From an uncultured Oscillospiraceae bacterium (GTDB lineage: Bacteria; Bacillota; Clostridia; Oscillospirales; Oscillospiraceae): 64,000 nucleotides of DNA. Location: the NCBI GenBank assembly GCA_947581795.1, contig CANPVS010000002.1:1-64000 (forward strand), in the 5' to 3' direction. The translations under genes and the position numbers were made by a program. Numbering within the stretch: position 1 is the first letter of the stretch; each line of letters opens with the position of its first letter. Under the pieces are notes generated by a model that was not told where the DNA came from, did not search any database, and saw nothing but the letters and a program-made list of their open reading frames with translations. Shown here in pieces: positions 1 through 64,000 of this stretch.

Positions 1-1395
1 ACGTTCACCATGGAGCCGGAGACCGGCCTGATCGTGCTGGGCGCCATCTACTGCGGCGCCATCTTCGGCGGGTCCATCTCCGCCATCCTCATCCATACCC
101 CCGGTACGCCGGCCTCCGCGGCCACGGCCATTGAGGGCTATCAGATGACCCTGAAAGGCCAGGCGGGCAAGGCCCTGTTCACCGCCTGCTGGAGCTCCTT
201 CTGGGGCGGCCTTCTCAGCTGCATCTCCCTGTACTTCTTCGCGCCCCTGCTGGCCCAGCTGGCCCTGAAGTTCATGAGCGCGGAATATTTCTGGCTCTCC
301 ATCTTTGGCCTGACCATCATCGCGGGCGTGTCCAGCAAGAGCCTGGTGAAGGGCCTCATGTCCGGCGCCTTCGGCCTGATGCTGTCCACCATCGGTCTGG
401 ACCCCATCACCGGCGTGAAGCGGTTCATGTTCGGCCAGTCCTTCCTGGCGGAGGGCGTGAACACCACCTGCGCGCTGATCGGCCTGTTCTCCATGAGCCA
501 GGTGTTCATCCTGGCGGAGAAGAAGATCGTCAAGCGGGCCAAGGCGGCCAAGGTCAAGGACAAGATGAGCCTGTCCCGCAAGGAGATACGCACGCTGTGG
601 CCCACCATCATCCGTTCCTGGATCATCGGCAACCTGACCGGCATCCTGCCCGGCGCGGGCGCCTCCATCGCCTGCTTCGTGGGCTACAACACCGCCAAGC
701 AGTTCTCCAAGAATAAAAAGGACTTCGGCCACGGCGCCTATGAGGGCGTGGCGGGCTCCGAGGCGGCCAACAACGCCGTCACCGGCGGCTCCCTCATCCC
801 CACGCTGACGCTGGGCATCCCCGGCGAGAGCGTGACGGCGGTGCTCATGGGCGGGCTCATCATCCAGGGCCTGACCCCCGGTCCGGAGCTGTTCACCAAA
901 TACGCCCCCATGACATATACTTTCTTCGCGGGGTTCGTGCTGGTGCAGTTCTTCATGCTGGGCGTCGGCCTGATCGGCTGCAAGGGCTTCGCCAACATCT
1001 CCCGGCTTTCGGACGCCATCCTGATCCCCTGCGTGACGGTGCTGTGCGTGGTGGGCTCCTACGCCATCCACAAGAACATCCTGGACGTGGTGGTCATGCT
1101 CATCTTCGGCGTCATCGGCTACGCCATGCGCAAGTTCGACCTGAACACCGCCGCGGTGGTGCTGGCGCTGATACTGGGGCCCATCGGCGAGAAGGGCCTG
1201 CGAAACGCTCTGCGGGTATCCCAGGGCAGCATCAGCGTGCTGTTCTCCAGCGTGGTAGACTGGGTGCTCATCATCCTGTGCATCGTGGGCGTGCTCAGCC
1301 CCATCTTCATGGCGAAGATGGAGAAGAAGAGCCAGGAGCTGGCCGACGAGAACGAGTCCGAGCCGTCCGGCGGGGACGGCCCTGTAGCGGACTGA
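1..1395 (+). CDS. TctA-family tripartite tricarboxylate transporter permease (5' truncated by window)
   Basis: Large membrane subunit of a TctABC-type secondary transporter that works with a periplasmic or lipoprotein binding protein to import tricarboxylates or other organic acids. The reading frame is open from base 1, and the first ATG at 10 falls inside the conserved region. About 40 N-terminal residues, relative to the usual length near 500, therefore lie outside the window. The visible protein starts with the glycine-rich TctA signature around IHTPGTPASAATAIEGY. A second conserved repeat, LPGAGASIACFVGY, is followed by GSLIPTLTLGIPGE, and many hydrophobic helices are present. The C-terminus is a short charged tail. 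The substrate cannot be read from sequence, and TctB and TctC partners would lie upstream, out of view. Confidence 0.9.
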   Translation, partial: TFTMEPETGLIVLGAIYCGAIFGGSISAILIHTPGTPASAATAIEGYQMTLKGQAGKALFTACWSSFWGGLLSCISLYFFAPLLAQLALKFMSAEYFWLSIFGLTIIAGVSSKSLVKGLMSGAFGLMLSTIGLDPITGVKRFMFGQSFLAEGVNTTCALIGLFSMSQVFILAEKKIVKRAKAAKVKDKMSLSRKEIRTLWPTIIRSWIIGNLTGILPGAGASIACFVGYNTAKQFSKNKKDFGHGAYEGVAGSEAANNAVTGGSLIPTLTLGIPGESVTAVLMGGLIIQGLTPGPELFTKYAPMTYTFFAGFVLVQFFMLGVGLIGCKGFANISRLSDAILIPCVTVLCVVGSYAIHKNILDVVVMLIFGVIGYAMRKFDLNTAAVVLALILGPIGEKGLRNALRVSQGSISVLFSSVVDWVLIILCIVGVLSPIFMAKMEKKSQELADENESEPSGGDGPVAD

Positions 1396-1420
1396 TAGTA
1401 CATACGCGAAAAGACATGGC

Positions 1421-1477
1421 GAAGGGCGTGCCTGGCACGCCCTTCCGGCCATTGTGCGCTCAGCGCTCAGTGGCCGG
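1421..1477. repeat. Two adjacent palindromes after the TctA gene
   Basis: A perfect inverted repeat, GAAGGGCGTGCC (1421-1432) and GGCACGCCCTTC (1434-1445), has a one-base centre. It is followed directly by CCGGCCA...TGGCCGG (1445-1451 and 1471-1477). No T-run follows, so this is not a textbook terminator. It may act as a 3' stabiliser, a weak terminator or a dispersed palindromic repeat. Confidence 0.6.
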
Positions 1478-1497
1478 ATAGGAAAGGGGAGAGGGAT

Positions 1498-2214
1498 ATG
1501 CTCCACGGGTTAGATAGCTTGCGCCAGCTGACCATGGCGTCGGTGCTGCTCAGGATGGCGCTGGCCATGCTCTGCGGCGGCCTCATCGGCATCGAGCGGG
1601 GCCGGAGGCACCGGGCGGCGGGCTTCCGCACCTATATGCTGGTGTGCCTGGGCTCGGCGCTGACCATGGTGCTGGGCCAGTATCTTTACTACATGGCCAC
1701 CCATGACTGGGCGGCGCAGGCGGCGGATATCGGCTTCCGCACGGACATCACCCGCATCGGCTCCCATGTGGTCAATGGCATCGGCTTTTTGGGCGCGGGC
1801 ATCATCATCGTCACCGGCCACCAGGAGGTGAAGGGCCTGACCACGGCGGCGGGCCTGTGGGCCTCGGCCTGCGTGGGCCTGGCCATCGGCGCGGGCTTTT
1901 ACGAGTGCGTGATCGTGGCCTTCGCGCTGATCTTCCTGTGCATGCGGCTGCTGCGGCGGGTGGAGCAGACGCTGGTGGACCGGGCCCGGAATCTGAATCT
2001 CTATGTGGAGGTCCGTTCCCTGGAGAACATCAGCGACGTGCTGGCCTGCATCCGGGACCTGGGCGTGCACATCCACGCGGTGGACATCGACCGGGGCCGG
2101 AACGGCGCCAGGCCCAACGCCATCGTATACCTGCGCCTGAAGCGGGGCCAGCACCACACCCAGGTGATGACGGCCATCTCCGAGCTGGAGAGCGTGTCCG
2201 TGGTGGAGATATGA
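1498..2214 (+). CDS. MgtC/SapB family membrane protein (copy 1)
   Basis: Integral membrane protein of the MgtC/SapB family, 238 residues. The family is linked to magnesium homeostasis, ATPase regulation and survival under stress, but members of this gut-Clostridia type are not characterised. The N-terminal half has four to five hydrophobic helices and the family signature RAAGFRTYMLVCLGSA, followed by GIGFLGAG and GLTTAAGLWASA. The C-terminal ~80 residues form a small soluble domain, probably ACT-like. A GGGGAGAGGG ribosome binding site precedes the ATG. A close paralogue starts 13 bp after the stop, so the two are probably co-transcribed. Confidence 0.9.
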   Translation: MLHGLDSLRQLTMASVLLRMALAMLCGGLIGIERGRRHRAAGFRTYMLVCLGSALTMVLGQYLYYMATHDWAAQAADIGFRTDITRIGSHVVNGIGFLGAGIIIVTGHQEVKGLTTAAGLWASACVGLAIGAGFYECVIVAFALIFLCMRLLRRVEQTLVDRARNLNLYVEVRSLENISDVLACIRDLGVHIHAVDIDRGRNGARPNAIVYLRLKRGQHHTQVMTAISELESVSVVEI

Positions 2215-2227
2215 AGGGGGAAGGTAG

Positions 2228-2920
2228 ATGCTGAACATATTCAACGGTCTGCGGGAGATCACCATGGCCTCCGTGGTGCTGCGGCTGGTATTGGCGGCGC
2301 TCTGCGGCGGCTGCATCGGCCTGGAGCGGGAGTATAAGCGCCGGGCGGCGGGCTTCCGCACCCACATCCTCATATGTCTCGGCGCGGCGGTGACCCTCCT
2401 GACGGGCCAGTACATATACCGGGTCATGGGCCTGAACGTCGACATCAGCCGTATGGGCTCCCAGGTGGTGGCGGGCATCGGCTTCATCGGCGCCGGCTGC
2501 ATCATGGTGACCCGCCGGCAGCAGATACGGGGCCTGACCACAGCGGCGGGCCTGTGGGCCGCGGCAGTGATCGGCCTGTGCCTGGGCGCAGGGTTTTACG
2601 AGGGGGGCCTTTTCGCCACGGCGCTGGTGCTGGCGGCGGAGGTGCTGTTCTCCCGCCTGGAGCGCAGGATACTGGCCAACTCCGAGGAGCTGAAGCTGCT
2701 GCTGGAGTATGAGGGCCGGGACGCCCTGGAGCGCGTGCTGGCCCTGTTCGCGAAAAAAGGCGTACGGGTGCGGAACATGGCCGTGTCCCGGTCCCAGGAC
2801 GGGGAGAAGGACAGCGCCAGCGTGGTCTTCACCCTCCAGGTGGACCAGCGCAGCAAGGCGGACGACCTGATGGCGGAGCTGCCCCAGGTGGCGGGCGTGA
2901 AGAGCGTGGAGGCCATCTGA
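2228..2920 (+). CDS. MgtC/SapB family membrane protein (copy 2)
   Basis: Second MgtC/SapB protein, 230 residues, adjacent to and clearly paralogous with the preceding gene. It shares RAAGFRTHILICLGAA, GIGFIGAG and GLTTAAGLWAAA in the membrane half. The soluble C-terminal domain (about residues 150-230) is much more different between the copies than the membrane part. Family members can form heteromeric membrane complexes, so the pair may do so, but nothing in the sequence proves it. AAGGGGGAAGG before the ATG is a plausible ribosome binding site. Confidence 0.9.
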   Translation: MLNIFNGLREITMASVVLRLVLAALCGGCIGLEREYKRRAAGFRTHILICLGAAVTLLTGQYIYRVMGLNVDISRMGSQVVAGIGFIGAGCIMVTRRQQIRGLTTAAGLWAAAVIGLCLGAGFYEGGLFATALVLAAEVLFSRLERRILANSEELKLLLEYEGRDALERVLALFAKKGVRVRNMAVSRSQDGEKDSASVVFTLQVDQRSKADDLMAELPQVAGVKSVEAI

Positions 2921-2927
2921 CCCGCCC

Positions 2928-2957
2928 TTGCGTGGAGAAGAGAGGCTATGCTATACT
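2928..2957 (+). promoter_or_regulatory. Sigma-A-type promoter for thymidylate kinase
   Basis: TTGCGT (2928-2933), an 18-bp spacer and TATACT (2952-2957). It lies over an in-frame GTG at 2932, which argues for the downstream ATG at 2983 as the true start of the kinase. Confidence 0.6.
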
Positions 2958-2982
2958 GAGAACGAAAGTGAGGCGCGGCGGT

Positions 2983-3648
2983 ATGGACAAAAAGGGAAAG
3001 CTCATCGTCATCGAGGGACTGGACGGCAGCGGCAAGGCCACCCAGGCCAAGCTCCTCTTTGAGGCCCTGCGGGACCGGGAGGAGAGGGCCATGAAGGTGT
3101 CCTTCCCGGACTATGAGAGCGATTCCTCCGCCTTGGTGAAGATGTACCTGGCCGGCCAGTTCGGCAGCCAGCCCGGGGACGTGAACGCCTACGCCGCCTC
3201 CAGCTTTTACGCTGTGGATCGCTACGCCAGCTATAAAAAGGACTGGGAGGGATTTTACCTCTCCGGCGGCGTGGTGGTGGCGGACCGGTACACCACCTCC
3301 AACGCGGTGCACCAGTGCTCCAAGCTCCCCGAGGACCAGTGGGACGGCTTTTTGGATTGGCTGTTCCACTTTGAATACGACCTGCTGGGCATCCCCGCGC
3401 CGGATAAGGTCATCTACCTGCAGACCAGCGCCGCCACCACGGCGGACCTTCTCTTAAAGCGCTACCACGGCGACGCCAGCCGGGAGGACATCCACGAGGC
3501 GGACCAGGACTACATGGCCCGCTCCCGCCAGGCGGCGGAGTACTGCAGCGGCCGCCTGGGCTGGACCACCGTCCGTTGCCTCCGTGACGGCCAGATGCGT
3601 CCGGTGGAGGAGATACATAAGGAGATCATGGAAAAGCTGGGCTATTGA
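2983..3648 (+). CDS. tmk: Thymidylate kinase (dTMP kinase)
   Basis: Phosphorylates dTMP to dTDP with ATP in the cytosol. The protein of 221 residues begins MDKKGKLIVIEGLDGSGKAT, a dTMP-kinase-type P-loop (residues 12-20). It continues with the DR-type region VADRYTTSNAVHQ typical of the family. An upstream in-frame GTG (2932) would add 17 residues, but it lies inside the predicted promoter, so the ATG at 2983 is preferred. The gene ends at a strong convergent terminator. It could be a diverged kinase for another nucleotide, but thymidylate kinase is the natural reading. Confidence 0.85.
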   Translation: MDKKGKLIVIEGLDGSGKATQAKLLFEALRDREERAMKVSFPDYESDSSALVKMYLAGQFGSQPGDVNAYAASSFYAVDRYASYKKDWEGFYLSGGVVVADRYTTSNAVHQCSKLPEDQWDGFLDWLFHFEYDLLGIPAPDKVIYLQTSAATTADLLLKRYHGDASREDIHEADQDYMARSRQAAEYCSGRLGWTTVRCLRDGQMRPVEEIHKEIMEKLGY

Positions 3649-3661
3649 ACAAGGTAAGAAA

Positions 3662-3698
3662 ACAGCGCCTGAAGTTCTGGCTTCAGGCGCTGTTTTTA
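3662..3698. terminator. Bidirectional rho-independent terminator between convergent genes
   Basis: AACAGCGCCTGAAG pairs with CTTCAGGCGCTGTT around a short TTCTGG loop and is followed by T's on the plus strand. A-rich sequence on the left gives U's for the minus strand. The right arm overlaps the last codons of the convergent minus-strand kinase gene. Confidence 0.85.
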
Positions 3699-4366
3699 TC
3701 GCTGTCCAGTTTGAAGTGGGCGGCGAGGGCGGAGAGGACTTCCTCCCTTGTGTCCCCGTCGCCGGCGGGGCGGACGACGGTGAAAAAGCCGCTGTTTTGA
3801 AGGGCGGCGTACCGCTCCGGGCTGTTGACCCGGGCGATACAGGCCTTGAAGTTGGCGAGCGTGACCTCCGGGTCGGGGCAGGAGCGTATCACGGAGAGCA
3901 GAAACTGCTTGTCCGGGTCGTCCCGGTCAAAGAACCGGTCCACGGACAGGGCCTGGGGGGAGAGCATGATGGCCACGTGGTTGTAGTCCGATATCTGCCA
4001 CAGCACGTCGCAGGGGATATTGGTGTCCACGATCACCTTTTTCTCCGAGGACAGGCGGATGAGCTCCGCTATCTCGAATCCCGCCAGCTCCCGCCCATTG
4101 CCGTCCACCCAGGCCTCGTACTCCTCAGGCGAACGGCTCACGAAATCCTGCCAGGAGGCCATGGTGTGGCGGTAGCAGAGATTGGGCTGCCGGTCCGGCT
4201 GGGCGATGGACAGTATGGTATCTAAGTTGTAGTTCTCCCCGCAGTGGACCATGCCATATCGCTGGGCCAGCATGGCGCACATGGTGGATTTTCCCGCGTA
4301 GGCGGTGCCGTTGATGAAGTAGCAGTTCCGCAGGTAATACCGAAGGATGTTGTTCTCGATCTGCAT
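3683..4366 (-). CDS. P-loop (AAA/kinase-like) nucleotide-binding protein
   Basis: Cytosolic protein of 227 residues with a clear Walker A motif, GTAYAGKST (residues 20-28), and a nucleoside/shikimate-kinase-like layout. KKVIVDTNIPCDVL may supply the Walker B strand. The substrate cannot be named. It is transcribed alone on the minus strand from a predicted promoter (TTGACG-17-TAAAAT) and has a GGGAGG ribosome binding site just before the ATG. Its 3' end runs into the shared terminator. Related proteins are usually annotated only as AAA-family ATPase. Confidence 0.75.
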   Translation of the reverse strand: MQIENNILRYYLRNCYFINGTAYAGKSTMCAMLAQRYGMVHCGENYNLDTILSIAQPDRQPNLCYRHTMASWQDFVSRSPEEYEAWVDGNGRELAGFEIAELIRLSSEKKVIVDTNIPCDVLWQISDYNHVAIMLSPQALSVDRFFDRDDPDKQFLLSVIRSCPDPEVTLANFKACIARVNSPERYAALQNSGFFTVVRPAGDGDTREEVLSALAAHFKLDSDKNSA

Positions 4367-4396
4367 ATGCCGCCTCCCATGGTTGGACTTAGGCCC

Positions 4397-4425
4397 ATTT
4401 TACCGGCGGTCAGCGTCCCCGTCAA
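4397..4425 (-). promoter_or_regulatory. Promoter for the minus-strand P-loop protein
   Basis: Reading the minus strand: TTGACG (4425-4420), a 17-bp spacer and TAAAAT (4402-4397). It is divergent from the GNAT promoter at 4442. Confidence 0.65.
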
Positions 4426-4441
4426 GTCTCGCAAAAGGCAT

Positions 4442-4470
4442 TTGATATGGGGACGGAAAGCAGGTATAAT
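4442..4470 (+). promoter_or_regulatory. Promoter for the GNAT gene
   Basis: TTGATA (4442-4447), a 17-bp spacer and a consensus TATAAT (4465-4470), 33 bp before the ATG of the acetyltransferase. Confidence 0.75.
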
Positions 4471-4502
4471 GGGCCGTAGAAATTTAAGAGAGGCTATGCG
4501 CG

Positions 4503-4955
4503 ATGAATGTGATCAACTATTTTGACAGCGGCCGGCAGGGGCACTGGCTGGAAGCGATAGGGAAGAGCGACTGGGGCGCGGGCGCCCTGCTGCATGAACT
4601 GCTGAGCAAAGGGACCTTCTTTGACGCGGTGGGCGAGGGGTCCAAAGTTCTGCTTCTGACAGACGGGGACGAGCTGGTCTCCTACTGCACCTACGCCAGG
4701 AAAGACGACATCCAGCCCACAGACCTGACCCCGTGGATGGGCTTTGTCTATACGTTCCCCCAGTATCGGGGGCACCGGTATATGGGGCGGCTGTTCGGGG
4801 AAGTGGAGCGGCTGGCCAAAGAGGAGCGTGTGGCGGAGGTGTATATCTCCACGGGACATGTGGGGCTGTACGAGAAATACGGCTGCGAGTATATGACGCA
4901 GATGAACGACATGGGCGGGGAGCCATCCAGGGTGTATGTGAAGCGGTTCAAGTAA
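4503..4955 (+). CDS. GNAT-family N-acetyltransferase
   Basis: Small protein of 150 residues predicted to transfer an acetyl group from acetyl-CoA to an unknown amine. The visible GNAT core includes VLLLTDGDELVSYCTYA (beta strands 2-3) and FVYTFPQYRGHRYMGRLFGEVE, whose QYRGHRYMG corresponds to the acetyl-CoA pyrophosphate loop. STGHVGLYEKYGCEY is the typical C-terminal motif. A consensus promoter precedes it and GAGAGG serves as the ribosome binding site. The substrate is unknown. Confidence 0.88.
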   Translation: MNVINYFDSGRQGHWLEAIGKSDWGAGALLHELLSKGTFFDAVGEGSKVLLLTDGDELVSYCTYARKDDIQPTDLTPWMGFVYTFPQYRGHRYMGRLFGEVERLAKEERVAEVYISTGHVGLYEKYGCEYMTQMNDMGGEPSRVYVKRFK

Positions 4956-4964
4956 CGCTTGTCT

Positions 4965-4999
4965 CGCTCTTGACAAGAGCGGGATACGCAAGTTATACT
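4965..4999 (+). promoter_or_regulatory. Promoter with overlapping palindrome upstream of the exporter leader
   Basis: TTGACA (4970-4975), an 18-bp spacer and TATACT (4994-4999). The -35 box lies in the centre of the palindrome CGCTCTTG-A-CAAGAGCG (4965-4981), which could be a repressor operator or simply the 3' hairpin of the GNAT transcript. Confidence 0.7.
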
Positions 5000-5031
5000 G
5001 GCTGCACTTATGAAAGAAAGGAGGGCGCGTG

Positions 5032-5127
5032 ATGCCTGGCTATGGATACTCCATCTTCACCAGCAGCGGCCTGATCGCCTATGACCGGCGCCGTCAGGGG
5101 ATCACTGCGCCCATTTTCAGGTCATAA
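5032..5127 (+). CDS. 31-residue leader peptide upstream of the MFS exporter
   Basis: A short reading frame of 31 codons beginning MPGYGYSIF and ending APIFRS. It is preceded by a strong AAGGAGG at optimal spacing and sits in the 5' leader between a consensus promoter and a terminator. Its 3' part (GGGATCACTGC, 5098-5108) forms one arm of a perfect hairpin with the downstream GCAGTGATCCC, so ribosome position would change the leader fold. That is the logic of attenuator peptides in front of antibiotic-resistance genes. The function is inferred from layout, not from homology. Confidence 0.6.
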   Translation: MPGYGYSIFTSSGLIAYDRRRQGITAPIFRS

Positions 5128-5157
5128 GGGCGGACCATTCCCTATTGCAGTGATCCC
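5098..5157 (+). promoter_or_regulatory. Leader hairpin spanning the end of the leader peptide ORF
   Basis: GGGATCACTGC (5098-5108) is perfectly complementary to GCAGTGATCCC (5147-5157), an 11-bp stem. The first arm is coding for the leader peptide and the second lies just before the terminator. A translating or stalled ribosome would decide whether it forms. Confidence 0.65.
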
Positions 5158-5159
5158 AA

Positions 5160-5196
5160 AGACTCGTTCCACCGGCGGTGGAAGGGGTCTTTTTTG
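5160..5196 (+). terminator. Intrinsic terminator in the exporter leader (attenuator candidate)
   Basis: AGACTCGTTCCACC pairs imperfectly with GGTGGAAGGGGTCT and is followed by a run of six T's, ending 30 bp before the exporter ATG. It stands between promoter and gene, so readthrough must be controlled for the exporter to be expressed. Confidence 0.75.
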
Positions 5197-5225
5197 CGCC
5201 CAAATTCAGATCAGGAGCAACTGCA

Positions 5226-6392
5226 ATGGACAAAAAACTACACCGCAATATAGCGGTGAGCTATCTTTTTCGCTTTCTCTCATCCCTCGCGCTCGGGGAT
5301 GGGATATGGGTGCTGTATCTGCTTCGGAAAGGGCTGACGCTCTGGCAGATCGGGCTTTTAGAGGGTGTATTTCATGCAGCCGGCCTGGTGGCCGAGGTGC
5401 CATCCGGGGCGTTGGCGGACCTGTTTGGCCGGAAAAACGCTATGCTGGCCAGCCGGGTCCTGGCCGCGGTCTCCACGCTGGTGACCATATACGCCGACAG
5501 CATGGGGCTCCTGGCCGCGGCGTTCGTGCTCAACGCGTGGAGCTATAACCTTCTGTCCGGCTCGGACGAGGCGCTGCTGTACGACAGCTTTCTGTGTCTG
5601 GGCCGGGAACGGCAATACTTCCGTGCCGCCGGGCGCATGGGCCTCGCGGCGGAGATCGCCCAGGCCGCCGGCGTGCTGGCGGGTGGGATGCTGGCAAGGC
5701 GGTCTTTTGCGCTGTGCTATACCGTCAGCGCGGGCATAGAGGCCGCCGCCTTCTGCGTGGGCGTTTTCCTGACGGAACCACGTGCCGCGGCCATGGACGA
5801 TCGCGTCACGGTCCGGGCCCACTTTGCCGCCAGTTTCGCCCTGCTGAAGGACAGACAGCTGCGGCACGTGCTTCTGCGTTACGCCGTCCTGTTCGCCGGG
5901 TACACCACGGCCTTTTTCTACGCCCAGCGGCTCTATCAGGACCGGGGCTTCGACACGCTGGGTGTGAGCGTGATCCTGCTGGGTATGGGCCTCGCCGCCA
6001 GCGCGGGCGCTCTTTTGAGCCGGCGCGCGGCCGGAAGACTCAGCAAATATACTGCCCACGTTGAGGGTGCCGCGCTGGCGGTAGGGCTGGCGCTCATGGC
6101 CGCCGGACCTGTATGGGCATCTGTGGCGGGCTTCGGCCTGGCCAGTTTCGCCAACGCCCTGCTGGGCCCGCTCCATTCGGCGGCGCTGAACCGCTGGATA
6201 CCCTCTGACAGGCGCGCGACCCTCATCTCCGTGAGCAGCATGTGCTTTTCCGCCTGCATGATCGTCCTGTTCCCACTGACCGGCGCGCTGGCCGCTCTGC
6301 TGGGGCTGAAGCGGGTCCTTTTTCTGCTGGGCGCGATCCTGCTCATCTATGTTCCCCTCACGCCGCGGCTGGAAACGGAGGATGAGGAATAA
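5226..6392 (+). CDS. MFS transporter, probable drug exporter
   Basis: Major facilitator superfamily protein of 388 residues with about 12 hydrophobic helices. The loop 2-3 motif GALADLFGRKNAML matches the MFS signature GxxxDxxGRR. An in-frame start at 5178 would lie inside the terminator region. The ATG at 5226 has AGGAG at good spacing and gives the normal MFS N-terminus (MDKKLHRNIAVSYLF). An attenuator-like leader ahead of it suggests induction by a translation-affecting drug, but the substrate is not visible. A bidirectional terminator follows at 6500. Confidence 0.88.
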   Translation: MDKKLHRNIAVSYLFRFLSSLALGDGIWVLYLLRKGLTLWQIGLLEGVFHAAGLVAEVPSGALADLFGRKNAMLASRVLAAVSTLVTIYADSMGLLAAAFVLNAWSYNLLSGSDEALLYDSFLCLGRERQYFRAAGRMGLAAEIAQAAGVLAGGMLARRSFALCYTVSAGIEAAAFCVGVFLTEPRAAAMDDRVTVRAHFAASFALLKDRQLRHVLLRYAVLFAGYTTAFFYAQRLYQDRGFDTLGVSVILLGMGLAASAGALLSRRAAGRLSKYTAHVEGAALAVGLALMAAGPVWASVAGFGLASFANALLGPLHSAALNRWIPSDRRATLISVSSMCFSACMIVLFPLTGALAALLGLKRVLFLLGAILLIYVPLTPRLETEDEE

Positions 6393-6499
6393 GGACCTTT
6401 TTGCGGGAGAGCAGATCGCACCGCAGGTCGCACCTTGGTGTCTCCTTGAACGGTGCAAACGGCCTGTTTTTAACGATCGCAACGGGTGAGATTTGATAT

Positions 6500-6549
6500 G
6501 CAAAAATCCCGCAATCACCGTATTTATCGGTGATTGCGGGATTTTTGCA
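6500..6549. terminator. Long bidirectional terminator between exporter and tRNA-Pro
   Basis: A 22-bp perfect stem: TGCAAAAATCCCGCAATCAC and on to CCG, a 6-7 base AT loop, then the exact complement ending in GGGATTTTTGCA. A- and T-runs on the two sides suit termination of both the plus-strand exporter and the minus-strand tRNA-Pro. The preceding stretch 6393-6499 shows nothing recognisable. Confidence 0.85.
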
Positions 6550-6550
6550 C

Positions 6551-6626
6551 TGGTCGGAGTGAGGTGACTTGAACACCCGACCTCCTGGTCCCGAACCAGG
6601 CGCGCTACCAACTGCGCTACACCCCG
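6551..6626 (-). tRNA. tRNA-Pro (anticodon CGG), CCA encoded
   Basis: On the minus strand the sequence folds as a 76-nt tRNA. The acceptor is CGGGGTG/CACTCCG, with discriminator A and encoded CCA. The anticodon stem-loop is CCTGG-TTCGGGA-CCAGG, giving anticodon CGG (proline codon CCG), and the T arm is GGGTGTTCAAGTCACC. A strong terminator lies directly downstream. Confidence 0.93.
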
Positions 6627-6643
6627 ATACCATATTCCCCCGT

Positions 6644-6743
6644 TGGGGTCCCCATGAAAGCCCAAAGCAATGGGTTTCGCGGGAAAAAAGAAGCACTCCC
6701 TCTGGGGTCCCCATGAAAGCCCAACGAAGTGGGTTTCATGGGG
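6644..6743. repeat. Two direct copies of a hairpin repeat between the tRNA genes
   Basis: ggggtccccatgaaagccca occurs twice (6645-6664 and 6704-6723), each followed by a complementary TGGGTTTC... segment. Each copy (6644-6683, 6703-6743) is thus an imperfect hairpin. On the minus strand the first hairpin after tRNA-Gly ends in a T-run (6689-6684), so it may terminate tRNA-Gly. The rest of 6744-6820 shows nothing recognisable. Confidence 0.7.
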
Positions 6744-6820
6744 AGAAGGAAGAAGTTTTCCGACCGATGGAGAGGACGCGCTTGCGCGGCCACGACATCT
6801 TCGGGAAACTTCTGACGCTG

Positions 6821-6894
6821 TGGAGCAGGTGAAGGGAATCGAACCCTCGTATTCAGCTTGGGAAGCTGATGTTCTGCCATTGAACTACACCTGC
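6821..6894 (-). tRNA. tRNA-Gly (anticodon CCC), CCA encoded
   Basis: Minus-strand 74-nt tRNA. The acceptor is GCAGGTG/CACCTGC, followed by T and CCA. The anticodon stem-loop is TCAGC-TTCCCAA-GCTGA, giving anticodon CCC (glycine codon GGG), and the T arm is GAGGGTTCGATTCCCTT. It is about 190 bp upstream of tRNA-Pro on the same strand. Confidence 0.93.
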
Positions 6895-6982
6895 GCGGCT
6901 AAAAGATTATATCACCGGCCCCATGAGAATGCAAGCATAAAATTGGCGCCCGGCTACATAGCCTGTACGGGGAGGGAATGGC

Positions 6983-7159
6983 ATGAGTTATCCGCGTTTG
7001 TTTATTGCGGCGGCGCTGTTTCTGGCGGCCGCCTGCGCCAAAACATATCTGCCTGAGCGGGTGGAAGCGCCCATCGCGGCGGTGCAGGAGATGGTGGACC
7101 GGGACGTCTTTGCGCTGCCGCTGCCGGAGGAGGCGGCGGCATGGCTGGGCTTGCCCTGA
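6983..7159 (+). CDS. 58-residue membrane-anchored microprotein upstream of SpoIVFB-like protease
   Basis: Short frame with GGAGGG six bases before its ATG. It encodes an N-terminal hydrophobic segment (LFIAAALFLAAACA, residues 6-19) and a soluble tail containing PIAAVQEMVDRDVF. It overlaps the next gene by 19 bp in a different frame, implying translational coupling. In Bacillus, SpoIVFB is preceded by its regulator SpoIVFA, and the position and single membrane anchor make a reduced SpoIVFA-like partner a reasonable guess. Homology cannot be shown by eye. Confidence 0.6.
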   Translation: MSYPRLFIAAALFLAAACAKTYLPERVEAPIAAVQEMVDRDVFALPLPEEAAAWLGLP

Positions 7160-7701
7160 GCGTGAGCCCCGGCTTCGTGCTGCTGGCGGCGGCGGTGTAC
7201 TTCCTGGGCGGGGCGGGGGCGCTGGCGGCCATGGGCGCGGCGGCCCTGGCCCATGAGCTGGGGCATTTGGCGGCCATGTTCCTGGCCGGGGCGACGGTCC
7301 GGGGCCTGCGGGTCACGGCCTGCGGTCTCGTCATTGACTACGGCGGGATGCTGACGGCACGGGAGGAGATGGGCATCGTGGCGGCGGGACCGCTGGCGGG
7401 GCTTTTTTTCGCGGCGCTGTGCTTTGTAACGGACATCCCGTTTTTCATCTACACCGGCGCCATCGCACTGCTGGCAACCATGTTCAACCTGCTGCCGGTG
7501 CTGCCCATGGACGGGGGGCGGCTGGCGCTGTATATGCTGGAAACTGTGCTGAGCGAGCGGGCGGCCCTGGCGGTGCTGCGCGTCACCGGCACGCTCTGCG
7601 CTTTGGGGGTGCTGGTGACGGGCGTCTGCATCCGGTCCATCAGCGCGGCGGCGGTGGGAATTTGGCTGGGAGTACTTGCCAATTTTCCGGATATGCGCTA
7701 A
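7141..7701 (+). CDS. Site-2 protease family (M50), SpoIVFB-like
   Basis: Intramembrane zinc metalloprotease of 186 residues. HELGH (residues 38-42) supplies the zinc ligands and catalytic Glu. NLLPVLPMDGGR, with the Asp at about 124, is the third ligand motif. Its compact size and five or so hydrophobic segments match the SpoIVFB group, which activates pro-sigma-K during sporulation. Other S2P proteases of this size exist, so the specific role is inferred. It overlaps a membrane-anchored microprotein upstream. Confidence 0.85.
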   Translation: MAGLALSVSPGFVLLAAAVYFLGGAGALAAMGAAALAHELGHLAAMFLAGATVRGLRVTACGLVIDYGGMLTAREEMGIVAAGPLAGLFFAALCFVTDIPFFIYTGAIALLATMFNLLPVLPMDGGRLALYMLETVLSERAALAVLRVTGTLCALGVLVTGVCIRSISAAAVGIWLGVLANFPDMR

Positions 7702-7710
7702 ACTGCCGGT

Positions 7711-9555
7711 ATGGAAATGAACGAACATATCGACGCCCTGCTCCGGCAGGTACAGCGTCCCGCCCGGTATGTGGGCGGCGAATACAATCAGGTGGTGAAG
7801 GACAAGGCGGATGTGGACGTGCGCTTTGCCTTCTGTTTCCCGGACACCTACGAGATCGGCATGTCCAACCTGGGGATGAAGATCCTCTACGGCGTGCTCA
7901 ACGACATGCCCGGCGTGTGGTGCGAACGGGTGTTCGCCCCCTGGGGCGATATGGCGGAAAAGCTGCGTTCCGAGCGCATCCCCCTGTGGGCTCTGGAGAG
8001 CGGAGACCCGCTGGCGGATTTTGACATCATCGCCTTCTCCATAGGCTACGAGATGGCCTATACCACCGTGCTGGACATGCTGGACCTGGGGGGGATACCT
8101 CTCCACGCGTCTGAGCGCACGGGCCTTCGGCACATGGTCATGGCCGGAGGCGGGTGTATGTGCAACATCGAGCCCATGGCGGACTTTTTCGACCTGTGCT
8201 TTTTGGGCGAGGGGGAGGACGTGGACCGGGAGGTAGTGGCCCTCTACCAGAAAGCCAAGCGGGAGGGCTGGGACAAGCCCCGCTTCCTCCGGGAGGCCGC
8301 CCAAATCGAGGGCGTATACGTCCCCAGCCTCTATGATATAAGCTATAACGCCGACGGCACCGTGGCGGCTATCACGCCCAAAGATGGTGCGCCTGCCAAG
8401 GTGCGCAAGCGCATCGTGGAGGACTTCGACAGCTGCTATTTCCCCACGAAGCCCGTGGTGCCCTCCACGGAGATCGTCCACGACCGGGTGAGCCTGGAGG
8501 TGTTCCGTGGCTGCATCCGGGGCTGCCGGTTCTGCCAGGCGGGCCACACCAACCGCCCCGTTCGCTCCCGAAAGGCGGAGACGCTGCTGAGCCTGGGGAA
8601 GGAGACATTGGAGAACACGGGCTACCAGGAGCTGAACCTCTCCAGCCTCAGCACCAGCGACTACCGGGAGCTCTCGGAGCTGTGCGACGGGCTGCTGGAC
8701 TACTGCCGGCCCCGGGGCATCAGCCTGAGCCTGCCCAGTCTGCGGGCGGACAACTTCTCCATGGACATCATGCACCGGGTCCAGCAGGTGCGCAAGAGCG
8801 GCCTCACCTTTGCCCCCGAGGCGGGCACCCAGCGGCTCCGGGACGTGATCAACAAGAACGTGACGGAGGAGGACCTTCTAAACTCCTGCCGCATCGCCTT
8901 TGAAGGCGGCTGGAACGGCGTGAAGCTCTACTTCATGCTGGGCCTGCCCACGGAGACGGACGAGGACGTACTGGGCATCGCGGACCTGGCGAAGAAGGTC
9001 TATTGGACCTGGCGCCAGGCGGCCCCCGACAGGAGCCGGGGCGTGCGCATCACGGTGAGCACTTCCGAGTTCATCCCCAAGCCTCACACCCCCTTCCAGT
9101 GGGAGGCGCAGATAAGCCGCCAGGAATACCTGCGCCGGGTGGGCATTTTGACGGACGCCCTGGCCAGGACCAAGAGCGTCACCTATAACTGGCACGACGC
9201 AGAGATGAGCCTGGTGGAGGCGGCCCTGGCCCGGGGCGACAGGCGCGTGGGCGCGGTCATCGAGGATGTCTGGCGCCGGGGTGGCCGGCTGGAGAGTTGG
9301 AGCGACTATTTCTCGTTGGACCGGTGGCTCGCGGCGTTCCCCGCCTGCGGCCTGGACATCGACTTTTACGGCACCCGGGCCCGGCCCGTGGAGGAGCTGC
9401 AGCCCTGGGAGCACATGGACTGCGCCGTGAGCCGCCGGCATCTGGAACGGGAGCGGCAGCGGGCCTACGAGGGCGTGCTTACCCCGGACTGCCGGGCAGG
9501 CTGCTCCGGCTGCGGGGCGGCCAGCCTTTTGAAGGAGGGCGTGTGCCGTGGATAA
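7711..9555 (+). CDS. B12-binding domain radical SAM protein (TIGR03960 type)
   Basis: Radical SAM protein of 614 residues with an N-terminal cobalamin-binding-like region (about 1-240). The iron-sulfur motif CIRGCRFC has cysteines at about residues 268, 272 and 275. It belongs to the family routinely encoded next to a DUF2344 partner, and that partner follows here with an 8-bp overlap. The reaction is unproven. The genomic link with rplS and tRNA functions in Firmicutes suggests RNA modification, but that is inference. A second ATG at 7717 is an equally possible start. The C-terminal end has a cysteine cluster, CRAGCSGCG. Confidence 0.88.
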   Translation: MEMNEHIDALLRQVQRPARYVGGEYNQVVKDKADVDVRFAFCFPDTYEIGMSNLGMKILYGVLNDMPGVWCERVFAPWGDMAEKLRSERIPLWALESGDPLADFDIIAFSIGYEMAYTTVLDMLDLGGIPLHASERTGLRHMVMAGGGCMCNIEPMADFFDLCFLGEGEDVDREVVALYQKAKREGWDKPRFLREAAQIEGVYVPSLYDISYNADGTVAAITPKDGAPAKVRKRIVEDFDSCYFPTKPVVPSTEIVHDRVSLEVFRGCIRGCRFCQAGHTNRPVRSRKAETLLSLGKETLENTGYQELNLSSLSTSDYRELSELCDGLLDYCRPRGISLSLPSLRADNFSMDIMHRVQQVRKSGLTFAPEAGTQRLRDVINKNVTEEDLLNSCRIAFEGGWNGVKLYFMLGLPTETDEDVLGIADLAKKVYWTWRQAAPDRSRGVRITVSTSEFIPKPHTPFQWEAQISRQEYLRRVGILTDALARTKSVTYNWHDAEMSLVEAALARGDRRVGAVIEDVWRRGGRLESWSDYFSLDRWLAAFPACGLDIDFYGTRARPVEELQPWEHMDCAVSRRHLERERQRAYEGVLTPDCRAGCSGCGAASLLKEGVCRG

Positions 9556-10180
9556 GCTGAGACTGAAATTCTCCAAGACCGGGCGGGCGGTGTATATCTC
9601 CCACCTGGACCTGATGCGCACCATGCAGCGGGTGTTCTCCCGGGCGGGAGTGAAGCTCAAATACTCCGAGGGCTTCAACCCTCATGCGAAGATATCCATC
9701 GTGCTGCCCCTGAGCGTGGGCACGGCCAGTCTGTGTGAATATATGGATTTTACGCTCACAGAGGATATGGATCTGTCCGCCCTGCCGGAACGGCTGAACG
9801 CCTGTATGCCCGAGGGCATCCGGGCCCTGGAGGCCTACGAGGCCCCCTGCAAGGGGGCGGAGCTGCGCTGGCTGCTGATGGAGGGCGTGATAAAGGGCGG
9901 CCGGGACGCGGCCTTCTATACCGCGTTCTTCAGCCAGGATACCATCCCTGTCACCCGCAAGGCCAAGCGGGGCATGCGCACCGACGACATCGCCCCCGCC
10001 ATCCAGGCGGCGCAGTTCGACGATATGGAAGGAGGCGTAGCCGCCAAACTGATCCTCCACGCCCAGGACCCCACCGTGAGCCCGGAGCTGATGATGGCCG
10101 CCCTGGGGGAGGACGCCCCCGCCTACTGGCGCTTCACCCGTTTGGAGGCCTTCCGGGAGGACATGACCCCCTTCCGGTGA
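9548..10180 (+). CDS. TIGR03936 family radical SAM-associated protein (DUF2344)
   Basis: Cytosolic partner (210 residues) of the preceding radical SAM enzyme, starting at GTG and overlapping it by 8 bp. It begins LRLKFSKTGRAVYISHLDLMR, then FNPHAKISIVLPLSVGTASLCEYMDF, the recognisable DUF2344 core. In many bacteria the two genes are fused or adjacent, so they probably act as one enzyme. No catalytic residues can be assigned. Confidence 0.88.
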   Translation: MDKLRLKFSKTGRAVYISHLDLMRTMQRVFSRAGVKLKYSEGFNPHAKISIVLPLSVGTASLCEYMDFTLTEDMDLSALPERLNACMPEGIRALEAYEAPCKGAELRWLLMEGVIKGGRDAAFYTAFFSQDTIPVTRKAKRGMRTDDIAPAIQAAQFDDMEGGVAAKLILHAQDPTVSPELMMAALGEDAPAYWRFTRLEAFREDMTPFR

Positions 10181-10205
10181 AAAACGAATATTTTTTGAAA
10201 AATGC

Positions 10206-10234
10206 TTGCATATCCGGAAAAAGTATGCTATGAT
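10206..10234 (+). promoter_or_regulatory. Promoter of rplS
   Basis: TTGCAT (10206-10211), a 17-bp spacer and TATGAT (10229-10234). The ~85-nt leader that follows holds a small hairpin, GTCCG-CTGC-CGGAC, which may be an L19 autoregulatory leader element. Confidence 0.75.
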
Positions 10235-10324
10235 ACCCGAGCATGTTAATGCGTTATCAGGGCGGTCCGCTGCCGGACGAGCTGTATTCCCGGTATGAAC
10301 GTCTATTTTAGGAAGGTACCTGTC

Positions 10325-10666
10325 ATGGATCTCATCAATGCGCTGACTCAGCAGTACATGAAGCCGGAGCTGCCCGAGATGAACGTGGGCGACACCGTCC
10401 GTGTCACCGTCCGCATCAAGGAAGGCAACCGCGAACGCAACCAGGCGTTCGAGGGCACCCTGATCGCGAAGAAGCACGGCGGCATCAACGAGACCATCAC
10501 CGTGCGCCGTATCTCCTACGGCGTGGGCTGTGAGAAGGTCTTCCCGGTACACTCTCCCACCATCGTGAGCGTGGAGACCGTCCGCAAGGGCAAGGTCCGC
10601 CGCGCCAAGCTGTACTACCTGCGCGACCGCGTGGGCAAGGCCGCCAAGATCCGGGAGAAGCTGTAA
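10325..10666 (+). CDS. rplS: 50S ribosomal protein L19
   Basis: Ribosomal protein L19 at the 30S-50S interface, 113 residues from the ATG at 10325. An upstream ATG at 10295 would add ten unconserved residues, and AGGAAGG (10310-10316) sits at proper spacing for the downstream ATG. Family motifs: [39 protein letters not shown] and [15 protein letters not shown]. It is monocistronic between a clear promoter and terminator. Confidence 0.97.
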
Positions 10667-10693
10667 ACAGCACAAAAAACCGAAAAGACCAAC

Positions 10694-10720
10694 AAAAAAG
10701 AGGCGCGGAGCCTCTTTTTT
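10694..10720 (+). terminator. Rho-independent terminator of rplS
   Basis: AAAAAAGAGGC (10694-10704), a five-base loop and GCCTCTTTTTT (10710-10720), a perfect stem ending in T's. Confidence 0.92.
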
Positions 10721-10721
10721 G

Positions 10722-10751
10722 TTGCGTTTGGAACCCTATCTATTGTATAAT
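10722..10751 (+). promoter_or_regulatory. Promoter of the lepB-rbgA-rnhB-yraN-thrC run
   Basis: TTGCGT (10722-10727), an 18-bp spacer and a consensus TATAAT (10746-10751), about 45 bp before the lepB ATG. Confidence 0.7.
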
Positions 10752-10796
10752 CACTTGTTGAGCATTTGGACTTTATCGGAACAGGAGGCTGAGCCA

Positions 10797-11465
10797 ATGC
10801 GAAATAAAGGAAAACATGCGGCGGACCCTGAACAGGTGGCCGGCGAGGAGAAAAAGCCCGTCGACCCCTATAAAGATACATACGAGTGGATACACTGCAT
10901 CGTGATATCGGTCATCGTGTGCGTACTGGTGTTCGTGCTGGTAGCCCGGGTCATCCAGGTCCAAGGCCGGAGCATGCTGCCCAACCTGGTCCAGGGGGAC
11001 CGGCTCATTATCACCCGGCTGGCCGGGGACTATGAGCAGGGGGACATCGTGGTCCTTAAGGCGGAGAAATTCAAAAACGAGCCTCTCGTGAAGCGTGTCA
11101 TCGGCACCGGCGGCCAGACCATCACCCTGGATTTCGCCACCGGCGACATCACTGTGGACGGCGTGACCCTGGACGAGCCCTATATCTTCGAGCGGACCAT
11201 CGACAGCTACAACATCACGGACCCCATGTATTACGATGTGTACGGCATCGACCCGGAGAAGGACGTGACGGAGTCCTCCGTCACCATCACGGTCCCGGAG
11301 GGGCACCTGTTCTGCATGGGCGACAACCGCAACAACTCCAGCGACAGCCGGGTGGCCGCCATCTCCTACATCGACACCCGGGACGTGATGGGCAAGGCGG
11401 TGTTCCGCATCTATCCCTTTGACAAGATCGGCCCCATCAAGGGCGTGAACCAGACCGATGGCTGA
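10797..11465 (+). CDS. lepB: Signal peptidase I
   Basis: Membrane-bound serine protease that removes signal peptides from secreted proteins. It has 222 residues from the ATG at 10797, which is preceded by AGGAGG. An earlier in-frame TTG at 10719 would lie upstream of the promoter -10. One N-terminal membrane helix (about 31-51) is followed by QGRSMLPNL with the catalytic Ser59 and by PLVKRVIGTGG with the general-base Lys99. The box GDNRNNSSDSR lies near the C-terminus. It overlaps rbgA by 8 bp. Confidence 0.95.
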   Translation: MRNKGKHAADPEQVAGEEKKPVDPYKDTYEWIHCIVISVIVCVLVFVLVARVIQVQGRSMLPNLVQGDRLIITRLAGDYEQGDIVVLKAEKFKNEPLVKRVIGTGGQTITLDFATGDITVDGVTLDEPYIFERTIDSYNITDPMYYDVYGIDPEKDVTESSVTITVPEGHLFCMGDNRNNSSDSRVAAISYIDTRDVMGKAVFRIYPFDKIGPIKGVNQTDG

Positions 11466-12282
11466 GGTGCAGTGGTTCCCAGGCCACATGAAAAAGGCCG
11501 AGCGGATGATGGAGGAGAGCCTGTCTTTGGTGGACGCAGTGTGCGAGGTGGTGGACGCCCGCATACCCCGGTCCAGCCGGAACCCGGACCTGGATCGGAT
11601 CATCGCCGGGCGGAAGCCCCGGCTGCTCATCCTCAACCGCGCCGACCAGGCGGACCCCGACGTGACGGCCCGGTGGCGGGCATACTATAAGGAGCAGGGC
11701 GTGCCTGTCCTGGAGTGCGACGCCAAATCCGGCCGGGGCGTGAAGGACCTGCCCCGCGCCCTGCGGGCCCTGCGGGATAAGCAGGGACCCATGCGGGCCA
11801 TGGTGGCGGGTGTGCCCAATGTGGGAAAATCCACCTTCATCAACAAAGTGAGCGGCCGGAAGACCGCCGCGGCCTCCGACCGGCCCGGCGTCACCAGGGG
11901 CAAGCAGTGGATCACCGTGGACAGCCAATTAGAATTGCTGGATACCCCGGGCATCCTGTGGCCCAAGTTCGGCGACCCCGCCATGGGGGACCGGCTGGCC
12001 TTCACCGGCGCGGTGAAGGACGAGATACTGGACACAGAGGCGCTGGCGGCGCGGCTGCTGGTGACGCTGCGGGAGCTCTATCCCGCGGCCATCGCGGAGA
12101 GATATAAGACAGACCCGGCCCCGGAACTGGAGGGCTGGGAGCTTTTGGAGGCCTGCGCCAGGAAGCGGGGCTTCCTCATGGCCGGAGGCCATGTGAACAC
12201 CGAGCGGATGGCGGCGGTGCTGCTGGACGAATTCCGGGGCGGCAAGCTGGGGAGGATCAGCCTTGAAAGACCCTCTGATTAA
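11458..12282 (+). CDS. rbgA: Ribosome biogenesis GTPase RbgA/YlqF
   Basis: Circularly permuted GTPase (274 residues) needed for late 50S subunit assembly. The permuted motif order is visible: NRAD (G4, residues 60-63) precedes GVPNVGKST (G1, about 118-126), which precedes DTPG (G3). The N-terminal WFPGHMKKAE is the diagnostic YlqF start. It lies between lepB and rnhB, as in Bacillus and many Clostridia, with overlaps at both ends. Confidence 0.95.
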   Translation: MAEVQWFPGHMKKAERMMEESLSLVDAVCEVVDARIPRSSRNPDLDRIIAGRKPRLLILNRADQADPDVTARWRAYYKEQGVPVLECDAKSGRGVKDLPRALRALRDKQGPMRAMVAGVPNVGKSTFINKVSGRKTAAASDRPGVTRGKQWITVDSQLELLDTPGILWPKFGDPAMGDRLAFTGAVKDEILDTEALAARLLVTLRELYPAAIAERYKTDPAPELEGWELLEACARKRGFLMAGGHVNTERMAAVLLDEFRGGKLGRISLERPSD

Positions 12283-12883
12283 CCTGTGGGAGACGGAGAG
12301 GACGCTCCATAACGAGGGTTTTGCCCTTGTCTGCGGGGCGGACGAGGCAGGGCGGGGGCCCCTGGCGGGGCCGGTGTGCGCCGCGGCGGTCATCCTGCCC
12401 GAGGGCATTGAGCTGCCCGGCCTCAACGACTCCAAAAAGCTCACCGAGAAAAAGCGGGAGGCGCTTTATCCTCTTATCAAGGAAGCAGCTGTGTCCTATG
12501 GCATCGCCTTCGCCTCGGTGGAGGAGATAGAGGAGCTGAACATCCTGAACGCGGCGCTGCTGGCCATGGACCGAGCCATCGCCCAGCTGGAGCCTAAGCC
12601 TGCGCTGGCCCTCATCGACGGCAACACCACCCGGGGCATATCCGTGCCCGCCCGGAGCGTGGTGGGCGGGGACGGAAAATGCGCCTGCATCGCGGCGGCC
12701 TCCGTGCTGGCCAAGGTGACAAGAGACCACCTCATGCTGGAGCTGGCGGAGCAATACCCCCAGTACGGCTTTGAAAAGCACAAGGGCTACGGCACCGCCG
12801 CCCACTACGGGGCCATCGACCGATATGGGCCCTGCCCGGCCCACCGGCCGTCCTTTTTGAAAAAGTACTATGCCAAGCGATAA
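12263..12883 (+). CDS. rnhB: Ribonuclease HII
   Basis: Removes RNA from RNA-DNA hybrids and misincorporated ribonucleotides. Protein of 206 residues read from a TTG start (12263) with GGAGGA upstream. It overlaps rbgA by 20 bp. GADEAGRGPLAGPV carries the first acidic catalytic residues (D27, E28). LNDSKKLTEKKRE, IDG and EKHKGYGTAAHY are further RNase HII signatures. Confidence 0.96.
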   Translation: MKDPLINLWETERTLHNEGFALVCGADEAGRGPLAGPVCAAAVILPEGIELPGLNDSKKLTEKKREALYPLIKEAAVSYGIAFASVEEIEELNILNAALLAMDRAIAQLEPKPALALIDGNTTRGISVPARSVVGGDGKCACIAAASVLAKVTRDHLMLELAEQYPQYGFEKHKGYGTAAHYGAIDRYGPCPAHRPSFLKKYYAKR

Positions 12884-13241
12884 AAAGCTCCTGGGCGCCT
12901 TTGGGGAGGACGCGGCCTGCGCGTACCTGAGGCGGCGGGGCTATCGGATATTGGGCCGCAACTACGCCTGCCGCCAGGGCGAGGTGGACATCATCGCCCG
13001 GAAGGGGCGCTACATCGTATTCGCCGAGGTCAAGCTGCGGAAAAACGCCGACTTCGGCGCGGCGGCGGAATTCGTGACGGGCCCCAAGCAGCGGCGGGTC
13101 ATTTTCGCCGCCCAGCGGTGGCTCGCGGCCAACCCCACGGACCTGCAGCCCCGGTTCGACGTGATCGAGGTCTATGCCCCGGAGGGGATCGAGACGAAAA
13201 AACCGGAGATCAACCATTTGGAGGACGCGTATCAGACATGA
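12870..13241 (+). CDS. YraN family protein (UPF0102), putative endonuclease
   Basis: Small protein of 123 residues with the Holliday-junction-resolvase-like fold of the YraN family. GEDAACAYLRRRGYRILGRNY is followed by GEVDIIARKGRYIVFAEVK, giving the E/D...ExK nuclease pattern. It overlaps rnhB by 14 bp and thrC by 4 bp. Molecular function is not established for the family. Confidence 0.93.
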   Translation: MPSDKKLLGAFGEDAACAYLRRRGYRILGRNYACRQGEVDIIARKGRYIVFAEVKLRKNADFGAAAEFVTGPKQRRVIFAAQRWLAANPTDLQPRFDVIEVYAPEGIETKKPEINHLEDAYQT

Positions 13242-14719
13242 AGTATGTGAGCACCAGAGGCCAAAGCGAGACGGTGACCGCCTCCCAGACCATCATCCGG
13301 GGCATCGCCCCCGACGGCGGGCTCTATGTACCCGATTCCATCCCCGCCATTGACGAGGATTTCATCCGCGGGCTCTGCGGGGCCGACTACCGGACCCGTG
13401 CCGTGGCGGTGCTGGGCCTTTATCTGGAGGAGTTCTCCAAAGAGGAATTGGAGGCCATCGCCAAGGATTCTTACGGGGACAACTTTGACTGCGCCGCCGT
13501 CGCGCCCACCCATGTGCTGGACGATGACACCGCCTATCTGGAGCTGTGGCACGGTCCCACCTGCGCCTTTAAGGACATGGCATTGCAGATCATGCCCCGT
13601 CTCCTCACCGCCAGCCTGCGGAAAAACGGGGAGGAGCGGACCGTGAGCATCCTGGTGGCCACCAGCGGCGATACCGGCAAGGCCGCCCTGGAGGGATTCA
13701 AAGACGTGCCCGGCACCCGGATCATGGTGTTCTACCCCCGGGACGGGGTGAGCCAGGTGCAGAAGCTGCAGATGGCCACCCAGGAGGGCGGCAACGTGAA
13801 CGTGGTGGCCGTGGAGGGCAACTTTGACGACGCCCAGACCGGCGTGAAGAAGATATTCGGCGACCGCGACTTTGAAAAGGAACTGGACGGGCGGGGGTAT
13901 TTCCTCAGCTCCGCCAACTCCATCAACTGGGGCCGTCTGGCGCCCCAGATCGCCTACTATTTCTCTGCCTACTGCGACATGGTGAACGCGGGGAAGCTGA
14001 AGATGGGCGACAAACTGGACTTTTGCGTGCCCACCGGCAACTTCGGCGACATCCTGGCCGGGTGGTACGCCAAGCAGATGGGGCTGCCTGTGGGCCGGCT
14101 CATCTGCGCTTCCAACGACAACAACGTCCTCACGGACTTCATCGCCACCGGCGTCTACGACAAGAACCGGCCCTTCCATCTCACCAGCTCGCCCTCCATG
14201 GACATCCTGGTGTCCTCCAATCTGGAGCGGCTGCTGTACTGCCGGACCGGGGACGCGACCGCCGTCCGGAGCTTCATGGAAAAGCTCTCCGGCGAGGGAC
14301 GCTACGACGTGGGCCAGGCCCTGGGCGATGCGGTGCGGGCCGAGTTCACCGGCGGCTTCTGCCGGGATGAGGAGGCCAAGGCCGAGATCGGCAAGCTCTG
14401 GCGGGAGAACGGCTATCTCATGGATACCCACACCGCCGTGGCCAGCCGGGTCCTCCGGGACCTGCGGGCGAAGGAGGGAAGGAGCGTGCCCACCGTAGTG
14501 GTGTCCACTGCCAGCCCCTTCAAGTTCGGCGCCGCCGTGCTGGAGGCACTGGGCGCGGTGACCAATGAGACCGGCCCGGCCCTGGTGGACGAACTGGCTG
14601 CCCTCACCGGCGTGGGAGCGCCAGCGCCTTTGTCCGGCCTGGGGAAGAAGCCTGTGCGCTTTGAAAAGTGGGTGGCCAAGGAGGACATGGAGCAGGCGGT
14701 ATCAGACTTCCTGTCGTAA
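13238..14719 (+). CDS. thrC: Threonine synthase
   Basis: PLP enzyme converting O-phosphohomoserine to threonine, 493 residues from the ATG at 13238. That ATG overlaps the YraN stop as ATGA, and the longer frame from 13118 lies within yraN. Family features are MKYVSTRGQ at the N-terminus, GPTCAFKDMALQ with the PLP lysine, and ATSGDTGKAALEGF for phosphate binding. PTGNFGDILAGWYAK is also conserved. Length and layout fit the long class of threonine synthases. It is last in a lepB-led run with core functions and ends just before a palindromic repeat. Confidence 0.95.
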   Translation: MKYVSTRGQSETVTASQTIIRGIAPDGGLYVPDSIPAIDEDFIRGLCGADYRTRAVAVLGLYLEEFSKEELEAIAKDSYGDNFDCAAVAPTHVLDDDTAYLELWHGPTCAFKDMALQIMPRLLTASLRKNGEERTVSILVATSGDTGKAALEGFKDVPGTRIMVFYPRDGVSQVQKLQMATQEGGNVNVVAVEGNFDDAQTGVKKIFGDRDFEKELDGRGYFLSSANSINWGRLAPQIAYYFSAYCDMVNAGKLKMGDKLDFCVPTGNFGDILAGWYAKQMGLPVGRLICASNDNNVLTDFIATGVYDKNRPFHLTSSPSMDILVSSNLERLLYCRTGDATAVRSFMEKLSGEGRYDVGQALGDAVRAEFTGGFCRDEEAKAEIGKLWRENGYLMDTHTAVASRVLRDLRAKEGRSVPTVVVSTASPFKFGAAVLEALGAVTNETGPALVDELAALTGVGAPAPLSGLGKKPVRFEKWVAKEDMEQAVSDFLS

Positions 14720-14732
14720 CGTTCCACTCCAA

Positions 14733-14854
14733 AGCCTCCCTCTGACGAGGGAGGTGGCACGGCGAAGCCGTGACGGAGGGAGAGATATTCTATTATTTGT
14801 CTCTCCCCCAGTCACCGCCTTGCGGCGGCGACAGCCCCCTCGTCAGAGGGGGCC
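14733..14854. repeat. 122-bp palindromic MITE/REP-like element
   Basis: The left half begins GCCTCCCTCTGACGAGGGAG and the right half is its imperfect reverse complement over about 50 bases (ending CCCCCTCGTCAGAGGGGGCC), with an AT-rich centre near 14785-14800. The whole unit could fold into one long hairpin with internal side hairpins. It carries no ORF and sits between thrC and a convergent minus-strand gene. Confidence 0.75.
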
Positions 14855-14884
14855 AGGCAGCACCCATCCAGCCACTATGTAGGA

Positions 14885-14901
14885 GCGGCCCAATGGCCGC
14901 C
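14885..14901. repeat. Short palindrome downstream of the DUF1540 gene
   Basis: GCGGCC-CAAT-GGCCGC just past the stop of the minus-strand DUF1540 gene. No T-run follows. It may be a weak terminator or a part of a dispersed repeat. Confidence 0.45.
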
Positions 14902-14909
14902 CCTTGAGG

Positions 14910-15104
14910 TCACACATACTGCCAGGTGTCCACAGGCGCGAAGGTGCCGCAGAAAGTCTCCGCCTTGGTCGCGGCTTCTTCGCTCTTGACATTGATGTGC
15001 GTGGCGGTGCACTGGTCGCTCAAAGTATGATGCTTGCAGTTGGTCACCGTGCAGCACACGCCGTTGATGCAGTCCCGGCCGCCGCAATTCTTCTTCTCGT
15101 CCAT
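14910..15104 (-). CDS. DUF1540 domain-containing small cysteine-rich protein
   Basis: A 64-residue protein with eight cysteines. It contains the DUF1540 pattern CCTVTNCKHHTLSDQCTATHI, CxV.NC..H...DxCxAxxI, likely a small metal-binding or disulfide-stabilised fold. The ATG (minus strand) is preceded by GAGGTGAT. Function is unknown. It is common in Clostridia and often expressed at sporulation or in stationary phase, which is general knowledge rather than something visible here. Confidence 0.85.
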   Translation of the reverse strand: MDEKKNCGGRDCINGVCCTVTNCKHHTLSDQCTATHINVKSEEAATKAETFCGTFAPVDTWQYV

Positions 15105-15153
15105 CCGTCTATCACCTCGTGGGTAGTATCTGCGCTGGAAAGGCGATTATGCT

Positions 15154-15843
15154 ATGAGTCTTTTTGCCATTGGCGACCTGCACCTGTCCCTGGCGACGGA
15201 CAAGCCCATGGATATCTTCGGACCCCGGTGGAAGGACCATGTGGAAAAGCTCCGGGATGGCTTCGCGGCGCTCTCGGATGAGGACGTGTGCGTACTGTGC
15301 GGCGACACCAGCTGGGCGTCCACCCTGGACGAGGCGCTGGCCGATTTTCAGTTCATCGAGAGCCTGCCGGGACGGAAGATCGTCCTCAAGGGCAACCACG
15401 ACTATTGGTGGACCAGCGCCGCCAAGATGAACGCTTTTTTTGAAAAAAATTCCATCCGGACCATATCCATCCTCCACAACAACGCCTGGCCCTACGGGGA
15501 AGACGCCGCCATCTGCGGCACCAAGGGCTGGTTTTACGAGGAGTCCCGGGGTACGGAGCACGACAAAAAGCTCATTGACCGGGAGATACTGCGGCTGGAG
15601 GCGTCTCTCAAAGCGGCGGGGGAGCGGGAGAAGTACGTATTCCTCCACTATCCCCCCAAGTACGGCGCGTATATATGCCCGGAGATACTGGCGCTGCTGC
15701 AGGACCATCACGTGCGGACCTGCTGCAGCGGCCATCTCCACGCGGACAGTCTGCGCCTGGCCTTCAACGGCCTGTGGGAGGGCACGCGGCATATGTGTGT
15801 TTCCGCCGACGGGATAAACTTTAGACCTTGTAAAATCCTGTGA
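15154..15843 (+). CDS. Metallophosphoesterase
   Basis: Calcineurin-like dimetal phosphoesterase of 229 residues. All family motifs are present in order: GDLHL (residues 7-11), GDTSWA, GNHDYWW, the histidine in FLHYPP, and GHLHAD. The substrate is not visible. It is preceded by a weak ribosome binding site and followed by the trigger-factor promoter, which overlaps its last codons. Confidence 0.92.
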   Translation: MSLFAIGDLHLSLATDKPMDIFGPRWKDHVEKLRDGFAALSDEDVCVLCGDTSWASTLDEALADFQFIESLPGRKIVLKGNHDYWWTSAAKMNAFFEKNSIRTISILHNNAWPYGEDAAICGTKGWFYEESRGTEHDKKLIDREILRLEASLKAAGEREKYVFLHYPPKYGAYICPEILALLQDHHVRTCCSGHLHADSLRLAFNGLWEGTRHMCVSADGINFRPCKIL

Positions 15844-15856
15844 GATTTGGTAAAAT
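15828..15856 (+). promoter_or_regulatory. Promoter of tig
   Basis: TTGTAA (15828-15833), a 17-bp spacer and TAAAAT (15851-15856). It overlaps the end of the metallophosphoesterase gene and lies about 70 bp before the trigger-factor start. Confidence 0.6.
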
Positions 15857-15928
15857 ATAAAAACTGTGTTGCTGACCATCAAAAAAACATATTTTTTCCC
15901 AGCGTAATACTGGAAGGAGAAGTCACCC

Positions 15929-17428
15929 ATGATCGTTAAGAACGTAGAAAAACAGGAAAAGAGCACCGTTACCTTCGACGTACTGTGCGACGCGGCGGAA
16001 TTCGAGAAGGCCGTCAACACCGCCTATCTCAAGAACCGCAGCAAGATCTTCGTCCCCGGCTTCCGCAAGGGCAAGGCGCCCCGCACGGTGGTGGAGGGCA
16101 TGTACGGCAAGGACGTGTTCTATGACGACGCCGCCGACGTGCTGGCGCCCCAGGCGTTCGATTTCGCCGTGGACAAGGAGGGCCTGCGCACAGTGGGCAC
16201 CCCCGCGGTGAAGGACCTGAAGGTGTCCGACGACAAGGAGCTGACCCTCACCTTCCTGACCGCCGTGTGGCCGGAGGTCACCCTGGGCGAGTACAAGGGC
16301 TTGAAGGCCCCCAAGGACAAGGTGGACGTCACCGCCGAGCAGGTGGACGAGGAGATCGAGAAGATCCGCAAGCGCAACAGCCGCATCGTCTCCGTGGAGC
16401 GCCCCGCCAAGCTGGACGACACCGCGGTCATCGACTACGAGGGCTCCGTGGACGGCGTCCCCTTCGACGGCGGCAAGGCCGAGGGCCAGAACCTGGTCCT
16501 GGGCTCCGGCGCGTTCATCCCCGGTTTCGAGGACCAGGTGGTGGGCATGAGCGCCGGCGAGGAGCGGGACATCAACGTCACCTTCCCCGAGGATTACGCC
16601 GAGAAGTCCCTGGCCGGGAAGGCCGCCGTGTTCCACATCAAGTGCAACGAGGTCAAGGAGAACCAGATGCCCGACCTGGACGACGAGTTCGCCAAGGAGG
16701 TATCCGAGTTCGATACCCTGGAGGAGTACAAGGCCTCCGTGAAGGAGCGCCTGGAGAAGACCGCCGAGGAGAACGCCACCGGCGCTTTCCAGTCCGCTCT
16801 TCTGGAGCTGGCCGGCGACAACATGACCGCCGAGATCCCCGACGCCATGGTCCAGGAGCAGATGGACGGCATCATGCGGGAGCAGGACCAGAGCCTGCGC
16901 ATGAGCGGGCTGAGCCTGGAGCTGTATCTGAAGTATGTGGGCCAGAGCGTGGACGCCTACCGCGAGTCCGTCCGTCCCCAGGCCGAGCGCCGGGCCAAGA
17001 CCGACGTGGTCCTGGAGGCCATCGCCGACGCCGAGGGCATCAAGCCCACCGACGAGGAGGTGGAAGAGGAGTACGCCGATGTGGCCAAGCAGTACAACAT
17101 GTCCCTGGAGGACGTGAAGAAGGCCTTGGCCAAGGAACTCATCGAGGCCAACCTGCGCACCCGTAAGGCCGCCCAGATCATCTACGACACCGGCGTGGCC
17201 ACCGAGCCGGAGGCCGCCGAAGAAAAGCCGGCGAAGAAGACTTCCGCCAAGAAGCCCGCCGCCAAGAAGACCACCAAAAAGGCGGAGGAGAAGACCGAAG
17301 ACACGGCGGAGGCCAAGCCCAAGAAGACCACGGCGAAGAAGACCGCCAAGAAGGCCGGGGAGAAGACCATGGACGAGGCTGAGGCGGAGGACGGCTGGGT
17401 CAAGGAGGACGGCCCCAAGGCGGAATAA
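15929..17428 (+). CDS. tig: Trigger factor, ribosome-associated chaperone and prolyl isomerase, with Lys-rich tail
   Basis: Chaperone that binds nascent chains at the ribosome exit tunnel. The N-terminal ribosome-binding domain has FRKGKAPR (signature FRxGxxPR) at about residue 46. The FKBP-type domain follows (about 150-240), then the long helical C-domain. At 499 residues it is about 70 longer than usual. Residues ~428-499 form a low-complexity tail of repeated AKK/TAKKT/PAAKK units ending in an acidic stretch, resembling histone-H1-like tails. It sits just ahead of clpP-clpX-lon, forming a protein-quality-control cluster. Confidence 0.96.
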   Translation: MIVKNVEKQEKSTVTFDVLCDAAEFEKAVNTAYLKNRSKIFVPGFRKGKAPRTVVEGMYGKDVFYDDAADVLAPQAFDFAVDKEGLRTVGTPAVKDLKVSDDKELTLTFLTAVWPEVTLGEYKGLKAPKDKVDVTAEQVDEEIEKIRKRNSRIVSVERPAKLDDTAVIDYEGSVDGVPFDGGKAEGQNLVLGSGAFIPGFEDQVVGMSAGEERDINVTFPEDYAEKSLAGKAAVFHIKCNEVKENQMPDLDDEFAKEVSEFDTLEEYKASVKERLEKTAEENATGAFQSALLELAGDNMTAEIPDAMVQEQMDGIMREQDQSLRMSGLSLELYLKYVGQSVDAYRESVRPQAERRAKTDVVLEAIADAEGIKPTDEEVEEEYADVAKQYNMSLEDVKKALAKELIEANLRTRKAAQIIYDTGVATEPEAAEEKPAKKTSAKKPAAKKTTKKAEEKTEDTAEAKPKKTTAKKTAKKAGEKTMDEAEAEDGWVKEDGPKAE

Positions 17429-17481
17429 TAACGGAAATATTTGGATAGGCTCTTCAATGCCTGGAAAGGAGCGATCTTAAT

Positions 17482-18063
17482 ATGAGTTTGGTACCCTATG
17501 TAGTGGAGCAGACCTCCCGGGGCGAACGGTCCTACGACATTTTCTCCCGGCTTTTGAACGACCGCATCATCATGCTGTCGGAAGAGGTCAACGATACCAC
17601 CGCGTCCCTGGTGGTGGCCCAGATGCTCTATCTGGAGGGCCAGGATCCGGACAAGGACATCCAGTTCTACATCAACAGCCCCGGCGGCTCCGTCACGTCC
17701 GGCATGGCCATCTATGACACCATGCAGTATATCAAGTGCGACGTGTCCACCATCTGCGTCGGCATGGCCGCCAGCATGGGCGCGTTCCTGCTGGCCAGCG
17801 GCGCCAAGGGCAAGCGTATCGCACTGCCCAACGCGGAGATCATGATCCATCAGCCTTCCGCCGGCACCCAGGGCCAGATCACCGATATGGCCATTCACCT
17901 GAAGCGCCTGGAGACCATCAAGGAGCGGATGAACCACATCCTGGCCGAGCACACCGGCAAGAGCTACGAGGAAGTGGTGGCCGCCTGCGAGCGGGATAAC
18001 TTCATGAGCGCGGAGGAGGCCCAGCAGTTCGGCCTCATCGACAAGATCATCACCAAGAGGTAA
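17482..18063 (+). CDS. clpP: ATP-dependent Clp protease proteolytic subunit
   Basis: Serine peptidase of 193 residues that forms the tetradecameric proteolytic barrel. The catalytic triad is readable: Ser98 in GMAASMGAF, His123 in MIHQPSAG and Asp172 in ERDNFMS. The N-terminus begins [18 protein letters not shown], as in most ClpP. It is followed after 13 bp by clpX, its ATPase partner. Confidence 0.98.
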
Positions 18064-18076
18064 GAGGTAAACGCCA

Positions 18077-19360
18077 ATGCCGAGAGACGGCGAAAGAAAA
18101 ATACTTCGATGCAGCTTCTGCGGCAAGCCCCAGGACACCGTCCGGCGGCTCATCGCCGGCAACGACGCCTATATCTGCGACGAGTGCGTGCATCTGTGCC
18201 TGGATATCCTGAGCGACGAGCTGGAGGACGACTACCCCGAGTTCACCCTGGAAGGGGCGGACGGGGAAAAGCTCATGAATCCCGAGGACGTGCCCGTGCC
18301 CCGGAAGATCAAAAAGGCGCTGGACGAGTACATCATCGGCCAGGACCGGGCCAAGGTGGCCCTGTCCGTAGCGGTGTACAACCACTATAAGCGCATCCTC
18401 CACCAGGGCCAGAGCGAGGCGGAGCTGCAAAAGTCCAACATCCTGCTGGTGGGCCCTACCGGCTCCGGCAAGACCCTGTTCGCCCAGACCCTGGCAAGGA
18501 TGCTGAACGTGCCCTTCGCCATCGCCGATGCCACGACCCTGACCGAGGCGGGCTACGTGGGCGAGGACGTGGAGAACATCCTGCTGCGGCTGCTGCAGGC
18601 CGCGGACTTCGACGTGGAGCGGGCCCAGCAGGGCATCATCTACATCGACGAGATCGACAAGATCTCCCGCAAGAGCGAGAACGCCTCCATCACCCGGGAC
18701 GTGTCCGGCGAGGGCGTGCAGCAGGCGCTGTTGAAGATCCTGGAGGGCACCATCGCCGCCGTCCCGCCCCAGGGCGGGCGCAAGCACCCCCACCAGGAGT
18801 TCATCCACGTGGACACCAGCAACATCCTGTTCATCTGCGGCGGCGCCTTTGACGGTCTGGAGAAGATCATCGAGAACCGCCTGGACCGGAAGAGCCTGGG
18901 CTTCGGCGCGGAGGTCTCCTCCCGGAAGGAGAAGGACGTGGGCGAGGTGCTGAGCCATGTCCAGTCCCACGACCTTCTGAAGTTCGGCATCATCCCGGAG
19001 CTCATCGGCCGCCTTCCCGTGATCACCACGCTGGACAGCCTGAAGAGGGAGGACCTGGTCCGCATCCTCACCGAGCCGAAAAACGCCCTGGTGAAGCAGT
19101 ACCAGACGCTCCTCAGCTACGACGACGTGACCCTGGAGTTCGACCCCAAGGCGCTGGAAGCCGTGGCCGACAAGGCCATCGACATGGACATCGGCGCCCG
19201 CGGCCTGCGGGGCATCATGGAGGGGCTCATGCAGGACATCATGTTCGAGGCCCCCTCCGACGACACCATCGACAAGGTCATCATCACCGCCGACAGTGTG
19301 AAAAACGGCTCCCGCCCGGTGATATACCGGAAGAGGAAGCTGGAACAGGACGCATCATAA
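18077..19360 (+). CDS. clpX: ATP-dependent Clp protease ATP-binding subunit ClpX
   Basis: AAA+ unfoldase of 427 residues that feeds substrates to ClpP. An N-terminal zinc finger (CSFCGK...CDECVHLC) precedes the Walker A GPTGSGKT, the Walker [11 protein letters not shown], the pore loop GYVGEDVE and the sensor [10 protein letters not shown]. Gene order tig-clpP-clpX-lon is typical of Firmicutes. Confidence 0.98.
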
Positions 19361-19373
19361 AGACACAGGTTTT

Positions 19374-19446
19374 CGCGCCGGACGGCGCGAACTCTGCCAG
19401 GCTTTTGCCACCCCGGGCCGCACATTCGTGCGGCCTTTGGCAGATA
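19374..19446 (+). promoter_or_regulatory. Hairpins between clpX and lon
   Basis: CGCGCC-GGAC-GGCGCG (19374-19389) is followed by GGCCGCAC-ATTC-GTGCGGCC (19416-19435), the latter enclosed in CTGCCA...TGGCAG. With only a short T-run this could be a partial terminator or a leader structure. No heat-shock operator of the CIRCE type was seen. Confidence 0.5.
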
Positions 19447-19467
19447 AGCCCATAAGGAGTTTTTACT

Positions 19468-21831
19468 ATGGATTCTTCTGAGACTACAGCCGCCTCCCGC
19501 TATCAGGTCTACCCCCTGATCCCCCTGCGGGGCATCAGCGTGTTCCCGGGCATGCGGCTCATATTCGACGTAGAGCGGGCCGAGAGCCTGGCCGCCGTGG
19601 ACGCGGCCATGGAGACCGACCAGATGCTCTTCCTGGCGGGCCAGCGGGACCCGGCGGCGGACACCGTCACCGGGGAGGACGGGCTTTTCCGGATGGGCAC
19701 CGTCTGCCGCATCCAGCAGGTTCTGAAGGTCCCAGACGAGGACGGCGCCAAGGTTATGGCCGAGGGCGTGAGCCGGGCGTATCTGGCCTCCATCATGGGG
19801 ATGAAGCCCTATATCGCCGCCCAGGTGGAGACGGTGGCCGCCGAGGCCAGCTCCCGCACGGCGGTGAAGGCCGAAGCCCTCATCCGCCAGTGCTACAGCC
19901 TTCTGGAGAAGTACGCCCAGGCGGCGGGCCTGGACCTGGAGGACGTGCTCCGGGACATCATGGGCTCTTCCGACGCGGGCTATGTGGCCGACTGCGTGGC
20001 CCAGAACATCTACATGCGCTACGACCAGAAGCAGCTGGTGTTGGAGGAACTGCGGCCCATGCGGCGGCTGGCTCTGGTGAACCGTCTGCTCCGCTGGGAG
20101 CTGGACATCGTGGACATGGAGCAGTCCATCCATGAGGAGGCCGCCAAGCGGATGAAGCGGGCCCAGCGGGAGATGTTCCTCCGGGAACAGCTGCGCACCA
20201 TCCAGGCGGAGCTGGGCGAGGAGGAGGGCTACGGAGACGACACGGAGGAGTACCGCGCCGCCGTGGCCCGGGCCCATCTGCCCAAAGAGGTGGAGACGAA
20301 GCTCTATAAGGAGATCGGCCGCCTGGCCAAGCAGCCCTATGGAAGCGCCGAGTCGGCGGTCATCCGCAGCTACCTGGACATATGCTTGGAGATCCCCTGG
20401 AACCGTGAGACCCAGGACGATCTGGACACGGACGCGGTGCGCGCCGCGCTGGACGCGGACCACTTCGGCTTGGACAAGATCAAAGAGCGGGTGGTGGAGT
20501 ACCTGGCCGTGCGGAAGCTGGCCCCGGATCAGAAGGGCTCTATTCTGTGCCTTTTGGGCCCTCCGGGCACCGGCAAGACCAGTATCGCCCTGTCCATCGC
20601 CCGGGCCATGAACCGGAAGCTGTGCCGCATCTCCTTAGGCGGCGTCCATGACGAGGCAGAGATCCGGGGCCACCGCAAGACCTATGTGGGGGCCATGCCG
20701 GGCCGCATCATGGCGGGCATCCAGCAGGCGGGCAGCAAGAACCCCGTCATGGTGCTGGACGAGATAGATAAATTGGGCTCCGACTACCGGGGCGACCCAT
20801 CGGCGGCCCTTTTGGAGGCCCTGGACCCGGAGCAGAACAGCCAGTTCCGGGACCACTTCCTGGAGCTGCCCTTCGACCTGTCGGACGTGTTTTTCATCAC
20901 CACCGCCAACGCGGCGGACACCATCCCGCCGGCCCTGCTGGACCGGATGGAGGTGGTGGAGTTCCCCGGCTACACCGACGAGGAAAAGCTGGCCATCGCC
21001 CGGGACCACCTGCTGCCCAAGCAGCGAAAGAAGCACGGCCTCAACGGCAACCAGCTTCGCATCAACGACGCCGCCATGCGTGAGATCGTCGCCCGGTACA
21101 CCCGGGAGTCCGGCGTGCGGCGCCTGGAGCAGCTTCTCGCCACCATCTGCCGCAAGACTGCGGCGGGCATCGTGGCGGGGGATTGCAAGAGCCGGTACGT
21201 GCGGGCGGGGGGACTGGAGGAGCTTCTGGGCCCCGCCAAATTCCACGACACCAGCGCCGCCGGGAAGGCGGAGGTGGGTCTGGTCCACGGCCTGGCCTGG
21301 ACCCGCGTGGGCGGCGAGATGCTGGACGCCGAGGTGGGCGTCATGGACGGTTCCGGCAAGCTGGAGCTCACCGGCAACCTGGGCGACGTGATGAAGGAGT
21401 CCGCCCGGGCGGCCCTCACCTATATCCGCGGCCGGGCAAAAGAGCTGGGCGTAGACCCGGAGTTTTACAAGAACAAGGACATCCACATCCACTTCCCCGA
21501 GGGTGCGGTGCCCAAGGACGGGCCCTCCGCCGGCGTCACCATCTGCACAGGCCTTGTGTCGGCCCTGGCCGGTATCCCCGTGCGGCAGGACGTGGCCATG
21601 ACCGGCGAAATCACCCTCCGGGGCCGGGTGCTGCCCATCGGCGGCCTGCGGGAGAAGACCATGGCGGCCCTCCGGGCCGGTATCCACACGGTTATCATCC
21701 CCGCGGAGAACGAATCGGACCTGGCGGACATCGACCCCACGGTTCGGGCGGCGCTGAACTTCATTACCGCCAGCCGCGTGGAGGCCGTGCTGGACGCGGC
21801 CCTTTGCCGGGAGCAGAGCGATGAAGCTTGA
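19468..21831 (+). CDS. lon: ATP-dependent protease La (Lon)
   Basis: Homo-oligomeric AAA+ serine protease degrading misfolded and regulatory proteins, 787 residues. The N-terminal LON substrate domain starts YPLIPLRGISVFPGM. Walker A is GPPGTGKTS and Walker B VLDEIDKLG. The catalytic Ser-Lys dyad lies in PKDGPSAGVT and in the later GGLREKTMAA. A TAAGGAG ribosome binding site precedes the ATG. Its stop overlaps the start of ysxC by 11 bp, as in Bacillus lonA-ysxC. Confidence 0.97.
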   Translation: MDSSETTAASRYQVYPLIPLRGISVFPGMRLIFDVERAESLAAVDAAMETDQMLFLAGQRDPAADTVTGEDGLFRMGTVCRIQQVLKVPDEDGAKVMAEGVSRAYLASIMGMKPYIAAQVETVAAEASSRTAVKAEALIRQCYSLLEKYAQAAGLDLEDVLRDIMGSSDAGYVADCVAQNIYMRYDQKQLVLEELRPMRRLALVNRLLRWELDIVDMEQSIHEEAAKRMKRAQREMFLREQLRTIQAELGEEEGYGDDTEEYRAAVARAHLPKEVETKLYKEIGRLAKQPYGSAESAVIRSYLDICLEIPWNRETQDDLDTDAVRAALDADHFGLDKIKERVVEYLAVRKLAPDQKGSILCLLGPPGTGKTSIALSIARAMNRKLCRISLGGVHDEAEIRGHRKTYVGAMPGRIMAGIQQAGSKNPVMVLDEIDKLGSDYRGDPSAALLEALDPEQNSQFRDHFLELPFDLSDVFFITTANAADTIPPALLDRMEVVEFPGYTDEEKLAIARDHLLPKQRKKHGLNGNQLRINDAAMREIVARYTRESGVRRLEQLLATICRKTAAGIVAGDCKSRYVRAGGLEELLGPAKFHDTSAAGKAEVGLVHGLAWTRVGGEMLDAEVGVMDGSGKLELTGNLGDVMKESARAALTYIRGRAKELGVDPEFYKNKDIHIHFPEGAVPKDGPSAGVTICTGLVSALAGIPVRQDVAMTGEITLRGRVLPIGGLREKTMAALRAGIHTVIIPAENESDLADIDPTVRAALNFITASRVEAVLDAALCREQSDEA

Positions 21832-22405
21832 ACCGGCGGTATACGTAAAAAGCGCGGGAAAGAGCGGGGATTTCATCCGGGACGGCCGCCCCATGGTGGT
21901 GTTCGCGGGCAAATCCAACGTGGGCAAGAGCTCCGTCATCAACTGCCTTCTGAACCGGAAGAACCTGGCCCGGGTGGGCTCCGCGCCGGGGAAGACCACC
22001 AACATCAACTACTTCCTGGTGGCGGACGCGGTGTGGTTCGTGGACCTGCCCGGCTACGGCTACGCTAAGGTGCCCCAGGCGGAGCGGGACCGGTGGGGCA
22101 AGCTCATGGAGGCCTTCTTTGCCGAGGGCGAGCGCATCACTCTGGGCGTGCAGATATTGGACGGCCGCCACGCGCCCACCGCCCTGGACATACAGATGAA
22201 CGGTCTTTTCCAAAACTGCGGCTGCCCCCGGGCGGCGGTGGCCAACAAGTGGGATAAGCTGAAGGCGTCTGAGAAGGAGCCCAACCTGGCTCTCATCCGT
22301 CAGACGTTGGAACTTGGCGAGGACACGCCGCTGATCCCCTTCTCCGCGGAGAAGAAGACAGGACGGCTGGAGCTTCTGGGGGCCATCGCGGCCCAGGTGG
22401 GATGA
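21821..22405 (+). CDS. ysxC: Ribosome biogenesis GTP-binding protein YsxC/YihA
   Basis: Essential-type GTPase for 50S assembly, 194 residues. G1 is GKSNVGKSS (30-38), G3 is DLPGYGYAKV and G4 is ANKWDKL. It begins inside the lon 3' end and is followed after 1 bp by an M50 protease gene. Confidence 0.96.
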   Translation: MKLEPAVYVKSAGKSGDFIRDGRPMVVFAGKSNVGKSSVINCLLNRKNLARVGSAPGKTTNINYFLVADAVWFVDLPGYGYAKVPQAERDRWGKLMEAFFAEGERITLGVQILDGRHAPTALDIQMNGLFQNCGCPRAAVANKWDKLKASEKEPNLALIRQTLELGEDTPLIPFSAEKKTGRLELLGAIAAQVG

Positions 22406-22406
22406 T

Positions 22407-23087
22407 ATGGCCGGTTTGGCGAACATATGGCGGAACCTGGACTGGTCCGTGCTGACGAATATATTGTTTTCCGTGATCCCGGCGCTGCTGTGCATCACGC
22501 TCCATGAGCTGAGCCACGGGGCCGTGGCCTACGCCCTGGGGGACGACACCGCCAAGCGGGAGGGGCGGCTGACCCTGAACCCCATCAAACACATAGACCC
22601 CTGGGGTCTCGTGATGATGGTGGTGTTCCGCTTCGGCTGGGCCAAGCCCGTGCCGGTGAACATGTACAAGTTCAAAAAGCCCCGGCAGGGCATGGCCGTG
22701 ACAGCCCTGGCGGGCCCCGCGGCGAACCTGGTCATCGCGGCGGTGTTCATCTTCCTCTACGGGCTCACCTACCGCGCCCTCTACATAGAGGGTGGGGCCC
22801 TTGCCAACGGGGTGTTTCAGATGATATCCACCACCGGGTATCTGTCTCTGGCCCTCGCGGTATTCAATCTACTGCCCATCTCGCCCTTGGACGGGTCGAA
22901 GATCCTGTTCGCGTTTTTGAGCGACAGCGCCTACGACAAGCTCATGCGCTACGAGCGCTACGGCATGATCCTGCTCATGGTGCTGGTGGTGACGGGCGCC
23001 ACCTCCGGCGTGCTGTCCACCGTCACAGGCTGGATGTACGACAAGCTCTTTTTCCTGGCCCAATTCGGATTCGATCTGGTGAACTGA
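22407..23087 (+). CDS. Site-2 protease family (M50) membrane protein
   Basis: Intramembrane zinc metalloprotease of 226 residues with HELSH (33-37) and NLLPISPLDGSKI, plus the conserved LNPIKHIDPWG segment typical of YwhC-like M50B peptidases. Multiple hydrophobic helices are visible. The neighbours scpA and scpB follow, an arrangement frequent in Clostridia. The substrate is unknown. Confidence 0.92.
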   Translation: MAGLANIWRNLDWSVLTNILFSVIPALLCITLHELSHGAVAYALGDDTAKREGRLTLNPIKHIDPWGLVMMVVFRFGWAKPVPVNMYKFKKPRQGMAVTALAGPAANLVIAAVFIFLYGLTYRALYIEGGALANGVFQMISTTGYLSLALAVFNLLPISPLDGSKILFAFLSDSAYDKLMRYERYGMILLMVLVVTGATSGVLSTVTGWMYDKLFFLAQFGFDLVN

Positions 23088-23090
23088 TCT

Positions 23091-23873
23091 ATGGAAAATC
23101 CCACCTTCCACCTGGAGGGCGTCATCAGGAGCCGGGAGGAGATGCAGGACTTTGAAGGTCCGCTGACCCTCATCCTGATGCTGCTGTCGAAAAACAAAAT
23201 AGAGATACGGGACATCAAGATCGCCGACATCCTGGACCAGTATCTGGCATGGCTGGCGAAGATGCAGGAGATGGATCTGGAGGTGGCCAGCGAGTTCGTG
23301 CAGATGGCGTCCCATCTGGTCTACATCAAGACAAAGACGCTGCTTGCCGGCACGGAGGAGGTCTCCGAACTGGAGCTTCTCATGACCAGCCTGGAACAGC
23401 TCAAATGCCGGGACGCCTTCGCCGCGGTGAAGGAGAACGTGCCCGGCATGGCGGCCAGCCTGGACATGGGCGCGCTCCTCTTTTCCACGCCTCCTGAGCC
23501 CCTGGCGAAGTACGGGGAGTACGACTACCACCACGCCCCCTGGGAACTTTTGAGCGCCCTGGCCGGAATGCTGCAAAAGGGCGTTCCCGCCAAGGAGGAG
23601 GAGCGGATGGTGCCCGTGCCCCAGCCCATCATCTACAGCGTCCAGGAGAAGAGCCGGGAGCTCGTCACCTACCTGCAGAAGCACGGCAGCGCCACCCTGA
23701 ACGCCCTGTACGCCATGGCATCCAGCCGTTCGGAGGTGGTGGCCACGTTCCTGTCCCTGCTGACCATGTGCTCCATGGGCAGCGTCACCATCGACAGGGA
23801 GGGGGGCGACTACGCCGTGAAGTTCACCGGCGGCGACACCGAGGCCATTTTGGAGAGCATGGATTATGGATAA
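23091..23873 (+). CDS. scpA: Segregation and condensation protein A
   Basis: Kleisin subunit that bridges SMC heads in the chromosome condensin complex, 260 residues. The conserved N-terminal block FEGPLTLILMLLSKNKIEIRDI and the following ASEFVQMASHLVYIKTKTLL are visible, with a winged-helix C-terminus. It overlaps scpB by 8 bp. Confidence 0.95.
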   Translation: MENPTFHLEGVIRSREEMQDFEGPLTLILMLLSKNKIEIRDIKIADILDQYLAWLAKMQEMDLEVASEFVQMASHLVYIKTKTLLAGTEEVSELELLMTSLEQLKCRDAFAAVKENVPGMAASLDMGALLFSTPPEPLAKYGEYDYHHAPWELLSALAGMLQKGVPAKEEERMVPVPQPIIYSVQEKSRELVTYLQKHGSATLNALYAMASSRSEVVATFLSLLTMCSMGSVTIDREGGDYAVKFTGGDTEAILESMDYG

Positions 23874-24477
23874 GATATATCTGAAAAGCGCGATAGAGGC
23901 CATCCTGTTTGCCTCCGGGGAGCCGGTGAGCGCGGAGCGCATGGCGCTGGTGCTGGACACGGACCCGGAGACCGTTCTGGAGCTGGGCGCGGAGCTGGCG
24001 GAGGAGTTCGAGACCGCCGGCCGGGGCATCCGGCTGGTGCGGCTCAACGACTCCCTGCAGCTGCACAGCGCCCCGGAGCACGCCGACGTGATCACACGGG
24101 CGCTGGAGCAGCGCCGGGCGCCGAAGCTCTCCCAGACATCCCTGGAGGTACTGGCTATCGTGGCCTACTTTCAGCCGGTGACCCGGGCCTACGTGGAGCA
24201 GATGCGGGGCCTGGACAGCTCCTACACCGTGGGCGTGCTCACGGAGCGGGGCATGATAGAGCCCTGCGGCCACCTGGAGACGGTGGGCCGGCCCACCCTC
24301 TACAGGACCACGGACCTGTTCCTTCGCACCATGGGCATCTCCAGCCTGGAGGAACTGCCGCCCCTGCCGGAGCTTGCCGGCAGCGACGCGGCGAGGCAGC
24401 TCCAGGAGAAGGTGGACGCCCTGAAGGCGGCGGAGGACGACCAGCAGATCATGGCGGAGGTCATCGCGCCCCAGTAA
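23866..24477 (+). CDS. scpB: Segregation and condensation protein B
   Basis: Winged-helix dimer that binds ScpA in the SMC complex, 203 residues. The signature AIEAILFASGEPVS is at the N-terminus, and LSQTSLEVLAIVAYFQPVTR marks the second winged helix, followed by GRPTLYRTTDLFL. It is co-translated with scpA. Confidence 0.95.
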   Translation: MDKIYLKSAIEAILFASGEPVSAERMALVLDTDPETVLELGAELAEEFETAGRGIRLVRLNDSLQLHSAPEHADVITRALEQRRAPKLSQTSLEVLAIVAYFQPVTRAYVEQMRGLDSSYTVGVLTERGMIEPCGHLETVGRPTLYRTTDLFLRTMGISSLEELPPLPELAGSDAARQLQEKVDALKAAEDDQQIMAEVIAPQ

Positions 24478-24494
24478 AAAGGAGGGCAAACGCC

Positions 24495-25043
24495 CTGACA
24501 GCACCCATCATCACGGCTGCGGCCGCGGCCTTCATCCTGGCCCTGTGGCTCACGCCCGTGGGCCTGGAGGCGGTCTACGAAGACAAGAAGTTCACTCTCT
24601 CGGCCCGGACCGGACCGGTGCCTGTGAAGCTCCTGCCCCGGGAGCGGGCGAAAAAGCTGGAACGGCAGGGCCAGCGGGAGGCGGAACGCCTCTGGCGGCG
24701 CTGGCCAAAGCCCGTGCTGAAGCTGCTAGCGGAGAACGGCTTCCGGGCGATCAAGGGGCTTTGGCCCTATGTGGCCGTGGAGGCGCTCCGGGTCCATATC
24801 ACCGCAGGGGGCGGCGACCCTTACCGCGCGGTGCTGGCCTACGGCCGGGCGGGCGTGCTCCTGGAAGCACTGGGAACGCGGTTTGAAAACGCCGACCTCC
24901 ATGTCCGGGCGGACCTGGACGGCGGCCCCTCTGTCTATGAGGGCCGCGTCCGGTTCAGGGCCCGGCTGGGGAACCTGATCGGAGCGGCCGTCTCGTTTGG
25001 AACGGGCTTTTTGCGGGGATACTTCCTCTATAGGAGGGAGTGA
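24495..25043 (+). CDS. DUF2953 domain-containing protein, probable CTG start
   Basis: Membrane-anchored protein of unknown function that accompanies gerW/ytfJ in Firmicutes. The first standard start codon in frame is GTG 24558, which would cut off most of the membrane helix. An in-frame CTG at 24495 follows GGAGGG with 8-bp spacing and restores an N-terminal hydrophobic segment (TAPIITAAAAAFILALWL). The mature part starts GLEAVYEDKKFTLSARTGPV and matches the family layout, and no in-frame ATG exists between the scpB stop and 24558. Length from CTG is 182 residues. Confidence 0.75.
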   Translation: MTAPIITAAAAAFILALWLTPVGLEAVYEDKKFTLSARTGPVPVKLLPRERAKKLERQGQREAERLWRRWPKPVLKLLAENGFRAIKGLWPYVAVEALRVHITAGGGDPYRAVLAYGRAGVLLEALGTRFENADLHVRADLDGGPSVYEGRVRFRARLGNLIGAAVSFGTGFLRGYFLYRRE

Positions 25044-25048
25044 TAAGT

Positions 25049-25432
25049 ATGGCAGAACGCGCGGTGAGCGACCTCATGGAGGGCGCCATGGAGAAGATCC
25101 GGGCCATGGTGGACTCCAATGCGGTGGTGGGCACGCCCATCACCACCCCCGACGGCGTCACCCTGATCCCCGTGTCCCGGCTGAGCTTCGGCTTCGCCTC
25201 CGGCGGGAACGACAAGACCACGTCCCCGTCCAAGCCCGGCATCTGGGGCGGGGGCGGCGCGGCGGTGAAGGTGGAGCCCGTGGGATTTTTGCTGGGCAAG
25301 GACGGAGGAGCGCGGATGCTCTCCATCCAGCCGCCGGCCTTTTCCCCGGCGGACCGGCTCATCGATATGGCCCCGGAGCTCATGGACAAGATCGAGGGCT
25401 TGATCGACAAGTATATGAAAGAGAACGGCTAA
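25049..25432 (+). CDS. ytfJ: GerW/YtfJ family sporulation protein
   Basis: Protein of 127 residues related to GerW (YtfJ), needed for spore germination in Bacillus. The ATG at 25049 has AGGAGGGAG at good spacing. The GTG at 25040 is too close to that site. Family features: GTPITTPDGVTLIPVSRLSFGFASGG, a glycine-rich middle and LLGKDGGARMLSIQP. Its presence supports a spore-forming host. Confidence 0.92.
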   Translation: MAERAVSDLMEGAMEKIRAMVDSNAVVGTPITTPDGVTLIPVSRLSFGFASGGNDKTTSPSKPGIWGGGGAAVKVEPVGFLLGKDGGARMLSIQPPAFSPADRLIDMAPELMDKIEGLIDKYMKENG

Positions 25433-25454
25433 ACGGGCCGGGAAGGGAAATAAT

Positions 25455-25478
25455 AAGCACTGCTGAAAGGTAGTGCTT
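25455..25478 (+). promoter_or_regulatory. Hairpin that places the carboxypeptidase ribosome binding site in its loop
   Basis: AAGCACT (25455-25461) and AGTGCTT (25472-25478) flank a ten-base loop containing GAAAGG. The hairpin ends just before the ATG at 25481. It may tune translation. Confidence 0.45.
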
Positions 25479-25480
25479 CA

Positions 25481-26611
25481 ATGAAACGGTTTTTTGCGGC
25501 CCTGCTGGCCGCTTCCTTTTTATCTCTCCCGGCGGTAAACGCCCTATGCGCGGAAGAGGAGCCTCCCGCGCTGTCCGCCAAAGCCGCCCTGGTCATGGAG
25601 GCGGCAAACGGGGAGGTCCTCTATGAGCTGGCCGCCGACGAGCCCATGCTCATCGCCAGCACCACGAAGATCATGACGGCCCTGGTGGTGCTGGAGCGGT
25701 GTACACTGGACCGGGAGGTCACCGTGGACCCGGCCTGGACGGGCGTGGAGGGATCCAGCATGTATTTAAAGCCCGGCCAGAAGCTCACGGTGGAGGACCT
25801 TCTCTACGGCCTCATGCTGGCCTCCGGCAACGACGCGGCCGTGGCGCTGGCCTGCGTGACGGCGGGCAGCGTGGAGGCCTTCGCCGATCTTATGAACGAC
25901 AAGGCGGAGGAGCTGGGCTGCACAAACACCCACTTTTCCAACGCCAACGGCCTGGACGCCCCGGACCACTACGCCAGCGCCCGGGACTTGGCTCTCATCA
26001 CCCGCGCGGCGATCCAATATGACGACTTCCGGCGCATTGTCTCCACCCGGCGCTGGACCGTGGGGGAGAACACCTATGTGAATCACAATCGGCTCCTGGA
26101 CGAGTGCGAGGGTGTGTTCGGCGGGAAGACCGGCTACACCATGGCTGCGGGCCGGACGCTGGTCACCTGCTGTGAGCGGAAGGGGCTCGCGCTCATCTGC
26201 GTGACCCTCTCCGACCCGGATGACTGGGACGACCACAAGGCCCTCTACGACTGGGCCTACGGCCTCTATGACCGGGACGCCGTATTGGCGGGGATGACCT
26301 GGTCCGTGCCGGTGATCGGCGGCGTTACCGATTCCGCGAAGGTGGTGTCGGCGGACGGCCTGCCTGTGCTCCACAGGGCCGGGGACGAGATCACGGTGGA
26401 GTATAAACTGCCCGCCTTCGTCTACGCGGCGATAGCGGCGGGGCAGAACGCTGGCGAGGCCGTGGCCTATATAGACGGCCGGGAGGCGGGCCGGTCGGAA
26501 CTGGTGTACGTCCAGGACGTGCCCCAGGCCCCGGCGGCGGAGCCCACCTTCTGGAGCCGGGTAAGGGACTTTTTCGACAAAGTGGAGGAAAGCGGGGTCT
26601 TTTATCAGTGA
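25481..26611 (+). CDS. D-alanyl-D-alanine carboxypeptidase (penicillin-binding protein 5 family)
   Basis: Exported serine peptidase (S11) that trims peptidoglycan stem peptides, 376 residues. A signal peptide (about 1-24, ending ALCA) is followed by the three catalytic motifs: Ser60-TTK63, Ser115-GN117 and K216-TG218. The C-terminal part (about 270-376) is the PBP5-type beta domain, ending in a probable amphipathic segment. Position between gerW and rluB matches DacF-like or DacB-like sporulation enzymes in Clostridia, so a spore-cortex role is possible. Confidence 0.93.
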   Translation: MKRFFAALLAASFLSLPAVNALCAEEEPPALSAKAALVMEAANGEVLYELAADEPMLIASTTKIMTALVVLERCTLDREVTVDPAWTGVEGSSMYLKPGQKLTVEDLLYGLMLASGNDAAVALACVTAGSVEAFADLMNDKAEELGCTNTHFSNANGLDAPDHYASARDLALITRAAIQYDDFRRIVSTRRWTVGENTYVNHNRLLDECEGVFGGKTGYTMAAGRTLVTCCERKGLALICVTLSDPDDWDDHKALYDWAYGLYDRDAVLAGMTWSVPVIGGVTDSAKVVSADGLPVLHRAGDEITVEYKLPAFVYAAIAAGQNAGEAVAYIDGREAGRSELVYVQDVPQAPAAEPTFWSRVRDFFDKVEESGVFYQ

Positions 26612-27318
26612 AACAGCGATTGCAAAAGCTCCTGTCCGCGGCGGGCGTCGCCTCCCGGCGGGCCGCGGAGGAGATGATATCCGCCGGACGGGTGACGGTG
26701 AACGGTGTGCGGGCGGAGCTGGGCCAATCAGCGGACCCGGATACGGACACCGTTGCTCTGGACGGTCAGACCGTCCGCTTTTCCGCCAGGCGGCGGTACA
26801 TAGTGCTCCACAAGCCCAAAGGGTATGTCACCACCATGAAGGACGACAGGGGCCGGCCCACGGTGGCGGACCTGGTGGCCGACGCGGGCGGACGGCTCTA
26901 CCCCGTGGGGCGGCTGGATATGGACTCGGAGGGCCTTCTTATCCTCACCGACGACGGGGAGGCGGCCAACGCCCTCATGCACCCCTCCCGGCAAGTGGAC
27001 AAGGTCTACACCGTCTTTGTCCAGGGGGAGGACATCCCCGGCGCCCTCGCCAGGCTCCGGGTCATGGACAGCCTGGAGGGGGAGCCCATCGCCCGGCCCA
27101 AGGTGACCCTCATCGAGCGAAAGGGCGCCGGCGCGGAGATACAGATGGTCATCCACGAGGGGAAGAACCGCCAGATCCGCCGGATGTGCGCTTCCTGCGG
27201 CCTGCACGTGAGCCGCCTGGTCCGCATCGCGGAGGGGTCGGTGACGCTGGGCGCGCTTCCCGCCGGAAAGTGGCGGGCCATGACGGCAGATGAAATTTCA
27301 TACCTGCAAAACCTTTAG
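26608..27318 (+). CDS. rluB: Ribosomal large subunit pseudouridine synthase B-type
   Basis: Converts a 23S rRNA uridine to pseudouridine, 236 residues, RsuA/RluB family. The N-terminal S4 RNA-binding domain (RLQKLLSAAGVASRRAAEEMI) is followed by GRLDMDSEGLLILTDDG, which holds the catalytic Asp, and by KNRQIRRMC. It overlaps the previous gene by 4 bp. Confidence 0.93.
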   Translation: MKQRLQKLLSAAGVASRRAAEEMISAGRVTVNGVRAELGQSADPDTDTVALDGQTVRFSARRRYIVLHKPKGYVTTMKDDRGRPTVADLVADAGGRLYPVGRLDMDSEGLLILTDDGEAANALMHPSRQVDKVYTVFVQGEDIPGALARLRVMDSLEGEPIARPKVTLIERKGAGAEIQMVIHEGKNRQIRRMCASCGLHVSRLVRIAEGSVTLGALPAGKWRAMTADEISYLQNL

Positions 27319-27378
27319 TTTTCACCGGTTTAACGTGAGAAAAACCATCAAATCTGCAAGAAATAAAATAATTTGCTG

Positions 27379-27414
27379 ATAATACTTGCATTTTTTCGGA
27401 AATGCAAGTATTAT
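27379..27414. promoter_or_regulatory. Perfect palindrome upstream of the RpiR-family gene
   Basis: AATACTTGCATTT (27381-27393) and AAATGCAAGTATT (27400-27412) around TTTCGG, extendable by two bases on each side. It lies 40 bp before the regulator ATG in AT-rich intergenic DNA and is a candidate autoregulatory operator. Lack of a T-run after it makes a terminator for rluB less likely. Confidence 0.6.
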
Positions 27415-27454
27415 TACGCCTGTGCGCGATACGGTCGCGTGTGGGAGACGAGAT

Positions 27455-28318
27455 ATGGAAAAGGACATCTTATCCCTGATGAACGCCGGGGACCGGCGGC
27501 TCTCAAAGGGTCAGCGGGCCATCGCCCGGTATATCACGGAAAATTACGACAAGGCCGCCTTTATGACCGCGGGGAAGCTGGGCAGGACCGTGGGCGTCAG
27601 CGAGTCCACGGTGGTCCGCTTCGCCACGGAGCTGGGCTTCGACGGATACCCCGGTATGCGCCGGGCGATGCAGGAGATGGTGCGCAGCCGCCTCACCAGC
27701 GTGCAGCGCATCGCCGTGGCCAAGGACATGCTGGAGGGGGCGGACGTGCTGAAAGCCGTCATGACCTCCGACGTGGAGAAGCTCCAGGCCTCCCTGGAGG
27801 AGTTGGACCGGGACAGCTTCGACAAGGCCGTGGAGGCCATCGGCAGCGCCAGGCACCTCTACATCGTGGGCATGCGATCCTCCGCGTCGCTGGCAAGCTT
27901 CATGGGCTTTTACATGAACCTCCTGGTGGAGGATGTGCGCCTCATCCACAACACCACCGCCAACGAGGTCTATGAGCAGATCATGCACATCGGCCCGGGG
28001 GACGTGTACGTGGGCATCAGCTATCCCCGGTACTCCGCTGGCTCTTTAAAGGCCATGGAGTTCGCCAAGCGCCAGGGGGCCACGGTCATCGCCCTTACCG
28101 ACAACGATACCTCGCCCTTCGCGGCCCTGGCGGACATCCGGCTCTACGCCAAGAGCGACATGGTGTCCTTCCTGGACTCCCTGGTGGCGCCCATGAGCGT
28201 CATCAACGCCCTCATCGTGGCCGTGGCCGCCCGGCGGAAGGACTCTCTGGACGACACCTTCGGGTATCTGGAGAACCTCTGGAGCGAGTACGGCACCTTT
28301 ACTGGAATTGAAAGCTGA
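27455..28318 (+). CDS. MurR/RpiR family transcriptional regulator
   Basis: DNA-binding regulator of 287 residues. The N-terminal RpiR helix-turn-helix domain includes LSKGQRAIARYITENYDKAAFMTAGKLG and VSESTVVRFATELGFDGYPG. The C-terminal SIS sugar-phosphate-binding domain has YIVGMRSSASLASFMGFYM. The ATG at 27455 is preceded by GGAGACGAG, and the longer frame from 27386 would start inside the palindrome. Effector and targets are unknown. The downstream flavoprotein gene overlaps its end. Confidence 0.9.
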   Translation: MEKDILSLMNAGDRRLSKGQRAIARYITENYDKAAFMTAGKLGRTVGVSESTVVRFATELGFDGYPGMRRAMQEMVRSRLTSVQRIAVAKDMLEGADVLKAVMTSDVEKLQASLEELDRDSFDKAVEAIGSARHLYIVGMRSSASLASFMGFYMNLLVEDVRLIHNTTANEVYEQIMHIGPGDVYVGISYPRYSAGSLKAMEFAKRQGATVIALTDNDTSPFAALADIRLYAKSDMVSFLDSLVAPMSVINALIVAVAARRKDSLDDTFGYLENLWSEYGTFTGIES

Positions 28319-29543
28319 CATCGTGGTCATCGGCGGCGGGGCCGCCGGCATGACGGCCGCCATCGCGGCGGCGGAGCGGGGCCTGGAAGTGGTGCTCCTG
28401 GATCCCGGCGAGAGGCTGGGGCGAAAGCTGCGCATCACGGGCAAGGGCCGGTGCAACCTCACCAATAACTGCGACGTGCGGGGATTCATGGAGAACGTGC
28501 CCACCAACGGGAAGTTCCTCTACAGCGCCGTAACGGCGTTCCCGCCGGCGGCAGTGATGGATTGGTTCGAGAGCCTGGGCGTGCCCCTGAAGACCGAGCG
28601 GGGGAACCGGGTATTTCCCGTGTCTGACAACGCCAACGACGTGGCGGACGCGCTGGTGAAAAGGCTGAAGGCCCTGCATGTGCCCCATGTGCGCAACCGG
28701 GCTCTGGACGTCGCGGTGGAGAACGGCGCGGTCCGGGCGGTAGTGACGGACAAAGGGGAGATACTGTGCCGGGCGGCCATCCTCTGCACGGGCGGGCTGT
28801 CTTATCCCGCCACCGGCTCCACCGGGGACGGCTACGCCCTGGCGGCGAAGCTGGGCCATACCGTGATGCCCGCGCGGGCGTCCCTGGTGCCATTGGAGAG
28901 CCCGGCGGCGTACTGCGCCGCCCTTTCAGGCTTCGCGCCCCGGAACGTGGACGTGACGCTCTTGGAGGACGGCAAGGCCATCTATTCGGAGCGGGGGGAG
29001 ATGCTCTTCGCCCACTTCGGCGTGACGGGACCCCTGGTCCTGTCCGCCAGCGCCCACATCCGGCACTGGGGGGAGCGGGCCTACGCCCTGTCCATCGACT
29101 TCAAGCCGGCCCTGAGCCCGGAGAAGCTGGACGAGCGGATACTCCGGGACTTTGAGAAGTTCCACAATCGGGACATCGCCAACGGTCTGGACGAGCTGCT
29201 GCCGAAAAGCCTCGTCCCCGTGGTGCTGGCCCTGGGGGGCATACCGGGGGAGACCAAGGTCCACTCGGTCACCCGGGAGCAGCGCCGGAGGCTGGGAGAG
29301 GTCATCAAGGCCTTTCCGGTGCCTCTTTCCGGGCCACGGCCCGTGGCGGAGGCCATCGTCACCGGGGGCGGCGTGGACACACGGGAGGTGGATCCCCGGA
29401 CCATGCAGTCCAAGCTGGTCAAGGGCCTCTATTTCGCCGGAGAGGTCCTGGACGTGGACGGATACACCGGCGGCTTCAATCTGCAGATCGCCTGGTCCAC
29501 CGGCCGGAAGGCCGGCCTGGCGGCGGGAGAGGATATAGGATGA
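28308..29543 (+). CDS. BaiN/HI0933-family NAD(P)/FAD-dependent oxidoreductase
   Basis: Flavoprotein of 411 residues read from a TTG that overlaps the regulator stop. The FAD dinucleotide motif VVIGGGAAGMTAAIAAAERG is at the very N-terminus, then GRKLRITGKGRCNLTN. The C-terminal GEVLDVDGYTGGFNLQIAW is the family hallmark. The substrate is not assigned for most members. One relative (BaiN) acts on bile acids, but that activity must not be assumed here. It overlaps cmk as ATGA. Confidence 0.9.
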   Translation: MKADIVVIGGGAAGMTAAIAAAERGLEVVLLDPGERLGRKLRITGKGRCNLTNNCDVRGFMENVPTNGKFLYSAVTAFPPAAVMDWFESLGVPLKTERGNRVFPVSDNANDVADALVKRLKALHVPHVRNRALDVAVENGAVRAVVTDKGEILCRAAILCTGGLSYPATGSTGDGYALAAKLGHTVMPARASLVPLESPAAYCAALSGFAPRNVDVTLLEDGKAIYSERGEMLFAHFGVTGPLVLSASAHIRHWGERAYALSIDFKPALSPEKLDERILRDFEKFHNRDIANGLDELLPKSLVPVVLALGGIPGETKVHSVTREQRRRLGEVIKAFPVPLSGPRPVAEAIVTGGGVDTREVDPRTMQSKLVKGLYFAGEVLDVDGYTGGFNLQIAWSTGRKAGLAAGEDIG

Positions 29544-30235
29544 AAGAACAGTTTTGTGCCGTGGCCATCGACGGGCCCTCCGGCGCGGGAAAGAGCACGG
29601 TGGCCCGGGCTGTGGCGGCCCGGTGCGGCTTCATCTATGTGGACACTGGGGCCATCTACCGGACGGTGGGCCTGGCCGTGCGACGGGCGGAGAAGGACCC
29701 TCACGACGAGGCGGCTGTGGCAGCTCTGCTGCCGGAGCTGGACATCCGCTTCGACCATGGGCCCGACGGGATCCAGCGGATGTTCCTGAACGGGGAGGAC
29801 GTGTCCGGCCTCATCCGGAGCCCGGAGATGAGCATGTACGCCTCGGCGGTGTCCGCCATCCCGGCGGTGCGGGCGTTTCTGCTGGACATGCAGCGCCAGA
29901 CGGCCCGGACCCATAAGGTGGTCATGGACGGCCGGGACATCGGCACGGTGGTCCTGCCCCAGGCGGGACTGAAGATATTCCTCACCGCGTCGCCGGAGGC
30001 CCGGGCACGCCGCCGGCTTCTGGAGCTGAACGCAAAAGGCGATCCCAGCACCTTTGACCAGGTCCTGGCGGATATGGTCCAGCGGGACGAGCAGGACAGC
30101 ACCCGGGCCGCCGCGCCTTTGAAGGCGGCGGAGGACGCCGTCCTGGTGGATACGTCGGACATGACCCGCGACGAGACCGTCGAGCACATCTGCGCCTTGG
30201 TGCGGGACCGGTTCGGCCCGGAGGCCGGGGCGTGA
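29540..30235 (+). CDS. cmk: Cytidylate kinase
   Basis: Phosphorylates CMP and dCMP, 231 residues. IDGPSGAGKSTVARAVA is the P-loop, followed by YVDTGAIYRTVG, and VMDGRDIGTVVLP is the CMP-binding signature. Its GTGA overlap with the ispH fusion gene is the classic clostridial cmk-ispH-rpsA arrangement. Confidence 0.96.
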   Translation: MKEQFCAVAIDGPSGAGKSTVARAVAARCGFIYVDTGAIYRTVGLAVRRAEKDPHDEAAVAALLPELDIRFDHGPDGIQRMFLNGEDVSGLIRSPEMSMYASAVSAIPAVRAFLLDMQRQTARTHKVVMDGRDIGTVVLPQAGLKIFLTASPEARARRRLLELNAKGDPSTFDQVLADMVQRDEQDSTRAAAPLKAAEDAVLVDTSDMTRDETVEHICALVRDRFGPEAGA

Positions 30236-32481
30236 AGGTCGTCGTCGCGGAGAACGCCGGGTTCTGCTTCGGCGTGGCCCGGGCCGTGGATATGGCGGAA
30301 AGGCTGGCGGCCCGGGGCGGGGAGAACTGGTGCCTGGGGGAGCTCACCCACAACCGGGACGTGGTGAAAAAGCTGGAGGCCCTGGGCCTTCGCACCGCCC
30401 GGCGGCCGGAGGACATCCCCGACGGGGCCGCGGTGCTCATCCGGGCCCACGGGGAGGCACAGGCGGTGTACCGCGCTCTGGAGGCGAAGGGGTGCCGTAT
30501 ACTGGACGCCACCTGCCCCCGGGTGGAGCGCATCCATAAGATCGTGGCCAAGGCCGGCGAAGAGGGCCGGCAGGTGGTGGTGTTCGGCGACCCGGACCAC
30601 CCGGAGGTGAAGGGCATATGCGGCTGGTGCGAAGGCGCCGCGGCGGTCCGAAATATGGAGGAGCTCGCCGCCTGGTCCGGGACTGTCGAAGGGGCGCAAA
30701 ACCCGTCGCTGACGGTGGTTTTCCAGACAACTTCCAATCGGGAAATTAGTGAACAAAGTATTAATTCGATAAAAAAACTGTATACAAACGCGCAAGTATT
30801 TGATACAATATGCAATGCTACGAGTATTAGGCAAAACGAGGCCCGAAAGCTCGCCGCGGCGTGCGACGCCGTGGTGGTAGTAGGGGGCAGGCACAGCGCC
30901 AACTCCGTCCATCTGGCGGAGATATGCGCCGAGAACTGTCCCACGGTACTGTTCGTGGAAAATGCGGACGAGCTGGATCAGGCGGCCCTGCGTGGTTATG
31001 AGACCGTCGCGGTCACCGCCGGCGCCTCCACGCCCTCGTGGATAATTAAGGAGGTAGTAAACAAAATGAACGAGCCTGAGATCAAGAAAGAAGAAACCGT
31101 CGCCGAAGAGGCCCCCGTGGTGGAGGCCCCTGTGGAGGAAGCTCCCGTGGCCGAGGCCGTCCCTGTGGAGGAGACCCCTGCCGTTGAGGAAGCTCCTGTT
31201 GTCGAGGAAGCGCCCGCCGCTGAGGAAGCCCCTGCAGCCGAGGCCGCTCCCGTGGAAGAGGCTCCCGCTGCCGAGAGCGGCGAGAAGAGCTTCGACCAGA
31301 TGCTGGAGGATTCCATCCGCACCATCCATAACGGCGATACCGTGACCGGTGTCGTGGCCGCTGTCGGCTCCACCGAGATCACCGTCGACCTGCCCACCAA
31401 GCACTCCGGATACATATCCGTATCCGAGTTCACGGACGATGCTCCCGGCGTGGACATCAACGATCTGGTAAAGGTCGGCGACGAGATCCAGGCTTCCGTT
31501 GTGCGCGTGAACGATGTAGAAGGCACGGTCCAGCTGTCCAAGCGCCGCCTTGACGTGGCTAAGGGCTGGGGCGATATTGAGGCCGCCTGCGAGGAGGGCA
31601 CTGTCCTGGAGGGCAAGGTCACCGAGGAGAACAAGGGCGGCGTGGTCATCAACCTGAAGGGCATCCGCATCTTCATCCCCGCTTCCCAGACCGGTCTGGG
31701 CCGGGAAGAGCCCATGACCAACCTGGTGGGCCAGACGGTCCGCTTCCGTGTTACCGAGGTCAACCGCGCCCGCAAGCGCGTGGTGGGCTCCATCCGCAGC
31801 GTCTCCGCCCGGGAGCGCAAGGAGAAGGCCGAGAAGCTCTGGGCCGAGATCGAGAACGGCAAGGTCTACCACGGCGTGGTCAAGAGCATGACCAGCTACG
31901 GCGCCTTCGTGGACATCGGCGGCGTGGACGGCATGGTCCATGTCTCCGAGATCAGCTGGGAGCGCATCCGCAAGCCGGAGGACGTGCTGAGCGTGGGTCA
32001 GGAAGTGGACGTGCACGTCATCAGCTTCGACCCAGAGAAGAAAAAGATCTCCCTGGGCTACCGCAAGGCGGAGGACAACCCCTGGGCCAAGTTTATCAGC
32101 GCCTATAAGGTGGGCGATGTGGCTACCGTGAAGGTGGTCAAGCTCATGCCCTTCGGCGCTTTCGCCGAGGTCGTGCCCGGTGTGGACGGCCTGATCCACA
32201 TCTCCCAGATCGCCAACCGCCGCATCGGAAAGCCGGAAGAGGTCCTGACCGTGGGCCAGGAAGTGGAGGCCAAGATCACGGCCATCGACGAGGAGAAGCA
32301 GAAGATCAGCCTCTCCATCCGCGCCCTGATCGAGCCGGAACCCGTCCGCGCCCGCGCTCCCCGTGAGCCCAAGCCGGAGCGCAAGCCCGAGCCCGAGGCC
32401 GACGCGCTGGTCTATGAGATCTCCGCCACCGGCGAGGCCACCGGCGTCGCCCCCGAAGAGGACGAACCGGCTGAGGAATAA
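30232..32481 (+). CDS. ispH-rpsA: Bifunctional IspH (HMB-PP reductase) – ribosomal protein S1 fusion
   Basis: Single 749-residue protein from a GTG start. Residues ~1-280 are 4-hydroxy-3-methylbut-2-enyl diphosphate reductase, the last step of the MEP isoprenoid pathway. Its iron-sulfur cysteines sit in NAGFCFGVARAV, LDATCPRV and TICNATSIRQNEA. Residues ~285-350 are a low-complexity acidic linker of EEAPV-type repeats. Residues ~355-720 hold four S1 RNA-binding domains, for example GVVKSMTSYGAFVDIGGVDGMVHVSEIS. The fusion is known in Clostridia. An AT-rich patch lies within the IspH part at 30720-30840. Confidence 0.95.
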   Translation: MKVVVAENAGFCFGVARAVDMAERLAARGGENWCLGELTHNRDVVKKLEALGLRTARRPEDIPDGAAVLIRAHGEAQAVYRALEAKGCRILDATCPRVERIHKIVAKAGEEGRQVVVFGDPDHPEVKGICGWCEGAAAVRNMEELAAWSGTVEGAQNPSLTVVFQTTSNREISEQSINSIKKLYTNAQVFDTICNATSIRQNEARKLAAACDAVVVVGGRHSANSVHLAEICAENCPTVLFVENADELDQAALRGYETVAVTAGASTPSWIIKEVVNKMNEPEIKKEETVAEEAPVVEAPVEEAPVAEAVPVEETPAVEEAPVVEEAPAAEEAPAAEAAPVEEAPAAESGEKSFDQMLEDSIRTIHNGDTVTGVVAAVGSTEITVDLPTKHSGYISVSEFTDDAPGVDINDLVKVGDEIQASVVRVNDVEGTVQLSKRRLDVAKGWGDIEAACEEGTVLEGKVTEENKGGVVINLKGIRIFIPASQTGLGREEPMTNLVGQTVRFRVTEVNRARKRVVGSIRSVSARERKEKAEKLWAEIENGKVYHGVVKSMTSYGAFVDIGGVDGMVHVSEISWERIRKPEDVLSVGQEVDVHVISFDPEKKKISLGYRKAEDNPWAKFISAYKVGDVATVKVVKLMPFGAFAEVVPGVDGLIHISQIANRRIGKPEEVLTVGQEVEAKITAIDEEKQKISLSIRALIEPEPVRARAPREPKPERKPEPEADALVYEISATGEATGVAPEEDEPAEE

Positions 32482-32498
32482 TCGACAGCTATAAAAGA

Positions 32499-32526
32499 CC
32501 CGCTGCCTGAGGCAGCGGGCCTTTTT
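32499..32526. terminator. Terminator between ispH-rpsA and recG
   Basis: CCCGCTGCC-TGA-GGCAGCGGG followed by CCTTTTTT on the plus strand, with AAAA on the left, so it can serve both convergent genes. Confidence 0.9.
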
Positions 32527-32528
32527 TG

Positions 32529-34586
32529 TCAGTTGAACGTATCTCCGTGTATTTCAAACAATTTGTCTATCCGTTCCCGGAGGGGGCGGTGTTCTGGAAG
32601 GGACAGGTCCGGGTCGGCGGCCAGCAGGGCGTTGGCCTCGCTCTGGGCCTCCTTGAGCACCCGCATGTCGCCGGACAGGTCCGCCACATGCATCTCGGGA
32701 AGGCCGTGCTGCCGGGAGCCGAAGAAATCGCCGGGGCCCCGGAGGCGCAGGTCTTCCTCGGATATCTTGAAGCCGTCGCTGGTCTTGGTCATGATGGCGA
32801 GGCGGGCTTTGGCGTCGGGGCTGTCGGAGTCGGAGAAGAGCACGCAGTAGCTCTTGTGGCTGCCCCGGCCCACCCGGCCCCGGAGCTGGTGGAGCTGACT
32901 CAGGCCGAACCGGTCCGCGTTCTCCACGATCATCAGCGCCGCGTTGGGCACATCCACGCCCACCTCGATCACCGTGGTGGACACCAGGATGTCATACTCG
33001 CCAGCGGCGAAGGCCGCCATGACCGCGTCCTTGTCCCGGCCCTTCATCTTGCCGTGGACACAGGCCACCCGCAGGTCGGGGAATATGTCCTGCTGCAGCG
33101 TTTTGGCCCAGGTCTCGGCGCTCTTCACATTGGGGGGCAGCTCCTCGTTCTCCTCCACCATGGGGCAGACGAGGAACACCTGCCGGCCCTCGCCCACCAG
33201 CCGGCGCACGAACCGCCATATGCGCGCTCGCATATCCTCGCCCACGGCAAAGGTGTCCACCTTCTGCCGGCCGGGAGGCAGCTCGTCCAGCACGGAGATG
33301 TCCAGGTCCCCGTAGATGATGAGGGCCAGGGTCCGGGGGATGGGGGTGGCGGACATGACCAGCACGTGGGGGCGGGCTCCCTTGCCGGCCAGGGCGCTGC
33401 GCTGCTCCACGCCAAAGCGGTGCTGCTCGTCGGTGATCACGAGGCCGAGGTCCCGGAAGGCGACCCCCGTGCTGATGAGAGCATGGGTGCCCACGGCAGC
33501 TTGTGCCATGCCAAGCTGAAGGAGCTCATTCACGTTCCGCTTTTCCGACGCCTTCATGGAGCCGGTCAGCTTCACAATGTGCACGCCCATGGGCTCCAAA
33601 AGCTCCGAGAGGGTCTTGAAGTGCTGGGCGGCCAGTATCTCCGTGGGGGCCATAAAGGCGGCCTGCTGGCCGTTCTTGGCGGCCTGCCATATGAGCGCCG
33701 TGGCCACCAGGGTCTTGCCGCTGCCCACGTCGCCCTGCAAAAGCCTGCACATGGGAATGCCGGAGGCCATGTCCCCCAATGCCTCGTCCACCGCCCGGAC
33801 CTGTGCATTGGTGGGCCGGAAGGGAAGGGCGGACCAGAACGCCTCCATGGGGTACACCGTGAGTTTCCGGCCCGGCTCGGCGGACCGTTCCCGGCGCATG
33901 GTGCCCAGAGCCGCCGCCAGGACGAACAGCTCCTCGAACACCAGCCGCCGCCGTGCCTGCTCCAGGGCCTGGTCGTCCCGGGGGAAGTGGATGTTGGCGT
34001 AGGCGTAGGGCGCCCGGGCCAGGTGCAGCCGCTCGGTGAGGGCAGGGGGCAGGGCGTCCGGGGCCTGGTCGCCGCACAGGTCCAACGCCTGGGCGATGAG
34101 ACCCATGAGGAACTTCTGGGTCACCCCGGCCTTCAGCCGGTAGATAGGCAGAATGCGGCCCGTCACCGTGCCCTGGCGGTCCGCCCGCTCAAAGGCGGGA
34201 CTGGTCATGGTCCGGTAGCGGCCGATCTCCGACACCCGGCCGTAGAAAATGTACTCCTCGCCGGGGCGGAACTGGTCTTTCAGGTAATTCTGATTGAAGA
34301 AGGTGATGTCCAGCTGGCCGGTCTCGTCCACGGCCCGGAGCTTCAAAAGCTCCATGCCCCGGCGGGCGCGGACGGCCTGGGGCATACCGGCCACCATGGC
34401 CTTCACGCACACGGGCCGGTCGTAGGGCGCGTCCGCGATGGCATAGAATATCCGCCGGTCCTCGTAGGCCCGGGGGAAATAGCCCAGCAGGTCCCCCAGG
34501 GTCCGAAGGCCCAGCTTTTCCAGGGCCCTGGCCCGGGTATCCCCAACGCCCCGCAGTGTTCGGATGTCTCTTTCCAGATCGCTCAT
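32529..34586 (-). CDS. recG: ATP-dependent DNA helicase RecG
   Basis: Branch-migrating helicase for stalled forks and recombination intermediates, 685 residues on the minus strand. The start is ATG at 34586 (MSDLERDIRTLRGVG). The longer upstream frame would cross the intergenic region and run into the M3 peptidase gene. Visible are the wedge OB domain, Walker A LLQGDVGSGKT, motif II as DEQHRFGVEQR, then MSATPIPRTLAL and QLRGRVGRG. Its 3' end abuts the shared terminator. Confidence 0.95.
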   Translation of the reverse strand: MSDLERDIRTLRGVGDTRARALEKLGLRTLGDLLGYFPRAYEDRRIFYAIADAPYDRPVCVKAMVAGMPQAVRARRGMELLKLRAVDETGQLDITFFNQNYLKDQFRPGEEYIFYGRVSEIGRYRTMTSPAFERADRQGTVTGRILPIYRLKAGVTQKFLMGLIAQALDLCGDQAPDALPPALTERLHLARAPYAYANIHFPRDDQALEQARRRLVFEELFVLAAALGTMRRERSAEPGRKLTVYPMEAFWSALPFRPTNAQVRAVDEALGDMASGIPMCRLLQGDVGSGKTLVATALIWQAAKNGQQAAFMAPTEILAAQHFKTLSELLEPMGVHIVKLTGSMKASEKRNVNELLQLGMAQAAVGTHALISTGVAFRDLGLVITDEQHRFGVEQRSALAGKGARPHVLVMSATPIPRTLALIIYGDLDISVLDELPPGRQKVDTFAVGEDMRARIWRFVRRLVGEGRQVFLVCPMVEENEELPPNVKSAETWAKTLQQDIFPDLRVACVHGKMKGRDKDAVMAAFAAGEYDILVSTTVIEVGVDVPNAALMIVENADRFGLSQLHQLRGRVGRGSHKSYCVLFSDSDSPDAKARLAIMTKTSDGFKISEEDLRLRGPGDFFGSRQHGLPEMHVADLSGDMRVLKEAQSEANALLAADPDLSLPEHRPLRERIDKLFEIHGDTFN

Positions 34587-34632
34587 GGGTAGATAATACC
34601 ACGTTTCGTGCGGAAAGACAATCGCCCGCGGC

Positions 34633-34661
34633 TTGCATCGGCGGGGGCGGTATGGTAGAAT
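34633..34661 (+). promoter_or_regulatory. Promoter of the M3 peptidase gene
   Basis: TTGCAT (34633-34638), a 17-bp spacer and TAGAAT (34656-34661), in the divergent gap with recG. Confidence 0.6.
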
Positions 34662-34703
34662 TTTCAGGCTGAATATACTCGCCGCGGCGAAGGAGGATAT
34701 ACT

Positions 34704-36410
34704 ATGCTGAAGTTTTCCCAAATGCCCTATGAGCGCCCGGACGTGGAGGCGCTGAAAAAGGAGATGGCCGCCCTGACGGAGCGGCTGAAGGCCGCGCCGG
34801 ACTATGAAGCGGCCAAGGCGGTCTTTCTGGAGTGGGAGCGGCTTTATAAGCACGTGGACACCCTGGGGACCCTGGTGAGCGTCCGCCACAGCATCGACAC
34901 CAGGGACGAGTTCTACGACGCCGAGGAGACCTTCTGGAACGGCGCCTGGCCGGAGCTGCAGGAGTACACCCAGGGCTGGCTGGACGCCATGGTGGACAGC
35001 CCCTTCCGGCCGGACTTCCAGGCGGAATTCGGCGGGCCCTATTTCCTGGACGCGGAGATCGCCCGCAAGGCATTCTCCCCGGCCATCATCCCGGAACTGC
35101 AGAAGGAGAACGACCTGACCCAGGCCTACGACAAGCTCATCGCCTCGGCCCAGATCTCCTTCGAGGGCGGGACCTATACCGTGAGCCAGATGAGCCCCTT
35201 CCAGAACGACCCGGACGACGGCCGCCGTCTCGCCGCATGGAAGGCGGTGGGGCAGTGGTACAAGGACAACCAGCCGGAGCTGGACCGCATCTACGACGAG
35301 CTTGTCCATTTACGGGACGGCATGGGCAAAAAGCTGGGCTATGAGGGGTATACTACCCTGGGTTACTACCGCATGGGCCGCAACTGCTACGGGAAAGAGG
35401 ACGTGGAGAGATTCCGCGCCGCGGTGGTGAAGTACCTGGTGCCGGTGGCGGACAGCATCTACCGGGCCCAGGCGGCGCGGCTGGGGGTCCAATATCCTCT
35501 CAGCTATGCGGACGCGGCGCTCCAGTTCCGCTCCGGCAACCCCAGGCCCCAGGGCAGCCCCGACGACATCCTGGCGGCGGGCCGGAAGTTCTACGACGAG
35601 CTGAGCCCGGAGACAAGCCAGTTCTTTCGCATGATGCTGGACCGGGAGCTTCTGGACGTGCTCAGCAAGCCCGGCAAGGCCGCCGGCGGGTACTGCACGT
35701 CTGTGGCCGACTACGGCGTTCCTTTCATCTTCGCCAACTTCAACGGTACCCAGCACGACGTGGAGGTGGTGACCCACGAGGCGGGCCACGCCTTCGCCGA
35801 CTGGATGAACCGGGACCGGGTGCCCGCCCAGTACGTCTGGCCCAGCATGGAGGCATGCGAGGTCCACTCCATGAGCATGGAGTTCATGGCCTGGCCCTGG
35901 GCGGAGGATTTCTTCGGCCCCGAGGCGAAGAAGTTCCGCTACAGCCACCTGGCCGGGGCCCTGACCTTCATCCCATACGGCACTCTGGTGGACCACTTCC
36001 AGCACGAGGTGTACGCCCGGCCCGACATGACCCCGGCCCAGCGGCATGCATGCTGGAAAAAGCTCCAGGGGGTGTACATGCCCTGGATGCGCCTGGACGG
36101 AGACATCCCCTTCTTCGCCGATGGAGAGGCCTGGCAGCGGCAGCTGCACATCTATGGCAGCCCCTTCTACTATATCGACTACTGCCTGGCACAGACGGTG
36201 TCCCTGCAGTTCTGGGCCCTGGGCCAGGAGAGCAGGGAGGAGGCCTGGAAAAAATACATGGCCTACACCCGCCAGGGCGGCAGCCGCACCTTCACGGAGC
36301 TCCTCCAAAACGCCGGTCTGGAAAGTCCCTTTGCGGAGAGCTGCCTGCGGCAGGTCTGCCAGCGGGCCAAGGCCTGGCTGGAGGCATACGACCTGGGGGA
36401 TATCCGGTAG
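34704..36410 (+). CDS. M3 family oligoendopeptidase
   Basis: Cytosolic zinc metallopeptidase of 568 residues that cleaves short peptides. The motif THEAGHAF has zinc ligands H358 and H362, catalytic E359, and a downstream glutamate in EVHSMSMEFMAWP. It starts with LKFSQMPYERPDVEAL, typical of PepF/M3 enzymes in Clostridia. GGAGGAT precedes the ATG. It may process peptides imported by the transporter operon that follows, which is a contextual guess. Confidence 0.93.
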   Translation: MLKFSQMPYERPDVEALKKEMAALTERLKAAPDYEAAKAVFLEWERLYKHVDTLGTLVSVRHSIDTRDEFYDAEETFWNGAWPELQEYTQGWLDAMVDSPFRPDFQAEFGGPYFLDAEIARKAFSPAIIPELQKENDLTQAYDKLIASAQISFEGGTYTVSQMSPFQNDPDDGRRLAAWKAVGQWYKDNQPELDRIYDELVHLRDGMGKKLGYEGYTTLGYYRMGRNCYGKEDVERFRAAVVKYLVPVADSIYRAQAARLGVQYPLSYADAALQFRSGNPRPQGSPDDILAAGRKFYDELSPETSQFFRMMLDRELLDVLSKPGKAAGGYCTSVADYGVPFIFANFNGTQHDVEVVTHEAGHAFADWMNRDRVPAQYVWPSMEACEVHSMSMEFMAWPWAEDFFGPEAKKFRYSHLAGALTFIPYGTLVDHFQHEVYARPDMTPAQRHACWKKLQGVYMPWMRLDGDIPFFADGEAWQRQLHIYGSPFYYIDYCLAQTVSLQFWALGQESREEAWKKYMAYTRQGGSRTFTELLQNAGLESPFAESCLRQVCQRAKAWLEAYDLGDIR

Positions 36411-36510
36411 ATGGGCTATGCACATTTTGGACAGGATGCTCATGGTTTGCGAGGCACGGACACGCTCCTTTGGCGAAAACGACGGAAGCGTCCAAAAAGC
36501 CGCCAAAAGC

Positions 36511-36539
36511 TTGACAGAGACGATTTATCGTAATAAAAT
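36511..36539 (+). promoter_or_regulatory. Promoter of the peptide ABC operon
   Basis: TTGACA (36511-36516), a 17-bp spacer and TAAAAT (36534-36539). The 36411-36510 stretch before it shows nothing recognisable. Confidence 0.75.
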
Positions 36540-36564
36540 GTATGATACTATCGCCATGATGTAA

Positions 36565-36690
36565 ATTCCGTGCATAGCGGAAAAGTGTCTACCATACGTG
36601 GACAAACAGGGGACTAGTCCCCTCTCCGTTTGCATCTCTGATGCAAACGATAAACCTTCCTGGAACAAGGGGGCGGGCGCGCCCCGGTTC
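36565..36690 (+). promoter_or_regulatory. Structured 5' leader of the peptide ABC operon
   Basis: About 185 nt of leader contain successive hairpins: CCG..CGG near 36570, TGTCTAC-CATAC-GTGGACA (36586-36604), GGGGACTAGTCCCC (36608-36624), GTTTGCATC-TCT-GATGCAAAC (36629-36650) and GGGCGCGCCC (36670-36682). No known riboswitch consensus was recognised. The series could be a regulatory leader or an mRNA-stabilising region for a highly expressed lipoprotein. Confidence 0.45.
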
Positions 36691-36728
36691 ATAGATGTGT
36701 ATTGTATGACGAAGGAGGTCAACAACAA

Positions 36729-39215
36729 ATGAACGCAAAGAGACTGCTTGCGCTTCTCCTGGCGCTGGTCATGGTCCTCTCGCTGACCGCTTGCGGCGGC
36801 AGCAAGAAGGAAGAGGCCGAGCCCACCGAGGCGCCCGTCGAGGCCACCGAGGCTCCCGCCGAGGAAGCCGAGGAGCCCGAGGCCGCTGAGGAGCCCGAGG
36901 CCGCTGAGGAGCCCGAGGCCGCTGAGGAGCCCGAAACCGCCGAGGAGCCTGAGACTGCTGAGGAGCCCGCTGACGACGCCGCTGAGGCTTCCGCCGAGGC
37001 TGACACCGACACCGACGCCGAGGACGCCGCTGAGCCCACCGAGGCCCCGGCCGAGGAGGCTGAAGAGCCCGCCGCCGAGGAGCCCGAAGAGCCTGCCGCT
37101 GAGGGCGGCGATGAGCTGATGGCGGATGTGAACACGCAGGACGCCGTCGACGTGGAAGCCGAGAGCGCCGCTTCCGACGAGCTCTATGACGAGCTGTTCG
37201 GCGAGTTCGTCGAGTACTATGACAATGCTCTGTCCGTGGGCGACCAGGGCGAGCGTCTTGGCCTGATGGCCATCGCCGAGGCCAAGCTGCTGGAGACCGG
37301 CATCGTTCTGCCCTACATTAATAACGCCGGCAACTACGCCATCAGCCGCATCATCCCCCACAGCGTCCCCTCTGTCTCCTGGGGCTTCGACGGTGAGTGG
37401 CGGTCCTATAAGGGCCTGCGGATCGCCGACCGGCTCCTGACTCCCGAGGAGCGCGCCGAGTTCACCGCCAAGTGGGGCGAGTGCGCTACCGCCGACGAGT
37501 ATTATGAATATATCGACCAGTGGTGCGAGGACAACGGCGTCGAGCTGCAGGACTCCTACACCCTGGCCTACACCAGCGGCTATGAGCCCGACGTCTGGGA
37601 CACCCTGTCCACCAACAAGACCGCCGTTGGCTATCCTGTGTCCATGACCTGGGAGGGCCTGCTGGCCTATGACGCCAAGAACGTCCTGCAGCCCGCTCTG
37701 GCCGAGAGCATGGAGAAGTCCGAGGACGGCCTGACCTATACCTTCAAGATCCGCGAGGGCGTGAAGTGGGTCGACTATCAGGGCACCGAGATCGGCGAAG
37801 TCAAGGCCGACGACTGGGTCGCTTCCGTTCAGCACGCTGCCGACTGCGGCGGCTGGCTGTCCAGCGTCGTGGCCTGCATCGACAAGCTGCCCGAGTACGT
37901 CTCCGGTGAGGTCACCGACTTCAGCGAGGTCGGCATCAAGGCGGAGGACGACTACACCCTGGTCGTCACCCTGAGCGAGATGTCCCCCTGGTTCGAGACC
38001 GTTCTGGGCTACAGCGCCATGGCTCCCATGAGCCGTGAGTACTACACCTCCCAGGGAGGCAAGTTCGGCGCCGAGTTCGACAGCAGCGCCGCGGATTATA
38101 TGTACGGCAAGGACCCCCAGCACATCGCTTACTGCGGTCCTTATCTGATCAGCAACTACACCTATCAGAACACCATCGCTTACACCGCCAACCCCGCCTA
38201 CTGGAACGCTGACGCCGTGACCATCAAGAACGTCACCTTCCGTTACAACGACGGCACCGATCCTCTGTTCTCCTGGCAGAACTTCGAGGACGGCACCTTC
38301 AACGCCGGCCTCGGCCTGGGCGCCGACGCCGTGAAGCAGGCGCAGACCACCGAGGTCCCTGACGATCCCGACGGCGCCACCTATTTCGATAAGTACGCTT
38401 ACGTGGTCCTGGAGGACGACACCTCCTTCCTGAACTGGATCAACGTCAACCGTTACGCTTACGCCAACTTCAACGACGAGAGCGCTGTCCGCTCTGAGCA
38501 GACGGTCGAGATGGGCAAGCGTGCCGCCGCCGCGAAGCTGAACCACAACTTCCGCATGGCGCTGGCTCTGAGCCGTGACCGTGCCACCGTCAACGCTCAG
38601 TCTGTGGGCGAAGAGCTGAAGAACGCCTCTCTGACCAACTCCTACGTGCCCGGCAGCTTCATCGTCGCGGCCAACGAGTTCACCGTTGACATCAACGGCG
38701 AGGCCACTACCTTCCCCGCCGGCACCTACTACGGCGAGGTCCTGCAGGCCCAGCTGGAGGCCGACGGCTATCCCATGAAGGTCTGGGATCCCGCGGGCAA
38801 CGACGGCGCCGGCGCCAGCTACGGCTTCGACGGCTGGTACAACCCGGAGAAGGCCGCCGAGTATATGGACGCGGCTGTTGAGGAGCTGGCCGCCGAGGGC
38901 ATCGAGATCAGCGCCGAGAACCCCATCCATCTGGACTATGTGTACGATGACTACAGCACCACCGGCTCCGCTGCGGACCAGGCGATGAAGAAGTCCATCG
39001 AGGATGCCTTGGGCGACCGTGTGGTCATCGACCTGGTCGCTACCGGCAGTTCCGATAACGCTACCGACGCCTCCTACTCGGGCGACTTCGGTTATCAGTT
39101 CAACTTCGACTTTGGCGGCAGCTCCGGCTGGGGCCCCGACTACGGCGACGCCCAGACCTATCTGGACACCATGCTCCCCACCGGCGGCATGATGCAGAAC
39201 GTGGGCCTCTGGTGA
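36729..39215 (+). CDS. Peptide ABC transporter substrate-binding lipoprotein (family 5), apparently permuted
   Basis: Exported lipoprotein of 828 residues. The signal peptide ends in the lipobox LTAC (cysteine 22) and AAGGAGGT precedes the ATG at 36729. Residues ~25-145 are a Glu/Pro/Ala-rich spacer with an 18-bp tandem repeat (EEPEAA). Residues ~149-231 (SDELYDELFGEF... to YKGLRI) resemble what is normally the C-terminal segment of OppA-like proteins. From ~278 the normal N-terminal segment begins (SGYEPDVWDTL..., SEDGLTYTFKIREGVKW). The chain stops right after WGPDYGDAQTYLDTMLP, where relatives usually continue ~100 residues. Ligand presumed oligopeptide. Confidence 0.88.
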   Translation: MNAKRLLALLLALVMVLSLTACGGSKKEEAEPTEAPVEATEAPAEEAEEPEAAEEPEAAEEPEAAEEPETAEEPETAEEPADDAAEASAEADTDTDAEDAAEPTEAPAEEAEEPAAEEPEEPAAEGGDELMADVNTQDAVDVEAESAASDELYDELFGEFVEYYDNALSVGDQGERLGLMAIAEAKLLETGIVLPYINNAGNYAISRIIPHSVPSVSWGFDGEWRSYKGLRIADRLLTPEERAEFTAKWGECATADEYYEYIDQWCEDNGVELQDSYTLAYTSGYEPDVWDTLSTNKTAVGYPVSMTWEGLLAYDAKNVLQPALAESMEKSEDGLTYTFKIREGVKWVDYQGTEIGEVKADDWVASVQHAADCGGWLSSVVACIDKLPEYVSGEVTDFSEVGIKAEDDYTLVVTLSEMSPWFETVLGYSAMAPMSREYYTSQGGKFGAEFDSSAADYMYGKDPQHIAYCGPYLISNYTYQNTIAYTANPAYWNADAVTIKNVTFRYNDGTDPLFSWQNFEDGTFNAGLGLGADAVKQAQTTEVPDDPDGATYFDKYAYVVLEDDTSFLNWINVNRYAYANFNDESAVRSEQTVEMGKRAAAAKLNHNFRMALALSRDRATVNAQSVGEELKNASLTNSYVPGSFIVAANEFTVDINGEATTFPAGTYYGEVLQAQLEADGYPMKVWDPAGNDGAGASYGFDGWYNPEKAAEYMDAAVEELAAEGIEISAENPIHLDYVYDDYSTTGSAADQAMKKSIEDALGDRVVIDLVATGSSDNATDASYSGDFGYQFNFDFGGSSGWGPDYGDAQTYLDTMLPTGGMMQNVGLW
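36870..36959 (+). repeat. Five tandem 18-bp repeats encoding EEPEAA
   Basis: GAGGAGCCCGAGGCCGCT occurs three times exactly and twice with changes (third-base and Ala-to-Thr) inside the lipoprotein spacer. Whole-codon units mean copy number could vary without frameshift. Confidence 0.85.
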
Positions 39216-39262
39216 TCGGACACCGTCAACGGTAAGTATTACGGCAAAGTAATATAAGCGGA

Positions 39263-39291
39263 GGGGGCGGGGTTCTTCCCTGCCCCCTTTT
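39263..39291 (+). terminator. Partial terminator between binding protein and permeases
   Basis: GGGGGCGGGG pairs with CCCTGCCCCC (one G-T) around TTCTT, followed by TTTT. It probably lets only part of transcription continue, giving excess binding protein over membrane subunits. Confidence 0.7.
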
Positions 39292-39330
39292 GTGATTTAG
39301 CGGACGAAACAAAGAATAGAGTGGTGATAT

Positions 39331-40926
39331 ATGACTAAATATGTGTTGAAACGACTGCTGCACGGATTGGTCTCGATCATCCTTGTCGTCGCGATCGTCA
39401 TGATCCTGGTCTATGGGCTGATGGACCGGACCAAGGTCTTTGTGGCGGATGGCAACTACAACAAGCAGGCAAACAACAACAGGATCACATATCGGTACAG
39501 ACGCTGGGAGGAGTTCGGCTATCTGGACTATGTGCCCTACGCCGACTACATAAACGAGCTGGCGCGAAACGGCGAACTGGACGATGAGGAGCGGGCCGCG
39601 GCCGTTACCCTTGGCAGAGCCGAGGACGGCTCCAACGACTCTGAGCTCACCGCGGAGTATGTCCAGAAGTTCAGGGACTTCTACGAGTCCAAGGGCTATA
39701 CGGTGAGCCGCCTCAAGGCTGTCGTTGTGCGCAACAAGCTGTCCAACGGCGGTCAGCCGGCCCTGTTTGCGTATAAGGACAACTCTCTGCTCCAGCGCCT
39801 TTGGACATATTTTACCAGTCTGTTCTTTATCGATAACGTCCACTATGTTTCCGACGATATCGACATAGGGGAGAGGGGGCTCCAGTTCACGCTCTACGAC
39901 CCGCTCAAGGCGGACCCGGAGACGGGCGAAAAGAGGTTCTCCCCCGCCATCATCGGCAACGGCACGATGCACAAGTATCTGCTGTACTGTGACGGCGATT
40001 TCCCCTATATCCATCAGAATTTCCTGACCATCCATCTGGGCACGTCCTTCTCGGTGAGCCAGGGCGTGGACGTGTTCCAGACCATGACCCAGTCCCAGGG
40101 CGCCTGGACCCAGAGCCTCATCACCTATCCCACAGGGCAGACGGAGATGAGCGCCGATGACCTGCACTCGGCCACCTACCTCCAGGGCTCCAGGGATTCC
40201 ACCCCCCTCAACACCGCGCGGTTCACCGACGACTATACCAACGTCAGCGCCAACCGCGTCAGCATGTCCCGCATGGGCTACTCCTTCGTCATCGGCATCA
40301 TTGCCACCGTCATGGCCTATGTGCTGGGCCTGCCCGTCGGCGTGCTGATGGCCCGGTACAAGGAGGGGCTGCTTGACAAGATCGGCACGGTGTACATCAT
40401 GTTCATCTCCGCCGTGCCCAGCTTGGCCTATATCTTCATCTTCAAGGGCATCGGTCGGGCCATGGGGCTGCCGTGGGCCTTCGACATGGACAACGTGAAA
40501 AAGGCCATGTACGTCCTGCCCATCGTGTCCCTGGCGCTGCCCTCCGTGGCCAGCCTGATGAAGTGGATGCGCCGGTATATGATCGACCAGATGAACTCCG
40601 ACTACGTGAAGTTCGCCCGGTCCACCGGCATGAGCGAGACCAACATCTTCTTCAAGCACGTGATGAAGGTCTCGGCCATCCCCATCGTCCAGGGCATCCC
40701 CGGATCGCTGCTGTTCGCCATGACCGGCGCGCTCATCACCGAGCGGGTGTACCTGGTCCCCGGCGCCGGCGGCCTGCTCATCGACGCCATCAATATGTAC
40801 GATAACGCGGTCATCGTGGGCGTGACGCTGTTCTACGCCATATTGTCGGTGCTGTCGCTCATCCTGGGCGACGTGCTGATGGCTACCGTCGACCCGCGGA
40901 TCTCCTTCACTGAGAAAGCGAGGTGA
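39331..40926 (+). CDS. Peptide ABC transporter permease (OppB/DppB-like) with large extracytoplasmic insert
   Basis: Inner-membrane subunit of 531 residues against the usual ~310. Helix 1 (about 12-32, LVSIILVVAIVMILVYGL) is normal. Residues ~33-312 then form a hydrophilic region rich in Asp, Tyr and Gln. The regular BPD_transp_1 domain starts at MGYSFVIGIIATVMAYVLG (residue 315). The coupling motif is in SDYVKFARSTGMSETNIFFKHVMK. The insert sits outside the cell, between helices 1 and 2, where it could contact the binding protein. It overlaps the next permease by a few bases. Confidence 0.9.
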   Translation: MTKYVLKRLLHGLVSIILVVAIVMILVYGLMDRTKVFVADGNYNKQANNNRITYRYRRWEEFGYLDYVPYADYINELARNGELDDEERAAAVTLGRAEDGSNDSELTAEYVQKFRDFYESKGYTVSRLKAVVVRNKLSNGGQPALFAYKDNSLLQRLWTYFTSLFFIDNVHYVSDDIDIGERGLQFTLYDPLKADPETGEKRFSPAIIGNGTMHKYLLYCDGDFPYIHQNFLTIHLGTSFSVSQGVDVFQTMTQSQGAWTQSLITYPTGQTEMSADDLHSATYLQGSRDSTPLNTARFTDDYTNVSANRVSMSRMGYSFVIGIIATVMAYVLGLPVGVLMARYKEGLLDKIGTVYIMFISAVPSLAYIFIFKGIGRAMGLPWAFDMDNVKKAMYVLPIVSLALPSVASLMKWMRRYMIDQMNSDYVKFARSTGMSETNIFFKHVMKVSAIPIVQGIPGSLLFAMTGALITERVYLVPGAGGLLIDAINMYDNAVIVGVTLFYAILSVLSLILGDVLMATVDPRISFTEKAR

Positions 40927-40931
40927 CCGGC

Positions 40932-41915
40932 ATGGAAGATTTCAGCAAGAAGTATAATCTGTCGGATGAGGAGCTGTTCTCCCATGTGGACCACAGCCAG
41001 GCGGAGTCCGAGAAGATCACCGCGCCCCGGTATTCTTACTGGAAGAGCGTGTTCCGCGTCTTCTTCCGCAACAAGATCAACATCATCGTGCTGGTCATCC
41101 TGGCCGTGGTGATCGTTTTCGCCTACGTCTACCCGGCCGTTATCGGCTATGATGACCAGGTGGACCCCTTCATCAACATCAACGATACCGGCGCTCAGCA
41201 CCTGACGCCGCAGAAGGCGTTTGATCATTTCGGCCCGGCTCTTCAGTGGGTCTTTGGCACCGGCGGCACCGGCGCATCCACCTTCAACTCCGTTTGGAAC
41301 GGCTCCCGCATCTCCATCTCCCTGGCTGTCATCTGCGCGGCCATCAATATGACCATCGGTATCCTGCTGGGCGCCATCTGGGGCTTCTCCCGGCGGGTGG
41401 ATATGATCATGAACGAGGTGTACAACATCCTGGGCAACATCCCCAGCACGCTGCTCGTGGCCGTGCTCGTCATGATCTTCTCTCCCAGCTTCTGGACGCT
41501 CGTGTTCGCCATGACGGTGATGGGCTGGCTGGGCATGGCCTACTACATCCGCACGCGGGTCATCATCATCCGCGACCATGAGTACAACCTGGCCTCCCGC
41601 TGCCTGGGCACCAGCATCTTCAAGATCGCCATGCGCAACATCCTGCCCTTCATGACTTCCGTCATCGTGCTGGAGATCGCCGCGGCCATCCCCGGCTATA
41701 TCTCCTCTGAGGTGTTCCTCAGCTACATCGGCCTGGGCATGAGCGAGATATCCCTGGGCCGCCTGATCTATGAGGCCCAGAAGGCCATGGTCACCCCCGG
41801 CTGGGGCTGGGAGTTCTGGACGCCTGTGGCCGTTGCCTCCGTCATCACGGTGGTGCTGTACGTGACAGGCCAGAACCTGGGCGACGCGTCCGACCCCCGG
41901 ACGCACATGGAATAA
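40932..41915 (+). CDS. Peptide ABC transporter permease (OppC/DppC-like)
   Basis: Second permease, 327 residues from the ATG at 40932. GAGGTGA lies before it; a GTG at 40923 overlapping the upstream stop is an alternative. The N-terminal cytoplasmic segment is followed by helix 1 (NIIVLVILAVVIVFAYVYP), an external loop and the permease core. The coupling sequence is EYNLASRCLGTSIFKIAMRNILP. It pairs with the preceding OppB-like subunit. Confidence 0.93.
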   Translation: MEDFSKKYNLSDEELFSHVDHSQAESEKITAPRYSYWKSVFRVFFRNKINIIVLVILAVVIVFAYVYPAVIGYDDQVDPFININDTGAQHLTPQKAFDHFGPALQWVFGTGGTGASTFNSVWNGSRISISLAVICAAINMTIGILLGAIWGFSRRVDMIMNEVYNILGNIPSTLLVAVLVMIFSPSFWTLVFAMTVMGWLGMAYYIRTRVIIIRDHEYNLASRCLGTSIFKIAMRNILPFMTSVIVLEIAAAIPGYISSEVFLSYIGLGMSEISLGRLIYEAQKAMVTPGWGWEFWTPVAVASVITVVLYVTGQNLGDASDPRTHME

Positions 41916-41927
41916 GGGGGCGGGACC

Positions 41928-43676
41928 ATGGAAGAAAAGAAAGTCCTGCTGTCCATCCAGGACCTGACGGTGAAATTCCGGGTCCGCGGCCGTATCCTGA
42001 CGGCCATCCGGGACGTGAGCCTGGATATCTATGAGAACGAGTCCATCGCCATCGTGGGCGAGTCGGGCTCCGGTAAATCTGTGCTGACCAAGACCTTCGC
42101 CGGCATGACCGACTCCAACGGCTTCATCGACCAGGGCAAGCTCCTCTTTAACGACCCGGAGCTGGCGGAGACCTACGTGAATCTTACCTCCGGCGCGAAG
42201 AACCTCATCAAGCGCGTCAACGCCAAGCTGGACGACTACAGCCGCTATGAGCTGGGCGCGGAGACCTATAAGAAGATCACCGAGCTGGAGGCGGAGAAGA
42301 AGCGCCGCTCCTCCCTTGACCAGGAGGAGAAGGACAGTATCGAAAAAGAGCTGAACGACCTGAAGTTCAAGCGCACCAATCTCTTCAACGAAAAGCAGAC
42401 ATACGACCCCAAGACCGAGAAGGACAAGATCCATGCCGCGTCCCAGAAGCTGAAGCAGTTTGACGCCCGGATCAAGGAGCTGGAGGGGAAGGAGGCCGCC
42501 GAGGAGAAAAAGTGCAAAGAGGAGGCCGCTCGCGACACCGCCTTCAACGACCGCTACAACAAGGAGATGGCGGCCCTGAAAGCCCAGTACGACAAGGAGA
42601 TCGCCGGCCAGGTCCCGGAGAGCGCGAAGGCGCGCAACGTGGTCCTCGCCAAGGAGATCTACCTCTCCGTGGGCCGCTACGGACTCAATATCCGTCTGCA
42701 GCTCATCAACAAGCTGCTTAATGCCATGAAGAAGGCCATGACCATGGGCGTGGATCTGGACGACGAGCAGCAGCGCAGCGCCGTGTTCGACACGGTGGTG
42801 TTCCGGGTGCAGTACCTGGACGAGACTGCCGAAAAGCTCCACGGCACCTGCGTGCTGAACCTGGCCAACGTGAAGTACGACAAGGACTGGAACCAGGTCC
42901 GCGGCCGCCGTATCGCCACGGTGTTTCAGGACCCCATGACCAGCCTGAACCCCATCATCACCATCGGCAAGCAGATAACCTCCACCATCATCAAGCACCA
43001 GGGCTGCTCCGAGGTGGAAGCTCGTTCTCGCGCCCTGGAGCTGATGCGCAAGGTGGGCATCCCCCACGCGGAGGCCCGTTTTGACGACTATCCCTTCCAG
43101 TACTCCGGCGGCATGCGCCAGCGTATCGTCATCGCCATCGCTTTGAGCTGCCAGCCGAAGATCCTGATCTGCGACGAGCCCACCACGGCCCTGGACGTGA
43201 CTATCCAGGCCCAGATATTGAAGCTCATCAAGGACCTGCAGAAGGAATTCGGCTTCACCATCGTCTTCATCACCCACGACCTGGGCGTGGTGGCCAACAT
43301 CGCCGACCGGGTGGCCGTGCTGTACGCCGGTCAGATTGTTGAGCTGGGCACCGTGGAGGAGGTCTTCTACGACCCCCGCCATCCCTACACCTGGGCGCTG
43401 CTTTCCAGCCTGCCCCAGCTGGCCGAGCGCAACACCACCCTGTACTCCATTACCGGCACGCCCCCGTCCCTGTACAACGCCATCGTGGGCGACGCTTTTG
43501 CCCCCCGCAACCCCTACTGCATGAAGATCGACACCCTTGAGGAGCCGCCTATGTTCAAGGTCACCGATACCCACTACGCCAAGACCTGGCTGCTTGACCC
43601 GCGGGCGCCGAAGATCGAAAAGCCGGAGGGTATCCAGGATATCCACGGCAAGCTTATGAAGGCATTCAACATTTGA
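41928..43676 (+). CDS. Peptide ABC transporter ATPase (OppD/DppD-like) with coiled-coil insert
   Basis: Nucleotide-binding subunit of 582 residues. Walker A GESGSGKS is at 44-51. The Q-loop [12 protein letters not shown], normally ~50 residues later, is at ~331-341. The extra ~235 residues (about 80-320) are highly charged and helical, with likely coiled-coil stretches such as [21 protein letters not shown]. The rest is regular: signature YSGGMRQR, Walker [13 protein letters not shown] and the C-terminal oligopeptide motif with a [11 protein letters not shown] segment. ATPase competence looks intact. The role of the insert is unknown. Confidence 0.92.
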
Positions 43677-43689
43677 GGGGGGCGGAAAC

Positions 43690-45003
<1,314 letters not shown>

Positions 45004-46272
45004 TTGAGAGGGGCCGCCAGAAGAAGAGCCAGCGGGCCGCATCTGCCGCCTGTGGAAGAGATCGAGCTGTCCTCGGCCCATAAAGGGCCGAGGATCGCAG
45101 CCGCGATCCTGCTGCTGGTGATCGGTGTGGGCGCGCTGGTTTTCGCGTTCATGCAGCTGCTGGCCGCCCAGAGCGGCTGGCAGGAGATCGGCGCCTCCTC
45201 CGGGAGCGTGTCCTGCGCGGACGAGTTCACCCTGCTCTATGACCTTGGCGCCGGGGGCGAATCCGCCTCCGCGGAGAAGAGAGCCCTGAACGCGCTGTGG
45301 TCCCAGGCCACAACTACGGGCTACCAGCTGTTCACCAACGACAGCCTCTTCGCGGATACGCACAACGTGCGCTATATCAACGACCACCCCAACGAGATCG
45401 TGGAGGTGGACCCGGCCCTGTATCAGGCCTTTTCCCAGGTGGTATCCTCCGGTGACCGGCACGTATATCTTGGCCCCGTGACCGACTACTATCAGAATCT
45501 GTTCTTCTGCCAGTCTGACAGTGAGACGGCTGGCTATGATCCGGCCCAGGATGAGAGCCTCCGCCAGTGGTACGCCCAGTGCGCTGCCTATGCCAGTGAC
45601 CCACAGGCGGTGGCGCTGGAGCTCATGGACGGGAATAAGGTGTGCCTGCATGTGTCGGAGGACTATCTGGCCTTTGCCCGGCAGGAGGAGATCACCGACT
45701 TCATCGAGTTCGGGTGGATGAAAAACGCCTTCCTGGCCGACTACCTGGCCGGGGTACTGGAGGAGAAGGGCTTTATCAACGGCGCTGTCTCCAGCTACGA
45801 CGGGTTCGTGCGGAACCTGGACCAGCGGGACACGGTCATGGGCATCAACGTCTTCGACCGGCCTGATGGCCAGCCGGTGGCCGCGGCGGTGCTGCAGTAT
45901 TCAGGCCCCCACAGCTTCATCTCCCTGCGGAACTATCCGGCGGTGGAGCTGGACGAGAGGCGGTTTTACACCATGGAGGACGGGCGCGTGCTGGCGGCCT
46001 ATCTGGACACGGCGGACGGCCTGCAGAGGACCGCTGCCGATGGGCTCATCGTCTATTCCGAGACGGTGAGCTGCGGGGAGATGGCCCTGGAGCTGGCGCC
46101 TATCTACGTGGCCGACAGCCTGGATACGGACGCCCTGACCGCGCTGGCGGGGGAGGGGGTCTACACCCTCCGCTGCGAGGACGGACAGGTCCTCTATACG
46201 GACCCGGACGCGCAGCTCTCGGACTTCTACGAGACGGAGGACGTCACCTATACAAGCAAATTCGTTGGCTGA
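45004..46272 (+). CDS. Membrane-anchored protein of unknown function in the peptide ABC operon
   Basis: Not recognised. The 422-residue frame starts at TTG immediately after the previous stop, so it is probably translated by coupling. After a basic cytoplasmic N-terminus with a PPVEEIEL segment there is one membrane helix (about 31-53, RIAAAILLLVIGVGALVFAF). The remainder is extracytoplasmic. Recurrent features are EFTLLYDLGAGG, YINDHPNEIVEVDPALYQAF and a block INGAVSSYDGFVRNLDQRD that is loosely ApbE-like, though the resemblance is too weak to assign. Position suggests an accessory subunit or assembly factor of the transporter. Confidence 0.75.
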   Translation: MRGAARRRASGPHLPPVEEIELSSAHKGPRIAAAILLLVIGVGALVFAFMQLLAAQSGWQEIGASSGSVSCADEFTLLYDLGAGGESASAEKRALNALWSQATTTGYQLFTNDSLFADTHNVRYINDHPNEIVEVDPALYQAFSQVVSSGDRHVYLGPVTDYYQNLFFCQSDSETAGYDPAQDESLRQWYAQCAAYASDPQAVALELMDGNKVCLHVSEDYLAFARQEEITDFIEFGWMKNAFLADYLAGVLEEKGFINGAVSSYDGFVRNLDQRDTVMGINVFDRPDGQPVAAAVLQYSGPHSFISLRNYPAVELDERRFYTMEDGRVLAAYLDTADGLQRTAADGLIVYSETVSCGEMALELAPIYVADSLDTDALTALAGEGVYTLRCEDGQVLYTDPDAQLSDFYETEDVTYTSKFVG

Positions 46273-46287
46273 AACGAAATATAGCGG

Positions 46288-46315
46288 CTGCCGCCCTACG
46301 GGGCGGCAGTTTTTT
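46288..46315 (+). terminator. Terminator of the peptide ABC operon
   Basis: CTGCCGCCC (46288-46296), loop TACG, GGGCGGCAG (46301-46309) and six T's. Confidence 0.93.
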
Positions 46316-46385
46316 GTATATTCACTGTCTTGTTGGATAAAACCGATAAATGAATGATTTTTTCGTGAATCGTTTTTGTATCTTA

Positions 46386-46413
46386 TTGACATTCGCCAAA
46401 ATGGGATTATACT
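46386..46413 (+). promoter_or_regulatory. Promoter of the Fbp-type ABC operon
   Basis: TTGACA (46386-46391), a 16-bp spacer and TATACT (46408-46413), within an AT-rich 200-bp intergenic region. Confidence 0.78.
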
Positions 46414-46478
46414 AGGAGAGTAAATGACAGCAAATCGTTAGCTTGTCAAAACACTACATTACATAAGGAGGCTTTCCC

Positions 46479-47585
46479 ATGAAAAAGTATCTTGCGATGC
46501 TCCTGGCCCTGATCATGGTCCTGGCCCTGGCTGTCCCCGCGATGGCCGCCGAGCCCGAGACTGAGTTCGATCCGGACCTGGTCGCCGCCGCCCAGGAAGA
46601 GGGCGAGCTGGTGGTCTACGGCTCCTGCGAGGAGCCCTACCTGGCCGCCGCCGCCGAGCACTTCCAGGAACTGTTCGGCATCGAGGTCGCCTATCAGCGC
46701 CTGTCCACCGGCGAGGTCCAGGCGAAGATCGAGGAAGAGGACGGCAATCCCTCCGCTGACGTCTGGTTCGGCGGCACCACCGACCCGTACAACGTCGTGG
46801 CTGCCGAGGGACTGCTGGAGCCCTATGAGGCCACCAATGCCAGCCATCTGACCGGCGACCAGTACAAGCACGCCGAGGGCATGTGGTATGGCATCTACAA
46901 GGGCATCCTGGGCATCATGGTCAACAAGGATGAGCTGGAGCGCATGGAGCTGCCCGTCCCCGAGGACTGGGCCGACCTGACCGACCCCCAGTATGAAGGC
47001 CTGATCTGGATGTCCAACTACAACACCGCCGGCACCGCCAAGCTGGTCATCAACACCATGATCCAGAAGTACGGCCACGACGAGGGCATCCAGTACCTGG
47101 TGGACCTGGACAAGAACATCGAGGTCTATACCAAGTCCGGCTCCGGCCCGTCCAAGAACATCGGCACCGGTGAGTGCGTCATCGGCATCGGCTTCCTGCA
47201 TGACGGCATCACCCAGATCATCGACAACGGCTACGAGAACGTCCAGCTGATCATCCCCTCCAGCGGCACCTCCTTTGAGATCGGCGCTACCGCCATCTTC
47301 AAGGGCGCGGCCCATCCCAACGCCGCCAAGCTGTGGATCGAGTACGCTCTGAGCCCCGACTGCGTCAACCTGGCCAAGGACACCGGCTCCTACCAGTTCC
47401 TGGTCATCGACAACGCCGAGCAGCCCGAGCAGGCCGCCGAGTTCGGCCTGGACCCCGAGAACGTCATGGAGTATGACTTCGAGGACGCCACCGAGAACAT
47501 CGGCACCTATGTGGAGGAGGTCATGGACGCTCTGGCCAACGCCGGCGCGGACACCGAGGACGCCGGTCGTTTCCAGACCGAGTGA
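46479..47585 (+). CDS. ABC transporter substrate-binding protein, ferric iron (Fbp/Afu)-like
   Basis: Exported binding protein of 368 residues. The signal peptide is MKKYLAMLLALIMVLALAVP followed by AMAAEP, and no lipobox cysteine follows. The fold signature of family 1/6 iron-type binding proteins is visible: GELVVYGSCEEPYLAAAAEHF, PSADVWFGGTTDPYNVVAAEGLLEPY and YGIYKGILGIMVNKDEL. Ligand could be ferric iron, a phosphonate or another small anion; typical Fbp tyrosine pairs cannot be assigned by eye. Permease and ATPase follow. Confidence 0.85.
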   Translation: MKKYLAMLLALIMVLALAVPAMAAEPETEFDPDLVAAAQEEGELVVYGSCEEPYLAAAAEHFQELFGIEVAYQRLSTGEVQAKIEEEDGNPSADVWFGGTTDPYNVVAAEGLLEPYEATNASHLTGDQYKHAEGMWYGIYKGILGIMVNKDELERMELPVPEDWADLTDPQYEGLIWMSNYNTAGTAKLVINTMIQKYGHDEGIQYLVDLDKNIEVYTKSGSGPSKNIGTGECVIGIGFLHDGITQIIDNGYENVQLIIPSSGTSFEIGATAIFKGAAHPNAAKLWIEYALSPDCVNLAKDTGSYQFLVIDNAEQPEQAAEFGLDPENVMEYDFEDATENIGTYVEEVMDALANAGADTEDAGRFQTE

Positions 47586-47621
47586 TCTTGATTCCTGAGC
47601 ACAAGTTGAACTAACCGGCGG

Positions 47622-47650
47622 CGGGGATGGCGCATTCGTCGCCATCCCCG
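47622..47650 (+). promoter_or_regulatory. Intercistronic hairpin between binding protein and permease
   Basis: CGGGGATGGCG (47622-47632), loop CATTCGT, CGCCATCCCCG (47640-47650). There is no T-run, so it more likely protects the upstream mRNA or dampens downstream expression than fully terminates. Confidence 0.7.
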
Positions 47651-47704
47651 TCTTCCTTTCCCCGCATTCCATAACTCCTTTGAAAAAAGAGAGGAGGGAC
47701 TTTC

Positions 47705-49417
47705 ATGGCAAGAAGCCAGAGCGCGGCGCTGGACCGGAAAAAGCTCATGGCCGACCCGGTGATGGTGGGCACCATCGTGGTCCTCATCACGTTTTTGACA
47801 TTGTTTATCCTGTACCCCCTGGCCATCCTGCTGGTGGACAGCGTCTACGGAGACGACGGCCTGACGCTGGACATCTTCAAGCGGGTCCTGGCCATGCCCA
47901 ACTTCCGCAAGGCCATCACCAACACCCTGAAAGTGGGCTTTCTGGTGGGCATCCTGTCGGCGGCGGTGGGACTGCTGTTCGCCTATGTGGAGGTATATGT
48001 AAAAGTGGGCCGGGGCGTGGGCGGCCTTTTCAAGGTCGTGTCCATGCTGCCGGTGGTGTCGCCGCCCTTCGTACTGAGCCTTTCCATGATCATGCTCTTC
48101 GGCAAGGCGGGACTCATCACGAGGTTCCTGCTGCACATCTATGACAACAGCGTATACGGCTTCTGGGGCATCGTGATCGTGCAGACCCTCACATTCTTCC
48201 CGGTCTGTTACATGATGCTGAAGGGGCTTTTGAAGAATATAGACCCCTCGTTGGAGGAAGCGGCCCGGGACATGGGCGCGGGGCGGATGAAGGTGTTCAC
48301 CAGCGTGACGCTGCCCCTGCTGCTGCCCGGCCTTGGCAACGCCTTCCTGGTGACGTTCATCGAGTCCATCGCGGACTTCGCCAACCCCATGATCATCGGC
48401 GGCAGCTACGATACCCTGGCCACCACCATCTACCTGCAGATCACTGGCGCCTACGACAAGCAGGGCGCGGCGGCCATGGCCGTGGTGCTGCTGACCATCA
48501 CGCTCCTGATGTTCGCGGTGCAGAAGTACTACCTGGAGGCCAAGACGGCCGCCACCCTCACGGGCAAGGCCTCCCGGGGCCGGATGCTCATCGAGGACAA
48601 GAGCGTGACCCGGCCGCTGACCTTCCTGTGCGGCCTGGCGGCGGCCTTCGTCATTATGATGTACCTGTGCGTGCCCATCGGCGCGCTGTTCCCCACCTGG
48701 GGCTACAAGTTCACGCCGCTGACCTTCAAGTGGTTTGAGCAGGTATTCACCCGGTATAAGGGCTTCAAGGCCTTCACGGACTCCTTCGTACTGAGCCTCA
48801 TTTCCGCCCCCATCACGGCCCTGCTCAGTATGATCATCTCCTACCTGGTGGTCAAACGGAAGTTCAAGGCCAAGGGCTTTATCGAGGCCGTATCCATGCT
48901 GGCCATGGCGGTGCCCGGTACGGTGCTGGGCGTGGGATATATCCGGGGCTTCTCCGGCGGCCTGTTCCACACCGGCCTTCTCCAGGGCATCTACGGGAGC
49001 GCTGCCATCCTCATCATCGTGTTCGTGGTGCGCTCGCTGCCCACGGGCACCCGAAGCGGCATATCCGCCCTGCGGCAGATCGACAAGTCCATCGAGGAGT
49101 CGGCCTACGACATGGGCGCGGACAGTTTCAAGGTGTTCATGACCGTGACGCTGCCCCTCATCAAGGACTCGTTCCTCTCCGGTCTGGTCACCGCCTTCGT
49201 GCGGAGCATCACCGCCATCTCCGCCATCATCCTGCTGGTGACGCCGCAGTTTTTGCTCATCACCGTGCAGATCAACGAGTTCGCGGAGAAGGGCTCCTAC
49301 TCCATCGCCTGCGCCTTTGCAACGATCCTGATCCTGATCACCTATGGCGCGGTGCTTCTCATGAATCTCTTCATCCGCTTCTTCGGCACCAGCAGAAAGT
49401 TAAAGGAGGATGTGTGA
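47705..49417 (+). CDS. ABC transporter permease, FbpB/ThiP-like double-length
   Basis: Inner-membrane subunit of 570 residues with two BPD_transp_1 halves in one chain, each with its own coupling motif. These are EEAARDMGAGRMKVFTSVTLPLLLPGL and EESAYDMGADSFKVFMTVTLPLIKDS. About 12 hydrophobic helices are visible. This layout is normal for iron (FbpB), thiamin and phosphonate-type importers, so no second permease is needed. Confidence 0.92.
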   Translation: MARSQSAALDRKKLMADPVMVGTIVVLITFLTLFILYPLAILLVDSVYGDDGLTLDIFKRVLAMPNFRKAITNTLKVGFLVGILSAAVGLLFAYVEVYVKVGRGVGGLFKVVSMLPVVSPPFVLSLSMIMLFGKAGLITRFLLHIYDNSVYGFWGIVIVQTLTFFPVCYMMLKGLLKNIDPSLEEAARDMGAGRMKVFTSVTLPLLLPGLGNAFLVTFIESIADFANPMIIGGSYDTLATTIYLQITGAYDKQGAAAMAVVLLTITLLMFAVQKYYLEAKTAATLTGKASRGRMLIEDKSVTRPLTFLCGLAAAFVIMMYLCVPIGALFPTWGYKFTPLTFKWFEQVFTRYKGFKAFTDSFVLSLISAPITALLSMIISYLVVKRKFKAKGFIEAVSMLAMAVPGTVLGVGYIRGFSGGLFHTGLLQGIYGSAAILIIVFVVRSLPTGTRSGISALRQIDKSIEESAYDMGADSFKVFMTVTLPLIKDSFLSGLVTAFVRSITAISAIILLVTPQFLLITVQINEFAEKGSYSIACAFATILILITYGAVLLMNLFIRFFGTSRKLKEDV

Positions 49418-49418
49418 T

Positions 49419-50495
<1,077 letters not shown>

Positions 50496-50501
50496 AAGGC
50501 A

Positions 50502-50528
50502 GGGGGCCGCTCTTTAAGGGCGGCCTCC
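50502..50528 (+). promoter_or_regulatory. Hairpin between fbpC-like gene and ROK-like gene
   Basis: GGGGGCCGC (50502-50510) and GCGGCCTCC (50520-50528), one G-T pair, followed by GTTATTTA. It may be a weak terminator. The ROK-like gene 10 bp later lacks a clear ribosome binding site. Confidence 0.55.
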
Positions 50529-50538
50529 GTTATTTACG

Positions 50539-52170
50539 ATGGACGAGAGAAAAATGATGCAGTCTTTCCTGGACGCCGAAGCGGAAGACAGACCGGTGTG
50601 GATCGCCGACGTACGCGAGGCGGCGGAGGCCGAGCCGGACACGGCCCATGTGAGCGCGCGGCTTTTGCTGTCCGACGGCGGCACGGTGGACTTCTCCATC
50701 CCCATTCCCCGGACGGAGACAGGCGAGGGACATGACTTCGCCTGGGAGTACCTGCGGGCCACCGTGTTTAACATCCTGGCGGTCTATGGGGGCCAGGCCC
50801 TGCAGCTTCTATATGATTGGGACATGGAGATAGGCAGCCTGGTGCGGATGCTGCCGCTCGCGTTTCAGGTCATTGAGATCCACCGCAGCGGATACGGCAA
50901 GACAGTCAGCGTGGCGAACCGGATCAACCGGGCCCTTGGCGGCCGTAAATTTGATTTGATCTATAACTACGAAAAGCCTCTCTTTCCCGCGCCGGAGCCC
51001 CATGCCGCGAATGGAGGCGCTGAGCTTGCCGACAGGCTGAAGAAGGCGGCGGAAAAGGCGGAGAAAGGCCTTCTCTGCGGCGTGGACGTGGGCGGCACGG
51101 ACGTAAAGCTGGCCCTGGCGAAAAACGGGGAGCTGCTCTGCGTGCGGGTGATGGATTGGGACCCCTCCCAAAGCCCCACGGCGGAGGGGATCATCGGACC
51201 CCTTATAGACTTTATTCAGGCCGCGCTTGACGAGGCCGCTCCCGGAGAGAAGCTGGACAGCCTGGGCGTCAGTTTTCCCGACGTGGTGGTCCGGGACCGT
51301 ATCGTGGGCGGGGAGACGCCCAAAACGAAGGGCATCCGGGAAAATGCTGGGAACTACGAGGCGGAGTTTGCCGAGCTCACAAACCTGAAAGATACGCTGG
51401 CGGCGCTGTGCGTCCCCGGCGCGCCTGTCCATATCATCAACGACGGCCACATGGCGGCCTTCACCGCGGCTATGGAGATGGCCCACGGCGGCCGGGAGGG
51501 AGAACTGGACAGGGGCGTTATCGCCCACACTCTGGGCACAGACCTGGGCACCGGGTGGCTTTCGCCGGACGGGTCCATACCGGAGGGGCCCATGGAGCTT
51601 TACGACCTGCTTCTGGACCTGGGGAGCGGTCCCAGCCGGGCGCTGGACCCGGCTGACCTGCGTTCCACCCGCAACGAGAATTCCGGTCTGCCCGGGTCCC
51701 GGCGGTACATGGGCCAGGCGGCCGCCTTCCGACTGGCATGGGAACTGGACACGACCCTGCTGGACGGCTTCGTGGCCTGGGAGGGGGAGACGGTGCGCAT
51801 CATATCGGAGCCGGACATGCGCAAGCCCTGCCTGGCCCACCTGATGGCCAAGGCGGAGGAGGGACACCCTGCGGCCCGGGAGATATTCCGCCGCATCGGG
51901 ACGCACCTGGGCCAGGTTTGCCGGGAGGAGAAATGGCTGCTTCATCCGGTGACGGACACCCGCTTCCTCTTCGGCAGGCTCGTCAAGAGTCCGGTATGCT
52001 TTGCGCTTCTTCAGGAGGGCTGCGCCTCCGTGGCGCCCAATATCCATTTGGAGGCGGCGGACGAGGCCCTGGCCAACACGCACCTTATGAAGGCGCTGGC
52101 AAAAATGGAGAGCGGGGCGGTGGCCCAGTACGGCCAGGCGGTGGGAGCGCTCTATTACGCTCTCTATTGA
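50539..52170 (+). CDS. ROK-like sugar kinase with N-terminal extension
   Basis: Protein of 543 residues. Residues ~178-540 show the ASKHA/ROK pattern: phosphate-1 motif GVDVGGTDVKLALAK (about 181), INDGHMAAFTA, and GTDLGTGWL in the phosphate-2 region. The zinc-binding CxCGxxGC cluster of classical ROK repressors is absent. Residues 1-175 form a separate unrecognised domain that could be a ligand or regulatory module. The sugar substrate cannot be named. It follows the Fbp-type importer by 43 bp and ends 7 bp before the first candidate ATG of the TIR gene. Confidence 0.75.
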   Translation: MDERKMMQSFLDAEAEDRPVWIADVREAAEAEPDTAHVSARLLLSDGGTVDFSIPIPRTETGEGHDFAWEYLRATVFNILAVYGGQALQLLYDWDMEIGSLVRMLPLAFQVIEIHRSGYGKTVSVANRINRALGGRKFDLIYNYEKPLFPAPEPHAANGGAELADRLKKAAEKAEKGLLCGVDVGGTDVKLALAKNGELLCVRVMDWDPSQSPTAEGIIGPLIDFIQAALDEAAPGEKLDSLGVSFPDVVVRDRIVGGETPKTKGIRENAGNYEAEFAELTNLKDTLAALCVPGAPVHIINDGHMAAFTAAMEMAHGGREGELDRGVIAHTLGTDLGTGWLSPDGSIPEGPMELYDLLLDLGSGPSRALDPADLRSTRNENSGLPGSRRYMGQAAAFRLAWELDTTLLDGFVAWEGETVRIISEPDMRKPCLAHLMAKAEEGHPAAREIFRRIGTHLGQVCREEKWLLHPVTDTRFLFGRLVKSPVCFALLQEGCASVAPNIHLEAADEALANTHLMKALAKMESGAVAQYGQAVGALYYALY

Positions 52171-52213
52171 CAGGAACATGCGCCGCACAGCGGACAGAGA
52201 GGAGATGCAGACC

Positions 52214-55200
52214 GTGGAGGAGAACAGGCAGTACAGATATTTCGCGTTCATCAGCTATAGCCGCAAGGATGAGCGCTGGGCCAAGTGGCTGCAGAACCGT
52301 CTGGAGACCTACCATCTGCCCGCCGCCGTGCGCAAACAGCATGAGGACACGCCCAGGCGCATCGCGCCGGTGTTCCGGGACAAGACGGACCTGTCGGGGG
52401 GCGTTTTACAGGAACAGCTGCACAACGAACTGGACGAATCCCGTTTTTTGATCCTGATATGCTCGCCCAACAGCGCCGCGTCCGAGTGGGTGGACCGGGA
52501 AGTCCGGCGCTTCGTCGGGGGCGGCCGGGCAGAGCAAATCATTCCCTTTGTGGTGGACGGCGTAGCGGATCAGTCGGTATTCCCGCCGTCGCTGCGGTGG
52601 GGCGAGGAGAAATCCCTGCTGGGCATCAGCGTGGAGGAGATGGGTCGCACGGCGGCGTTCCTGCGGGTGGTGTCCACCATGCTGGGACTGAAATACGACG
52701 AGCTTGCGCGCCGGCACAGGAAGCGCATGGTCCGTCGGTGCGCGGCGGCGGCGGTGCTGGCAGTGCTGGCCCTGGCCGCTGCTGGCCGGGTTTGGTGGTA
52801 CTATACGCCCCACAGCGCCTATTACGCCAACTATGTGACCCGGTACGAGATACCGGAGGGCGTGAATGAGCTGAGCGCCAAAGAGCGGCAGGGTCTGAGC
52901 GAGTATTACCGCATCGTCACCCGCAAGGGAAAACCGGTGCTGCTGGAGCGGGTAAACGCCGCGGGCGACCTGGTGGATCCGTCCCTGCTGATGATAAACA
53001 CAGAGCAGCCGAGGACGGAATTCATCTATAACGACGACGGGAGCATTGCCAAAACAAAACTGTATAATGCGCAGGGACAGCCGGTGCTGCAAAAGTCGTT
53101 TGCCTACGAGCCGGGCACCGGCCAAATCGCCATCGACTACCAGCAGCCCTGGAACAGCCTGCAGGCGATGACGCTGGTGGGGGATACGTCCGACTTCTAT
53201 CTGGATGAGAACGATGGTAACCGCAGCGACGTCGCGCGGCTTTTGAACACCTATGACGAGAACGGCTTTCTGACGGAGAGCCTCTATCTGCGTGACAACC
53301 GCAACACCCCTGTCTGTGACGCCAACGGTGTGTACGGCATACGCTACGAGCACAGCGGGGAGGGGCTGATCACGGTGGCCGCGTACCTGGATGAGAACGG
53401 CCAGCCTCACGCCTCCCGCTACGGCGTGGCGGGAGAGCGCTATACATACGACGCGCAAGGGCGCTTGGTGCTGGGCGTGAGCTTTGACCAGAACGGGGAC
53501 CCGGTGCGCAATAATGAGGGCTACGCGCAGATGGCTACGGAATATGACGGTGCAGGCAACCTCGTGAACATCACCCTGTTGGATGAGAGTGGGGCGCGGT
53601 GCTACGGCGCCGAGGGATTTGCCGAGATGCAGATCGGTTATGATGACCGGGGCATGCGGGTGAGCGTCCGGTATTTCGGCACGGCCGGCCGGCCGGCCTA
53701 CGAGACAGAGAGCGGCGCCCACGAATTCCGTTATGGCTATGACGGGCAGGGGCGGGTGATCAGCGCCGATATCTATGACGCGGACGGAAAGCCCATGTAC
53801 GACCTGAACGGAGTGGCCAGCTCCCGCTTCTACTACGACGAGCTGGGCAGAGTGACGGCAGTCCGGTATGTTGACGCACAGGGCGAGCTGTGCCCGATGC
53901 TCGACGGCATAGCCGGTGTCGACATGACCTATGACGAGAACGGGTACCAACAGTCGTACACTCCCGTCGGCGCGGACGGCGAGCCGTACATATCAGACGA
54001 CGGCACCATAACGCTGTTTTTTACCTACGATGAACAGGGGAACCGTTTGCGTGAGGAAGGGCTGGACGAAAACGGGGCCCTGCTGGAGGACAGCGACGGT
54101 GTGGCGGTCATTACCTATGAGTATGACAGCGTGGGGAATCTGAGCTCTAAGTCGTATTTTGACAGCCGGGAGGAGCCATGTCTGCCGTGGGGCTACAGCA
54201 GTGTCCGGTACGTCTACAAGGACGGCAACTGCGTCTCGGAGAGTTATTTCGGCGTGGACGGCGAGCCGGTCAGTCCCCAGGGCTGGCATGAGAAACGGAA
54301 TGAATACGACGAATGGGGCAACGTCCGGTGCATCACCTACCATGACGAGCAGGGTGCGCTGGTCACGCAGGGGATCGCCCGACTGGAGCAGGTGAGTGAC
54401 AGCTACGGCAATGTGCTGGAGCAGCGCTATTACGACGCGGACGGCCAGCCGTACCAGTACGAGGGCGCCGTTGAGTCATACTGGAAGCGGGAGAGGGAGT
54501 ATGACCGCTGGGGCGATCTGGTGCGGGATACCTGTTATTCCCTCACGGGTCAGTACCGCCGCGGCTACGCTACGGCCCTGTTGCAGTACGACGCGCGGCA
54601 CAACGCCGTTCGCAATGAGTTCCTGGACGAGAATGGGGAGCCATGTGTAGACGACACCGGCGTCGGTGTGATCCTCAACACGTATGACGAGCGGAATCTG
54701 CTCCTGCGCCAGGAGTATCTGGACGGGAGCGGCCGGCCGGGCAGCAGCTACGGCATATCCGCGATCGAGAAACAGTACGATAAGCGCGGCAGGCTGGTGC
54801 GGGACCTGTATTACCGTCCCGACGGCAGCGGCGGGGAGACGATAGACCGCCAGTACGTTTACCTCTACGACGAGCACGGAGAGGTCGAGTCCCGCACTCT
54901 ATGGGAGGACGATGATGCGCAAAGCATGCTGATCCAAGCCATGTGTGTGAAGGCGTCCACTCCGGCCGCCGAGCAGGCGGGGATCGTCCCGGGGAGCGTG
55001 GTGCTGCTCTGGAGTGACTGGAATTACTATGCCTGCGGCTCTCCTGCTAACGCGGTAGAAGCGTTCCAGGAAGAGAGGCTGGACGACAGTCCCGACAGAG
55101 TGCTGTTGTTTGCGGCCGCGGAGCAGGGAGACGGACAGTACGGCATCGTGTATCGTCTCCTTGACCGAGAGGAGTCAGAGCAGATGCAGTTCGCCCAGGA

Positions 55201-55300
55201 TAAGATCACCATGGATGAGTACAGACAGATCGCCGAGATGTTTTCGTCTTTCCTCAAACGTGCGGAACAGGATCTGATAGACAGTGATGAGGCGGAATAA
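52214..55300 (+). CDS. TIR domain–transmembrane–YD/Rhs-like repeat protein, copy 1
   Basis: Protein of 1028 residues from GTG 52214, with AGAGAGGAG nine bases upstream; an ATG at 52178 would add 12 residues. Residues ~5-165 are a TIR domain: YFAFISYSRKDERWAKWL opens it, and SEWVDREVRRF contains WxxxE (W92, E96), as in the NAD-cleaving SARM1 class. A basic stretch precedes one membrane helix (~176-197), so TIR should be cytoplasmic. Outside, ~32-33-residue units of the form YDxxGxxxxxxYxDxxGxP fill ~270-905. A PDZ-like segment (AAEQAGIVPGSVVLLW) lies at ~915-990. Role inferred: receptor-like sensor. Confidence 0.85.
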   Translation: MEENRQYRYFAFISYSRKDERWAKWLQNRLETYHLPAAVRKQHEDTPRRIAPVFRDKTDLSGGVLQEQLHNELDESRFLILICSPNSAASEWVDREVRRFVGGGRAEQIIPFVVDGVADQSVFPPSLRWGEEKSLLGISVEEMGRTAAFLRVVSTMLGLKYDELARRHRKRMVRRCAAAAVLAVLALAAAGRVWWYYTPHSAYYANYVTRYEIPEGVNELSAKERQGLSEYYRIVTRKGKPVLLERVNAAGDLVDPSLLMINTEQPRTEFIYNDDGSIAKTKLYNAQGQPVLQKSFAYEPGTGQIAIDYQQPWNSLQAMTLVGDTSDFYLDENDGNRSDVARLLNTYDENGFLTESLYLRDNRNTPVCDANGVYGIRYEHSGEGLITVAAYLDENGQPHASRYGVAGERYTYDAQGRLVLGVSFDQNGDPVRNNEGYAQMATEYDGAGNLVNITLLDESGARCYGAEGFAEMQIGYDDRGMRVSVRYFGTAGRPAYETESGAHEFRYGYDGQGRVISADIYDADGKPMYDLNGVASSRFYYDELGRVTAVRYVDAQGELCPMLDGIAGVDMTYDENGYQQSYTPVGADGEPYISDDGTITLFFTYDEQGNRLREEGLDENGALLEDSDGVAVITYEYDSVGNLSSKSYFDSREEPCLPWGYSSVRYVYKDGNCVSESYFGVDGEPVSPQGWHEKRNEYDEWGNVRCITYHDEQGALVTQGIARLEQVSDSYGNVLEQRYYDADGQPYQYEGAVESYWKREREYDRWGDLVRDTCYSLTGQYRRGYATALLQYDARHNAVRNEFLDENGEPCVDDTGVGVILNTYDERNLLLRQEYLDGSGRPGSSYGISAIEKQYDKRGRLVRDLYYRPDGSGGETIDRQYVYLYDEHGEVESRTLWEDDDAQSMLIQAMCVKASTPAAEQAGIVPGSVVLLWSDWNYYACGSPANAVEAFQEERLDDSPDRVLLFAAAEQGDGQYGIVYRLLDREESEQMQFAQDKITMDEYRQIAEMFSSFLKRAEQDLIDSDEAE

Positions 55301-55302
55301 GA

Positions 55303-55332
55303 CCGCCGGGCCGCTGTTGACGACCGGCGGCT
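55303..55332. repeat. Duplicated hairpin and remnant -35 after TIR copy 1
   Basis: CCGCCGG...CCGGCGG encloses CTGTTGACGA. The same unit after copy 2 (58463-58492) carries TTGACA, the -35 box of the pyrimidine operon promoter. Here no -10 box follows. Confidence 0.7.
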
Positions 55333-55374
55333 GAGAACATGCGCCGCACAGCGGACAGAGAGGAGGTGCAGACG

Positions 55375-58300
55375 GTGGAAGAGAACAGGCAGTACAGATA
55401 TTTCGCGTTCATCAGCTACAGCCGCAGGGATGAGCGCTGGGCCAAGTGGCTGCAGAACCGTCTGGAGACCTACCATCTGCCCGCCGCCGTGCGCAAACAG
55501 CATACGGACACGCCCCGGCGCATCGCGCCGGTGTTCCGGGACAAGACGGACCTGTCGGGGGGCGTTTTACAGGAACAGCTGCACAGTGAGCTGGACGATT
55601 CCCGTTTTTTGATCCTGATATGCTCGCCTAACAGCGCCGCGTCCGAGTGGGTGGACCGGGAGGTCCGGCACTTCATCGGGAGCGGCCGGAAGGAGCAGAT
55701 CATTCCCTTTGTGGTGGACGGCGTAGCGGATCAGTCGGTATTTCCGCCGTCGCTGCGGTGGGGCGAGGAGAGGTCCCTGCTGGGCATCAGCGTGCAGGAG
55801 ATGGGTCGGACGGCGGCGTTCCTGCGGGTGGTGTCCACCATGCTGGGACTGAAATACGACGAGCTTGCGCGCCGGCACAGGAAGCGCATGATCCGTCGGT
55901 GCACCGCCGCTGCGGTGCTGGCAGTGCTGGCCCTGGCCGCTGCTGGCCGGGTTTGGTGGTACTATACGCCCCACAGCGCGTATTACGCCAACTATGTGAC
56001 GCGGTACGAGATACCGGAGGGCGTGAATGAGCTGAGCGCGAAAGAACGGCAGGGCCTGAGCGAGTATTACCGCATCGTCACCCGCAAGGGAAAACCGGTG
56101 TTGCTGGAGAGGGTGAATGCCGCGGGCAATCTGGTGGATCCTATGGTCCTGAATGCGAACGTGGATCATCCGAGGATGGAATTCATCTACAACGACGACG
56201 GGCGTATCGCCAGGACCAAGCTGTATGATGAGCAGGGCCGGCCAGTGCAGCAAAAGTCATTTGCCTACGAGCCGGGCACCGGCCAAATCGCCATAGACTA
56301 CCAGCAGCCAGGGAACAGCTTGCAGGCGATGACGCTGAAGGGAGATACCGCTGATTACCATATGGATGGTGACGACGGTAACCGCAGCGACATCGCGCGG
56401 CTCTTGAACACCTATGACGAGAACGGCTTTCTGACGGAGAGCCTCTATCTGCGTGACAACCGCAATACCCCTGTCTGCGACGCCAACGGCGTGTACGGCG
56501 TGCGCTACGAGCACAGCGGGGAGGGCCTGGTCACGGAGACTACATATCTGGACGAAAACGGCCAGCCCCACGCCTCCCGCTACGGCGTGGCGGGGGAACA
56601 CTATACATACGACGCGCAAGGGCGCTTGGTGCTGGGCGTCACCTTTGGCCCGGACGGCGATCCGGTGCGTGACAGGGCGGGCCACGCGCAGTTGGCGGTG
56701 GAATATGACGCTATTGGCAACCCTGTGAAGATCAGCCGCCTGGACGAGAACGGGGCGCTGTGCTTCGGAGGCGATCAATACGCCGAGGTGCAGTTCAGCT
56801 ATGATGAACAGGGGCTGCGGTTGAGCGAGCGTTCCTTTGGCACGGACGGCCAGCCTGCCTATGATTCGGTAAACGGCGCTCACGAATACCGCTATGGCTA
56901 TGACGGACAGGGGCGGTTGATCAGCATCGACAACTATGACGCGGACGGCGAGCCCATGTACGACCAGAACGGGACGGCCGGTATGCGTATTTGCTACGAT
57001 GAGTTGGGCAGGGAAGCGGGGTTCTGGTATGTTGACGCACAGGGTGAACTTTGCGCGGGGTTCGACGGCATAGCCGGCTACAGCGCGACTTATGACGGGA
57101 ACGGATACTATCAGTCGTACACCCCCATCGGCGCGGACGGCGGGCCGTACATATCAGACGACGGCACTATGACGCTGTTTTTTACCTATGATGAACAGGG
57201 AAACTGCGTGCGTGAGGAGAATCGGGACGAAAACGGGGCCCTGCTGGAGGACATCGACGGCGTGGCGGTCTGGATCTATGCGTATGACAGCGCCGGGAAC
57301 CAGGTATCCATGTCCTATTTTGACAGCCGGGAGGCGCCTTGTCTGCGGGATGGCTGCAGCAGCATGCGATTCGAATATGAAAACGGCAACCGCGTCTCGA
57401 AGAGCTTTTTCGGCGTGGATGGGGAGCCGGTCAGCGTGGACGGCATACATGAGGTGCGCACGGAATACGATGACCGGGGCAATGTGGTGCGCGAGAGCTA
57501 TTTTGACGAACAGGGAGAGCTTACCCGGGATGGATACGCGCGGATAGAGCTGGTGACGGACAGCTGGGGCAACGAGCTGGAGCGGCGCTATTATGACGCG
57601 GACGGCGAGCCGTATCAGTATGAGGGCGGCGCTGAGTCATACTGGAAGCGGGAGAAGGAATACGACCGCTGGGGCAATCTGGTGCGGGATACCTGTTATT
57701 CCCTCACAGGCGAGTACCGCCGGGGCTTCGCCACAATGCTGTCGCAGTACGACGAGCGGCACAACCTCGTCCGCCAGGAGCTCCTGGACGAGAATGGGCA
57801 GCCCTGCGTGGATGACGGCGGCGCCGGCGTGATCATCAATACGTATGATGAGAGAAATCTGCTCCTGCGCCAGGAGTATCTGGATGAAAACGGACAGCCG
57901 GGCAACGGCTACGGCATATCCGCGATAGAACGGCAGTACGATGAGCGCGGCCGGCTGGTGCGGGACGTGTATTACCGGCCCGACGGCAGCGGCGGAGAGA
58001 CGATGGATCGCGAGATCCTCTACACATACGACGAGTATGGCGAGATCGCCGCCAGAGACGTCCGGTACAGCGATGACGCAGAGCGGAACGAGGTGACCAC
58101 GATGATGTGTGTGGAGGCGTCCGCCCCGGCTGCCGAGCAGGCGGGGATCGTCCCGGGGAGCATTGTACTGCACTGGAACAGCTGGGACTGCTTCAGCTAT
58201 GATACCCTTATTGACGCGTTGAACGCATTCGGGGAAGAGAGACAGGACGACAGCTCCGACAGTGTGCTGCTGTTCGCGGCCGTAGAGCAGGAAGACGGAC

Positions 58301-58461
58301 AGTATGCCATCGTGCGTCAGATCCTTGACCGCGGGGAGTCAGAGCAGATGCAGTTCGGCGTGAGCACAGTCACTGAGATCGAGTTCGAGCAGATCGGCAA
58401 AGCGTATATATCTTTCCTCGAAGGATTGAGGCAGACCCTCGCGGGTGATGAGACGGAATAA
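55375..58461 (+). CDS. TIR domain–transmembrane–YD/Rhs-like repeat protein, copy 2
   Basis: Paralogue of the preceding gene with the same length and domain order. The best start is GTG 55375, eight bases after a consensus AGGAGG. The position matching the second ATG of copy 1 is a GTG here. The ATG at 55339 has no ribosome binding site. TIR and membrane helix differ from copy 1 at only about a dozen residues by eye, and W92xxxE96 is kept. The repeats differ much more, for example CYDELGREAGFWYVDAQGEL here. It may share a transcript with copy 1 (38-bp gap to the ATG). Ligand and output unknown. Confidence 0.85.
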   Translation: MEENRQYRYFAFISYSRRDERWAKWLQNRLETYHLPAAVRKQHTDTPRRIAPVFRDKTDLSGGVLQEQLHSELDDSRFLILICSPNSAASEWVDREVRHFIGSGRKEQIIPFVVDGVADQSVFPPSLRWGEERSLLGISVQEMGRTAAFLRVVSTMLGLKYDELARRHRKRMIRRCTAAAVLAVLALAAAGRVWWYYTPHSAYYANYVTRYEIPEGVNELSAKERQGLSEYYRIVTRKGKPVLLERVNAAGNLVDPMVLNANVDHPRMEFIYNDDGRIARTKLYDEQGRPVQQKSFAYEPGTGQIAIDYQQPGNSLQAMTLKGDTADYHMDGDDGNRSDIARLLNTYDENGFLTESLYLRDNRNTPVCDANGVYGVRYEHSGEGLVTETTYLDENGQPHASRYGVAGEHYTYDAQGRLVLGVTFGPDGDPVRDRAGHAQLAVEYDAIGNPVKISRLDENGALCFGGDQYAEVQFSYDEQGLRLSERSFGTDGQPAYDSVNGAHEYRYGYDGQGRLISIDNYDADGEPMYDQNGTAGMRICYDELGREAGFWYVDAQGELCAGFDGIAGYSATYDGNGYYQSYTPIGADGGPYISDDGTMTLFFTYDEQGNCVREENRDENGALLEDIDGVAVWIYAYDSAGNQVSMSYFDSREAPCLRDGCSSMRFEYENGNRVSKSFFGVDGEPVSVDGIHEVRTEYDDRGNVVRESYFDEQGELTRDGYARIELVTDSWGNELERRYYDADGEPYQYEGGAESYWKREKEYDRWGNLVRDTCYSLTGEYRRGFATMLSQYDERHNLVRQELLDENGQPCVDDGGAGVIINTYDERNLLLRQEYLDENGQPGNGYGISAIERQYDERGRLVRDVYYRPDGSGGETMDREILYTYDEYGEIAARDVRYSDDAERNEVTTMMCVEASAPAAEQAGIVPGSIVLHWNSWDCFSYDTLIDALNAFGEERQDDSSDSVLLFAAVEQEDGQYAIVRQILDRGESEQMQFGVSTVTEIEFEQIGKAYISFLEGLRQTLAGDETE

Positions 58462-58477
58462 AACCGCCGGACCGCTG

Positions 58478-58506
58478 TTGACAACCGGCGGCGGGTGTGC
58501 TACAAT
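58478..58506 (+). promoter_or_regulatory. Promoter of the pyrimidine operon
   Basis: TTGACA (58478-58483), a 17-bp spacer and TACAAT (58501-58506). The -35 box sits in the hairpin shared with the TIR duplication. A hairpin CGGCG...CGCCG with inner TCC/GGGA pairs (58515-58539) lies in the leader. No PyrR-binding consensus was recognised. Confidence 0.8.
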
Positions 58507-58567
58507 GCCCCAAACGGCGCTCCGGATAACGGGACGCCGCTCACGCTGGAAGAGAGGGCGATGGTCT

Positions 58568-59779
58568 GTGGAGGGCGTTTTCAAGGGCACTGTGTTCATG
58601 CCGGACCCCTATTCCCGTTTTTGCCTGCCCAGCGGCGGGGCCAGTATTCCCTTTTCCGGCCGTCCCGATGGCGAATATATCGTTTTTCCCGGCTTTTGCG
58701 ATGTGCATGTGCATTTTCGCGAGCCGGGATTTTCTTATAAGGAGACCATCGCCGCTGGCTCCGCCGCCGCGGCCCACGGGGGCTATACCGCCGTGTGTAC
58801 CATGCCTAATCTAAACCCTGTGCCGGACAGCGCGGCGGCCATGGCGGTCCAGGAGGACATCATCCGCCGGGACGCCTGTATTCACGTCTATCCCTACGGC
58901 GCCATCACCGCAGGTGAAAAGGGGGAGAAGCTTGCCGACATGGCGGCCATGACCGGGGCCGTCGCCTTTTCCGACGACGGCCGGGGCGTCCAGTCCAAGG
59001 ACATGATGCGCGCCGCCATGGGCAAGGCGAAGAGCCTGGGCAAGATCATCGCCGCCCACTGCGAGGTGAACGAACTGCTTCACGGCGGGTATATCCACGA
59101 CGGGGCCTACGCCGCTGCCCACGGCCATCGGGGCATATGCTCCGAGAGCGAGTGGCGGGAGGTGGAGCGGGACCTCCGGCTGGCGAAGGAGACCGGCTGC
59201 GCCTTCCACGTGTGCCACATCTCCACCAAGGAGAGCGTGGCCCTCATCCGCCGGGCCAAGGCGGAGGGGGTGGACGTGACATGCGAGACCGGGCCCCATT
59301 ACCTTACGATGGATGAAAACGATCTAGAAGAGGACGGCCGGTTCAAAATGAACCCGCCCCTGCGGTCCAAGGCTGACCGGGAGGCCCTTCTGGAGGGTCT
59401 CGCAGACGGCACCATCGACATGATTGCCACGGACCACGCCCCCCACAGCGCAGAGGAGAAGTCGAAGGGCCTGGCCGGCAGCGCCATGGGCGTGGTGGGA
59501 CTGGAGACGGCCTTCCCGGTGCTGTATACCTACCTGGTGAAGCCGGGCGTGCTCAGCTTGGAACGGCTCATGGAACTTCTGGTCTACAACCCCCGCAGGC
59601 GGTTTAATATTCCCCTGGGAGAGGACTACTCGGTGTGGGAGCTGGACAAGGCCTTCACCGTGGACCCGGAGAAGTTTCTGTCCAAGGGCCGGGCCACGCC
59701 CTTCGCGGGCAGGGAGCTGTACGGCGTGTGCCGGCTCACGGTCTGCGGCGGCAAAGTGGTCTATAAGAACGAAGAATAA
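58568..59779 (+). CDS. pyrC: Dihydroorotase
   Basis: Zinc amidohydrolase closing carbamoyl-aspartate to dihydroorotate in pyrimidine synthesis, 403 residues from GTG 58568 with GAGAGGG upstream. Longer frames run across the promoter and into the TIR gene end. Metal ligands: DVHVHFREPG, a later HCEVNE and HVCHISTKES, and catalytic DHAPHSAEEK. CETGPHYL is also conserved. It is the first gene of the pyrC-carB-pyrK-pyrD run. Confidence 0.95.
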   Translation: MEGVFKGTVFMPDPYSRFCLPSGGASIPFSGRPDGEYIVFPGFCDVHVHFREPGFSYKETIAAGSAAAAHGGYTAVCTMPNLNPVPDSAAAMAVQEDIIRRDACIHVYPYGAITAGEKGEKLADMAAMTGAVAFSDDGRGVQSKDMMRAAMGKAKSLGKIIAAHCEVNELLHGGYIHDGAYAAAHGHRGICSESEWREVERDLRLAKETGCAFHVCHISTKESVALIRRAKAEGVDVTCETGPHYLTMDENDLEEDGRFKMNPPLRSKADREALLEGLADGTIDMIATDHAPHSAEEKSKGLAGSAMGVVGLETAFPVLYTYLVKPGVLSLERLMELLVYNPRRRFNIPLGEDYSVWELDKAFTVDPEKFLSKGRATPFAGRELYGVCRLTVCGGKVVYKNEE

Positions 59780-59805
59780 TACTTTCGATATCTCGGGAGG
59801 ATACC

Positions 59806-62800
59806 ATGGCAAAGAGAACGGACATCAAAAAAGTGCTCATCATCGGCTCCGGCCCCATCGTCATAGGCCAGGCGGCGGAATTCGACTACGCCGGCACCCA
59901 GGCGTGCCTGGCGCTGAAGGAGGAGGGGTATGAGGTCATATTGTGCAACTCCAACCCCGCCACCATCATGACGGACACCGCCATCGCGGACAAGGTGTAT
60001 ATGGAGCCGCTGACCCTGGAGTACGTGGCGAAAATATTGCGCTACGAGCGGCCGGACGCCATCATCCCCGGCATCGGCGGGCAGACGGGCCTCAACCTTG
60101 CCATGCAGCTGGAGAAAAAGGGCATCCTTCGGGAGTGCCGGGTGGAGCTTCTGGGCACCTCCAGCCGGAGCATCGAGCGGGCCGAGGACCGGGAGCTCTT
60201 CAAGGAGATGTGCCAATCCATCGGCGAGCCGGTCATCCCCTCGGAGATCACCTACTCCATCGAGGAGGCCAAGAAGGCGGCGGCGGAGATAGGCTACCCG
60301 GTGGTACTGCGCCCGGCGTTCACTCTGGGCGGCACCGGCGGCGGCTTCGCCGACAACGAGGAGGAGCTGGTCGAGATCGGCCTGAACGCCTTCAAGCTCT
60401 CCCCGGTGCACCAGGTGCTGGTGGAGAAGAGCGTCCGGGGCTACAAGGAGATAGAGTTCGAGGTCATGCGGGACTCCAACGACCACGCCATCACCATCTG
60501 CGGCATGGAGAACGTGGACCCGGTGGGCGTGCACACCGGCGACTCCATCGTGGTGGCGCCCATATTGTCCCTCAGCGACAAGGACCTCAAAATGCTCAAC
60601 GACAGCGCCATCAGGATCATCCGGGAGCTGAAGATCGAGGGCGGCTGCAACGTGCAGTTTGCCCTGAACCCCAATTCCAGCGAATACTTCCTCATTGAGG
60701 TGAACCCCCGGGTCAGCCGGTCCTCGGCGCTGGCCTCCAAGGCCAGCGGCTATCCCATCGCTCGGGTCACCGCCAAGATCGCCATGGGCATGGCCCTGGA
60801 GGACATCCCCGTGGCCGGCGGCACCGCCGCCATCGAGCCCAGCCTGGACTACATCGTGGCCAAATTCCCCCGGTTCCCCTTCGACAAGTTCGCCGACGCG
60901 CCCAACACCCTGGGCACCCAGATGAAGGCCACCGGCGAGGTCATGGGCATCGGCTCCAATCTGGAGGAGTGCTTTCTCAAATCCGTCCGGTCCCTGGAGA
61001 CCGGCGTGTGCCACTTCCACATGGCCAAATTCGACGACAAGACAGACGAGGAGCTGCTGGCGTACATCCGGGACTTCCGGGACGACGGCATCTTCGCCGT
61101 GACGGAGCTTCTCCGCCGGGGTGTGAGCATCGAAAAGCTCCATGAGGTCACCATGATCACGGAGCTGTTTCTTGCGTCTCTTCAAAAGATCGTGGACATG
61201 GAAAAGGAACTGAAGGAGCACATCAACGACGTGGACGTGCTGCGCCGGGCGAAGGTCATGGGCTTCTCCGATAAGTTCATCGCCTCGCTGTGGAACCTCA
61301 CGGAGGTGGAGGTCTACGAAAAGCGGGTGAGCCGGGGCATCACCCCCGTGTTCCGCATGGTGGACACCCTCCACACGGGCAAGTATATCGCCTACCTCTA
61401 CTCCTCCTATACGGGCGAGAACGACTCCCGCCTCACGGAGAAGAAAAAGATCGTGGTCCTGGGGGCGGGGCCCATCCGCATCGGCCAAGGGGTGGAGTTC
61501 GACTACTCCACCGTCCACGCGGTGCAGACCATCAAAAAGGCCGGGTACGAGGCCATCATCATCAACAACAACCCGGAGACCGTCTCCACTGACTACACCA
61601 CCGCCGACAAGCTCTATTTCGAGCCCCTGACGCCGGAGGACGCCATGGCCATCATCGACTTTGAAAAGCCGGAGGGCGTGATAGCGTCCCTGGGCGGGCA
61701 GACGGCCATCAATCTGGCGGGGCCCTTGATGGAGCGGGGCGTGAAGATCATCGGAACGGACTGCGCCGCCATTGAGCGGGCGGAGAACCGGGACAGCTTC
61801 GAGAAGATCCTGCGGGACCTGGACATCCCCCAGCCCAAGGGCCAGGCGGTCACCCGCATCGAGGACGGCGTGAAGGCCGCGGCGGAGATAGGCTATCCCG
61901 TGCTGGTCCGGCCCAGCTTCGTGCTGGGCGGCCGGGCGATGCAGATCGTGGCGGACGAGGAGCAATTGCGGCATTATCTGAAGACCGCCGTGGAGATTGA
62001 CGCGGACAAGCCGGTGCTGGTGGACAAGTACATCCAGGGAAAAGAGGTGGAGGTGGACGCCATCTGCGACGGCCGGGACGTGTTCGTGCCGGGCATCATG
62101 GAGCTTGTGGAGCGCACGGGCATCCACTCCGGCGACTCCATCAGCATCTATCCTACCTTCTCCATCTCCGACAAGGTGAAGGGCGTCATTTTGCAGTACG
62201 CCAAGAAGCTGGGCCTGGGCATCGGCATCGTGGGGCTTTATAACATCCAGTTCATCGTGGACAGAAACGACAATGTGTTCGTCATCGAGGTGAACCCCCG
62301 GTCCAGCCGGACTGTGCCCTTTCTCTCAAAGTCCACGGGATATTCCCTGGCCGACATCGCCACAGAGGTCATCCTGGGCCACAGCCTCAAGGAGCAGGGC
62401 ATCTTCGACCTCTATCCGGCGGAGAAGGAGCGGTACTACGTGAAGGTGCCCGTGTTCTCCTTCAACAAGATCAAAGGCCTGGACGCCTACCTGTCCCCGG
62501 AGATGAAATCCACCGGCGAGGCCATTGGGTATGACAACTCCCTGACCCGCGCCCTTTTCAAGGCTTTGCAGGCCGGGGGCATGAGGCTGCAGAACTACGG
62601 CACCGTGTTCGCCACCATCGCCCGGGGCGACCAGCCGGAGGCGTTGCCCCTGATCCGGCGGTTCTACAACATGGGCTTCAACATCGAGGCCACGCCGGGC
62701 ACGGCGGCCTTTTTGAAGGAGAACGGCATCCGCACCCACGTCCTTCATAAGATCAAGGACGGCAGCGAGGAGATCCCCGACGCCATCCGCCAGGGCCACC

Positions 62801-62979
62801 TGGCCTATATCATCAACACCCGGGACATCGGCTCGGAAAAGGGCGTCACCGACGGCGTGCGCATCCGCCAGCTGGCCACGGAGAACAACGTGACCATCTT
62901 CACCAGTCTGGACACCGTGCGGGTGCTGCTGGACGTGCTGGAGGAGACCACCCTCACCATCTCCACCATCGACGCATGA
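59806..62979 (+). CDS. carB: Carbamoyl-phosphate synthase large subunit
   Basis: Makes carbamoyl phosphate from bicarbonate, ATP and ammonia, 1057 residues. Two homologous ATP-grasp halves are visible: the first begins IIGSGPIVIGQAAEFDYAGTQA and the second VVLGAGPIRIGQGVEFDYST. The C-terminal allosteric MGS-like domain (about 930-1057) contains EATPGTAAFLKENGI. The small glutaminase subunit carA is not next to it in this window. GGGAGG precedes the ATG. Confidence 0.98.
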   Translation: MAKRTDIKKVLIIGSGPIVIGQAAEFDYAGTQACLALKEEGYEVILCNSNPATIMTDTAIADKVYMEPLTLEYVAKILRYERPDAIIPGIGGQTGLNLAMQLEKKGILRECRVELLGTSSRSIERAEDRELFKEMCQSIGEPVIPSEITYSIEEAKKAAAEIGYPVVLRPAFTLGGTGGGFADNEEELVEIGLNAFKLSPVHQVLVEKSVRGYKEIEFEVMRDSNDHAITICGMENVDPVGVHTGDSIVVAPILSLSDKDLKMLNDSAIRIIRELKIEGGCNVQFALNPNSSEYFLIEVNPRVSRSSALASKASGYPIARVTAKIAMGMALEDIPVAGGTAAIEPSLDYIVAKFPRFPFDKFADAPNTLGTQMKATGEVMGIGSNLEECFLKSVRSLETGVCHFHMAKFDDKTDEELLAYIRDFRDDGIFAVTELLRRGVSIEKLHEVTMITELFLASLQKIVDMEKELKEHINDVDVLRRAKVMGFSDKFIASLWNLTEVEVYEKRVSRGITPVFRMVDTLHTGKYIAYLYSSYTGENDSRLTEKKKIVVLGAGPIRIGQGVEFDYSTVHAVQTIKKAGYEAIIINNNPETVSTDYTTADKLYFEPLTPEDAMAIIDFEKPEGVIASLGGQTAINLAGPLMERGVKIIGTDCAAIERAENRDSFEKILRDLDIPQPKGQAVTRIEDGVKAAAEIGYPVLVRPSFVLGGRAMQIVADEEQLRHYLKTAVEIDADKPVLVDKYIQGKEVEVDAICDGRDVFVPGIMELVERTGIHSGDSISIYPTFSISDKVKGVILQYAKKLGLGIGIVGLYNIQFIVDRNDNVFVIEVNPRSSRTVPFLSKSTGYSLADIATEVILGHSLKEQGIFDLYPAEKERYYVKVPVFSFNKIKGLDAYLSPEMKSTGEAIGYDNSLTRALFKALQAGGMRLQNYGTVFATIARGDQPEALPLIRRFYNMGFNIEATPGTAAFLKENGIRTHVLHKIKDGSEEIPDAIRQGHLAYIINTRDIGSEKGVTDGVRIRQLATENNVTIFTSLDTVRVLLDVLEETTLTISTIDA

Positions 62980-63704
62980 AAAAGGCGCTTTTTACCATCC
63001 AAAAAAACGAGGCCCTGACGCCCACGGTCTGGCGCATGGTCCTCACAGGCCCCGCCGATGCCGTCACCGCGCCGGGGCAGTTCGTGGACATTGAACTTCC
63101 GGGGCTTTTCCTGCGGCGGCCCATCTCCGTGTGCGCCGTGGATGGCGACGACCTCACGCTGCTTTATAAAGTGGTGGGGAAGGGCACGGAGCAGATGGCG
63201 GCCATGGAGCCTGGCCAGACGCTGGACCTCCTGGCGGGTCTCGGCAACGGCTTTGACACCGCCCCGGCGGGGGAGAGCCCCCTGCTCCTGGGCGGGGGCA
63301 TCGGCGCGGCGCCCCTGTACCTTCTGGCGAAAAAACTGCGGGCGGAGGGGAAGGAGCCCCGGGTGATCCTGGGCTTCAACAGCGCCGACGAGGTTTATTA
63401 TGCCGACGAGTTTAAAGCCTTGGGCTGCGCTGTGACCGTGGCCACGGCGGACGGAAGCTTCGGGGTAAAGGGCTTTGTCACCGACGCCATCCCGGCGAGC
63501 TACAGCTATTACTTCGCCTGCGGACCGGAGGCCATGCTGCGGGCGGTGTTCGCGAAGGCTGAGGGCCCGGGGCAGCTCAGCTTTGAGGAGCGCATGGGCT
63601 GCGGCTTTGGCGCCTGCATGGGCTGCACCCATGAGACGGTGCACGGTCCCAAGCGGGTGTGCAGGGACGGGCCTGTGTTCCGGAAGGAGGAGATCGCGTG
63701 GTGA
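62976..63704 (+). CDS. pyrK: Dihydroorotate dehydrogenase B, electron-transfer subunit
   Basis: FAD and [2Fe-2S] protein that passes electrons from PyrD to NAD, 242 residues. The ferredoxin-reductase-like fold includes [21 protein letters not shown] and [18 protein letters not shown]. The iron-sulfur cysteines are clustered in CGFGACMGC with a fourth in RVCRDGP. It overlaps carB and pyrD by 4 bp each. Confidence 0.96.
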
Positions 63705-64000
63705 ATACGGCGGTGACCCTCTGCGGGATAGAACTGGATAACCCTGTGATACCTGCCTCCGGCACCTTCGGGTATGGCTATGAGTTCGCGGAGCTGTACG
63801 ACATCAACTGCCTGGGGACCTTTTCCTTCAAGGGCACGACCAGAGAGCCCCGGTTCGGCAACCCCACGCCCCGCATCGCGGAGTGCGCCGGCGGCATGCT
63901 GAATGCGGTGGGACTGCAAAACCCCGGCGTGGACGCCGTCATATCGGAGGAGCTTCCCAGGCTCAAAGAGGTCTTTCACAAGCCGGTGATGGCCAACGTC
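63701..64000 (+). CDS. pyrD: Dihydroorotate dehydrogenase B, catalytic subunit (3' cut by window)
   Basis: Only the first 100 residues are present, from a GTG overlapping the pyrK stop and preceded by GGAGGAG. The start [28 protein letters not shown] and the later [18 protein letters not shown] are characteristic of the PyrDB (NAD-linked) class, which fits the adjacent pyrK. The remainder of the gene lies beyond the window. Confidence 0.95.

Follow-up and report, generated by a model that had tools for sequence, protein, structure and literature searches.

The DNA analysed here, referred to hereafter as the window, is a stretch of 64,000 nucleotides. Between a ROK-like gene and pyrC it carries two tandem genes for large proteins, receptor 1 and receptor 2, each with an N-terminal TIR domain, a predicted membrane helix and a long YD-repeat region. 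The features are given below with their coordinates in the window.

50539..52170, + strand: ROK-like gene, left of the insertion site; the receptor 1 ATG lies 8 bases past its stop
52178..55300, + strand: receptor 1 (1040 aa), consisting of TIR domain, membrane helix, YD-repeat region and PDZ-like end
52220..52687, + strand: TIR domain of receptor 1, residues 15-170
52499..52501, + strand: codon of E108, the catalytic-type glutamate within SEWVDRE, a conserved Glu in the alignment
52727..52795, + strand: predicted membrane helix, about residues 184-206, from hydropathy, with a basic stretch N-terminal to it
52793..53047, + strand: juxtamembrane module, residues 206-290, common to kinase, STAND and caspase relatives
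53012..54907, + strand: YD-repeat region of 32-residue two-strand units, residues 279-910, from autocorrelation, structure model and Foldseek
54929..55165, + strand: PDZ-like domain, residues 918-996, from structure model and iterated HMM
55211..55282, + strand: C-terminal helix, residues 1012-1035, from the predicted-structure model
55339..58461, + strand: receptor 2 (1040 aa), a tandem copy with the same layout, 76% identical to receptor 1
58445..59779, + strand: dihydroorotase gene pyrC, right of the insertion site; its start is uncertain

An alternative in-frame GTG start for receptor 1 is found at 52214, 12 codons into the ORF. As a 1028-aa database copy (P0003) fits this start, either start is possible. 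Residues are numbered from the start at 52178, so that E108 is the E96 of the earlier note.

That note had read receptor 1 as a TIR domain, a basic stretch followed by a single hydrophobic helix, an array of repeats of about 32-33 residues and a PDZ-like tail. The TIR assignment was confirmed by a PF13676 match at residues 24-129 (E 1e-14, above the cut-off) and by a TIR fold in the structure model. The VIA-align matches listed for this model all lay over the TIR domain, and a sequence search of solved structures with receptor 1 (P0001) returned nothing beyond a plant TIR (E 0.42). Exactly one segment exceeded a 19-residue mean hydropathy of 1.6 (1.94 at residue 188; the next best reached 1.04). 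The basic stretch LARRHRKRMVRRC lies directly N-terminal of this segment, and the structure model places a helix over residues 173-209, spanning it. Hydropathy, the positive-inside pattern and the model agree, and support a predicted single-pass topology with the N-terminus inside and the C-terminus outside.

The repeats were also as described. Identity autocorrelation peaked at lag 32, with lag 64 second, followed by lags 12 and 96, and the model contains 20 two-strand units over residues ~279-910, mostly at pLDDT >90. RHS_repeat matches were returned by Pfam, and the best Foldseek matches of the repeats were Rhs, teneurin and Tc chains (E 1e-27 to 1e-15) at TM-scores of only 0.1-0.3. A search of phage records yielded one weak match to the repeats (25%), in an unannotated record. 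The PDZ-like tail was borne out in part: iterated HMM searches placed residues 923-1026 in a family with members in 79 of the 209 proteins retrieved, those of the window among them, and Pfam PDZ_6 is present in two relatives (P0035 and P0059), but neither window copy (P0001, P0002) had a Pfam PDZ match at E ≤1. Pfam found no toxin domain at the receptor C-terminus. Lack of a TIR fold, a helix outside the membrane or repeats on the TIR side, each named beforehand as fatal to this picture, did not appear in the predictions.

The TIR domain retains a catalytic-type glutamate. In an alignment of 162 rows (the identical copy P0003 was left out and the window's copies were kept in), the E108 position is Glu in all 159 rows that have a residue there, the other 3 being gapped; S96 and D68 are likewise unchanged in 159 aligned rows. 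In a profile of 30 TIR rows, E108 aligns with the Glu in the SKWCLMEL segment of plant L6, which we take to be the catalytic residue of that protein. The Pfam family ThsB_TIR matched the receptor TIR at 32.3 bits (cut-off 21.2). The best PADLOC match was SAVED_TIR, over the TIR domain alone (E 4e-7), with a partial match to ThsB (E 0.0064), and NCBIfam TIR matches were far under their cut-offs (ThcB4, 11.5 bits against 220). No named defence system was matched well in these comparisons; the earlier note knew of none with this layout. The receptor TIR is likely of the enzymatic type and would make an NAD+-derived product.

Receptor 2 starts 38 bases downstream of receptor 1. The two are 94% identical over residues 1-180 and 75% identical over residues 211-905. 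A long receptor match was found in four of the 35 genomes of the genus (G000, G006, G007 and G014), and three further genomes match the receptor over the TIR domain only. In all four carriers the receptors adjoin pyrC. An empty site is seen in G031 and G027, where matches to the ROK-like gene and pyrC lie <100 bases apart. Across the phylum, the juxtamembrane module was found in one of 299 genomes, namely the window's own. Relatives in genome contigs were recovered with an alignment query; a single-sequence query gave none. Outside the genus, at least two frames with the juxtamembrane module were present in 12 of 71 loci, one of them possibly a split gene.

The inner and outer halves of paired receptors have diverged to different extents. 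For the window pair, dS was 0.11 over residues 1-180 compared to 0.46 over residues 211-905, and for the pair in G014 the values were 0.11 and 0.95, respectively. Differences at fourfold sites, split at residue 260, a point picked after the dS windows were known, gave 10/130 inner versus 61/224 outer for the window pair (p = 4e-6) and 7/133 versus 56/138 for the G014 pair (p = 8e-13). The four comparisons of G000 genes with G014 genes ran in the same direction (p 0.009 to 3e-9), and the opposite trend was seen for one G007 gene compared to a G006 gene (32/88 versus 47/228, p 0.006). The flanking genes of G000 and G014 differ by a dS of 0.14-0.34; the dN of G006 pyrC was left out as a frame-break artefact. 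For two pairs, these comparisons indicate that the outer parts change or are exchanged separately from the inner parts. Gene conversion is the likely cause of the similarity of inner halves within one genome. The dN/dS of the outer part is ~0.3-0.45, and for this reason we do not claim positive selection.

The outer part is shared with proteins that carry other output domains. When residues 210-905 were searched on their own, 334 proteins were returned. Output labels were taken from precomputed Pfam lists, which cover 120 of the 334, and among the matches listed there were at least 22 kinases, at least 11 STAND proteins, at least one STAND+TIR protein and at least two caspases. An HMM of the juxtamembrane module (residues 206-290), trained on TIR receptors alone, matched 21 of 22 kinase, 11 of 11 STAND, the single STAND+TIR and both caspase proteins among the matches listed. 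Kinase P0124 was missed, and P0165 was weak (domain E 0.056). The same HMM matched 160 of 160 TIR-labelled proteins, many of them in the training set, and 2 of 13 proteins that had no output label. Of the 21 kinase matches, 20 have a hydrophobic segment no more than ~55 residues N-terminal of the module, as do all 11 STAND proteins; none was found there in the caspase relative P0159. In a tree of the juxtamembrane module and first repeats, the output label changes 10 times, with a minimum of 3. The tree comprises 101 rows: 31 of the 36 non-TIR proteins, five having been dropped for their short length, together with 70 sampled from the TIR proteins. Since 43 of its 97 inner branches are open and its end branches are long, we propose only weakly that output domains were swapped repeatedly on a common receptor chassis. 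The caspase relative P0151 also carries nSTAND1.

Possible partners were sought at the 71 related loci outside the genus, in the two closest called genes to either side. The RyR family PF02026 was the commonest upstream (4/114); downstream, RyR (3/96) was level with two other families. No partner family other than RyR stood out among these nearest neighbours. As the called genes were greedy longest ORFs, for which the wrong strand was taken in some GC-rich loci, the RyR count was made from six-frame HMM matches. By our own HMM, grown from the RyR domain of the window's genome, RyR-like frames were present in 26 of the 71 loci. Going by record titles, these belong to Bacillota, Bacteroidota, Spirochaetota, Lentisphaerota and Hydrogenedentota, with Actinomycetota and Synergistota represented through this HMM only. 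As five iterations from a single seed may have let the HMM drift, a check was made with Pfam: PF02026 confirmed 24 of 42 candidate RyR proteins at E ≤0.01, and about 20 of the 71 loci, worked out from combined counts, are Pfam-backed. For the partner class of ~620-650 aa, Pfam gave no RyR confirmation in L042, L060 and L077. As background, PF02026 was found in 7 of 299 phylum genomes (the window's own counted) and in none of 14 control genomes; this comparison is unmatched, as whole genomes of one phylum rather than random loci were sampled, whereas the 71 loci span several phyla. No RyR gene was seen in 45 of the 71 loci, at some of which the flanking DNA is incomplete.

Six of the 42 RyR candidates, proteins of 505-525 aa from six loci including L042, contain a TVGYG filter. 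The L042 protein matches both KcsA (E 4e-14) and a ryanodine receptor (E 1e-13); among the six loci, the KcsA structure-sequence match was searched for L042 alone. The partners at L042 and at the five other loci have two helices with a TVGYG filter, the pattern taken as the mark of a K+ channel, and so are putative potassium channels. At L042 the two genes overlap: the receptor ATG at 9959 precedes the stop (9967-9969) of the KcsA-like/RyR gene. Judging by record titles, all six loci are in Clostridia-type genomes, and they may represent one lineage. At L091 and L187, RyR genes lie next to other TIR-membrane proteins, so the link is not special to the YD-repeat ectodomain. PADLOC, run on 114 upstream and 96 downstream neighbours and with no control set, gave scattered matches of at most four members per model, and we do not claim a defence island; no conserved defence neighbour was seen around the related loci by either neighbour Pfam or PADLOC.

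The window itself contains no RyR gene. In its own genome all PF02026 matches (107.5 and 30.7 bits, cut-off 27.4) are on another contig, C62, at locus L091, so that a signal from the receptors would act in trans. One of the L091 proteins, a small stand-alone RyR protein, matches RyR1 chains at a whole-chain E of ~1e-55, over four repeats. A second, of 480 aa, carries its RyR domain at the C-terminal end; it has two hydrophobic segments and lacks the TVGYG filter. These genes adjoin a 600-aa TIR-helix-PDZ gene. G014 retains the stand-alone RyR, 551-aa and 480-aa proteins at 96-99% identity without the TIR-helix-PDZ gene. G007 retains the 551-aa and 480-aa proteins (68% identity), and no trace of the TIR-helix-PDZ gene was found in the ~1 kb to the contig end; because the contig ends there, the missing gene is weaker evidence than in G014. 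All TIR_2 matches in G014 and G007 are YD-repeat receptors (two in G014). The TIR-PDZ gene and the RyR protein are both present in G006. RyR is present in all four carriers of the genus, compared to 2 of the 31 other genomes (one-sided p = 3e-4; genomes incomplete), although the carriers may be one lineage and thus not four independent events. RyR occurs without a YD-repeat receptor in G027 and G033. Retention of the RyR module without the neighbouring TIR gene, together with co-occurrence in carriers, favors a shared effector that is acted on in trans. The layout given in the earlier note was confirmed, but the picture was incomplete: the tandem pair, the non-TIR outputs on the same chassis and the RyR neighbour had been missed.

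Our main reading, to which we assign a probability of about 0.5, is that the pair are tandem TIR surface receptors whose TIR domains make an ADP-ribose-type messenger for RyR-domain membrane proteins. At the sequence level it draws on the domain order, the conserved Glu, the pair in a fixed site, the alike and diverged halves, the shared chassis and the RyR neighbours; topology and fold are predictions. An outside ligand would be bound by the YD-repeat or PDZ-like part, and binding would bring TIR domains together inside the cell. The TIR domain would then convert NAD+ into an ADPR signal, cyclic or of another kind; on binding this signal, the RyR domain would open or alter a membrane channel, with the result that growth stops or the cell is killed. 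The combination of a variable sensor and a constant output suggests that the ligand is a product of phages or rivals, which is the least certain step. The one direct biochemical pointer to reading of the messenger is that, according to the part of the source available, RyR-domain proteins from phages either cleave 2'cADPR and 3'cADPR or sequester them (PMC13232231). A bolder version is less probable: a Toll-like surface alarm running from a fast-changing YD ectodomain through TIR and a cyclic ADPR-type messenger to an RyR-domain potassium channel, a forerunner of cADPR-ryanodine-receptor signalling, with the chassis as a general platform for TIR, kinase, caspase and STAND outputs.

The same receptor-messenger chain might serve a non-immune purpose, sensing the condition of the envelope of the cell itself, contact with kin or, by means of the PDZ-like end, exported proteins that have misfolded, and leading to dormancy or control of ion homeostasis. 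The presence of a PDZ-like end, the constant chromosomal position next to pyrC within the genus, an outer-part dN/dS <0.5 and the failure to see a conserved defence neighbour all fit such a sensor. We nevertheless consider it somewhat doubtful: the receptors are patchily distributed (4 of 35 genomes in the genus; 1 of 299 in the phylum, the window's own), and their outer part diverges or is exchanged independently of the inner part, both of which fit conflict better than housekeeping. Alternatively, the TIR domain alone might deplete NAD+ when receptors cluster, with the RyR genes modulating or clearing by-products rather than acting as effector. Bacterial TIRs are capable of NAD+ depletion (as stated in the available part of PMC9503650), 45 of the 71 loci show no RyR gene, and a glycosidase among the phage RyR proteins destroys the signal (PMC13232231, available part). 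The fusion of RyR to a KcsA-like pore, encoded by a gene that overlaps the receptor gene, fits a gated effector instead and makes depletion alone unlikely.

Two further readings concern single domains. Many TIR domains just assemble, by the account in the accessible part of PMC7075850, and the receptor TIR could be a scaffold that recruits other proteins and performs no NAD chemistry; as E108, S96 and D68 are unchanged in 159 aligned rows, this seems very improbable. We give hardly any credence to a protein of the Rhs/YD polymorphic-toxin type, in which the repeats would form a toxin shell with the TIR domain as cargo or anchor. The RHS_repeat matches and the Rhs, teneurin and Tc chains at the head of the Foldseek results are what such a shell would give, but the TM-scores are low, Pfam finds no C-terminal toxin domain, the TIR domain is N-terminal and ahead of the membrane helix, and kinase and STAND domains sit on the same chassis. 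For the low TM-scores, the missing toxin domain and the chassis on kinase and STAND proteins, we disfavor it.

The messenger reading resembles Thoeris, in which a TIR protein likewise makes an ADPR-type messenger for a separate effector, and the ThsB_TIR match was above the cut-off. It differs in that a predicted membrane receptor bears the TIR domain here and that the candidate effector is an RyR-domain protein. The ThsB proteins known to us are cytosolic. No ThsA-type effector is present next to the pair, where the adjoining genes are the ROK-like gene and pyrC. As in Toll-like and IL-1 receptors, one membrane helix would link a cytosolic TIR domain to an outer array of repeats or domains; unlike in these, the TIR domain is N-terminal, the repeats are YD rather than LRR or Ig, and the catalytic-type glutamate is kept. 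We know of no transmembrane surface receptor among SARM1, SPARTA, AbTIR and the plant TIR enzymes. The YD repeats and the best Foldseek matches are shared with Rhs/YD proteins and teneurins, from which the receptors differ in the low TM-scores, in the lack of a toxin domain by Pfam and in the use of the repeats as a predicted receptor ectodomain. The partner genes carry the RyR domain of ryanodine receptors and phage RyDEP, but are bacterial, and either stand alone or form a fusion with a membrane part, KcsA-like or of another type.

Our literature search, whose scope was mostly outside preprints, returned no paper that pairs the YD repeat with a TIR domain, and for the RyR domain with TIR in bacteria it returned phage RyDEP and phage proteomics only. 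RHS repeats are not mentioned in the available parts of four papers on TIR and conflict systems (PMC7075850, PMC8195603, PMC7159879 and PMC9503650), and in the available parts of three of these (PMC8195603, PMC9503650 and PMC7159879) the RyR domain is absent from the text beyond reference titles. The YD-repeat TIR receptor may therefore be a new form of TIR immune-type signalling, with which recent preprint work may overlap. If our reading is correct, Toll-like surface sensing would also exist in bacteria, in the form of a membrane TIR receptor that is widespread and varies in its outer part; to our knowledge, the bacterial TIR immune systems so far known sense inside the cell. The RyR-channel link would likewise tie TIR messengers to a domain of the animal calcium-release channel. 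This RyR-bearing channel is reportedly a target of cADPR, on a basis that is still argued. As the chassis is common to TIR, kinase, caspase and STAND outputs, a ligand found for one branch would help with the others.

The two receptor genes of the tandem pair finish alike. A 41-base segment covering the end of each gene and the bases just beyond it is nearly identical in the two copies, with 37 of 41 positions alike as counted by eye:

Window 55291-55331, segment at the end of receptor gene 1
Window 58452-58492, segment at the end of receptor gene 2

This likeness is probably the edge of the tandem duplication. The second copy extends towards the likely pyrC promoter. In G006, a receptor-carrying genome of the same genus, the receptor-adjoining pyrC (G006:C84:655-1923) is interrupted, as assembled, by a TGA in frame.

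Genes with an RyR or RyR-like domain lie near TIR or receptor genes at several loci. The genes concerned are as follows:

L091:2469-4271 (own genome, contig C62), TIR - membrane helix - PDZ gene, 600 aa
L093:3872-7132 (G021, same genus), minus strand, TIR protein with weak beta-propeller-type matches
L027:3718-6540, RelA/SpoT-TPR-RyR gene
L050:5618-6775, L054:5713-6840 and L079:19846-20886 (Bacteroidales-type genomes), RyR-domain genes

The L091 protein is a further TIR - membrane helix - PDZ protein of the own genome, and its middle part differs from that of the receptors. Its gene sits in a cluster that also encodes an RyR membrane protein, a stand-alone RyR domain and a protein of 551 aa for which Pfam gave no match. 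At L093, a 626-aa gene adjoins the TIR gene; its C-terminus is RyR-like by our own HMM and gave no RyR match with Pfam. The L027 gene, which joins RelA/SpoT, TPR and RyR domains, lies about 3.5 kb from the receptor. The three Bacteroidales-type genes lie 2-3 kb from receptors, and two of them also match a C39-like peptidase.

Among database proteins related to the receptor, P0128, P0133, P0170, P0191 and P0197 lack an output domain and combine a signal-peptide-like start with ectodomain-like YD repeats; they may be secreted ligands or decoys. The N-terminal parts of P0149, P0188 and P0162, relatives by the receptor chassis, are unlabelled or multi-helix and could represent further output types.
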